Source of the DNA: a virus
Direction: 5' to 3' (one strand)
DNA: 33,958 nt
IMG/VR virus record: IMGVR_UViG_3300012930_000022
Span: 1 to 33,958 of that record
This document shows, in pieces, positions 1-33,958 of this stretch. The notes beneath the pieces were generated by a model, which worked only from the letters and a program-made list of their open reading frames with translations, searched no databases and had not been told where the DNA came from. The first letter of the stretch is position 1. Each line of letters opens with the position of its first letter. The position numbers and the translations under genes were made by a program.

Positions 1-48
1 AGACAATTCAATCAGCTGCCCTGCTCAAAGGGCGGCTTGTTTGCCCAC

Positions 49-123
<75 letters not shown>

Positions 124-143
124 GTCTCCCAGCCGCATGGGCC

Positions 144-172
144 TTGGCCGATCCCTAATACCCGTCCATACT
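144..172 (+). promoter_or_regulatory. Possible integrase promoter
   Basis: TTGGCC (144-149) and CATACT (167-172) are separated by 17 bases, a weak match to a sigma70-type promoter, 67 bases before the integrase start. The rest of 124-238 shows no other feature. Confidence 0.2.
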
Positions 173-238
173 TGTCCTATCTTTTGTACTTGCCTGTGAC
201 CGATCAACTGTCCCAAGCGTCAAAAGAAGCGAGGCTGA

Positions 239-1324
239 ATGGACATCACAATTTACCGCCGACATGCCAAGGAATGCACGCAGAGCCAGGACAGGTACGC
301 GCCGCGCTGCGGCTGCCCGCTCTGGGCGCAATATCAGTTCCGTGGCAGCCAAGGGAAGAGGTCCTTGAAGACCCGCGTCTGGGCCGAGGCGCAGCAGAAC
401 GCCAGGAAGCTCGAACAGGATTTGGAGAACCTGCGGCAAGGCAAGACAGCCAGCAATGATGTCACTGTAGAGCAGTCTGCAAACGAGTGGCTGGAGTTCC
501 GGGCAAAGAACGCCTTGACCAACACCAAGCCAAAGTTGATGTGCGGCAAGCTCGTGGCATGGTGCGCGGCGAATAATATTTTGATGCTGCACGCATTCAC
601 CACGCAGGCTGCAATCAAATTTAGGATGTCGCTCCCTTTCCGCACCGGGGACTCCAGCAGCCTTGCAGTGCACTGGTCGATCATCGGCGGGTTTTTCAAC
701 TGGGCGGCCGGCATGGGATACATCGAGAAGAACCCAATCCCCAGCGGGCGGCAGAACCCGCAGTTCGCAATTCGTTTTGATAAAAAGGAAGTCGTGCCGC
801 CGACGCGAAAGCAGATTGACCAAATCCTTATGATGGCTGACGGCACCGTGAAAGTCCTGGCGATGCTGATGCGCGAAACAGGGATGGCATTGGTCGATGC
901 GCAGAAGTTCGACCCTGAGAACTTAGAAGACAGCACACTCATACGCAACAACCGGACAAAGACAAATGAGCGCTACCGTGTGCGCATCAGCCTTCCCTTG
1001 AAGCTCCAGCTCGAAGCGCTGGGCTCGCCCGCATTCCCTGGCACATACCCGAAGTGGCGCGAAGAGCTGTACAAGCTTTTCAGGAAAGCGGGCGTGAAAA
1101 TGACGCCGCACGGGTTCCGCCACTTCCGCATCAGCGAGTGGCTGGCGCAGGGAATATCGGTTGCCGATGTCAGCAAGATGGTTGGGACCAGCGAGAAGGA
1201 AATCCGCAAGACCTACGAGCACTGGATCGCGGAAGCAGAAGAACGGCTGGATGAAGTGCAGCGCCAGTCGTGGGCCAAGATGGGGCTGGATGAGCAGGGG
1301 AATTCAAAGGAGGCTATTCAATGA
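239..1324 (+). CDS. int: Tyrosine-type site-specific integrase
   Basis: A 361-residue tyrosine recombinase that would integrate and excise the prophage at the neighbouring tRNA-Asn. Catalytic residues visible in the C-terminal domain are R212 (MRETG), a likely K241 (RTKT), H291 and R294 (HGFRH) and the nucleophile Y326 (TYEHW). The usual second His of the family (LGH) is replaced by Thr (VGT). The N-terminus has a Cys-rich arm (C13, C24, C26 in RCGCPLW) and basic residues, then a SAM-like core-binding domain at about 75-170. I associate this N-terminal type with integrases of Acidobacteriota, from memory. The ATG at 239 has only a weak ribosome-binding site. The stop overlaps the next start as ATGA, so the following gene is translationally coupled. 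Confidence 0.93.
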   Translation: MDITIYRRHAKECTQSQDRYAPRCGCPLWAQYQFRGSQGKRSLKTRVWAEAQQNARKLEQDLENLRQGKTASNDVTVEQSANEWLEFRAKNALTNTKPKLMCGKLVAWCAANNILMLHAFTTQAAIKFRMSLPFRTGDSSSLAVHWSIIGGFFNWAAGMGYIEKNPIPSGRQNPQFAIRFDKKEVVPPTRKQIDQILMMADGTVKVLAMLMRETGMALVDAQKFDPENLEDSTLIRNNRTKTNERYRVRISLPLKLQLEALGSPAFPGTYPKWREELYKLFRKAGVKMTPHGFRHFRISEWLAQGISVADVSKMVGTSEKEIRKTYEHWIAEAEERLDEVQRQSWAKMGLDEQGNSKEAIQ

Positions 1325-1863
1325 GGCTTGTTTACATACTTATGTGGCTGCCCAAGCTGCTTTGGGAGCAAGTGGCTGTCCCGTTGTGGAAAGGGCCGCC
1401 GACACTAACCTATGAGCTGATGGAGCTGGTGGCGCGGGAAGAGCAAAGAAAGTCAAAGGAGAACGCGATGAAAAAGATAGTTGCAATGGTGATGTTCATG
1501 GTGCTGCTTGGCGGGGCTGCCTCGAAGGCGGAATCTCCTGCGGCCGCCGCCGCGCAGGTGTTCCACGTAACGTCAACCCACAAAGCTACGCCTAACGAGA
1601 AGTCCTACAAGACGGCGTTCAACGAGCTTTATATCGAAGGCACCATCGGCAACAAGAAATACACGCTGTCAATGTTAGATACTTGGGGTTCCTACCACTA
1701 CGAAGTTGGACAGGATTATCAGGTCGTGCAGATCAAAAGCGGCAGCCCAGACACGATCAAGCTGATGATTCCCAACAAATACGACAAGAACGGCAAGAAA
1801 CCGTTTAGGACGGATACTCTTACCGTACAGACGGTCGAGGAGAAACCTGCTCCGATAAATTAG
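1321..1863 (+). CDS. Small exported protein, coupled to the integrase; nested start at 1468
   Basis: Unknown function. The 1321 ATG overlaps the integrase stop and has a near-ideal AAAGGAGG (1306-1313) seven bases upstream. An in-frame ATG at 1468 also has an AAAGGAG site, and there the product begins with a classic Sec signal peptide (MKKIVAMVMFMVLLGG, small residues, then SKA). The form starting at 1468 is 131 residues and exported; the 180-residue form has an extra hydrophobic N-terminal stretch (LVYILMWLPKLLW). The mature part is Lys/Tyr-rich with beta-type segments (YIEGTIGNKKYTL, YHYEVGQDYQVV), like small secreted proteins I remember from Acidobacteriota. It may be a lysogenic-conversion gene. 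A strong terminator follows. Confidence 0.75.
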   Translation: MRLVYILMWLPKLLWEQVAVPLWKGPPTLTYELMELVAREEQRKSKENAMKKIVAMVMFMVLLGGAASKAESPAAAAAQVFHVTSTHKATPNEKSYKTAFNELYIEGTIGNKKYTLSMLDTWGSYHYEVGQDYQVVQIKSGSPDTIKLMIPNKYDKNGKKPFRTDTLTVQTVEEKPAPIN

Positions 1864-1885
1864 GCTAAAAGAGGGAAAAAACAGA

Positions 1886-1917
1886 AAGCCTCGGCTCTAT
1901 GGCCGGGGCTTCTTTTA
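1886..1917. terminator. Bidirectional intrinsic terminator
   Basis: A 10-bp stem AAGCCTCGGC / GCCGGGGCTT (one G-U pair) with a 6-base loop is followed on the + strand by CTTTT. On the - strand it is followed by TTTCTGTTTTTT. It ends both the integrase-side unit and the leftward small-gene cassette. Confidence 0.85.
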
Positions 1918-2020
1918 GTGAGCACCGTGATGTTCGCAGGGAACCTTATGCCCGTTCAGCAGGAGCAGGACGATTGCAAACCCGTTGAGGGCGGGATCGA
2001 CAAGCGGGCAGTTGGGGCAA

Positions 2021-2245
2021 TTACTTGGGCTGGTCGGGCGCGGCTGCTGCTGGCTCTGGGGCGTCTGGGTACTTCTGGTAGGTTGCGGCGTGTCCGAGAA
2101 GGAAAGCATAGAAGGCATAGATAGTGTTCTGCACCCCGGCACCGATGTCGTGCCCGGTTTTGAAGTGGTAGAGGATGATCGCAGCTTGCGTGGCCGCCCC
2201 GAGAATTACATGGAATTTATTTACTATCGTGTCGAGAAGCTTCAC
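2021..2245 (-). CDS. Small membrane protein, holin-like
   Basis: 74 residues with a hydrophobic, Ala/Ile-rich first half (about 12-27 and 40-54) and a Pro/Ala-rich tail ending DQPK. The start is GTG at 2245, overlapping the upstream stop (GTGA), with a GAGGGG ribosome-binding site. Size, hydrophobic segments and position at the end of the late region beside another small membrane protein suggest a holin or holin partner. No sequence motif proves it, and the only cell-wall hydrolase seen in the window lies far away at 17178. Confidence 0.6.
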   Translation of the reverse strand: MKLLDTIVNKFHVILGAATQAAIILYHFKTGHDIGAGVQNTIYAFYAFLLGHAATYQKYPDAPEPAAAAPDQPK

Positions 2246-2523
2246 TTGCCCCTCGGGTACATCGCGTCCAGCTTGTTTTCGATGCGCCCAACCGAAGCTT
2301 TAATGTCATCGACTTCGCGCCGGGTAGCAAGGTCATTGCGGATTTCGTCTTCCAACGCGGAGATGCGCTTGCCCTGGTCCGCCTGGATGTCCGCGAAATG
2401 CGTTTTTGCAGAAGTCGCATTGACGATTAGCGTTGATACGAAAAACGCAATGCTGAGCAGCAGGCTGGCGTGCTTCGGCAGCCGGTCTTTGATAACGTCG
2501 AGCATGGATTGAGCGTCTGGCAT
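2242..2523 (-). CDS. Small membrane protein with coiled coil, holin/anchor-like
   Basis: 93 residues: an amphipathic N-terminus, one transmembrane segment at about 19-37 (SLLLSIAFFVSTLIVNA), then a charged heptad-patterned coiled coil (ISALEDEIRNDLATR to the C-terminus). This layout is seen in XhlA-like and other phage lysis-associated membrane proteins, but no specific family is recognised. The ATG at 2523 follows the stop of the upstream 49-residue gene by two bases, and the stop overlaps the downstream GTG. Confidence 0.65.
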   Translation of the reverse strand: MPDAQSMLDVIKDRLPKHASLLLSIAFFVSTLIVNATSAKTHFADIQADQGKRISALEDEIRNDLATRREVDDIKASVGRIENKLDAMYPRGK

Positions 2524-2525
2524 GG

Positions 2526-2675
2526 TTAGGTCCCGTGGACCTCGACAGCAAGATGGTCAGGCAGGACCAGGACGGACGCGCCTTCAACCTGGCTGGAAAT
2601 TAGTTTGCGGATTTCCAACACGGCTTCGTCCGTGAGTTCTCCGGGATACTTGACGATGATTAGCTGGGCAGACAT
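2526..2675 (-). CDS. 49-residue protein, first gene of the small membrane-protein cassette
   Basis: A short open frame beginning MSAQLIIVKYPGELTDEAV and ending VEVHGT, with predicted beta-alpha-beta character and no membrane segment. The ribosome-binding site is AGAGGTT just upstream. Copy A of the late-cassette repeat lies directly before it, and the next gene starts two bases after its stop. Function unknown. Codon pattern and tight packing support it as real. Confidence 0.65.
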   Translation of the reverse strand: MSAQLIIVKYPGELTDEAVLEIRKLISSQVEGASVLVLPDHLAVEVHGT

Positions 2676-2682
2676 GGGAACC

Positions 2683-2712
2683 TCTAAATAACGGCTGAAA
2701 AGTTGGAAAACG
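2683..2712 (-). repeat. Late-cassette junction element, copy A
   Basis: On the - strand it reads GTTTTCCAACTTTTCAGCC followed by GTTATTTAG, 8 bases before the ATG of the 49-residue gene. It is one of at least seven copies sharing TTTTCCRACTTTYCAGMCC and a TTAANTAG-like end. Confidence 0.7.
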
Positions 2713-2823
2713 CTACTCTGGGCGGGCCGTCACTCCCCCGCAGGCTCCAAAATAATCAGTTTTTTGGGCAAAAAAACCTGGTGGCCGATTGCCCCCCAGC
2801 CTCATCGGACAACTGGAGGAAAC

Positions 2824-3225
2824 ATGAAATTTGCTTTTACCTTGCTCGCAGCGCTTGCCCTGGCTGTTGGAATCTCAACTTCCGCACAGGCTCAGACTTC
2901 CAATATTCTGGTTATCTCCCAGGATGCCTCGACAAAAGTTGTCACAGTCATCAAGGCGGCTGATGACCCCACCATCACTGGGGCTTGGCTGTCCTTCTCC
3001 TCGCAGCTTTCGACCACTGGCACCGCGATTGAGAACAAGCTGTTCTCCGGCCTCGCCTATGGCAAAGTGATCGTTGTGCGAATCGACGCCAGCAAAACCA
3101 TGACCGTCCTGCTTGCCGACGCCTCGGTCTTGCCAGCCGACTTGCATGGTTCGTTCGTTGCCGTTGACACCAACCTCCCGAATGTTGTGGGAGCAATCAA
3201 GAACAGCCTCTACCTCGGGCTGTAA
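2824..3225 (+). CDS. Secreted protein on the strand opposite to the late genes
   Basis: 133 residues with a clear Sec signal peptide (MKFAFTLLAALALAVG, then ISTSAQA, likely cut after AQA). The mature protein, about 110 residues, has alternating hydrophobic/polar beta segments (NILVISQ, KVVTVIKA, VIVVRIDAS, TMTVLLAD) and no recognised domain. The 2824 ATG is preferred over one at 2764 because GGAGG precedes it and the signal peptide begins there. A single-gene unit of opposite orientation inside a late region is typical of a moron expressed from the prophage. No convincing promoter was found in 2713-2823. Confidence 0.8.
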   Translation: MKFAFTLLAALALAVGISTSAQAQTSNILVISQDASTKVVTVIKAADDPTITGAWLSFSSQLSTTGTAIENKLFSGLAYGKVIVVRIDASKTMTVLLADASVLPADLHGSFVAVDTNLPNVVGAIKNSLYLGL

Positions 3226-3232
3226 TCAGAAG

Positions 3233-3254
3233 GGGCCGGGCGGGAGCCCGGCCC
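3233..3254. terminator. Strong hairpin between convergent genes
   Basis: A perfect 9-bp inverted repeat GGGCCGGGC / GCCCGGCCC with loop GGGA lies between the + secreted-protein gene and the - tail-fibre gene. Only a short, broken T run follows on either side, so it may act as a terminator or an mRNA-protecting hairpin. Confidence 0.6.
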
Positions 3255-3260
3255 ACCTGT

Positions 3261-4916
3261 TTAGATTTCGATCAGCGTCACCCAAGCCAACTGACCAGCG
3301 GTGCTCGAATCCACGGTGATGTTGACGAAGTCCCCGTCATTAAGCGTGGTGGGGAACCCAACCAGGGCGGACACGCTGTTGTTGGCGTTTGAGGTTGCGG
3401 TTGAAATTTGGTTCGTTGAGCCAGGCGAGCCGCCGCTCGGCACGATGTGGAATGTGACGCTCACCGAGCCGCCGCTCTGGTTGCTATGCACCATCAAGTT
3501 GGTGGTGGCGGGGTTGGGCGTGAAGCTCCCCATGAGCATTGCCGTTTTCCCTGTCGCAACTGTATACAGGGTGTTCGTGGACGCGGCAAACGAAGTCAAC
3601 TTTGACGACTTCATGCTTGACGTATTGTCGAACTCGACCACGCAAAAGTTCGCGTTTACGGGCTGTCCACTGGTGTTGATAGCGAAAGACTCTCCTGACT
3701 CAGCAACATATATTGCGGAAGGTGTCTTTATTCCGGCCGTGTTGATCGATATGCTCGAACCAGTGTTTAACCTGTAGTAGCTGCCGGATATTTTTACCAT
3801 CGGCATGATGGTTGACCCGGCAGTCGTATAAATCCACAAGTTAAGCAGGATCGCCCGCTTGTTGGCCGGGACTGTGTACAGGTCAACGTTGCCGGTCGAA
3901 GTGATATGCGTGATCCCCGTCACGTATTTCATGCTGGGCAGGGCGGCCGTGAAAGGCAGGGCAGCCCCGGCGAGGTCGTTAAAGCTGCTTGCCCCGCCTC
4001 CAGACGGGCCTGTCGCCCCTGTTGCTCCGGTAGCCCCTGTAGCGCCGGTCGCCCCAGTTGGGCCAATGAGCGAAGTGCCCGACGGCCAACTTCCGATTGC
4101 CTTGGGGCCAAACAAAGTGTGGGACGTGGTGTTGATGTAGAAATTCCCATTCACCCCTGTTCCCCCGCTTGGGTCAGAGGTTCCATAGAGGACGGTATTT
4201 CCATCCGCCCCCGCAGCTCCCGTTGTTCCTGTCGATCCAGTAGCGCCGGTCGCCCCAGTTGGGCCTGTTGCGCCAGTTGCGCCTGTCGAGCCAGTGGGAC
4301 CAACCAATGAGGTGCCAGAGGGCCACGATCCAGAAGCCTTCGGCCCAAAGAGCGTATGGCTTGCCGTATTGATGTAGAAGTTCCCGTCAATGCCTGTCCC
4401 GCTGCTCGGGTCGCCGCTGCCGTACAACACGGTGTTGCCGGCCGCGCCGGTCGCCCCGGTTGAACCTGTTGTTCCGGTTGGGCCTGTGGCTCCCGTTGAG
4501 CCAGTAGCGCCAGTCGGCCCCACTAATGGCGTGCCAGACGGCCACGTGCCCGAAGCCTTTGGGCCAAACAACGTGTGGCTTGCCGTATTGATGTAGAAGT
4601 TGCCATCGACGCCCGTTGCCCCGCCAGGATCGCCGCTGCCGAACAAAAGCGAGTTGCCTGTTGCGCCAGTTGCGCCTGTCGCACCCGTTGGTCCGGGCGA
4701 GTTAACCACAAACACCTGCCACGTAGCGCCGTCCACGGGGGTCACGTTGCTATTGGTAACCTTAGCGCCATAAAGGCCGTTGTTGTAGGTCACCACGTCA
4801 TTAGGCACATAGACGGCGGCTGAATCCCAAGCCCCGCGCAGCCTTAACGGGCCGGGGGCGGGGGACGGAGGAGTGGTGCTTCCGGCTGTTCCGATACTCA
4901 GGATGTTGTCTGCCAT
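3261..4916 (-). CDS. Collagen-like tail fibre / receptor-binding protein
   Basis: 551 residues. Residues 28-71 resemble the CBM5/12-like carbohydrate-binding fold (RGAWDSAAVYVPNDVVTYNN, ending ATWQVF). Residues 75-308 are Gly-X-Y collagen-like tracts (GPTGATGAT) alternating with three copies of a module containing DGNFYINT, SHTLFGPK and WPSGT. The C-terminal 240 residues are Ser/Thr-rich and beta-type, probably the trimeric receptor-binding tip. It follows the tail hub and is the last large late gene, fitting a host-recognition fibre. Copy B of the junction element ends directly before the ATG and no Shine-Dalgarno sequence is present. It is followed by a strong hairpin. Confidence 0.82.
   Translation of the reverse strand: MADNILSIGTAGSTTPPSPAPGPLRLRGAWDSAAVYVPNDVVTYNNGLYGAKVTNSNVTPVDGATWQVFVVNSPGPTGATGATGATGNSLLFGSGDPGGATGVDGNFYINTASHTLFGPKASGTWPSGTPLVGPTGATGSTGATGPTGTTGSTGATGAAGNTVLYGSGDPSSGTGIDGNFYINTASHTLFGPKASGSWPSGTSLVGPTGSTGATGATGPTGATGATGSTGTTGAAGADGNTVLYGTSDPSGGTGVNGNFYINTTSHTLFGPKAIGSWPSGTSLIGPTGATGATGATGATGATGPSGGGASSFNDLAGAALPFTAALPSMKYVTGITHITSTGNVDLYTVPANKRAILLNLWIYTTAGSTIMPMVKISGSYYRLNTGSSISINTAGIKTPSAIYVAESGESFAINTSGQPVNANFCVVEFDNTSSMKSSKLTSFAASTNTLYTVATGKTAMLMGSFTPNPATTNLMVHSNQSGGSVSVTFHIVPSGGSPGSTNQISTATSNANNSVSALVGFPTTLNDGDFVNITVDSSTAGQLAWVTLIEI
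3993..4655 (-). repeat. Three-unit tandem repeat within the tail-fibre gene
   Basis: Three in-frame units of about 73, 79 and 69 codons, each holding a GSGDP-type loop, NGNFYINT or DGNFYINT, HTLFGPK and WPSGT, ending in a Gly-X-Y tract of varying length. The units are close enough at DNA level to recombine and change fibre length. Confidence 0.85.
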
Positions 4917-4941
4917 CTATTTAAGGTCTGAAAAGTTGAAA
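4917..4941 (-). repeat. Late-cassette junction element, copy B
   Basis: The - strand reads GTTTTCAACTTTTCAGACC then TTAAATAG, and the fibre ATG follows at once. It begins three bases after the stop of the duplicated C-terminal fragment at 4944. Confidence 0.75.
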
Positions 4942-4943
4942 AC

Positions 4944-5012
4944 TTACTGCGCTTGTGACCGCGCCCGCAGATAGAAACGAGGCTCCAAATCCGCAAGCTT
5001 GTCCAGCACTTG
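4944..5012 (-). pseudogene. In-frame duplicate of the C-terminal end of the gene at 5016-5354
   Basis: Twenty-two codons directly downstream of that gene's stop, in the same frame after TAA-CTA, encode QVLDKLADLEPRFYL then RARSQAQ and a TAA. The end of the intact gene encodes QVLDRLAEQEGRFLL then RAT and TAA. The two stretches are clear paralogues in tandem. This is a tail-end remnant with no start codon of its own, or a readthrough extension. Confidence 0.7.
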
Positions 5013-5015
5013 TAG

Positions 5016-5354
5016 TTAAGTTGCCCTCAACAGGAACCGGCCCTCCTGCTCCGCGAGCCTGTCAAGCACTTGCCCGAGGTTCGCATACTGCCCGTCCGGT
5101 TCAAGCATTGGGGCATAGGCATCCAGCACCTGCTGCGGCACCTTGCTCCATTCGCTCCCGACCCAAACGAAATCCTCATCCTGCCGCATGAAAGCGACGT
5201 GTTCCGACGAGCAGCGGACATGAATGAGCATCCACTCCATGCCTGGGAGCGGGGGAATTGCCCCCCTCCAGGCTGCGGATATGGACCCAGCCAGGGAACG
5301 GGGACCGTCCGGCGTGTCGTCGCATTTTGTCAAAGCCCAGCCGATTATGTTCAT
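5016..5354 (-). CDS. Small phage protein between tail hub and tail fibre, function unknown
   Basis: 112 residues, soluble, rich in Trp and acidic residues (DEDFVWVGSEWSKVP), with no recognised domain. The ATG has an AAAGGA ribosome-binding site and lies 9 bases after the hub stop, so it is in the tail operon. A tail-fibre chaperone or accessory role is possible from position only. Its C-terminal segment (QVLDRLAEQEGRF) is repeated in frame just after its stop. Confidence 0.7.
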   Translation of the reverse strand: MNIIGWALTKCDDTPDGPRSLAGSISAAWRGAIPPLPGMEWMLIHVRCSSEHVAFMRQDEDFVWVGSEWSKVPQQVLDAYAPMLEPDGQYANLGQVLDRLAEQEGRFLLRAT

Positions 5355-5363
5355 GCTTGTCCT

Positions 5364-8300
5364 TTACGACCTTGGCAGGATGGGGTTGTGCATGAGCAGG
5401 GGTTCGTTCACGCCGTCGTCCAGCCAGTAGTTTCGTTCTTCCATTGCAAGCTCGGGGTCTAAAGTTAATTCTGCCCGGTTGCCGTAGAGGCCGCGGACCT
5501 TCTCAGCCCCAGCCGCCTTGTATGCGGGCACCCACTCGCCATTCTCGAATACCAAATCAAGCGCCGTGCAAAGGTAGCCCTTGACGCGGAACCACATGGT
5601 GCCGGGGTGGTGGCGGAAATGCTTTACTTCGCGGTAGATGTCCTGGCCCGTAGCAATATCTTGTCCCTTGATGAAATCGCCGTCCCGCACATCGCCGACG
5701 CGCATCCTTACGGGCTCTGCTTCCAGCGACCCGCTCTTGAGCCAGCACATGCAGTCTTCATGTGCGCATGAACCGGGGTCGATGGTCCCGCCGCCGCCCC
5801 CGCCGCTGGAGGTGGTTGTGTCGTGCAAGGTGCCTATAAAGCCCCGCCCGTCTATGGTGGCCGGCTGCGCCTGCGCGGCAGTCACGCTTCCCGTGAACGG
5901 GCCCAGGAAGTGCATCGTCGCTGTGCCGCCCGAAGCGGTGATGTATGCGACAAAGTAGTACGTGGTTGAAGATGACAGACTGGTGAACGACACCGAGCCG
6001 CTGGTAAGCGACAGGCTGCTGCCGTCAGGCAAGCCGAGGGACTGTGTCCCCCAGGAGAAACCGAGCGTGCTCGTGGTTTCCGCCGCGAGCGTGAAAGGCA
6101 CAGACTGGCCCGGCAGGAGGCTGAGCTGCGGGTTCAGCATCGTGCTCGTTGGGACCTGCCCGGTGCCCACGTCCAGGTACTGCACGCGGGGATGGTAGTT
6201 CACCGAAATTGAGGCCGGCGCGTCAATGTTGACCAGGCTGATCCGCGCTACATACCAATTGAACGACGACGAGAAGGAGCCGTCTATGTAAAAGAACCCG
6301 GTGGTGCTGAAGGTGCCCGATGTTCCGATGACCTGCTTGCCGACATACTCAAACCACCCGCCCGTGCCTGCTTGCGCCGTGAGCCACGTGAATGTGCCCC
6401 CGGTGCCCGTTGCGTTGGACGCGAACTGGATGCTGTGCCCAACAGGGATATTGGCACGGATGCGCCACAGGTATGTGCTGCCCTTGTGGTATGTGTTAAC
6501 GGCGAACGTCCCGCTGTCAGCCGGGATTCCAACCTCAATGCCGCCCAAGCCCGGCGATTCGCCGCCCGCCGAAACCGCGATCTGGAGCTTCCAGCCGGAA
6601 GTATTCCCGCAGGCCGCGTCAGACACAGCCGAAAACGTCACATGCCCCGTGGCGTTGTTGTCGTACACAAAGTATCCGCTCAGGCTTCCCGAAGCGAATT
6701 CCGGGTTTGTCAATACTTGAAACCCGTCAGTGTTGCCGCCAGCCGAACTGCCTGCAAACCTTCCGGTGCCTGGGGAGTCGTCAATCGCGTTCAGGTCCAG
6801 GGTCGAGAGCTGGAAGGATACGCGGTCGAATAGCATCGTGTTCGCTGTGCCTGTCCAGTTGTAAAGCGCAACACGTGCGAAGGCCGCAGTGGCCGGCGCG
6901 GTGACATTGCCCGAAAATTGTTCCCAGGTGTTTGTTGCCCCGACGTTACCGGCAGCGATGATGTCAGTGGAGGAAACGAGCGAACTGCCCGCTTGGCCCA
7001 TGTCAGTGTCGTTGCTGTACCACTTGACACGCAAAAAGAGGCTGCCTGAGCTTGCTACAGTGCTCTGCACCCGTGCGCGAAGCGTGTAAGTAGCGTTGGG
7101 CTTGACGGTGACCGGCCGCGAGGCAATGCTCGTCCCGCCGCTCGCCCCGTTGTTGGTGATCGCCTGGGAATAGAGCCCGGAGAATGCCGTCCCGCTCCTG
7201 GCATATGTGTAGCCAGTGCCAGTGTGGTCGAAATCAATCGTCCAGCCTTCCGCCACTGTCTTGGTGGAGGAGAAAGTTTCAAAGTCGCCGTTGTACGGGG
7301 CGTCAGGGGTCAGCACCACGCCCGATGGCGTGCGCAGGAAATTGGTCCCGTCCGCCAGGATGTCTACTGGCTTGCCAGTAGTCACTTCGGCCCCGGCTTC
7401 AGCGGGCTTGAGGAACTGAACTGTTGTTCCCCCGGTGAACTGCACCAGGCTCGCGGGCTGCGGGACGTTCAATTGCGCGTTCGTGAACAGGCCGGGGTTT
7501 GCGCCAGACAGGCTCACAGTGAGCGAGGAAACATCGGTGATTTCTTGCAGCCGCCCACGGAGCTTGTTGTAGCTCAAGGCACGGAAGTACACGGTGTTCC
7601 CTACGAAAGTCGATGGGAACTGGAACTCAAGGAACTGCTCGCCCATCTCGATGACAGTTGAGCCTGCGGCATGGGATGCCCTCGTGGTGCCGTACTGCGC
7701 CCGATGGAAATGGTCCACATGGTACGTGCTGTCCCCAACCAGCGTGGCATTCAGATAAGCCATGATTTCCACGCTGCTGTCGATGACGGCAAGCAAAGAG
7801 ATTTGATTGGCGAAGTCAAACGTGGTGCCGCTGAGCAGGGGCACATCGTTCGCATCCACTACGGTGATCGTCTGAGTGTCAGGGTCGCCAGTGCCGACAG
7901 TCATGCCGGAGCCGCCCAAAGTGCCGATTGTGACGCTGGAGGTCAAGTCGCCAAGCAAGTTCCACTTGGCGTTATCCCCGCTCCAGTAAATAAGCGACCC
8001 GCCCCAGTTGTCAGGCGTTACCGGGTCGGCGTAGAGCCGGATAGTGTTGCCCTGGTAGTTGTTCATCGCGTCAGGCAGTTCCAGCGCTACCAAGTCCGTG
8101 TCGCCTGGCGAGATGAGAGCAGGGTTGGTGTTCTGCGCAAGGGCCGTGAGCTTGGGATAAAGAGTTGCGTTCGCTACTCCGTAAGGGAACTCTTCCATAG
8201 TGAGGGCCAGGCCATCGTGCGACTCTTCAATCTTGAGAATGCGCAGTGGCTTCTGGTTCCAGCCCATGTGGCCCCACGTCACCGTGACCAGCTTCATTGG

Positions 8301-10019
8301 CTGGAGCAGGGGGCGGTAGCGGGTCGGAACTGTCCAGGTGAATGTGTCGCGGATGTTGGTGTAGCGCTTTAGGCGGAGGTTCGCCGCCCACTGCGCGATG
8401 TTAACGAAACGGATGAAACTGAAGTCCTGCTGCCCTTCCTCGAAAAGGCCGTTTTGGTTGATGGATGCCGTGTCCTCTTCAGTCACGACTTCGTCGCGGT
8501 AATCAACCAGCGCGTTTATCCAGCCAACCTTGACGCGGTTGAACACATTCTGCTGGGGCTGAGTCTCGACCTTGATCGGCTCCGCGCCGCCCTGCGCGAC
8601 GAAGTCCGTAACATCGAACTCCACCACAGGCTGGGTGTCCGGCTCGTAGATCACACCGAAACCAGCTACGGCAGTGTCGCCATACACGGCAAGCTGAAGC
8701 AGCCCGCCAGACCAGAACATCGTGCCCTGGCCCGCGTCCAGAATCGTGTTGATGACATCCATTGCAGTGGACTGCGTGTCTTGCAGCAAGCTGATAAAAA
8801 ACCCGTTTGCCTGCCAGAAATTCCTTGCGTTCGTCCAGCTCCCGATCAGGCTGGGGTCAAGCCCCACTCCCCACCGTGGGTCGGTGAGGATAGCGGTGAT
8901 AACGTCAGCCGGGTTGGCCCCTGCAATGCCGCCGCCAGCCATGTACTCCGCGTGGATGGTCTCGACATTCATCTGGGGCATCGAGTTGCTTTGCCCCAGT
9001 TGCAGCGCCTCGAACTGCATTGTGGTCAAGCCGCTATATCCGAGTGCCTGGTCTGGGTGGATGCTGGAAAGATATGCCCAAGGGCTTTGCCCGATTCCCC
9101 CCTGGCTCAAGCTGTAGTTCAGCAGGGCCGTGCTCGTATCGACGTGCGGGTCTTTTTCTTGCCACTTGACGAGGAGGGTCTTGCCGGTGTCCCCCGCGTT
9201 GAAAGTGAAATGCCCGCTGTTGTCGCAGGAGTAGTGCGTAGAGACTGAGTGGTCTCCCGGCCCGAAGAAGGCATTGCCCGTCCCCTGGTCGATAACCTGC
9301 GTCCACCCAATGAACAACGAAGTGTTCGCAGTGCTATATGTTGTGCCAGTAAGGACGAACTCGTCGCTCATCCACACCGTGCCAAGCAAAGACGAATAAT
9401 TGATCGTGACTGTCGCGCCCGCGTCAGCCGCGTCGAAGGTGTAGCGTGTGACGCCAGGCGATGGGACCGTCACCGTGTACACGCCAGGAGACACGACGGC
9501 ACCCTTTTGCAGCGATGCCTGATAGGTGCCCGAAAGAGTCCGTGAGCCAGGGGAGCCGAAGTCGTTCACGACAGCGCTGTAGCTCACTGCCCTGCTCACA
9601 CCGTTGTCGCCTGTGAAGTTCGGGTCGGAAACGTCGTGGTGCCCGCCGCCACCGGGGACGGTGAAGCCCGTGCTGAGCTGGGAAACCCCTACCTTGCCAG
9701 CGGAAGTGAAAAGGGAATCAATGTGGTCGCAGACCCCATGCCCGAGCACTGCTTGCAATGCCGTCTGGTAGTGGTCGGTCGTTGTGCTGGCTTGTGTGCC
9801 TCCGCCGCCCCCAAGGCCCTTGCCCACGTGCTGCCCCGGTGTCGTAGTGGGGTTGTTCTTCCAATCCCCGGTCCAGACGAGATTCCATGGCACACGGTTA
9901 GGCCCGATCAGGACGGAAATCACTTTGCCATAAATAGAAGATGGCAACTGGATGCCGTTGTACACCTGGTTTTGTGCCGCTGGTGTTGTTGATGCCGATT
10001 TTGATCCGAAAATTCCCAT
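5364..10019 (-). CDS. Tail hub / central tail tip protein with C-terminal Hint-like domain
   Basis: 1551 residues. The N-terminal half matches the host-specificity hub family (Phage-tail_3, gene-transfer-agent hub, lambda J type): segments such as TALQAVLGHG, LTDPRWGVG and FNRVKVGWINA with DYRDEV are typical. From about 890 it carries Ser/Thr-rich beta domains, one of them (NGDFE, WTIDFDHTGTGYTY, NATYTLRARVQS) like a CBM4/9 carbohydrate-binding module, followed by fibronectin-like segments. After a Gly-rich linker, residues 1418-1551 look like a Hint domain: C1425, VGDVRDGD at 1441-1448, TALD where TxxH is expected, and H1544-N1545 near the end. It sits downstream of NlpC/P60, BR0599 and DUF2460 genes, the usual order of this tail-tip module. 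Confidence 0.88.
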   Translation of the reverse strand: MGIFGSKSASTTPAAQNQVYNGIQLPSSIYGKVISVLIGPNRVPWNLVWTGDWKNNPTTTPGQHVGKGLGGGGGTQASTTTDHYQTALQAVLGHGVCDHIDSLFTSAGKVGVSQLSTGFTVPGGGGHHDVSDPNFTGDNGVSRAVSYSAVVNDFGSPGSRTLSGTYQASLQKGAVVSPGVYTVTVPSPGVTRYTFDAADAGATVTINYSSLLGTVWMSDEFVLTGTTYSTANTSLFIGWTQVIDQGTGNAFFGPGDHSVSTHYSCDNSGHFTFNAGDTGKTLLVKWQEKDPHVDTSTALLNYSLSQGGIGQSPWAYLSSIHPDQALGYSGLTTMQFEALQLGQSNSMPQMNVETIHAEYMAGGGIAGANPADVITAILTDPRWGVGLDPSLIGSWTNARNFWQANGFFISLLQDTQSTAMDVINTILDAGQGTMFWSGGLLQLAVYGDTAVAGFGVIYEPDTQPVVEFDVTDFVAQGGAEPIKVETQPQQNVFNRVKVGWINALVDYRDEVVTEEDTASINQNGLFEEGQQDFSFIRFVNIAQWAANLRLKRYTNIRDTFTWTVPTRYRPLLQPMKLVTVTWGHMGWNQKPLRILKIEESHDGLALTMEEFPYGVANATLYPKLTALAQNTNPALISPGDTDLVALELPDAMNNYQGNTIRLYADPVTPDNWGGSLIYWSGDNAKWNLLGDLTSSVTIGTLGGSGMTVGTGDPDTQTITVVDANDVPLLSGTTFDFANQISLLAVIDSSVEIMAYLNATLVGDSTYHVDHFHRAQYGTTRASHAAGSTVIEMGEQFLEFQFPSTFVGNTVYFRALSYNKLRGRLQEITDVSSLTVSLSGANPGLFTNAQLNVPQPASLVQFTGGTTVQFLKPAEAGAEVTTGKPVDILADGTNFLRTPSGVVLTPDAPYNGDFETFSSTKTVAEGWTIDFDHTGTGYTYARSGTAFSGLYSQAITNNGASGGTSIASRPVTVKPNATYTLRARVQSTVASSGSLFLRVKWYSNDTDMGQAGSSLVSSTDIIAAGNVGATNTWEQFSGNVTAPATAAFARVALYNWTGTANTMLFDRVSFQLSTLDLNAIDDSPGTGRFAGSSAGGNTDGFQVLTNPEFASGSLSGYFVYDNNATGHVTFSAVSDAACGNTSGWKLQIAVSAGGESPGLGGIEVGIPADSGTFAVNTYHKGSTYLWRIRANIPVGHSIQFASNATGTGGTFTWLTAQAGTGGWFEYVGKQVIGTSGTFSTTGFFYIDGSFSSSFNWYVARISLVNIDAPASISVNYHPRVQYLDVGTGQVPTSTMLNPQLSLLPGQSVPFTLAAETTSTLGFSWGTQSLGLPDGSSLSLTSGSVSFTSLSSSTTYYFVAYITASGGTATMHFLGPFTGSVTAAQAQPATIDGRGFIGTLHDTTTSSGGGGGGTIDPGSCAHEDCMCWLKSGSLEAEPVRMRVGDVRDGDFIKGQDIATGQDIYREVKHFRHHPGTMWFRVKGYLCTALDLVFENGEWVPAYKAAGAEKVRGLYGNRAELTLDPELAMEERNYWLDDGVNEPLLMHNPILPRS

Positions 10020-10020
10020 G

Positions 10021-10452
10021 TTAATTCTTGAGCCTGAAGTACTTTCTTTCCCAGCTACGGAACACTCCCTGTATTCCGTGGCTCATAATCACGCCCCGGT
10101 GCTGCACCGCGTGCAGGACCGCTTCGGGCCACTGCACGACGATGGCTGCATGTGTAAAGATGGGCAGCTTGCGGTGCCGGTACATCACCAAGTCGCCCGG
10201 CTGAAGATCCGCTTCTGTAATCTCGCCGCAGTACTGCTGCACCGTCTCCAAATAGAGGGGGTTTTCTGTTTCAAGGAAGTGGGCCGCGCTTTCCCTTGGA
10301 ATCTCGATGTTTGGGATGAGCCCCAGCGCGATGCAGACTTCAGCGATGAGAGTCGCGCAATCCGCCCCTGCTTTCTTGACGCGCCCGCCCGGATGGTAAG
10401 GAGTCCCGATCCACGTGCGTGCTTCCGCGATGATGTTTTCCCCAGTGCCCAT
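10021..10452 (-). CDS. NlpC/P60-family cell wall peptidase of the tail tip
   Basis: 143 residues, a compact NlpC/P60 cysteine peptidase that would cut peptide stems of peptidoglycan during DNA entry or take part in tail-tip assembly. The catalytic Cys is C32 in GADCATL, the catalytic His H101 in FTHAAIVV and the probable third polar residue H114. LQPGDLVMYR is the typical strand before the His. It lies between the BR0599-like protein and the hub, where gene-transfer-agent type tails carry this peptidase. Its stop overlaps the hub start region (TAACATG). Confidence 0.9.
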   Translation of the reverse strand: MGTGENIIAEARTWIGTPYHPGGRVKKAGADCATLIAEVCIALGLIPNIEIPRESAAHFLETENPLYLETVQQYCGEITEADLQPGDLVMYRHRKLPIFTHAAIVVQWPEAVLHAVQHRGVIMSHGIQGVFRSWERKYFRLKN

Positions 10453-11322
10453 TTATCCCCCCGTAGCCCAGCGATCCTGTGCAGGGATATATGGCTGCCC
10501 GCCGAAATGGATCAGGTTGCTGAATTTGTTTGTGCAGGCATCCGTCGTGCCCGTGCAGCCGGGATACATAGTGAACGTGTCGCCGACCGCAAGCTGAATG
10601 TCGAACGGCGTAAGCTGAATATGCGTGCTGTCTATCTGCTGCACGATGCCGATGCTGAACCCCTGTGCTTCGCCAGAGGTCGGCACGATGTAGCCTTTCG
10701 TCATCGGCAGCGAGTCGTTGCCGACCGCGCTGATGGCCGAGACTTGAATCACCGAACCGCTTGAGCCGGAGAGCGCAGTCTTTGTCACTGCGAAGCTGGC
10801 CTTGTCCAGGTCGCAGTTGCTATCGAATACCGTGAACGGGCACCCTGCGCAGAACACCCGCCGTGGCCAGGCCGCCTGCATGAGATAGCTGTAGTCGCTG
10901 CACTTGAAAGTCACGCGGGCCGCTTCCTGGCTTGGCACCGAGATGATGCCGACGAACTGGACTTGGGTTCCTTGAATCACTTCGCTCAAATCCATGTAAG
11001 CGATGGTGAGAGTCACCTTGCTGCGTGCAAATAGCTTGGCCCGGTGGAACATCGGGGTGCTTGCCGAGTTTGGGAACAAAATGGTTTCGTCGCACTGCAA
11101 CATCAATTCCATCTCGGTCGTCTGGCTCTTGGTAGCCGCGTCCTGGGTTGTGCTGTTGCGCTCCCACTTACCGTATTTCGTCGCGTAGTAGGTGTTGCCG
11201 CCAACGACAAGGTCATTCTGGTGGCTCGTCGCACGGAGGGGGGAGCCGTTGGGCAGTGTGATGTCGAAGCAATCCGCCTCGAACCATGTGTTGTTATTCA
11301 ATACAAAATCGGCCAGGCTCAT
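10453..11322 (-). CDS. Tail tip protein, DUF2163 / BR0599 family
   Basis: 289 residues. The N-terminal part is DUF2163-like. The C-terminus carries the BR0599 signature PGCTGTTDACTNKFSN, followed by HFGGQPYIP, with two Cys pairs (RRVFCAGCPF and the C-terminal pair) that may hold a metal or disulphides; family members of gene-transfer-agent tails bind an iron-sulphur cluster. Encoded between DUF2460 and NlpC/P60 as in that module. The start overlaps the upstream stop (ATGA). Confidence 0.88.
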   Translation of the reverse strand: MSLADFVLNNNTWFEADCFDITLPNGSPLRATSHQNDLVVGGNTYYATKYGKWERNSTTQDAATKSQTTEMELMLQCDETILFPNSASTPMFHRAKLFARSKVTLTIAYMDLSEVIQGTQVQFVGIISVPSQEAARVTFKCSDYSYLMQAAWPRRVFCAGCPFTVFDSNCDLDKASFAVTKTALSGSSGSVIQVSAISAVGNDSLPMTKGYIVPTSGEAQGFSIGIVQQIDSTHIQLTPFDIQLAVGDTFTMYPGCTGTTDACTNKFSNLIHFGGQPYIPAQDRWATGG

Positions 11323-11921
11323 AAAATCACGCTCTCGAAATCCAAGGAAGACACCGCCCAGGCATTCGCATAAAACTCTTTGAGGTCGGCAAGAGTGTCT
11401 TCCTTGAAGCGCAGCCGGAAGTAATACGGGCCTGTCCAGGCGAGCGCATGGCCGGCGACCGGGGCCGTGCCAAACGTGACCAGCCCCTTGCTGTCGATGG
11501 AGTAGCCGACCGTCAGCAGAGTCCCGTTGTTAAAAATCGAAGGGGAGCCGTTCAGGTTCTGGACGATGTCCACCTCTCCATTGGTGTCGATGGGCCGGGT
11601 CAACTGGAAAACTTTGGAGCTTCCGTCGCCAACGCCAAACTGAAAATTGGTCACCGTGTTATCCGTGGGGTCGGTGAACAGAAAAGTGCCGGCCCGCCCT
11701 TTGCAGCTAAATGCCAAGCCCATGAGCTGGGCAATGCCGGATGTCGGGTCGTCCATGCGCCCCGAGAGATAAGGAATATCGAATGAGAAATCCCAGACCG
11801 GGTAGACCATCGCCGGGATGTAGACGCTGCCCTGTATTGCCGCCGTCAGTTGCGCGATGGTATTCCACCGGGGAGTTTTCTTGCGCCCCCAGCCAGGCGC
11901 GAGTGTGAATGTCGTGCTCAT
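11319..11921 (-). CDS. Distal tail protein, DUF2460 family
   Basis: 200 residues matching DUF2460 (gene-transfer-agent gp12 type): an N-terminal WNT-type segment (RWNTIAQLTAA), WDFSFDIPYLSG, a conserved GTFLFTDPTDN loop and a central FQLTRPI strand. It would form the distal tail ring joining tube and hub. It starts directly after the tape measure gene. Confidence 0.88.
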   Translation of the reverse strand: MSTTFTLAPGWGRKKTPRWNTIAQLTAAIQGSVYIPAMVYPVWDFSFDIPYLSGRMDDPTSGIAQLMGLAFSCKGRAGTFLFTDPTDNTVTNFQFGVGDGSSKVFQLTRPIDTNGEVDIVQNLNGSPSIFNNGTLLTVGYSIDSKGLVTFGTAPVAGHALAWTGPYYFRLRFKEDTLADLKEFYANAWAVSSLDFESVIL

Positions 11922-14162
11922 TTAGTTCAACCTCATGCCGCGACGACGCGCCATGTCCTTCATGGAGCGGTCGAAACGCCGCTGGTGTTCCGCTTCGTTG
12001 TACTGCCCGTGATATTGCGGGGCATAGTTGACATGCATGGGGCCGAAGTTCGTTCCGCCAGCCCCTTCTGACCGCTCTACCCGGTCAGTCAATGCCTTGG
12101 TCACAACAGTTTCGCCGCCGTGGCCGATGATCGGGACTGCGCCCTCGCCGGGAATCTTGCCGCCTTTCTCAAACGCCATTACCGCAGCGAAGCCCGCCGC
12201 GCCAGCGATAGCGCCAGCCACGGGACCGCCCCAAGCCGATGCCCAGGTGTAGTTGTCGCCATAAGCTTTTTTTGCATTGATGAGCTTTTCCTTGTTGTGG
12301 GTAAGCTCCATCATGATCAAATTCTTGAGCATCCCTTCGAGCAGTTGCTGGCCTGTCTGCGCAAAGGACTGAACCAGGTTCTTGTTCTCCACGATGCTCT
12401 TGGCGACGCCTGAGGCGATGCTGTCGTACATCCGAGCTTCAGCCTGCTGAATGTCGGCAAGCTGCTTCATCAGCGCGTCATGGTTGATTTGGGTAACGTG
12501 ATCTTTGCCGGCCTTCTCGACCTGCTGGATCTTGTTGTTTAGGTCCTGAACCTTCTTGGCGTAGTCCTTAGCGAACGTATCGAGGTTCTTGATGCGCTGT
12601 TTGTATGCCGCCACTTCAGCCGCCACTTCTGTTTTGACCGCTGCAATTTCCAGGGCTTGAATATCCTTGGCGTTCATCTGGTGCAGGGCCAGCATGTCTT
12701 TCGCGGACTGCATGTCCTGTTTTTCCTGGTTCTTTGCGGACTGGATGGCAATATTCAATACACCGTCAGCTTCAGCTTGGGCCGCGGCGATTGCCCGTGC
12801 CCGGCGATCCTGTGCCGCTTGCGCGTCGATGGCCGTGATCTGCTTCTGCGCCCCCGCGTTTGCCTGCACGATTTCGTCCTGGTTGACGATGATGGCGTTC
12901 TTGTACTGCTGCTCCAGTTCCTTTTTCTTCTGCACGTCCGCGCCAGCGGCCTTGATGTCCGCGTCATAGGCTGCTTTCTTTGCGGCGAGAGCGTCGTTTG
13001 CAGCGGTAACAGCAGCCTGGCGCTCAATCTCTATAGCTTTCTTTTCTTGCTCAACTTTGTCCTCGATGCTCGAAGCGCTGTTGTACTTCTGCGCTTCCAG
13101 GGCCGCTTCAGCTTGGGTCTGCGCAAGTTTGTGGACCGCTTTGTCGTGGGCGAGCGTGCCTTCTGACACCAATTTTTGAAGGGCGGCTTCCTGTTGCAGG
13201 GGCAGGAGGTTCTCTTTGTTCTGCTCCAGCCCGGCGACGACCTTCTTCTTGGAGCCGATTTCAATTTCCTTGTTGAGCCCTTTAACCTCAGCAGCGGTGG
13301 AAGCAGCAGCGGTCTTTAGCTGTAGCAGCAAAGCCGATTGCAATGGGGTTTTTTGGACAGCGTAGTCGATGGCTTTGTTCTGCTCTTGCAGGGCAGTGAT
13401 GAGCGCCTTCTGCCCCGCCGCCTGGCTATCTTTGTCCAGTGGGGCTTCAGCCAGCTTGCGGCGTGCGTCTTCGACAGCCTCCAGCGCTGTTTGAATTTTC
13501 TTCAGGGCGTCTGTAGTTGTCCCATATCCGTGGCCTTGAGCCAAGCCGCTAAACGCATCATCCAAACCACGGGCAAAGCTGTGCCACAGCCCTGTTTGGT
13601 TGATGAGTTCCAGCCCCATCTTCTGGAAATCTGCCGCCGCCGTGGCGGCCAGCCTATCAATAGCCTCAGAAGTCTCAAGGATGGCTTCCTTCATGTAGTT
13701 GTGGGCGGGCTTGTGCTCCAGCTTGCGGATTTGGTCATCCAGCTTTAGGTTGGTGACTTCGAGAGATTTCGCTTGGTCGGCTTCTTTAACGGCATGGTTA
13801 GCGGCTTCGTCAGATGCTTGCTGGATCGCTTTTTTAAGCGCCTCGTGCTTCTCGATAAGTTTGGCAATGACCTCAATAAAGACAAGAAAGCCAGCGATTG
13901 GCAGCATCGCGGCGAAAGCCGCGCCCACACCGGGGATTTGTGCGATGAGAGTGTTCAGGTGACGAGGTAGACGGACACCGATTAAGTCTTCGGTCAGCAT
14001 CAGGCCGCCGCGGCCCTCAGTGAAGCTGCGATCCATCGAGTCGCCAGCTTGCTGGGACTTGCCGCCCAAGTCGGAAAGCTCAGACTTGACCTTGCCCATG
14101 TCCTCACGGAACTGGGCGGTCTCAGCCTGTAGCCTGATAATTAGTGCGCCGACTTCACTCAT
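11922..14162 (-). CDS. Tail tape measure protein
   Basis: 746 residues, the longest alpha-helical late protein. The N-terminus (ALIIRLQAETAQFREDMGKV) is the standard start of siphophage tape measures. A hydrophobic segment lies at about 77-101, long Ala/Lys/Gln-rich coiled coils span about 110-620, and a Gly/Ala-rich membrane-active segment (GPVAGAIAGAAGFAAVMAF) is near the C-terminus. Its length sets tail length; by the usual rule of about 1.5 angstrom per residue the tail would be roughly 110 nm. It follows the frameshifted chaperone genes, as in lambda, overlapping the T-frame stop by ATGA. Confidence 0.93.
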   Translation of the reverse strand: MSEVGALIIRLQAETAQFREDMGKVKSELSDLGGKSQQAGDSMDRSFTEGRGGLMLTEDLIGVRLPRHLNTLIAQIPGVGAAFAAMLPIAGFLVFIEVIAKLIEKHEALKKAIQQASDEAANHAVKEADQAKSLEVTNLKLDDQIRKLEHKPAHNYMKEAILETSEAIDRLAATAAADFQKMGLELINQTGLWHSFARGLDDAFSGLAQGHGYGTTTDALKKIQTALEAVEDARRKLAEAPLDKDSQAAGQKALITALQEQNKAIDYAVQKTPLQSALLLQLKTAAASTAAEVKGLNKEIEIGSKKKVVAGLEQNKENLLPLQQEAALQKLVSEGTLAHDKAVHKLAQTQAEAALEAQKYNSASSIEDKVEQEKKAIEIERQAAVTAANDALAAKKAAYDADIKAAGADVQKKKELEQQYKNAIIVNQDEIVQANAGAQKQITAIDAQAAQDRRARAIAAAQAEADGVLNIAIQSAKNQEKQDMQSAKDMLALHQMNAKDIQALEIAAVKTEVAAEVAAYKQRIKNLDTFAKDYAKKVQDLNNKIQQVEKAGKDHVTQINHDALMKQLADIQQAEARMYDSIASGVAKSIVENKNLVQSFAQTGQQLLEGMLKNLIMMELTHNKEKLINAKKAYGDNYTWASAWGGPVAGAIAGAAGFAAVMAFEKGGKIPGEGAVPIIGHGGETVVTKALTDRVERSEGAGGTNFGPMHVNYAPQYHGQYNEAEHQRRFDRSMKDMARRRGMRLN

Positions 14163-14635
14163 TGCTCATCTTCCTTTGGCTTTAGCGAGGGCCATTTCTC
14201 GTCGAACATCTGCTCGGCGTTCCCGATGCCGTTCGCCAGCAGCGTGTCGATAACCCTGCGCCGCACTTGCAAAAACTTGCTGCGTGGCTGCTTCATCGGG
14301 ATCGCTGCTATCTGCTCGGTGATGAGCCGCAGCGCATTCAGCTTCGTGTCTCGCTTGTCTGCCTGCTCTTCAGAAGCCACAAAGTCAAACGGGCGGATCA
14401 CAGGGCCGTCTTTTCCGCGATTCACGTTGTAAACCGCGCTCGTGGTCAGGGCGTGGGCGTAACGCTCATACTTGATCCTGATGTTTCGCTGCCTGCATAG
14501 CGCTTGCAACATGCTTGGGGTCAAGTCTTCAAACTCTTCCCAGGCGAGGTTGAAGTTGTATTTGACGAATGACCACAGCTCCAGCCAGGTCTGCGGAGGC
14601 TCTTCGATTACTTCGCTTGAGTCTCCGCCCCCACG
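14159..14635 (-). CDS. T part of the tail assembly chaperone, expressed by -1 frameshift (G-T fusion)
   Basis: An open frame of 158 codons with no usable start at its beginning. It is open only from a TGA 15 bases upstream of the slippery site and encodes RGGGDSSEVIEEPPQTW, then a helical domain (LELWSFVKYNFNLAWEEFE, LTPSMLQALCRQRNIRIKY) like lambda gpT. Joined to the first 126 codons of the upstream gene at CCCAAAC it gives a 284-residue fusion, close to lambda gpG-T (279). The fusion is complement(join(14159..14635,14635..15012)). A TTG at 14524 or ATG at 14512 could give a short product but would cut the domain. The fusion would recruit tail tube subunits to the tape measure. Confidence 0.85.
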   Translation of the reverse strand, partial: RGGGDSSEVIEEPPQTWLELWSFVKYNFNLAWEEFEDLTPSMLQALCRQRNIRIKYERYAHALTTSAVYNVNRGKDGPVIRPFDFVASEEQADKRDTKLNALRLITEQIAAIPMKQPRSKFLQVRRRVIDTLLANGIGNAEQMFDEKWPSLKPKEDEQ

Positions 14636-15012
14636 TTTGGGCTGGCCGTTTCACCCGTGTCCTGCAACTTCTCCCAGGCCTCGCGCACGCCGGGGAACAT
14701 CAGGTTGAAAATTTCATCCGACAGGAGCTTCTGCGCTTCTGGGTTGAGAACTTCCACCACCTGGTCGAGGGTGACTTCCGGGTTGTGCTTTTCCAGCCCG
14801 CCCCAGACGATTGCCGGGAAGTGCTTGCCGCTGGAAATGTCTTTCCATGCGTCAAACTTTTTGAGGTCAAGCCCAGTGGCTTCTTCGATCTTGGCGATAG
14901 CCTTGTACGTGTAGCAGAGCTTCCACGTCACAGGCGGTGTCCCGTCTTCCTTGTCGATGACAAGCGAAAAATGGGGAGTAACCCGTGTTTTGAGAATTGA
15001 TTCCGTTGCCAT
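14608..15012 (-). CDS. Tail assembly chaperone (lambda gpG-like)
   Basis: 134 residues (lambda gpG has 140), acidic and helical, with TWKLCYTYKAIAKIEEATG, typical of siphophage gpG-like chaperones, and a C-terminus ending NVGAETQAK. It coats the tape measure before tube polymerisation. Most ribosomes should stop at TAA (14608-14610); a minority shift at CCCAAAC (14635-14641) to make the G-T fusion. Ribosome-binding site TAGGAGTG. A GC-rich hairpin in the spacer from the tail tube gene may lower its expression. Confidence 0.88.
   Translation of the reverse strand: MATESILKTRVTPHFSLVIDKEDGTPPVTWKLCYTYKAIAKIEEATGLDLKKFDAWKDISSGKHFPAIVWGGLEKHNPEVTLDQVVEVLNPEAQKLLSDEIFNLMFPGVREAWEKLQDTGETASPNVGAETQAK
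14635..14641 (-). promoter_or_regulatory. Programmed -1 frameshift slippery site CCCAAAC
   Basis: In the zero frame the codons are AGC CCA AAC, a canonical X XXY YYZ heptamer. It lies inside the overlap of the two frames, between the -1 frame TGA (upstream) and the zero-frame TAA (27 bases downstream). Seven bases further on, GCGGAG can pair with CTCCGC about 24 bases later, with a further CTC/GAG pairing inside, a plausible stimulatory stem. Confidence 0.8.
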
Positions 15013-15041
15013 GCAGATACACTCCTAACGTTTTAATGCGG

Positions 15042-15059
15042 GGGCGGCCGGAGCCGCCC
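15042..15059 (-). terminator. GC-rich hairpin between tail tube and chaperone genes
   Basis: A perfect 7-bp inverted repeat GGGCGGC / GCCGCCC with a 4-base loop. There is no T run, so it is more likely a partial terminator or mRNA stabiliser that keeps chaperone levels below tail tube levels. Confidence 0.45.
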
Positions 15060-15079
15060 ATGCTGGCGGGCCAGGACGA

Positions 15080-15493
15080 TTAGGCGTAAGTGACAGGGCC
15101 GCTGATTTTGATCTTCAGATCGAAGGTCGCGGTCTTTTCGAGCGGGAAGCTCGGAGTAAAGGACTCCACGATTCCAGAGAAAGACGCGCTGTTTGACCCG
15201 TTGTAAACGATCTTCATGAGCACGGTTGAGCCAGCCGCACGGATCGCTTCGAGAGCGACCTGCGTGGTGTCACCCGGAAGCCAGAACCCCTTTACATCAA
15301 ACCCACCGGGGTCTTGTGTGCTGGAGATGAAAGTGTCAACGCCCCCGGCTGTCGCCATCGTGGTTGTCTTCTCGATTGCGACCTTGTCGCCCGTGCGGGC
15401 GATGCTGGTAGCTCCCGCAAGGGTGGTGTAGGCGGAGGGTGATGCTACGGACGCGAATTCAAATGCGTCCCCGATGCCAACTATTGGTGCCAT
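15080..15493 (-). CDS. Major tail tube protein
   Basis: 137 residues, beta-rich, of the short siphophage tail tube type: GDAFEFASVASP start, repeated Thr/Gly strands, the segment DVKGFWLPGDTTQVALEAIRA and a C-terminal FDLKIKISGPVTYA. It is directly followed by the G/GT chaperones and tape measure. Ribosome-binding site AGGAG. Polymerises into the tail tube. Confidence 0.85.
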   Translation of the reverse strand: MAPIVGIGDAFEFASVASPSAYTTLAGATSIARTGDKVAIEKTTTMATAGGVDTFISSTQDPGGFDVKGFWLPGDTTQVALEAIRAAGSTVLMKIVYNGSNSASFSGIVESFTPSFPLEKTATFDLKIKISGPVTYA

Positions 15494-15498
15494 AAATT

Positions 15499-15903
15499 TT
15501 ATTGCTCCTGTGCCGCGTTAGCGGATACTTCGTTTCTCTCGCCGATTGCGGCAAAGAACTTGGTGTCCGAGAATTGTTCAAGGTAGCTTGCAGCCGTCTT
15601 GAGTAACTCCGGCGAATCTTTGAACATCCCCAGCCCACGATTACAATCGCCACACAGAAGCATTCTGTTTGCTCCCGTAACGTGGTCATGGTCTACATGG
15701 GGACTGCCCACAAATGTTTCCTTGCAGATGGCGCACTTACTTTCCTGTTCACGCTGCATCTGCTCCACTTGATCGGCTGTTAAACCGTAAGTACGCTTCA
15801 AGTGGTTATTCCGTTGACGCTTTGCGTAATTCGCTCGAAGGGAACGAACCCTTTCCGGGTTTGCTTTACGCCACTTCGCTGATCTTTCTGCGCTCTTCGT
15901 CAT
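15499..15903 (-). CDS. Endonuclease VII-like (His-Me finger) nuclease, probable homing intruder
   Basis: 134 residues. A Lys/Arg-rich N-terminus (KWRKANPERVRSLRANYAKR) is followed by a recombination endonuclease VII domain: CAIC, DHDHVTG and CGDCN with a C-terminal helical tail. The zinc Cys and the DHDH catalytic core are intact. It overlaps the end of the glycosyltransferase gene by 38 bases and splits it from the tail tube gene, as expected of a free-standing homing endonuclease. A DNA-junction resolving role cannot be excluded. Confidence 0.85.
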   Translation of the reverse strand: MTKSAERSAKWRKANPERVRSLRANYAKRQRNNHLKRTYGLTADQVEQMQREQESKCAICKETFVGSPHVDHDHVTGANRMLLCGDCNRGLGMFKDSPELLKTAASYLEQFSDTKFFAAIGERNEVSANAAQEQ

Positions 15904-16594
15904 TCACTGCCTCAAAAAACTCTTGAGGGAACGCGCTGCGCTCTACCTCTGGAAATTGCGGGTGGTGCCCAAGCAACCCGTTCTTGCGGATCACGTTGTT
16001 GCCATGCACTCTGGCTACGCACAACTGGCCGCCATCGGCTGAATCAAGCTGGTGCAGGTGCATCGCCTCATCGCTGAACGGGCGGTCTTCAACGCCGGCC
16101 TCAGTCCTGAACGGGCGCTTTTCCCACCACGGCTTCAGGTAGCACTGGCTCGTGCCCATCGCATACGGCGGATGCGGCCGGTTCGGCGAGTAGAAGTATT
16201 TGAACGTTCCACCCGTCTCAACGTCGTAGTACAGGAGGTTGTGCCAGCCTGTAACTGCCTTGCCTGATGCTTCGAGCCGCCTGACTTGCTCTGCGATCCG
16301 GTTCGGATGGCTCCAGTCATCCTCGTCCCACGAAATACAAACTTCGCCAGCCGCACGCTGTGTGCCGAGATTTCTCAGGTCGGCTACCGACATCCGCTTC
16401 GAGCGGACGTAAACAAACGTTTCAGGCAGCGCTTCAATCTCGTCGGCATCCAGCAATGGCGTGTCGTTGTTGTCAACGATCACCAGCTCCATTTCGCCCA
16501 GGTACGCTTGAGTGAGGAAGCAGCCAATCGCCACGCCCACAAACTTGCCGCCGTAACCAGTCGGCAAAATGCAACTGACCTTGGGGAGGAACAT
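15866..16594 (-). CDS. Family 2 (GT-A) glycosyltransferase inside the tail gene cluster
   Basis: 242 residues. The nucleotide-sugar fold is visible: KVSCILPTGYGG start strand, ELVIVDNND, then the metal-binding SWDEDDW at 89-94 (D90, D92, D93). A Cys/Trp/His-rich acceptor half follows (TGWHNLLYY, FRTEAGVEDRPFSDEA). It likely moves a sugar to a phage structural protein, phage DNA or a host surface glycan; the location among head-tail genes favours a virion protein. It overlaps the upstream gene as TAATG. Confidence 0.82.
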   Translation of the reverse strand: MFLPKVSCILPTGYGGKFVGVAIGCFLTQAYLGEMELVIVDNNDTPLLDADEIEALPETFVYVRSKRMSVADLRNLGTQRAAGEVCISWDEDDWSHPNRIAEQVRRLEASGKAVTGWHNLLYYDVETGGTFKYFYSPNRPHPPYAMGTSQCYLKPWWEKRPFRTEAGVEDRPFSDEAMHLHQLDSADGGQLCVARVHGNNVIRKNGLLGHHPQFPEVERSAFPQEFFEAVNDEERRKISEVA

Positions 16595-16989
16595 TAGCCT
16601 TTGTTCTCCAAGTCCATGAGCAGCCCCGTCATCTCAGTCGCCATGACATCCAATACTTTGCCTCGCGTGGCTTCCCAGGCACGGCCCATCCAGTGCTGGC
16701 CTTGCTGCGTTGAAGTTCCGAACTCTTGGAGCGATCCCCAAAAGGCTTGTTTGTAAGGCCCAATGTCCACTGTCATCGTGGTCGCATCGTCGCTGCCTTC
16801 AAATGAAATGTCGTACCCAAGAACTTCTTCCAGGTACCCCACATCAACGGGGACGGTATTTTTCATTTCAGAAAGAACTATTTCCGCGCCGGCCGCGCCA
16901 GCTTTTTTCAGGTACCGCTTCGCGGCACGTGGTGCCATGTTCGCGAGGCGATCTGACAGTTCTTTCAAACCCTCGATGACGATGGGCAT
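16594..16989 (-). CDS. HK97 gp10-like head-tail / tail completion protein
   Basis: 131 residues from ATG 16989 (MPIVIEGLKELSDRL). An upstream in-frame GTG at 17064 adds 25 residues that do not look like the family start. The gp10 pattern is clear: GLKELSDRLANM, AAKRYLKKAGAAGAEIV, NTVPVDVGYLE and a C-terminal FGTSTQQGQHWM with ATRGKVLDVMA. It would act at the head-tail joint or tail terminator. Ribosome-binding site weak. Confidence 0.85.
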   Translation of the reverse strand: MPIVIEGLKELSDRLANMAPRAAKRYLKKAGAAGAEIVLSEMKNTVPVDVGYLEEVLGYDISFEGSDDATTMTVDIGPYKQAFWGSLQEFGTSTQQGQHWMGRAWEATRGKVLDVMATEMTGLLMDLENKG

Positions 16990-17159
16990 GTTGAAAATTC
17001 CGGTAACACTGTGGTTTTGGAAGTGAACAACGGGGAGGAACAAACTGAGCGAATGAGTACGCACGGGCCATGACGACCCAATCTAAGTTTGTTTTGTCTC
17101 AGGACAGTTGAGCAAATCGCCCCGGTGTTCACTTACAGTCTTGCAACTTGCTTGCTCAC

Positions 17160-17184
17160 TTAAGGGCTGGAAAGTTGTTATTTG
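17160..17184 (-). repeat. Late-cassette junction element, copy C
   Basis: The - strand reads AATAACAACTTTCCAGCCC then TTAAGTG, starting at the stop codon of the SleB-like gene. The next gene begins about 170 bases later. That spacer (16990-17159) holds no other gene I can support. Confidence 0.65.
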
Positions 17185-17615
17185 TAAAAGTTCTGCTTTC
17201 CGATAGTCGCGAGGAGCGGGTGGTTGGCCGTGTCCGCCACAATGTGGTTGAAGAACCAGCCGGATGTGGACTCTTTCAGGTTCGCGTAATAGAAAGCGCC
17301 ATGCGTCGGGTCGCTGACCAGGGAGTTGTCGGCATTCGCCAGCAGTGAAGTGCAAAGCGTGTCGCAGTAGCTGTATTGCGGGTCGCCGGGGTGCGGCATC
17401 AGATGGAACTCCGGGTCGGTAGGCACTGACATGCTCGTGAACTGGTTCTTCGCGTACACCGCCGCGTGGACAGCTTCGCTGGTATGCGAATACCATGCCT
17501 TTGCCCGGTTCAGGATCACGTAGGCTACTGCCTCCATGCCTTCCTTGCCTTCGCCCCGTGCTTCTTTCCAGACGCACAGCGCCATGCTGTCGTGGTCGTT
17601 TTGGTCCCAATTCAT
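17178..17615 (-). CDS. SleB-like cell wall hydrolase (candidate endolysin)
   Basis: 145 residues with the Hydrolase_2 (SleB/CwlJ) core: MALCVWKEARGEG, GMEAVAYVILNRA, with E18 as the expected catalytic glutamate, then NQFTSM and a C-terminal YYANLKEST motif. No signal peptide or membrane segment, so it would need a holin or act from the virion. The ATG at 17615 has an AGGGAGTAAGGA ribosome-binding site; the longer frame upstream is only a shadow of the DUF3168 gene. Unusually, it sits among head completion genes, far from the holin-like genes at 2021-2523. Confidence 0.85.
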   Translation of the reverse strand: MNWDQNDHDSMALCVWKEARGEGKEGMEAVAYVILNRAKAWYSHTSEAVHAAVYAKNQFTSMSVPTDPEFHLMPHPGDPQYSYCDTLCTSLLANADNSLVSDPTHGAFYYANLKESTSGWFFNHIVADTANHPLLATIGKQNFYK

Positions 17616-17619
17616 TTCC

Positions 17620-18063
17620 TTACTCCCTATGCCAAATGCGGAATTCCAGGTACGCATGAAAGACAAAACTCTTGGAGCCTTCCTCGTATTGCATGTCCTG
17701 GTCTTTCTCAAGGAACACAGCTTCAACGGGCGTAGAGCCCGTGCCGGGCAGGTTCCCATGAAATGAAGCAAGCACACCGCGCACCGCGCTGCTGATCTGT
17801 CGGCTGAAGTAATAGCCGCTGCCGACCCCAGCGCTGCTGTCTGCATAGCAGTGCACCGCGAACAGCCCAGCCCGCAGGCCAGTTGTGCCAGCCATGGTGT
17901 ACACGTCGCTCGTGGCGATCCGCTCAAGGACGATGTATGGGGTTTTCGCGCCCTTGGGGGCGAGGTCCCAATACACTTGCGGCGTGCCGGCCGCATCGTT
18001 CGGGATCACAGCCGTGATGCTCGGGCTGGCCGTCAAAAGCTGGAATAGGCCCTGTTCAATCAT
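17620..18063 (-). CDS. Tail completion protein, DUF3168 family
   Basis: 147 residues with the DUF3168 pattern: N-terminal helix EQGLFQLLTASPSI, PYIVLERI, then LFAVHCYADS and a C-terminal FHAYLEFRIWHRE. These proteins act at the head-tail joint or tail terminus of siphophages. It overlaps the previous gene as TAATG, and the hydrolase gene follows after four bases. Confidence 0.85.
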   Translation of the reverse strand: MIEQGLFQLLTASPSITAVIPNDAAGTPQVYWDLAPKGAKTPYIVLERIATSDVYTMAGTTGLRAGLFAVHCYADSSAGVGSGYYFSRQISSAVRGVLASFHGNLPGTGSTPVEAVFLEKDQDMQYEEGSKSFVFHAYLEFRIWHRE

Positions 18064-18440
18064 TAGCTGTGCACCACGGTGTCGTCGTTCACGAAAGTGA
18101 AGATGTGAAGCTCCACTTGCTGCCCGTCTGGGTCGTACATGCTGTCGATGTTGTGGACTTGGCTGCGCAGCATGACCTGCATCCCTGTGTCTACGCTGTA
18201 AGCCTTCGGGTAGCGCACCACGATCTTGTAGGACGATTGCCCCACTCGCGTTTGGCCCTTATCGAGTTCCTTGGAACGCCAGGGAGACACGTTCGCGTGG
18301 ACGTTCTGAACCACCGTGATCGGCGAGTTCGGAGTGCCGTCCGCCGCCTGGCCAGAGTTCGGGCTAACGAAGCTGATGAAGCAGTTGAAAGCCGAATTAG
18401 GCAGGTATTTCTGCCCTGATAATTTCCGTGGTAGTGCCAT
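18063..18440 (-). CDS. Head closure / head-tail adaptor protein
   Basis: 125 residues from the ATG at 18440 (MALPRKLSGQKYLPN), chosen because it overlaps the upstream stop (TAATG); a longer frame to 18506 runs inside the connector gene. Beta-rich, with SYKIVVRYPKAYSVDTGMQV and a C-terminal VELHIFTFVND, the pattern of small head-tail joining proteins. Assignment rests on fold-like features and on its position between connector and DUF3168. Confidence 0.7.
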   Translation of the reverse strand: MALPRKLSGQKYLPNSAFNCFISFVSPNSGQAADGTPNSPITVVQNVHANVSPWRSKELDKGQTRVGQSSYKIVVRYPKAYSVDTGMQVMLRSQVHNIDSMYDPDGQQVELHIFTFVNDDTVVHS

Positions 18441-19159
18441 TAGCGCGGAATCCTCCAGCTTCGGAAAGAACTCAACATCCGGCACAACGTCATGTGAATT
18501 TCGCAAGTGGGTTCAACCGACACGAGTGAACGGTTCTCCCAGAAGTGTGCTGCCAAAAACATGATCGCCATCCGCAGACGACCATCAACCTGCTTCGGGT
18601 CAGTTGCGTGATGCCCAGTCCAGTAAGTGATCTGGATGCAGTCCTGCTGCATGTCAGTCATCGGCCATGAATTGCCGGGGATCAGCGTGATCTTGTCGAA
18701 GCCCACGGTGTACGTGGCCGGGTCAAGCGTTTGAGCCGCGCCATTCGGATCGACGTACTGCACCGTGACCGGGTTGGTGACTGGCGACCCGCTCGGAACG
18801 ACCACCGGGCGGCGAATAAGCTCGATGCTGTCCTTCGTCGGGAAGCCGTACCACCACCAAGGCGTCACGTTGAACGCATAGCTCAGCTCGTAGTTGAGCA
18901 GGCTGCGTGGGTCTTGCTGGCCGGGGAAGAAATCGAATGTCAGAAGAATCTGCTCATTCAAGCAAGCAGTTGCCGCCATGTTCTCAACTTCGTCCGTTGC
19001 GGCTTCGATAAATGTCTCAAGCAGTGCCCAGTCAACCGTCTCAACAGCGGGAGAAGACCCCGTGACGTACTGCTGGGGCACGTCAAAGCGGCCGAACGCG
19101 GCAAGCTGCGGCACGGCCACAACTGGGTTAGCTCGTTTTGTGATGATCTTCTCGTACAT
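18440..19159 (-). CDS. Head-tail connector (gp6/gp15-like adaptor)
   Basis: 239 residues. The N-terminal half has WALLETFIEAATDEVENMAA, typical of the helical connector family that docks on the portal; the C-terminal half has YTVGFDKITLIPGNSWP and helix RLRMAIMFLAAHFWENRSLV. Follows the protease with TAATG coupling. It would form the ring below the portal through which DNA passes. Confidence 0.8.
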   Translation of the reverse strand: MYEKIITKRANPVVAVPQLAAFGRFDVPQQYVTGSSPAVETVDWALLETFIEAATDEVENMAATACLNEQILLTFDFFPGQQDPRSLLNYELSYAFNVTPWWWYGFPTKDSIELIRRPVVVPSGSPVTNPVTVQYVDPNGAAQTLDPATYTVGFDKITLIPGNSWPMTDMQQDCIQITYWTGHHATDPKQVDGRLRMAIMFLAAHFWENRSLVSVEPTCEIHMTLCRMLSSFRSWRIPR

Positions 19160-19899
19160 TACTTGCGCTTCTCCAATTCAAGCTGCTTCAAGCGGATCGC
19201 GATTTCATCGAACTCAGGCTTGGCCGCTTCGTTGGCGAGCTTAACGTCAACCACAAGAGTGCCGATGATTGTCTTCTTCTCTTCGAGAAGTTCCTTGGGG
19301 GCGTTTTTAAAGTGCGACAGGTCAAACGTGTTTTGCACACGGTTGCTTGCGCCAGTGGAAGTAGCGAAACCGTTCTGGACTGCTTCGTCAGCGCTCATCC
19401 AAGTTTCAGCGGTCATCATCTCGGTGATGCGGCGGTTGCTCAGCCCTGTCTCGTTGGCGTAAATGTCAGCGATAGAATTGCTCACCTGGTCCAGGGTGTC
19501 TGCCATCTTGCGCATGTCGGCTGCAAAGCCAGCGCACAGAGCCATCGCTCCGTGGATCATCATCTGAGTGCCAAGGTTCATCACGACCGTGTCGCCGGCC
19601 ATCGCCACGATGGACGCGGCGGACGCAGCAAGGCCCACGACGTTGACGTTCACGGGCTTGCCGCTCTGTTTAAGCGTGTTGTATATCGCCACGCCTTCGA
19701 AGGCATCGCCACCCGGCGAGTTCACGTTCAGCGTGATGGAAGAGCAGGATGGGTTTTGGTCAATGGCATCCTTGACCATGCCCGCAGTGATCCCATAGCC
19801 GAACATGTCGGCCCCAATCAGGTCGAACACGTCGAGCACCAGGGCGTTGCCCGTTGCCAGGGCCTTGAAATTGATGTTTGTTTTAGTCTTCTGAATCAT
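19159..19899 (-). CDS. Head maturation protease, ClpP/S14 type
   Basis: 246 residues from ATG 19899, preferred to an ATG four codons upstream because GGGGAAAG precedes it. ClpP fold: ITLNVNSPGGDAFEG, nucleophile S93 in GLAASAAS, catalytic H116 in MIHGAM, and the TAETWMSADEA segment where the third residue lies. The C-terminal charged coil (PELLEEKKT to LKQLELEKRK) may act as a scaffold. It cleaves the capsid precursor during prohead maturation. The gene overlaps the end of portal. Confidence 0.9.
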   Translation of the reverse strand: MIQKTKTNINFKALATGNALVLDVFDLIGADMFGYGITAGMVKDAIDQNPSCSSITLNVNSPGGDAFEGVAIYNTLKQSGKPVNVNVVGLAASAASIVAMAGDTVVMNLGTQMMIHGAMALCAGFAADMRKMADTLDQVSNSIADIYANETGLSNRRITEMMTAETWMSADEAVQNGFATSTGASNRVQNTFDLSHFKNAPKELLEEKKTIIGTLVVDVKLANEAAKPEFDEIAIRLKQLELEKRK

Positions 19900-21517
19900 T
19901 GCTTTCCCCATACACCAGTGCAGCCAGGGCCTTGCGCTGCTCGTCAGGTGTCAAATTTTTGTATTTGGCGGTGAACCCTTCCGCGTCGTTCAAACTGCAA
20001 CTCAAAACTTCGCTCACGAACTTCGCGTCTACATCCGCCTTAGCTGCTTTGCGCATCACGCGCTCTGCGAGTGAATTAGCGATCTGTGCCAGGCGTGCCT
20101 TGGCCTTGTTTGGCTTTTCAGGCTGTTGCTTCGCGGGAACCACGGCGTTATCGCTACCACCAGCGGTATCCGGCCCAGCCTCGCCTGGCCCTGCGTTCGG
20201 GTCGGTAACAGTTTCCCCAGCCTCAGGCGGCTTCTGGCCCGGAATGAAAAACTCCTGCTCGACAGTGTCGAAAATCACTGGCGTGCCGGTCCCGCCTGCG
20301 AGGAAGTCGCCGCCGTCAATCGCATCGCGGTCTTCAATTGCGCGAGCCTCGTTCGGCGTCATCTGGAACGAGTTAATGAGAAGCTGATTCGTCTCCGCTC
20401 TCTCTCTCGGCGAGCCGCGCAGGATGATGTCTGCGCTGTGCTTCGCGTAAAGCCTGCTGCGGTCTTTCAGCGGGATCAGATCGCGGGTGATCGACTGCTC
20501 AATTGCCGTCGTGTGGGGCAGCAAACAGGTGTTGAAGTACTCATCCAAGAATGCTGAGCTACTGGCATACGTGCTGTTCTGTGCGCCCAAGCCCATTTTT
20601 ACGAGCAATGGCGCACCGCCCAGGAGGCGGATCACCTCCTCCTCGTTCCATTTGCGCGATTCGAGCAACTGCGACTCTTGCGCGTTGAAGGTCATCTTCT
20701 CGAACTTCGCGCCATGCGGGATCAGGGCGAGTGTGCCCGCGTTCCGCGAACCGGATGAGTTCTTTTTCAGGTTGTCGTAGACGTTCTGGGCCTGCTTTTC
20801 GTCAATTTCCGCTTCGAGCGGGAAGGAAATGAAGCCGCTGATAGACAAACCGTTCGCGAAATTCCGCCCAGCGACTTCTTCAGCCGCCATGATGGCGCTT
20901 AGGGCTTCTTTCGCCAGGGCAATGATCGCCGTGCCTGTCACGCCGTTGCCGTCGATGTTCACGTTGGTGACGCGCCACAATTCGCCGGACTTGAAGACTC
21001 GCCTGTTGCTCTGATCCTCGTAACGCCACAGCGGAACTGGGTTCTTCCGGTCACTCAAATCCCAATCCAGGGACATTCCCCATGCGTTGAGCGGGATCAG
21101 CTTGATGACCTTGCCTGTCTGGTCCGTGATTTTCTGGCAGTAGCAGTTCCCAGACATGAGCAACTGAGTCGCGAGGAAAAAACGCATCTCGTAGGACGTT
21201 TGCCAGTCATTGGGGCAATGCATCAAGATCGGATAGAGCGGGTCATTGATTGCCGGAACGGTGCGCTGACGATCATTTACAGTTTGGGTCTCACGCAAAA
21301 TCAGCGGCATCTTCGCCAAGTCTTGTGCCAGCATTTTGACGCCGGACATAAACGCGGCGATGCGGACGGCTGTATAGCGGGTTACTGGCTTACCAGCAGC
21401 GGTGGGAAGCCCGACGAGTGCCTGAATTAAATCGACAGAGGGGTCTGCAAGTGTCGATGTTGCCCCAGCCATCCTGAATTCAGGGGGGTTGGGCAGATTA
21501 AGAGAAATTAATTCCAT
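19883..21517 (-). CDS. Portal protein, HK97 family
   Basis: 544 residues. Family hallmarks are VTRYTAVRIAAFMSGVKMLAQDLAKMP, shown here only by its start VTRYTAVRIAAF, plus LLMSGNCYCQK, NANG-type loops (NIDGNGVTG), RNFANGLSISGF and GLGAQNSTYASSSAF. The C-terminal 130 residues are Pro/Glu-rich and partly disordered. It forms the dodecameric DNA channel in the head. A 6-bp hairpin lies just upstream of its ribosome-binding site (TGAGGC). Confidence 0.93.
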   Translation of the reverse strand: MELISLNLPNPPEFRMAGATSTLADPSVDLIQALVGLPTAAGKPVTRYTAVRIAAFMSGVKMLAQDLAKMPLILRETQTVNDRQRTVPAINDPLYPILMHCPNDWQTSYEMRFFLATQLLMSGNCYCQKITDQTGKVIKLIPLNAWGMSLDWDLSDRKNPVPLWRYEDQSNRRVFKSGELWRVTNVNIDGNGVTGTAIIALAKEALSAIMAAEEVAGRNFANGLSISGFISFPLEAEIDEKQAQNVYDNLKKNSSGSRNAGTLALIPHGAKFEKMTFNAQESQLLESRKWNEEEVIRLLGGAPLLVKMGLGAQNSTYASSSAFLDEYFNTCLLPHTTAIEQSITRDLIPLKDRSRLYAKHSADIILRGSPRERAETNQLLINSFQMTPNEARAIEDRDAIDGGDFLAGGTGTPVIFDTVEQEFFIPGQKPPEAGETVTDPNAGPGEAGPDTAGGSDNAVVPAKQQPEKPNKAKARLAQIANSLAERVMRKAAKADVDAKFVSEVLSCSLNDAEGFTAKYKNLTPDEQRKALAALVYGESNDSED

Positions 21518-21526
21518 GTAGCCTCA

Positions 21527-21542
21527 ACAGTCGATGGACTGT
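21527..21542 (-). promoter_or_regulatory. 5'-leader hairpin before portal
   Basis: A perfect inverted repeat ACAGTC / GACTGT with loop CATC on the transcribed strand, about 10 bases before the portal start. A hairpin with the same CATC loop precedes the capsid gene. Confidence 0.4.
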
Positions 21543-21562
21543 GTACGTGCGGCAAGCACACG

Positions 21563-21578
21563 GGCACCAATGGGTGCC
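21563..21578 (-). terminator. Hairpin at the end of the HTH-protein gene
   Basis: A perfect GGCACC / GGTGCC inverted repeat with a CATT loop begins at the stop codon. There is no T run, so it is either a weak terminator or an mRNA end-protection structure. Confidence 0.35.
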
Positions 21579-21946
21579 TACTGAAGGGCTAAAAAGTCGG
21601 AATTGACGGGCAGAGTGGCGCTTGCGTGGCCTTCTTCCTCTTTTCGCGGGTCGTAGCCGTAGTGGATGCGCTGGTCGTTGAGCTTTAGGCCGCGGTCCAT
21701 GCCCAGCCCTTCGTTATGGAGGACGGTTTCCCATTGGTATTGTGCTTCTGACATGCCCGGCTGGAGCTTCGGCGGGTTCCCGCGATGGGTCCCGATGACA
21801 CCGCCAGAGCGCAGAATCTTGCTCACCTGGCTTTGGGTAAGCCCGAAGCGCACAGCAATGTCGCCCTGAAAAGCGGTTGGGTGGCGCAGCTTGAACTCGA
21901 TGACTTGCTCGTAAACAACCGTGCGCTTCCTTCCCCGTGTAGACAT
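21578..21946 (-). CDS. Helix-turn-helix protein between terminase and portal
   Basis: 122 residues. After a basic N-terminus (MSTRGRKR), residues 20-45 form a clear helix-turn-helix (QGDIAVRFGLTQSQVSKIL) like homeodomain-type or sigma region 4 DNA-binding domains. A conserved-looking second part follows (YQWETVLHNEGLGMDRGLK, HYGYDPRKEE). The start overlaps the terminase stop (TAATG). Possibly a late regulator or packaging accessory factor. Its last codons (PVNSDFLALQ) and stop are encoded by copy D of the junction element. Confidence 0.75.
   Translation of the reverse strand: MSTRGRKRTVVYEQVIEFKLRHPTAFQGDIAVRFGLTQSQVSKILRSGGVIGTHRGNPPKLQPGMSEAQYQWETVLHNEGLGMDRGLKLNDQRIHYGYDPRKEEEGHASATLPVNSDFLALQ
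21580..21606 (-). repeat. Late-cassette junction element, copy D
   Basis: The - strand reads AATTCCGACTTTTTAGCCC then TTCAGTAG. This copy overlaps coding sequence, supplying the last eight codons and the stop of the HTH gene. Confidence 0.65.
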
Positions 21947-23679
21947 TAGCCCGTGACCACCCACAGCCCCTTCTTGGGCTTGATCTGGTTTTCTGGCGAC
22001 GTGGCGCAAGCGAGCGCCATGATGAGAGCGGCACAGCCGTCGATCTTTTCGCGCTTGACGCCTCGGCGCGGCATGATGAAAGGGGATTCTTTGCCGCCTG
22101 TGGTTTTCCACTTCAGGTTCGCCATCTGCCAGTGCATGACAGGGTTGTTGCAGTGGGAAAAGTCGCCACGGTCCACCAGGCGGGAAAATTCAATGCACGG
22201 CGCGTTCATCTTGAGGGGGGTGTTTGGGTATGGGGAGAACTTATCTACCCTGAAGCCCATCTCTACGAGCTTGCGCACGAGTTCATCTGAATACGCGGGG
22301 TCGAAGAAGCCTGCACGCAGGTCAAACTTCTTCTCAATCTCTAAAATCTGGTCAGCAATGAACTGAACGTCAGTGGATCGGCCGGGCGTAAGCACAATGT
22401 GCTTCTTCTCGGCCCACAAGTCGTAGCGGACCCGGTCGCGCTTCACGCGCTCGGCAACATTTTCCTCGGGGCACCAGAAGTATTCGAGAATCCGCCACTT
22501 CTCGCCCTTCGTAGTTGGCGGAAAAAGCAGCACCAGCGCAGACGTGTCGTGCCGGGGAGCCAGGTCCAGGCCGGCAAAGCAAATGCGCCCGGCGAGTTCC
22601 GCTTCAGCTTCTTGGCGCATACGCGCCGAATCGGGGTAGCTTTCAAGGGGCTCACGGCAGCATTTGTCCCAGTCATCAATGCTGATCGCTGGTTCAGCGG
22701 CTTCATCCGTCCAGATGTTCAGGCGATACCGCTTGTACTCCCCGCGTGCAAAGGGTTTGCCTTCGGTTTCCTTGAATTGGGAGCGAAGGGTTTCCATGCT
22801 GAGCAGCGTCCCAAGGCTGGGGTTGGCTTTTACCCAGTTGCGCTCGTCCTTGTAGTCGTCTTTCGGGCCAAGGGAGAAAATGAAAGGGCAAAGATCGTCA
22901 TCTTCGTCTTTCTGGTCCAGCACACGGCATCCGTACTCGTGTTCGGCCCAACACAGAGATGATTTGCCAGCGGAAGCGCCGGCCGTCGTGATGCAGACAA
23001 GCAGAGGCTGCTTTCTGGTGTCGCCGCCATACCGCAAGACGCTCCAAAGGTTGTCTCCCGTCTTCCACCGATGAAGTTCGTCCATGATGGCGAAGGAAAC
23101 GACCGCCCCGTCCTGCGTGTCGGAGCCACGGGCCATCGGGGACAGGCGTGAAAGCGTTTGAGGGACGAACAGCGCAAGGATTGGGTTGTTGCCTGACTGC
23201 TGGATTAGCGCCCTGAGTTCCGGGCTTTTTGAAACCATCGCGCAGGCTTCGTTGAAGCACTCACGCGACTGCTTCATTACAGTCGCAGCAACAAAGCAAC
23301 GCGCTGAAAGTTCGCCGTCAGCAATCAGGTGGTAGAGAAGCAGGGCAGCAGCGAGCCCAGTTTTCCCATTTTTCTTGGCGATTTCTAAGTAGCAGCGGCG
23401 AAACCGGCGACGGCCGTTTGCCCGTTTCCAGCCGTAGAGGATGTAAATTACCGCGTGCTGCCAGGGAGCGAGCAGCATCGGAGTGTTCTGTGCGGATGGA
23501 ATGCAAAACAATTGGCAAAAGTCGATGACGTACTGCCCGGCAGCGGGGTCAAAATGCAATCCACGCTCCTGGGCGGTTTCCAGGTCGCGGCGATGCCGCT
23601 GGAAAGCCTTAATAATCCACGGGCCGGCAGGGACAGTCCCGTCGAGCGCGTCTTGGATGTATTTCTCTGCGATATTCAT
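21946..23679 (-). CDS. terL: Terminase large subunit
   Basis: 577 residues, HK97-type packaging ATPase and nuclease. The ATPase has a variant Walker A at 101-107 (AKKNGKT), Walker B IMDELH at 198-203 and the coupling motif CITTAGAS. The nuclease domain begins at FAGLDLAPRHDTSAL (first acidic residue D in LDLA), with a further acidic cluster at GFFDPAYSDELV. It pumps DNA into the prohead and cuts it. The ATG at 23679 has no Shine-Dalgarno sequence; copy E of the junction element abuts it. Capsid, not portal, is its upstream neighbour, which is unusual. Confidence 0.95.
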   Translation of the reverse strand: MNIAEKYIQDALDGTVPAGPWIIKAFQRHRRDLETAQERGLHFDPAAGQYVIDFCQLFCIPSAQNTPMLLAPWQHAVIYILYGWKRANGRRRFRRCYLEIAKKNGKTGLAAALLLYHLIADGELSARCFVAATVMKQSRECFNEACAMVSKSPELRALIQQSGNNPILALFVPQTLSRLSPMARGSDTQDGAVVSFAIMDELHRWKTGDNLWSVLRYGGDTRKQPLLVCITTAGASAGKSSLCWAEHEYGCRVLDQKDEDDDLCPFIFSLGPKDDYKDERNWVKANPSLGTLLSMETLRSQFKETEGKPFARGEYKRYRLNIWTDEAAEPAISIDDWDKCCREPLESYPDSARMRQEAEAELAGRICFAGLDLAPRHDTSALVLLFPPTTKGEKWRILEYFWCPEENVAERVKRDRVRYDLWAEKKHIVLTPGRSTDVQFIADQILEIEKKFDLRAGFFDPAYSDELVRKLVEMGFRVDKFSPYPNTPLKMNAPCIEFSRLVDRGDFSHCNNPVMHWQMANLKWKTTGGKESPFIMPRRGVKREKIDGCAALIMALACATSPENQIKPKKGLWVVTG

Positions 23680-23709
23680 CTAAAAGAGGGGCAGAAAGTC
23701 GGAAAACTG
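23680..23709 (-). repeat. Late-cassette junction element, copy E
   Basis: The - strand reads AGTTTTCCGACTTTCTGCCCC then TCTTTTAG, split here at 19 and 8 bases, directly abutting the terminase ATG. It follows the terminator of the capsid gene. Confidence 0.65.
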
Positions 23710-23755
23710 GTTCCTTCTTGCGGCCCTCTTAGCGCTAATACCCGGTAAACACGAA

Positions 23756-23784
23756 AAGCCCCGGACCTTGGAGGGCCGGGGCTT
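23756..23784 (-). terminator. Intrinsic terminator after the capsid gene
   Basis: A 9-bp stem AAGCCCCGG / CCGGGGCTT followed on the - strand by TTTCGTGTTT. It lies 42 bases after the capsid stop and separates capsid from terminase transcription, as expected for a very highly expressed gene. Confidence 0.75.
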
Positions 23785-23826
23785 GCTTCGGATGGAGCCA
23801 CGGTGCAGACCGTGGGCAGGATAGAT

Positions 23827-25083
23827 TTAGGCGTTGGTGTTCAACTGCACAACGGATTCTGCAAGCAGGATGCGCTGGTCAACGCGGCGGTAGCCGAGGA
23901 TCACGGTCTGGCCGTTGAGGGCCGCAACCTGGTCGAGCACCTTGATGCGGATGTTGCTGTCGCCACGGTCGCCGATTACAGCGTATGACTTGAAGTCACC
24001 GAACATCCAGGTGCCGTTCACGGCCGGGGACGCCACGAAAACGGGCATCTCGGCGCTGAACGCAACAGGGTAGCCAAACAGGCGTGCCGCGCCGCTCGGG
24101 TCGAACGTAACGAACGTCTGGAATTGGCTTGCAGCGATCTGTTTCTTGAGCAAGCGGTTGAACTCCTGGCGGTTGACCAGCCACGATGCGTTGCTGTAAT
24201 ACGCCTTGTTCAGCGTGCTTACAGTGTCAAGCAGCGGGTTGATGCCGAGTGTTGCCGCGCCGGCCGTAACGTCAGGGCCAGCAGCAGTTGTGCCGTTGCC
24301 CAGATAGCCCTGGGGCTGGTTGGTGCCGGAACCGCCGATGAAATAAAATTCTTCCTTGGCGCGGATTGCACGCTGCAAGTCGGCTGGGATGAATTGCGAA
24401 GCCGCCTTAACGTCTTCAAGCAATTCCCATGATGCAGTGACTTTGCCACCAATCACGTAGCTGGCGAGCTTCGTGGTTGCGAAGGTCGGGTCAGTTTCGG
24501 CGAATGCGTTCGTGCCGCTGGAGTTAGATTCTGCCTTCAGCGCGGCCCCGGTCTTGACGGCCTGATAAGGCAAATTGATGTCCATGTCCGTAGTGACAAC
24601 GGTCGAGAGCGAACGGGCAGTCGTTTCCTCGATCTGAAGGTTCGGAATGGACGGGTCGGTGCGGATCGGCACGAGTGCGCCGCCAGCGGCGGTGGAACCG
24701 GCCTCGCCGAGGGCCGCGTTCGCGAACATGAAACGGTCAAAGGCGCTCTTGTCTTTCAAAGAAGCGTAGAACTGCTTCACGTAGCCGTCGTTTACATCGA
24801 GCGTGGTTGACTCGCGGTATCCGCCCATCGCCCAAAACTTTGCGTTGGTGCTGTTGGAGATGACCGCAGTTTCGTTAGGTGCGCCGACTTCGGCTTTGCC
24901 CTTCTCGATGTCCGCTACGCGCTTGAGCGTGATGTTGAGCACGTCCAGTTCCTTCGTGAAATTGTCGAACTGGGCATTTTCCGAATCGGTAAGCTGAATC
25001 TTGGCTTCGTGGGCCTTCTTCAACATCACTTCCTGTGCGTTGAGAATCTCCTGCTTACGGGTGTTTAAAATTTTCTTGTCCAT
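23827..25083 (-). CDS. Major capsid protein, HK97 fold
   Basis: 418 residues. The first 60 or so are a charged coiled coil (EILNAQEVMLKKAHEAK), like the HK97 delta/scaffold region cut off by the protease. The shell domain follows with GALVPIRTDPSI, the family strand ASWELLEDVKAASQFI, helix IRAKEEFYFIGGSGTNQP and the C-terminal YRVDQRILLAESVVQL. It forms the head shell. It is located between the small and large terminase genes, not after portal and protease, and is flanked by junction copies F and E plus its own terminator. Confidence 0.95.
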   Translation of the reverse strand: MDKKILNTRKQEILNAQEVMLKKAHEAKIQLTDSENAQFDNFTKELDVLNITLKRVADIEKGKAEVGAPNETAVISNSTNAKFWAMGGYRESTTLDVNDGYVKQFYASLKDKSAFDRFMFANAALGEAGSTAAGGALVPIRTDPSIPNLQIEETTARSLSTVVTTDMDINLPYQAVKTGAALKAESNSSGTNAFAETDPTFATTKLASYVIGGKVTASWELLEDVKAASQFIPADLQRAIRAKEEFYFIGGSGTNQPQGYLGNGTTAAGPDVTAGAATLGINPLLDTVSTLNKAYYSNASWLVNRQEFNRLLKKQIAASQFQTFVTFDPSGAARLFGYPVAFSAEMPVFVASPAVNGTWMFGDFKSYAVIGDRGDSNIRIKVLDQVAALNGQTVILGYRRVDQRILLAESVVQLNTNA

Positions 25084-25118
25084 GACTGTAGTTAGTCCTG
25101 CGTTGAATGTTGCCCACA

Positions 25119-25136
25119 GCGCTTCGATGGAAGCGC
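25119..25136 (-). promoter_or_regulatory. 5'-leader hairpin before the capsid gene
   Basis: A perfect 7-bp inverted repeat GCGCTTC / GAAGCGC with loop CATC, 36 bases before the capsid ATG, in a spacer (25084-25187) with no gene. The likely role is mRNA stability or translation control. Confidence 0.45.
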
Positions 25137-25187
25137 GACTGGCACGCGGCTCTTGTGCGGGCTCGATGGAGCAACACGGGGGAGCGT

Positions 25188-25214
25188 CTAACTAAAGTCT
25201 GGAAAGTTGTAATT
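25188..25214 (-). repeat. Late-cassette junction element, copy F
   Basis: The - strand reads GAATTACAACTTTCCAGAC then TTTAGTTAG, about 20 bases after the small terminase stop and 104 bases before the capsid start. Confidence 0.65.
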
Positions 25215-25234
25215 CGGGATTGGCAGGGGCCGTA

Positions 25235-25651
25235 TTACTGGATTTTTCGTGACAGGAACTGGCTCAGCTTGTTTTCAGGGGCCTTCTCAGCCTGCACCCG
25301 GCTGCGGTCCGCTGGCGTCATCGCGAAGCGCGACCACAGCGACACCAGCAGGGTCTTCTCCGCAGCCGTCATGAGCGTTTCTTCCTTCGTGTGGTCTTCA
25401 GCCCGCATACGCACAGTCAGCCTGACCATCAGCTCGAAGGCATCGCGGTCTGACGCGAATACCACGCCAGGCAGCATCCGCTTGCCGATTTCTTTCCAGG
25501 CCTTCTTCTGGTCCTTGGTCAGGCGCGGCGGCGGCGAACCAAGCGATTCCGCATCAGCGGTCGTCGGCTCAGCCAGGCGCTCGCGCTGGGGGTTCGCGAG
25601 GAATGCGCCCTTCGCCTCAAGAATCGCTGTTGGTACTTTATTTCTGGCCAT
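25235..25651 (-). CDS. terS: Terminase small subunit, P27 family
   Basis: 138 residues of the P27-type family: KVPTAILEAKGAFLANPQR, a GSPPPRLTKDQKKAW segment, W.EI and DRDAFELMVRL. It recognises phage DNA ends and loads the large subunit. First gene of the late region after the HNH gene, as in HK97-type phages. Copy G of the junction element lies three bases before the ATG; only a weak GAG-type ribosome-binding site is seen. Confidence 0.88.
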   Translation of the reverse strand: MARNKVPTAILEAKGAFLANPQRERLAEPTTADAESLGSPPPRLTKDQKKAWKEIGKRMLPGVVFASDRDAFELMVRLTVRMRAEDHTKEETLMTAAEKTLLVSLWSRFAMTPADRSRVQAEKAPENKLSQFLSRKIQ

Positions 25652-25653
25652 CG

Positions 25654-25682
25654 CTCAATTAACGTCTGAAAATTCCAAACTA
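25654..25682 (-). repeat. Late-cassette junction element, copy G
   Basis: The - strand reads AGTTTGGAATTTTCAGACG then TTAATTGAG, just before the small terminase start. It is the most diverged copy in the core (AATTTTCAG instead of ACTTTYCAG). Confidence 0.6.
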
Positions 25683-25820
25683 AAATAGTGTTGTTGTGTG
25701 TCAAAACGGCCGTCGCCGGGACTTGACAACAAAGGGTTTAGAGAATCGACCCACCCACGGGTGCTCGACCACACGGCATGGGTGACCACCGCCCCCCACG
25801 GGTTGATTCATTCGCCGCTT
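25683..25820. other. Candidate packaging (cos/pac) and late-promoter region
   Basis: A non-coding stretch between the HNH and small terminase genes, where HK97-type phages carry cos. CCCACGGGT occurs twice (25754-25762 and 25795-25803), and the first is part of the palindrome ACCC-AC-GGGT. On the - strand TTGACA stands near 25700, but no clear -10 follows at standard spacing. The packaging role is inferred from position. Confidence 0.35.
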
Positions 25821-26231
25821 TCATTCCGATGTGCCTGCCTTGCTTGGCGTGGCGAAGCCTGTGGTCGTTGCTGTCTTGATGTCATGGCATTGCTTGCACA
25901 GCCCACGGCAGCGCGTCGGATCATAGAAAGCATCGACGCCGAAGCGTGCGACTATCTCACGCGCTTCAAGCGGATGATGGTCGATCACCTTGGTCGCCCT
26001 GTGGCCGCACTCAACGCACAGCGGGTCACGCCTGGTGACGATCAGCTTGGTGCCCTTGAGCCAACGACGCTTCTTGTACAGCAGACGAATTGGATCGTTC
26101 GCACGATAGCGGTCATACAACAGCCTGTAGTCGGCAGCGTTATTCTTGCTCTGGTGGTTGGCGCAATACTTGGTGCCGTTGATCGCCTTGTTTGTGCAGT
26201 CCAAGCAAAGGCGTGATGTGCTGCTTGGCAT
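25821..26231 (-). CDS. HNH endonuclease next to the small terminase
   Basis: 136 residues. An N-terminal CLDC and YCANH zinc pair is followed by the HNH core: CVECG, IDHHPLEAR, then CRGLCKQCHDIKT, with all four Cys ligands and the catalytic His present. HNH proteins encoded beside terminase in HK97-like phages take part in terminase cutting and DNA packaging, which is the most likely role. Coupled to the upstream HAD-like gene by TAATG. Confidence 0.88.
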   Translation of the reverse strand: MPSSTSRLCLDCTNKAINGTKYCANHQSKNNAADYRLLYDRYRANDPIRLLYKKRRWLKGTKLIVTRRDPLCVECGHRATKVIDHHPLEAREIVARFGVDAFYDPTRCRGLCKQCHDIKTATTTGFATPSKAGTSE

Positions 26232-27349
26232 TACAGAACCACCTCGTGCGGCAATGGGCCGGACCTCAGCAGTTCGTATGTTGCCTTGCAGTCAGCGAGA
26301 TGGTCGGCCCACAAGCAAGCTGTGCGGGGGTCTTCCATGTGGCGCAATGCCCAGTCGAGCGAGTAGGCCGGTTCAGCGAGGCGGTCGCGTGCTGCGATGC
26401 CAGAGATTCTGAAGAACGCATTCAGCATCGCGTTGATTTCAGGTTTCACGGCGGCATTCAAAGCGCCGATGTCTTCCACGTCATTCACAGTGCTGTGCGG
26501 TGCTGGGTTGCTCGTTTCACGAATTCCGCCAGCGACCAGAAATGGGACAACGTTCGTGTGGCTGGCCACCAGCAGTGGCGATCCGCCGAACTTGTCAGTG
26601 AAGTATTTGAGGCTGTTTCCGCTGCCGTTCATGTCCACGATCAGTGTTTTGCTGCCGATCAAGTTGCGTGCGTACTTGGCATAGCTATCGCTTGGTCGAT
26701 AGCGTGTCAGGCGGGAGCTGTAGAAGTAGCGGATGTCTCGCTCGGGGAACAGAAGCTGCATCAACTGGTTGAGTAAATGGCAATCACGGGAGCATAGAAG
26801 CAGCCGTGTGTAGCCGCCGTCGATCATTCGCTTATGGAGAACGTGGGCGGCCTTGAGCAGGAACGGGAAGTTGCGCTCAATCTGGTGGAGTTGCAAGCCG
26901 CGAAGCGTAGGATCGTCGTTCCATGTGGCCATGCGTGCTTCACGCATGACGTTCGCCAGCGCAATGTCGCCTTGGTTGATGAACTCACGCTCTGTCGGCG
27001 TGTATTCATGCTGCTCTACCTGTGTGGTCTGGATTCCATGCTCGCGTGGCGTCACCACATCGCAGTGCACATTGTCGCCAGTGTGGCGGGTTGGTTTATC
27101 TGGCAGTGACAGCCACACGGAGCCGTCAGTCTTGCCGCTATCGGTAACGACCACCTGGTTGGCAAGGCCGCAGACTTCACGCACGATGCGGGTTGCTTTT
27201 TCCGGGTCGTAATACTCGCTGACGATGATGTCATCCGGCCGCACCTTGACGACGTTCTCTGCAATGGGGTAATGCTCCTCGATTGGAGCTTCCCCGGCGT
27301 TGCCATTTCGCGCATGGCACAACGTTCTAAATAAATCCCAGCTATCCAC
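26231..27349 (-). CDS. HAD-like protein with altered active site and a second alpha/beta domain
   Basis: 372 residues from GTG 27349, chosen for its AGAGGG ribosome-binding site and because HAD motif I begins at once; the frame further upstream runs inside the next gene. Residues 1-100 show HAD motifs: motif I WDLFRTL keeps the nucleophile D5 but has R8 where the second Asp is expected; K73 in SGKTDG; motif IV HTGDNVHCD. The second half (LLLCSRDCHLLNQL, YFYSSRLTRYRPS, TLIVDMNGSGNSL) resembles the partner domain of HAD proteins found in surface-glycan loci. Substrate unknown; possibly binding or pseudo-enzymatic. Not a standard phage gene. Confidence 0.72.
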   Translation of the reverse strand: MDSWDLFRTLCHARNGNAGEAPIEEHYPIAENVVKVRPDDIIVSEYYDPEKATRIVREVCGLANQVVVTDSGKTDGSVWLSLPDKPTRHTGDNVHCDVVTPREHGIQTTQVEQHEYTPTEREFINQGDIALANVMREARMATWNDDPTLRGLQLHQIERNFPFLLKAAHVLHKRMIDGGYTRLLLCSRDCHLLNQLMQLLFPERDIRYFYSSRLTRYRPSDSYAKYARNLIGSKTLIVDMNGSGNSLKYFTDKFGGSPLLVASHTNVVPFLVAGGIRETSNPAPHSTVNDVEDIGALNAAVKPEINAMLNAFFRISGIAARDRLAEPAYSLDWALRHMEDPRTACLWADHLADCKATYELLRSGPLPHEVVL

Positions 27350-27397
27350 TTGCAGGCCCTCTGTATAAGTACCCGGTAGTGGCAATTCTGGGGAAGT

Positions 27398-27434
27398 AGC
27401 CGCTTTGTCAACTTTTTTCAGCCGGATTGTCAAC
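27398..27434 (-). promoter_or_regulatory. Two direct repeats 22 bp apart, candidate operator/promoter
   Basis: AGCCGNNTTGTCAAC occurs at 27398-27412 and 27420-27434 (+ strand), that is GTTGACAANNCGGCT on the - strand. The spacing is close to two helical turns, upstream of the HAD-like gene, and each unit contains TTGACA. Confidence 0.5.
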
Positions 27435-27918
27435 CCTGGTGCTCGGGCAAGCCCCTCACCATGGCCAGCCTTCCGCTGCGGTTCCTGGCTTTGAGCTTCG
27501 AGCCATCGGGGGCTGTGAGGTTCACGATCCAGCCAGCGCGTTCCATCCGGGCAAAGGCGCTGGAGCCCGATGACCGCTGCATGAGCCCGATCCCGTCGAG
27601 TATTTGCTCCTCCGTCCCTGGCCCGTTGGTCTTGAGCCAAGCCATGATTTCATTCCACAGCCCGGCTTCGTCCTTGAGTGCGGCCGCTTCATGGGAAGTC
27701 TCAGGGTCCGCCTTCCTTGCCACGGGCTGCTGCACGGGCAGCTTGGGTTCAATAGGCTCGGCGTCCAGGAACTCGGCGAGGCTGGGCTTCCGCCAATGGC
27801 TGCGCTTTGCCTGACAGCAGGCGTCGCATATCCCCAGGAACTCCCGGTGCCGTTCGCAATGGGGCTTGCTGGCTGTGGCCGGCACGCCGGTTGCTTGGGT
27901 GAATCCCTGTTGGTTCAT
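27430..27918 (-). CDS. Zinc-finger / winged-helix early protein
   Basis: 162 residues from ATG 27918, which has a strong AGGAGGGG ribosome-binding site. N-terminal Cys/His cluster (HCERHREFLGICDACCQAK) suggests a zinc finger. After ADPETSHEAAAL, a signature I know from phage accessory proteins, a winged helix covers about 100-160 (TEEQILDGIGL, AFARMERAGWIVN, GRLAMV). Likely DNA-binding, working with the replication gene just upstream. Confidence 0.75.
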   Translation of the reverse strand: MNQQGFTQATGVPATASKPHCERHREFLGICDACCQAKRSHWRKPSLAEFLDAEPIEPKLPVQQPVARKADPETSHEAAALKDEAGLWNEIMAWLKTNGPGTEEQILDGIGLMQRSSGSSAFARMERAGWIVNLTAPDGSKLKARNRSGRLAMVRGLPEHQG

Positions 27919-27958
27919 TTTTACGGCCCCTCCTGAGGGCTTGTTGCTGTGCCCCGGC

Positions 27959-28630
27959 TCAGTATTCTGGCGCAGGGAACTCTTGCCGCTTGCCATCGTG
28001 TTCTTTGAGCCAGCTTGCCCTGAGGGCGCTGGTCCAGGGCGGGAGGTCGAAATCCTCCGGCCATGGGGTGCCATCCGGGGCTCTGCGCGGCCGGGTTTTG
28101 GTTTTGGTGCGGGTGTTGGTTTTGGTTTTCAGGTTTTGGCTTTCGCTTTTGCCATCGCCTGCCCCAACGCAAGAGGCAGAGGTGGAAGGTGAAAAAGAAG
28201 GAGAACCAGAAGAAGAACCAGAAGAAGAACAAGAAACCTTGGGTTCAAATTTTGGGGGGATCAAAAATTGAACCCCCTGCGGTTCATCAGTAATTGTGGG
28301 AATTTCAACTGGTTCAATTTTTGAACCCTTCGTCGGGTCGTCCACCCTCACCACCGGGACGTTGTGGCTTCCGGGAGTGGCGCAAGCGTAGCGGTCAGAC
28401 GCCTTCGCGCCGGTCTCGACCAGCCAGCCGCCGGCCTTCAGGTAGCGCTGCCAGTGGATGAGCGTGTTCTTGCTCATGCCGGTGATCGCCCTGAGCGTGC
28501 CTTGCGACGGCCACGCCTCCTGCCATTCGCTCTCGTTCATGTAATAGGTCAGCCAGAGCTTCAGCGCGTTGGGCGGCAGACCCAGGACCGCCTTGCGGTT
28601 GCAGTCGAGGATCTTGAGGCGGTCGGCCAT
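27959..28630 (-). CDS. Replication initiator-like winged-helix protein containing iteron-like repeats
   Basis: 223 residues from ATG 28630 (TAATG with the upstream stop). Residues 17-75 form a winged-helix domain (LPPNALKLWLTYYMN, SQGTLRAITGMSKNTLIHW, YLKAGGWLVETG) of the kind found in lambda O / DnaD-type phage initiators. The middle is low-complexity (SSSGSSSGSPSFSPS; KTKTNTRTKTKTR) and the C-terminal 35 residues are conserved-looking (WPEDFDLPPW). The gene carries five GGTTCAA-type repeats, an arrangement typical of initiators that bind an origin inside their own gene. Confidence 0.72.
   Translation of the reverse strand: MADRLKILDCNRKAVLGLPPNALKLWLTYYMNESEWQEAWPSQGTLRAITGMSKNTLIHWQRYLKAGGWLVETGAKASDRYACATPGSHNVPVVRVDDPTKGSKIEPVEIPTITDEPQGVQFLIPPKFEPKVSCSSSGSSSGSPSFSPSTSASCVGAGDGKSESQNLKTKTNTRTKTKTRPRRAPDGTPWPEDFDLPPWTSALRASWLKEHDGKRQEFPAPEY
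28241..28327. other. Candidate replication origin: iteron-like GGTTCAA repeats
   Basis: GGTTCAA or its complement occurs at 28242-28248, 28268-28274 (inverted), 28281-28287 (one mismatch), 28311-28317 and 28321-28327 (inverted). Three copies extend to GGTTCAAWTTTT. Pairs 1/2 and 4/5 form inverted repeats. A purine-rich run (GAAGAAGAACC type) flanks the array at 28196-28238. Confidence 0.5.
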
Positions 28631-28977
28631 TACTGCTGCTCCGCCTGTTTCTTCTTCATTATCCCGGACGCATACTGGACCAGGTCCACAAGGCCCTTGG
28701 TGTGGGCCGCTGTTTCTTCCGCAGTCGGATCGCGGTCCGCCGCGATCTTCCCAAGCTCCTGGCCGTGCCTGTTCACCCACGCCGCCAAGGCCATGATGGA
28801 ATCGGCGACGATGTCGAAGCCATGGCGGTCCAGCCAGATAAAGAACTGCTGGTCGCCAGGGGCTGGGTAGCCAAAGATCGACCCCCACAGCTCGCGGAGC
28901 GCCGCCGCGTTTTCCTTGGATTCCCGGATGCGGGCCATCAGCAGGGCGGCTTTTGCGGAACCCCCGTTATTCGGCAT
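28630..28977 (-). CDS. Small helical early protein, function unknown
   Basis: 115 residues, mostly alpha-helical, with AAALRELWGSIFGYPAPGDQQFFIWLDRHG and a C-terminal KGLVDLVQYASGIMKKKQ (quoted here in parts of under 20: FGYPAPGDQQFFIWL and VDLVQYASGIMKK). It lies between the HTH gene and the initiator gene, overlapping both. From position it may aid replication, for example helicase loading, but no motif supports that. Confidence 0.7.
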   Translation of the reverse strand: MPNNGGSAKAALLMARIRESKENAAALRELWGSIFGYPAPGDQQFFIWLDRHGFDIVADSIMALAAWVNRHGQELGKIAADRDPTAEETAAHTKGLVDLVQYASGIMKKKQAEQQ

Positions 28978-29173
28978 CGCGCTTCCTTCCGTTCTTTAGG
29001 GTGACGCCGGACTTTTTCACTACATATTGCAGTTGGGGCAGGCTGAGCCCAAACAGCGGGGCCAGCTTTTTCAGGGGCACGTCAGGGTTGCCGAGCACTT
29101 GGTCGGTTACCCGCTTGTCAATGGCCGCGACGGCCGCTTCTTTTTCTTTCCAATAGTCAAACAATGGTCCCAC
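28967..29173 (-). CDS. Small HTH protein, first gene of the leftward early operon
   Basis: 68 residues from GTG 29173 with AAAGGAG six bases upstream. A helix-turn-helix is visible at about 34-55 (LKKLAPLFGLSLPQLQYVV), with a basic C-terminus (NGRKRDAE). As the first gene after the divergent control region it may be a Cro-like or excisionase-like regulator, but it lacks the full fold of known Cro proteins. It overlaps the next gene by 11 bases. Confidence 0.7.
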   Translation of the reverse strand: MGPLFDYWKEKEAAVAAIDKRVTDQVLGNPDVPLKKLAPLFGLSLPQLQYVVKKSGVTLKNGRKRDAE

Positions 29174-29344
29174 AGCAGCTCCTTTTTAAGGGGTCCGGTT
29201 TTCCCGCCCCACACTTAGTACTGCGTAGCAAAAACTTTTCTAAGTTATCGAGAACGAAAATTTGTTGAGTTTTGACGATTGGAACTTTTGGCTTCCGACA
29301 ACGCCCGAAGATTCCCAATTCCTGGTCCTTATATAGGGGCATAT
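29174..29344. promoter_or_regulatory. Divergent early control region
   Basis: AT-rich non-coding 171 bases between the leftward HTH gene and the rightward small-gene operon. It contains ACTTAG (29213-29218) and its complement CTAAGT (29240-29245), a possible operator, and a TATATA box (29333-29338) shortly before the rightward start. No complete -35/-10 pair is convincing on either strand. Confidence 0.5.
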
Positions 29345-29518
29345 ATGCCAGCAAAGAAAAAAGCGGCGGCCAAAAAACCAGCAGTGAAGAAAAGCCCGAC
29401 CTGGGCGGTCAGGGAATTGAAAGCCGTGCAGGAACTGTACGACCACGGCCGTTGCACGCCGGAGCTGAGGGACAAGCTGCAAGAGGAGATTTGGAAGGCG
29501 CTGGAAGATGGGCGATAA
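29345..29518 (+). CDS. Basic 57-residue protein with Lys/Ala-rich tail
   Basis: Starts at ATG 29345 (AGGGG six bases before). The N-terminus is histone H1-like (PAKKKAAAKKPAVKKSP), followed by a small helical region (VRELKAVQELYDHG, PELRDKLQEEIW). Probably binds nucleic acid. An in-frame ATG at 29279 would add 22 unlikely residues from the control region. First gene of the rightward early operon. Confidence 0.65.
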   Translation: MPAKKKAAAKKPAVKKSPTWAVRELKAVQELYDHGRCTPELRDKLQEEIWKALEDGR

Positions 29519-29633
29519 AGACCGGCTGTGGTTTGCTTTCTCCCGCTATTACATCGCCAAGGTCAGGCTGGCCGCCGCGGCCTTGCGCCGCAAGCGACAA
29601 CCTAATGAATCTGCCGACTTTCCGTATCAATAA
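29508..29633 (+). CDS. 41-residue basic protein, overlapping start
   Basis: Starts at an ATG inside the end of the previous gene and ends directly before the ribosome-binding site of the next. Arg/Ala-rich (YYIAKVRLAAAALRRKRQ). Supported by its packing and a GGAAGG upstream, but too short for firm assignment. Confidence 0.45.
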   Translation: MGDKDRLWFAFSRYYIAKVRLAAAALRRKRQPNESADFPYQ

Positions 29634-29649
29634 GGAGAGGTGAAATTTT

Positions 29650-29796
29650 ATGGTGTTGGAAATCGTAGTGGTAGCGGCAGCATTTGCCGGTGGCTTCGGC
29701 TGCGGCCGTGTCAAGAACAGGGCGAAGCTGGCAGCCGTGCAGGCTGAAGCGGACAAGCTCAAGGCCAGCGCCGAAGCGGCATTGAAAAAGCTGTAA
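29650..29796 (+). CDS. 48-residue membrane-anchored coiled-coil protein
   Basis: Preceded by a strong AAGGAGAGG. One N-terminal transmembrane segment (LEIVVVAAAFAGGFGCG) is followed by a charged helix (KLAAVQAEADKLKASAEAA), so a single-span protein with a cytoplasmic or periplasmic coil. Like the 222-residue protein downstream it pairs a membrane anchor with a coil. Function unknown. Confidence 0.65.
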   Translation: MVLEIVVVAAAFAGGFGCGRVKNRAKLAAVQAEADKLKASAEAALKKL

Positions 29797-29802
29797 CAAG
29801 AT

Positions 29803-29903
29803 TCGCGGACGGGGCTATCCGCAAGGACGCCTGGGGGCCACGCGGGTTACTACCGCCGAAAGGCGGCACACTGGCTACATGGGCTCGACTGTCAGGTCCG
29901 CGA
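29803..29903 (+). ncRNA. Candidate structured RNA, closed by an 8-bp helix
   Basis: TCGCGGAC (29803-29810) is the exact complement of GTCCGCGA (29896-29903). Inside are a TCC-GCAA-GGA hairpin (29818-29827), extendable by GGC/GCC, and CCGCC-GAAA-GGCGG (29853-29866) enclosed by a possible GCCA/TGGC helix. GNRA loops and a long closing helix in a 224-base gene-free stretch suggest a riboswitch-like leader, ribozyme or small RNA. No known family is confidently matched. Confidence 0.5.
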
Positions 29904-30020
29904 CCAAACTTCAGGGTCAGAACCTTGAAACGCGGCGTCCTGGGCGAAGAAATAAGGTTGGCGGCCGCCGCAAAGCTGGGAGCAGCCCAGGAAACCTCCC
30001 GGCAATTTTTAAAAGGAACC

Positions 30021-30689
30021 ATGAGCTTTTTTGCTGATTTTACCGCCCACCACAAGCTTGGGCTGATTGTGTTCGCTGGCGTCCTGGCGCTCCTGTTCGT
30101 GCATGAGTTCCGCAATAAGGGCGCGGACATCGCTTCGATGGAAGCCATCCTGAAACAGAACAAGGCGGACTTTGACAAGCTGTCCCAGTCGAGCGCCCAG
30201 GCGCAGGACAGCCTCCAAAAGCAGCTTGCCGCCATCGCGCAGCAGAAGCAGCAAGTCATCCAGGTGCCCAGTTCCGCGCCCACGATCATCCGGGAAACCA
30301 TCCCCATGCAGCAGCCGTTCCAGCCCACCGCGCCGATCACCAAGGACACCAAGCCCACTGATGTAGTGGGGCAGCTTACATTGCAGCAGACGCAGGACCT
30401 CGCGACGTTCGGCCTTAGCTGCAAGGAATGCACGAGCAAGCTGGCGACGCTCCAGGTGCAGTCCGACAACAAAGACAAGCAGATTCTGGACCTTCAGGGG
30501 AGCTTGAAAAAGGCCGAAGATACTGCGGCCGGCGGCAGCCCGTTCAAGAAAACCCTGAAAATCATTGGGGTTGTAGGCTGCGGCGCTGGGGGCGCGTGGC
30601 TTGGGGGCAAATCAGGCGGCGGGGCAAAAGGCTCGGCCATCGGGGCTGCTGTGGGCACCACAGGGTGCGCCCTGAAATTTCATTTTTGA
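30021..30689 (+). CDS. Membrane-anchored coiled-coil protein with C-terminal glycine zipper
   Basis: 222 residues from ATG 30021 (AAAAGGAA upstream; an earlier ATG at 29925 has no ribosome-binding site). Layout: transmembrane segment about 14-28 (LGLIVFAGVLALLFV), coiled coil about 36-85, Pro-rich middle, CKEC pair, second coil, and a Gly/Ala-rich C-terminal segment (GVVGCGAGGAWLGGKSGGG). It may span the envelope or insert at both ends, as in spanin-like or superinfection-exclusion proteins; no family is recognised. Confidence 0.72.
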   Translation: MSFFADFTAHHKLGLIVFAGVLALLFVHEFRNKGADIASMEAILKQNKADFDKLSQSSAQAQDSLQKQLAAIAQQKQQVIQVPSSAPTIIRETIPMQQPFQPTAPITKDTKPTDVVGQLTLQQTQDLATFGLSCKECTSKLATLQVQSDNKDKQILDLQGSLKKAEDTAAGGSPFKKTLKIIGVVGCGAGGAWLGGKSGGGAKGSAIGAAVGTTGCALKFHF

Positions 30690-30698
30690 GAGGCAATC

Positions 30699-31043
30699 AT
30701 GGGTTTTCCGCAGCGGGTTGAAATTCCCGCCCCAGATTCAGAGACGAGCTTGGAAGCCGCGTACAAAGCGTTCAGGCAAACCGCAAAGGGCACGCCTGAA
30801 CATGACCTGGCGTGGGACCGGCTGGTCGATGCTATTTTCCCCAGGCCCCTTAAGCAGCCGACCTCTGCCCCGAAATCCAAGGCCCTGCTTGTTGAGGCTT
30901 TTACGCACCCCCAAGACTCCCCACAGAGACTTCAAGTGTTTTCTAAATTTTTGAAGGCTTTGCGAGATGAGAATGCCCAGCCAGGCTCTAAAGCGTCAGA
31001 AGCCGTAGCGGAACAAATCCTTAACGCAATCGGGCAGACATGA
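30699..31043 (+). CDS. Small early protein, function unknown
   Basis: 114 residues, soluble and helical (ETSLEAAYKAFRQTAKGTP, QRLQVFSKFLKALRDENA). Ribosome-binding site GAGAGG ten bases after the previous gene; the stop overlaps the next start as ATGA. No recognised domain. Confidence 0.7.
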   Translation: MGFPQRVEIPAPDSETSLEAAYKAFRQTAKGTPEHDLAWDRLVDAIFPRPLKQPTSAPKSKALLVEAFTHPQDSPQRLQVFSKFLKALRDENAQPGSKASEAVAEQILNAIGQT

Positions 31044-31303
31044 ACTACCTCGAAGCCGTGGCATTGATCGCCCGAGCAGACGATGCGGAAAAGCGGGGCG
31101 TCCCCATGACTGAAGAAAACATGAAAAAGCTCGGTTACGTGCGGGACGAAGGCGGCGCGTGGGAGCTGCCGATCCCAGTCAGGACTTTGCGCCTGCTGGC
31201 GGAAGCATTAGACACAAGAGAAGGCTCGCCCGAAGAGCGCCAGGCTTTCTCGCGCTATTTGCAGGCTGTGCATGACGCACATGTGGGCACGGAGATTGAA
31301 TGA
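31040..31303 (+). CDS. Small early protein, function unknown
   Basis: 87 residues, helical, with EAVALIARADDAEKRG and TEENMKKLGYVRDEG, acidic overall. ATGA overlaps at both ends make it a translationally coupled member of the rightward operon. No recognised domain. Confidence 0.68.
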   Translation: MNYLEAVALIARADDAEKRGVPMTEENMKKLGYVRDEGGAWELPIPVRTLRLLAEALDTREGSPEERQAFSRYLQAVHDAHVGTEIE

Positions 31304-31431
31304 GCATATTTACCGGGACCCACTGCCGCTGGTGCGCGAAGCACAACTGGGAAGGGGGAAAGTACCAGCTCGCGGGCTCGTGGTTCTGCTCCAAGGAATG
31401 CCAGGACGAGTGGGCCGAGGGGCAAAAATGA
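31300..31431 (+). CDS. 43-residue zinc-ribbon-like mini-protein
   Basis: Two Cys pairs, HCRWC and FCSKEC, separated by about 20 residues, form a plausible single zinc site; Trp-rich. Starts in an ATGA overlap with GGAG upstream and overlaps the next start by ATGA. Probably a small nucleic-acid or protein-binding module. Confidence 0.62.
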   Translation: MSIFTGTHCRWCAKHNWEGGKYQLAGSWFCSKECQDEWAEGQK

Positions 31432-31511
31432 CCTGGCTCCCATTCGCGCTGTTCACAGCCGGGCTCCTGGGCGTTGTGCTGATCCAAAACTTTTTATCAA
31501 GGGAAGCCTAA
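31428..31511 (+). CDS. 27-residue single-span membrane peptide
   Basis: Almost entirely one hydrophobic helix (WLPFALFTAGLLGVVLI). GAGGGG precedes the ATG, which overlaps the upstream stop. Plausible small membrane peptide ending the operon; its size limits confidence. The stretch 31512-31608 downstream contains only the palindrome GGCCCGGGCC and no gene I can support. Confidence 0.5.
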   Translation: MTWLPFALFTAGLLGVVLIQNFLSREA

Positions 31512-31608
31512 GTTTTAAGCCCATGCAGCCGATCCCAGGTTTCGAAGAAGAAAGCGATTCCGGGGATGCCTGGCCCGGGCCGGACATAGACATCAGGAGG
31601 CAAGCCCC

Positions 31609-31767
31609 TCAATATTCGAATGCTTTGCCGAGCGCGTTCCTGATTTCCTCCACGCGCAATGGCCGTTTCTCCCGGAAAGCTGTGGCTGCCGCCACCGCAA
31701 GCTCAACCCAAAAAACTCCGGTCTGGCTGTCTGTAAAAATCTTGGTCCCGCACTTGTTGCATTTCAT
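31609..31767 (-). CDS. 52-residue CxxC mini-protein
   Basis: Begins MKCNKCGTKIF with one CxxC pair and continues as a helical segment (ELAVAAATAFREKRPLRVE) ending KAFEY. AGAGGTG precedes the ATG. It runs against the rightward operon; an 82-codon frame on the + strand over the same bases is judged to be its shadow. Function unknown. Confidence 0.62.
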   Translation of the reverse strand: MKCNKCGTKIFTDSQTGVFWVELAVAAATAFREKRPLRVEEIRNALGKAFEY

Positions 31768-31821
31768 TTGATTGCACCTCTATATAAAGAGGCGCGTATT
31801 TTATTTTTTTGCCAAGAAGGC

Positions 31822-32412
31822 TTAACGCTGGTCGTACTCGTAGCTCCGCCGCTCCTGCATGGCGAGGTCCAGCAAAGCAGGGCTCGTGCTTTTCCTGAGC
31901 AATTCTTCGCATCCCATGCGTTCATAAGCTGCGGCGTCATACGACTGGCAGTAGATGATTATCTCGCACGAGTCTTTCAGCCCCGCATTACCGATATGCC
32001 CGCAGTCCCGCATCAGAAGATCGCGGTTTTCTTCCGGCACAAAAAGCTTGCCATCCACCACTGAGTAGAGTTTTGCTTCCCGGAAGCTGGGTGCATGGGT
32101 GTAGTTGCCCCAGGAGAATACGGGTGAACAGGCAAGCAGCAGGCTGGCGATGCACCCGACGAAAAATACAACTGCAAAGGTCCCCCATGACCTCTTCTCG
32201 CTACCTGCGATGATGAAAGCAACCACGACCGGCGCAAGCAAGAGGAACAAAATTTTGTACAAGAACCACATGTCGTCCGATGCGATGGGGCCGCCATAGA
32301 TCGCGGCATGGATGGTGCCATAAATGAGAAGAAGCAGGAGGACAGCGAGAAAAATGGCTGTTTTCAAGTAAAACACTACTGTGTTGATCACCCAGCTAAA
32401 AAGCTTGCCCAT
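31822..32412 (-). CDS. Multi-span membrane protein with a Cys-rich outer domain
   Basis: 196 residues. Three or four transmembrane segments: about 10-38 (FYLKTAIFLAVLLLLLIYG), 50-69 and 78-95 (VVFFVGCIASLLLACS). A hydrophilic C-terminal half of about 100 residues has five Cys (RDCGHIG, KDSCEIIIYCQ, RMGCEEL) that could form disulphides. A good AGGAGGG site lies upstream. Not a known phage structural gene; a candidate cargo or host gene, possibly affecting surface or defence. Confidence 0.72.
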   Translation of the reverse strand: MGKLFSWVINTVVFYLKTAIFLAVLLLLLIYGTIHAAIYGGPIASDDMWFLYKILFLLLAPVVVAFIIAGSEKRSWGTFAVVFFVGCIASLLLACSPVFSWGNYTHAPSFREAKLYSVVDGKLFVPEENRDLLMRDCGHIGNAGLKDSCEIIIYCQSYDAAAYERMGCEELLRKSTSPALLDLAMQERRSYEYDQR

Positions 32413-32485
32413 TGTCGGCTGCCCTCCTGGCGGAAGGATACCCAGCGGGCGGCGGATTTAGAGGCCCATTTTGCGGCTTTTTTAT

Positions 32486-33958
32486 TTATTTGTTTCCACG
32501 AATCGACGGCTCTTGTGCCAACTTCTTGCGCAGCACGTCCAACGCCCCATCGGGCTTGAGCATTGAGTCGGGTAGACCCAATACCTCACGAGCGAAGCGT
32601 TCATCCAGTTCCTTGCGGGTGGCATCCTTGTCGATTTCGTGAATTGGCAGCAGTTGCTTGTGGCACATCTCGTCGAATATCTTCACTGCGGCTTCAAGCT
32701 TCGGTGGTGCCAAAGCCGGAACGTCCAACACAGGCAACGTTTGCAGGGTAGATTTGGAAAGGTTGCCTCTTCCAGACTGTTGCTTATTGGAGTGCCACCA
32801 GCGCAACAACAATCCAAGTGACGTGTTAGCCCACACAACCAACGCTTTCTCTTGCTGATCGGAAGACGCCTGTATTGCCCTCCACGCCCGACCGCCTATC
32901 GTTCGCCGTGGAGTGAACTGCATCGCAGTAGACTGGCTATTGAAACGAAAATCGAGGTTGCAGTGACATTTTGAGGCGGTGGCCCAAATACTGGCGGTCT
33001 TCTCATCGATTGACTCTTGTTGTTCGATAGTTGCTCCCTTAAGTGGAAGACCCTCAGAATCGCCATCAAAGCACATCGCCTGTTCTCGCTTTGCGTCATG
33101 TGCCCAAAGCACCGGGTATGTTGGCACTTCGTTTTCCTTTACATCTCGAATCTCAAATGGCCCTCTAATACCCTCCGAGGAGGTGCCATTTATATCCCGA
33201 TGGTGTGGGCCTATTTTGCCCACTACCTCCACAGTGGTTATCGGAATGTTGATGGCTTGAGCTTTGTCCATCCCCGGCAGCCATACCCGCTGCTTATCTG
33301 CTAACTGGTATGCTGCTTGTGCCAAGGACAGGTCGGCGATACGTGCCAAATTCCAACCCCCGGAGTCCGGTAAGGGCGCATTCATTGCTTGGCCGATGAC
33401 CTCGTCTCCGACGTACAGGTGCGTCCCACCGACAGGGCCATCTTCCAGAGCACGCATACCTTTTCCAGCGATAAGGCGGTGGATTTGTTCCGCCGCACTC
33501 AATCCCAGCAGTGGATAAGAAGGGCGTTCCTTCAGAACCACAAACGTTGCACGTTTGTTCTCCTGCTTGTACTTGCGCCCCACCACAAGGCATTCAGCCA
33601 TGCCAGTGTCGGCGGAAAATGAAGAATCGATGTCGGTGGTTCCGGCAATTGAAACGAGGATTAGGTCACAATAATTTTTCGTTAGCAGGGTGCGTGAGTC
33701 TTCCCACGATTCACCCATCATTAAGCTCAGAGGCATTACTAAAGCCAGCCGACCGCCATCCTTTATTTTCCGGTCAGCAAGAACCAAAAAGATTGAAGCT
33801 TCACCAGCATTGCCGTGTGCGCTCGTTCCAGCGGTTAGTTGCTTGGTGGCTTCCGCCATCTTCTTCTGCTCTTCTTTTGTATTGGCGAACGCCGCAAACA
33901 TCGGATTCGGTACGTTGTTATGCTTGCTGCTCCCGTGGTCCGTTGAGCGGGTGAACGG
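32486..33958 (-). CDS. N6-adenine DNA methyltransferase, 5' end cut by the window edge
   Basis: 491 codons visible, in frame to the last base. The first visible residues are PFTR, consistent with the catalytic motif NPPFTR of N6-adenine methylases with N and P just outside the window. Next come GNAGEASIFLVLADRKIKDGG and RLALVMPLSLMMGES (quoted as separate short parts), the strand/helix pattern following the motif. A long target-recognition-like region (WLPGMDKAQ, VVGKIGPHHRDI, FTPRRTIGGRAW) and a helical C-terminus follow. Likely part of a restriction-modification or methylation-based phage-defence system whose other genes are out of view. Confidence 0.78.
   Translation of the reverse strand, partial: PFTRSTDHGSSKHNNVPNPMFAAFANTKEEQKKMAEATKQLTAGTSAHGNAGEASIFLVLADRKIKDGGRLALVMPLSLMMGESWEDSRTLLTKNYCDLILVSIAGTTDIDSSFSADTGMAECLVVGRKYKQENKRATFVVLKERPSYPLLGLSAAEQIHRLIAGKGMRALEDGPVGGTHLYVGDEVIGQAMNAPLPDSGGWNLARIADLSLAQAAYQLADKQRVWLPGMDKAQAINIPITTVEVVGKIGPHHRDINGTSSEGIRGPFEIRDVKENEVPTYPVLWAHDAKREQAMCFDGDSEGLPLKGATIEQQESIDEKTASIWATASKCHCNLDFRFNSQSTAMQFTPRRTIGGRAWRAIQASSDQQEKALVVWANTSLGLLLRWWHSNKQQSGRGNLSKSTLQTLPVLDVPALAPPKLEAAVKIFDEMCHKQLLPIHEIDKDATRKELDERFAREVLGLPDSMLKPDGALDVLRKKLAQEPSIRGNK

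Follow-up and report, generated by a model that had tools for sequence, protein, structure and literature searches.

Introduction

The Hint fold is used by inteins and hedgehog proteins for self-cutting and is also known from toxins. Its chemistry starts when the first cysteine of the domain (Cys1) attacks the peptide bond before it; water, a thiol or another nucleophile then resolves the resulting thioester. Hint domains can also cyclise their terminal Asn. The first step usually requires the His of block B. Hint, bacterial-intein-like (BIL) and PT-HINT domains are already known as families. A-type BILs are found in variable, non-housekeeping proteins (PMC7765530). The BIL2 domain of Tetrahymena BUBL, which conjugates a ubiquitin-like carrier, reportedly makes its link to Lys through an isopeptide bond (PMC8616854). 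In a large survey, toxin-processing HINT domains were never associated with T6SS and PVC, which are phage-tail-like systems (PMC3482391). We found no description in the open-access literature of Hint or BIL domains as recurrent tail-hub ends with partner genes, although priority is not established.

Here, we analyze IMG/VR record IMGVR_UViG_3300012930_000022, positions 1–33,958; "the window" refers to this whole stretch of 33,958 nucleotides. A first-pass annotation, made from the sequence without database searches, had proposed a Hint domain at the C-terminus of its tail hub. The domain resembles A-type BILs in its predicted Hint fold, its His-Asn end and the lack of Cys, Ser or Thr after the Asn. 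However, it sits on a phage tail hub behind a Gly linker, has the C-terminal flank of 3–9 aa seen in such hubs, and is followed by a partner gene. It also departs from the BIL pattern at block B, where TxxH is expected and its clade has Asp or Glu. Since the strict BIL pattern breaks down at this block, "divergent Hint variant" is the best name for a domain that descends with BIL-type Hints and may work as they do.

Other described systems are further removed. Hub Hints are homologous by profile to PT-HINT (PF07591), sharing Cys1, GD, the block-B region and HN, but they sit on a tail hub with no toxin behind the HN, and the window lies beyond the reach of the Pfam model. Phage inteins, such as the terminase and RecA-like inteins matched by the hub Hints of two related loci (L043 and L167, tblastn), interrupt enzymes and can splice, whereas the window Hint is terminal and lacks a C-extein nucleophile.

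Results

The hub gene and the elements of its C-terminal domain are as follows.

5364–10019, minus strand: tail hub protein, 1551 aa (Phage-tail_3, Rcc01698_C, PHROG 1101)
5787–5804, minus strand: Gly6 linker, residues 1406–1411 (from the sequence; other hubs are also Gly-rich before the Hint)
5367–5768, minus strand: predicted Hint-fold domain with short tail, residues 1418–1551 (hub-Hint profile, structure matches)
5766–5768, minus strand: C1418, candidate Cys1 (linker context DPGSC, compare DPGGTC in L001)
5745–5747, minus strand: C1425, candidate Cys1 (canonical spacing to the GD block)
5676–5681, minus strand: GD of the block-A region, residues 1447–1448 (aligns with GD/GE in other hub Hints)
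5556–5567, minus strand: TALD, residues 1485–1488, at the block-B position, His replaced by Asp (aligned with TQRE in L001 and SPCE in L245)
5433–5435, minus strand: R1529 at the block-F His position (HNYWL in L001 and HNYYL in L245 at this place)
5385–5390, minus strand: terminal H1544-N1545 (from the sequence; Asn in 23/23 other hub Hints)
5367–5384, minus strand: tail PILPRS after HN (from the sequence; 3–9 aa in relatives)

Homology assigns this ORF firmly to the tail hubs, with matches to Pfam Phage-tail_3 (E 1.1e-17) and Rcc01698_C (E 3.7e-9) and to PHROG 1101, a tail protein (E 1.7e-59). Domain matches among the surrounding tail genes include Phage_BR0599, DUF2460 and NlpC/P60. In-frame GC3 stays at 0.72–0.78 up to the end of the ORF, without a shift, and the rest of the hub is alike. 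The hub ends in the sequence SSGGGGGGTIDPGSCAHEDCMCWLKSGSLEAEPVRMRVGDVRDGDFIKGQDIATGQDIYREVKHFRHHPGTMWFRVKGYLCTALDLVFENGEWVPAYKAAGAEKVRGLYGNRAELTLDPELAMEERNYWLDDGVNEPLLMHNPILPRS. Two genes behind the hub, at 3261–4916, lies a collagen-like fibre protein with Gly-Pro-Thr/Ala repeats (Pfam Collagen, 3e-9).

The motifs listed in the first-pass annotation are all in place on the minus strand: the Gly linker, VGDVRDGD (1441–1448), TALD, NGEWVPA (N1493 to A1499) and an H-N pair followed by Pro. Its choice of C1425 as the cysteine holds in part; the residue is present, but C1418 and C1423 are candidates for Cys1 as well. Spacing to the GD block favours C1423 (24 residues) or C1425 (22 residues), the commonest distance in relatives being 23, while the DPG-S-C linker context favours C1418. 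The preceding residue is Met for C1425 and Ser for C1418. A frameshift behind the odd N-terminal part of the Hint was considered and rejected, as the overlapping frame does not resemble L001. At the other end, P1546 directly follows H1544-N1545, and the six residues PILPRS lead to the stop, a tail too short for a payload. Inteins have Cys, Ser or Thr at the start of the C-extein and host protein on both sides; here there are Pro at +1 and six residues. With no such residue after the HN and almost no C-extein, ordinary splicing is not expected, in agreement with the earlier reading.

Direct library searches fail for this domain, so the case for a Hint rests on relatives and structure. For the 136-aa window domain, nothing useful came from hmmscan in Pfam, NCBIfam or PHROGs, or from phmmer against PDB sequences, and the direct profile match to Hint families that the annotation had offered as a check did not materialize in the first three of these libraries. 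The Pfam search gave no Vint (PF14623) match in the window domain. In cultured phages, tblastn with the window and L001 domains yielded nothing better than E 3–6, and single-protein scans with the window domain through viral and genome contigs found no relative.

Relatives from other hubs provide the profile evidence. A profile HMM was built from the other 23 hub C-terminal Hints, with the window left out; it scores the window at 26.5 bits, compared with 5.1 for the best shuffle (813 scored of 1000 made), and gives it an E of 7.8e-4 among 25,887 ORFs. The same HMM also retrieves bacterial PT-HINT proteins. By hhalign, hub Hints against PT-HINT reach 98% and window plus L001 against the other hub Hints 90%, while window plus L001 directly against PT-HINT reach 16%. 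Individual relatives tie to known Hint families: the Hint of L043 matches an NCBIfam intein-containing family (1.4e-9), and the L001 domain matches Pfam Vint (9.9e-5, 22.6 bits, below the cut-off of 27). L110 is a prophage of Frateuria terrea. When the hub Hint of Frateuria was searched across its order, it returned itself and three borderline matches in other proteins.

Predicted structures point the same way. The first AlphaFold model was made from a six-row alignment that included remote Hints, and the second from a two-row alignment of window and L001 with no remote Hint. Both are low-confidence models (mean pLDDT 64.7 and 47.3, respectively, and below 50 over the last ~26–29 residues), yet inteins, BILs, hedgehog or Vint are their top PDB matches. 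For the six-row model, the first 31 Foldseek matches in the PDB are all Hint (BIL2, hedgehog, Vint), led by BIL2 (E 9.5e-3, prob 0.99), and 50/50 VIA matches listed are Hint, with a best Z of 7.4 over 71 residues at 2.2 A, which is middling. For the two-row model, Foldseek matches 1–5 are all BILs (E 3.2e-3, prob 0.99), the best being the BIL structures 2lwy and 6tmm. Vint and hedgehog Hog-Hint domains are also related, given the sub-cut-off Vint match of L001 and structure matches to 8r2c and 1at0, but the window hub lacks a vWA domain, a hedgehog domain and any sterol-recognition part behind the Hint. The structure prediction proposed in the first-pass annotation thus supports the fold through low-confidence models, taken together with the relatives.

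The lack of a direct library match and the weak models would suit an ordinary beta-rich tip domain in which Hint motifs occur by chance. We consider this highly improbable in view of the distance between the profile score and the shuffle maximum, and of structure matches that are consistently Hint-only. By profile and model, a Hint fold of bacterial-intein-like type is supported for the last ~130 residues of the window hub. The annotation's claim of a Hint domain is upheld by the 23-Hint HMM, by the Hint-only structure matches and by relatives that match Hint families; the self-cutting that it also proposed is putative.

With the window included, we count ~24 distinct hub C-termini built as Gly linker, Cys, Hint, (H)N and a tail of 3–9 residues, often xKP. 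One is that of L001, an IMG/VR phage: its hub shares 62% identity with the window hub over the whole length, and its C-terminal domain shares 42% and likewise has HN a few residues before the end. Cys1 and the terminal Asn are kept in 23/23 other hub Hints, most of which were first chosen by a pattern requiring Cys and HN/HQ, and the penultimate His is kept in all but L216. A later HMM search required neither residue, and every member that it added has the Cys and, where complete, the Asn. Before the Gly linker, at window residues ~1310–1405 (about 5805–6092), lies a DGS...TTYYxxxY pattern; a similar-looking stretch stands at the equivalent place in L001, L245, L022 and L110 (by eye). Such a stretch precedes the linker in many Hint hubs and may travel with the Hint.

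The profile kinship with PT-HINT, whose place in polymorphic toxins is ahead of the toxin domain (PMC3482391), raises the question of whether the hub Hints are remnants of a toxin-release module that has lost its C-terminal payload. The hub Hints all stop 3–9 residues after HN, so such a loss would have to be old and universal, and no toxin or immunity gene was recognized beside them. We regard this origin as decidedly unlikely.

The hub-Hint tree places the window with L001 and L245 in one clade (support 97/91). The annotation had noticed TALD where TxxH is normal, and this substitution proves to be a clade trait: the block-B residue is Asp in the window (TALD) and Glu in L001 (TQRE) and L245 (SPCE), as judged by eye and from the sisters, since MAFFT puts block B in the wrong place when given few remote Hints. 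The block-F His is present in L001 and L245 and is Arg in the window. Elsewhere in the family the block-B His is kept (L017, L022, L043, L188, L191–193, L216, L284 and L167), while in L110-like members block B mostly reads CSxx[AT]P, with Ala or Thr for His. Compared with the hub core, the Hint is less constrained, with an identity of 41% versus 71% and a rough dN/dS of 0.24 versus 0.11 (dS saturated). By these comparisons, the Hint is under constraint, though a looser one than the hub core.

These substitutions, the looser constraint on the Hint, and a post-HN tail so short that release could hardly matter are all consistent with a Hint that has lost its catalysis in this clade but whose fold is kept, capping the tail tip in a structural or receptor-contact role. 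A scaffold alone, however, would not need Cys1 and the terminal Asn to be conserved over ~23 diverse hub Hints, and several relatives retain TxxH. We take a dead cap to be a serious possibility, although on balance we doubt it.

Hints also occur elsewhere in tail hubs. Seven loci (L109, L115, L120, L127, L137, L153 and L176) carry complete Hints inside the hub, at an N-terminal Gly-rich loop, which makes a second Hint site. These internal Hints keep the block-B His (TENH, with TDTH in L176) and end in VHN, in contexts such as GGKGGGSG-CFAPET...VHN-GGGSK. In L191, L192, L193 and L216, the hub is seemingly split into a core ORF and an ORF of ~700–1060 aa in another frame that ends in the Hint; these related contigs perhaps use programmed frameshifting here or have a pair of genes that overlap. 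The hubs of L020, L257 and L089 end in a long Gly linker (GGTGGTGGGGGGDSGGGGRQFF), and no Hint was seen in three frames after the linker of L089; judged by sequence, these ends look like hubs from which the domain was lost or in which it was never gained.

The window Hint is followed by a small gene.

5016–5354, minus strand: small partner gene, 112 aa, beginning ~10 nt after the hub stop (homologs behind the L001 and L245 Hint hubs)

Among 304 hub loci, this partner family is present only at the window, L001 and L245; several loci are incomplete, so that absence is not always informative. An HMM built from the copies of the window and L001 retrieves that of L245 (1.4e-7), and these three are the only firm members by sequence. 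The small genes of L017, L022 and L284 may belong to the same family, as their HMM retrieves the L245 partner at 5.7e-4; their leave-one-out E values are weak, at 3.9, 0.024 and 0.21. No known family was found for the partner protein, and the window-type partner is not present with TxxH-type hub Hints such as those of L043 and L192. A second small-gene family (MSYxK...TGExV) stands directly behind L110-like Hint hubs (L110, L265, L267, L269, L273, L275, L277, L278 and L280–282) and in no collected Hint-less hub locus. These hubs are closely related and are not independent cases of partner association, and hhalign found no relation between their partner family and that of the window.

Close hubs differ in whether they carry the Hint. 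Over residues 1–693, the L245 hub is ~80% identical to those of L217, L218, L220, L223, L224 and L234, all of which are Hint-less, and the L010 hub, also without a Hint, shares 54% identity with the window hub. From these comparisons, the Hint and its partner gene look like a cassette that moves between tail tips.

Discussion

We consider it probable, though well short of settled, that the window hub carries a BIL-type Hint-fold domain with a partner, and that self-processing at the Gly linker is a property of the family that is weakened, altered or lost in the window. Through an N-S acyl shift, Cys1 in the family would attack the bond after the Gly linker; water, a thiol or an amine could then resolve the thioester. 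The hub would then be cut from its own Hint, or passed on by it, during tail maturation, and the His-Asn end would assist or would trim the short tail. With Pro at +1 and the protein ending six residues after HN, release of a payload is pointless, so a meaningful cut would lie N-terminal, behind the Gly linker.

In the window, self-cutting may be impaired, since the block-B and block-F His are both gone. With Asp at block B and Arg at block F, the first step may be slowed, done differently or lost, the last of which would leave a folded tip domain. In an engineered intein without the block-B His, a bulky −1 residue compensates, so that the acyl shift is not necessarily abolished (PMC6333167). 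By analogy, activity of the window Hint is possible.

The thioester could also serve conjugation rather than cutting. The Hint might transfer the hub onto the partner protein (5016–5354) or a host-surface nucleophile, as BUBL BIL2 does with its carrier. In BUBL, too, the Hint stands behind a carrier protein; BIL2, with its reported isopeptide bond to Lys (PMC8616854), is the top structural match, a Gly-rich stretch precedes Cys1, and a partner gene accompanies the Hint across unrelated hubs. However, the hub is not ubiquitin-like and the block-B His is missing, so that conjugation by hub Hints is speculation. The partner belongs to no known family, the TxxH-type L043 and L192 lack it, and a chaperone or assembly role would explain it equally well. 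We think transfer of this kind unlikely. The same low expectation applies to an exchangeable two-gene tail-tip cassette in which the Hint thioester hands the hub covalently to the partner protein or a host-surface group; if true, the tail tip would be capped or cross-linked through its own chemistry, without ATP.

Hints recur on the tips of true phage tails, and closely related hubs differ in having or lacking the Hint along with a partner gene. The clades in which the block-B His is replaced offer natural variation for probing what this residue does in catalysis, and tail-tip maturation by self-cleavage or self-conjugation becomes directly testable.
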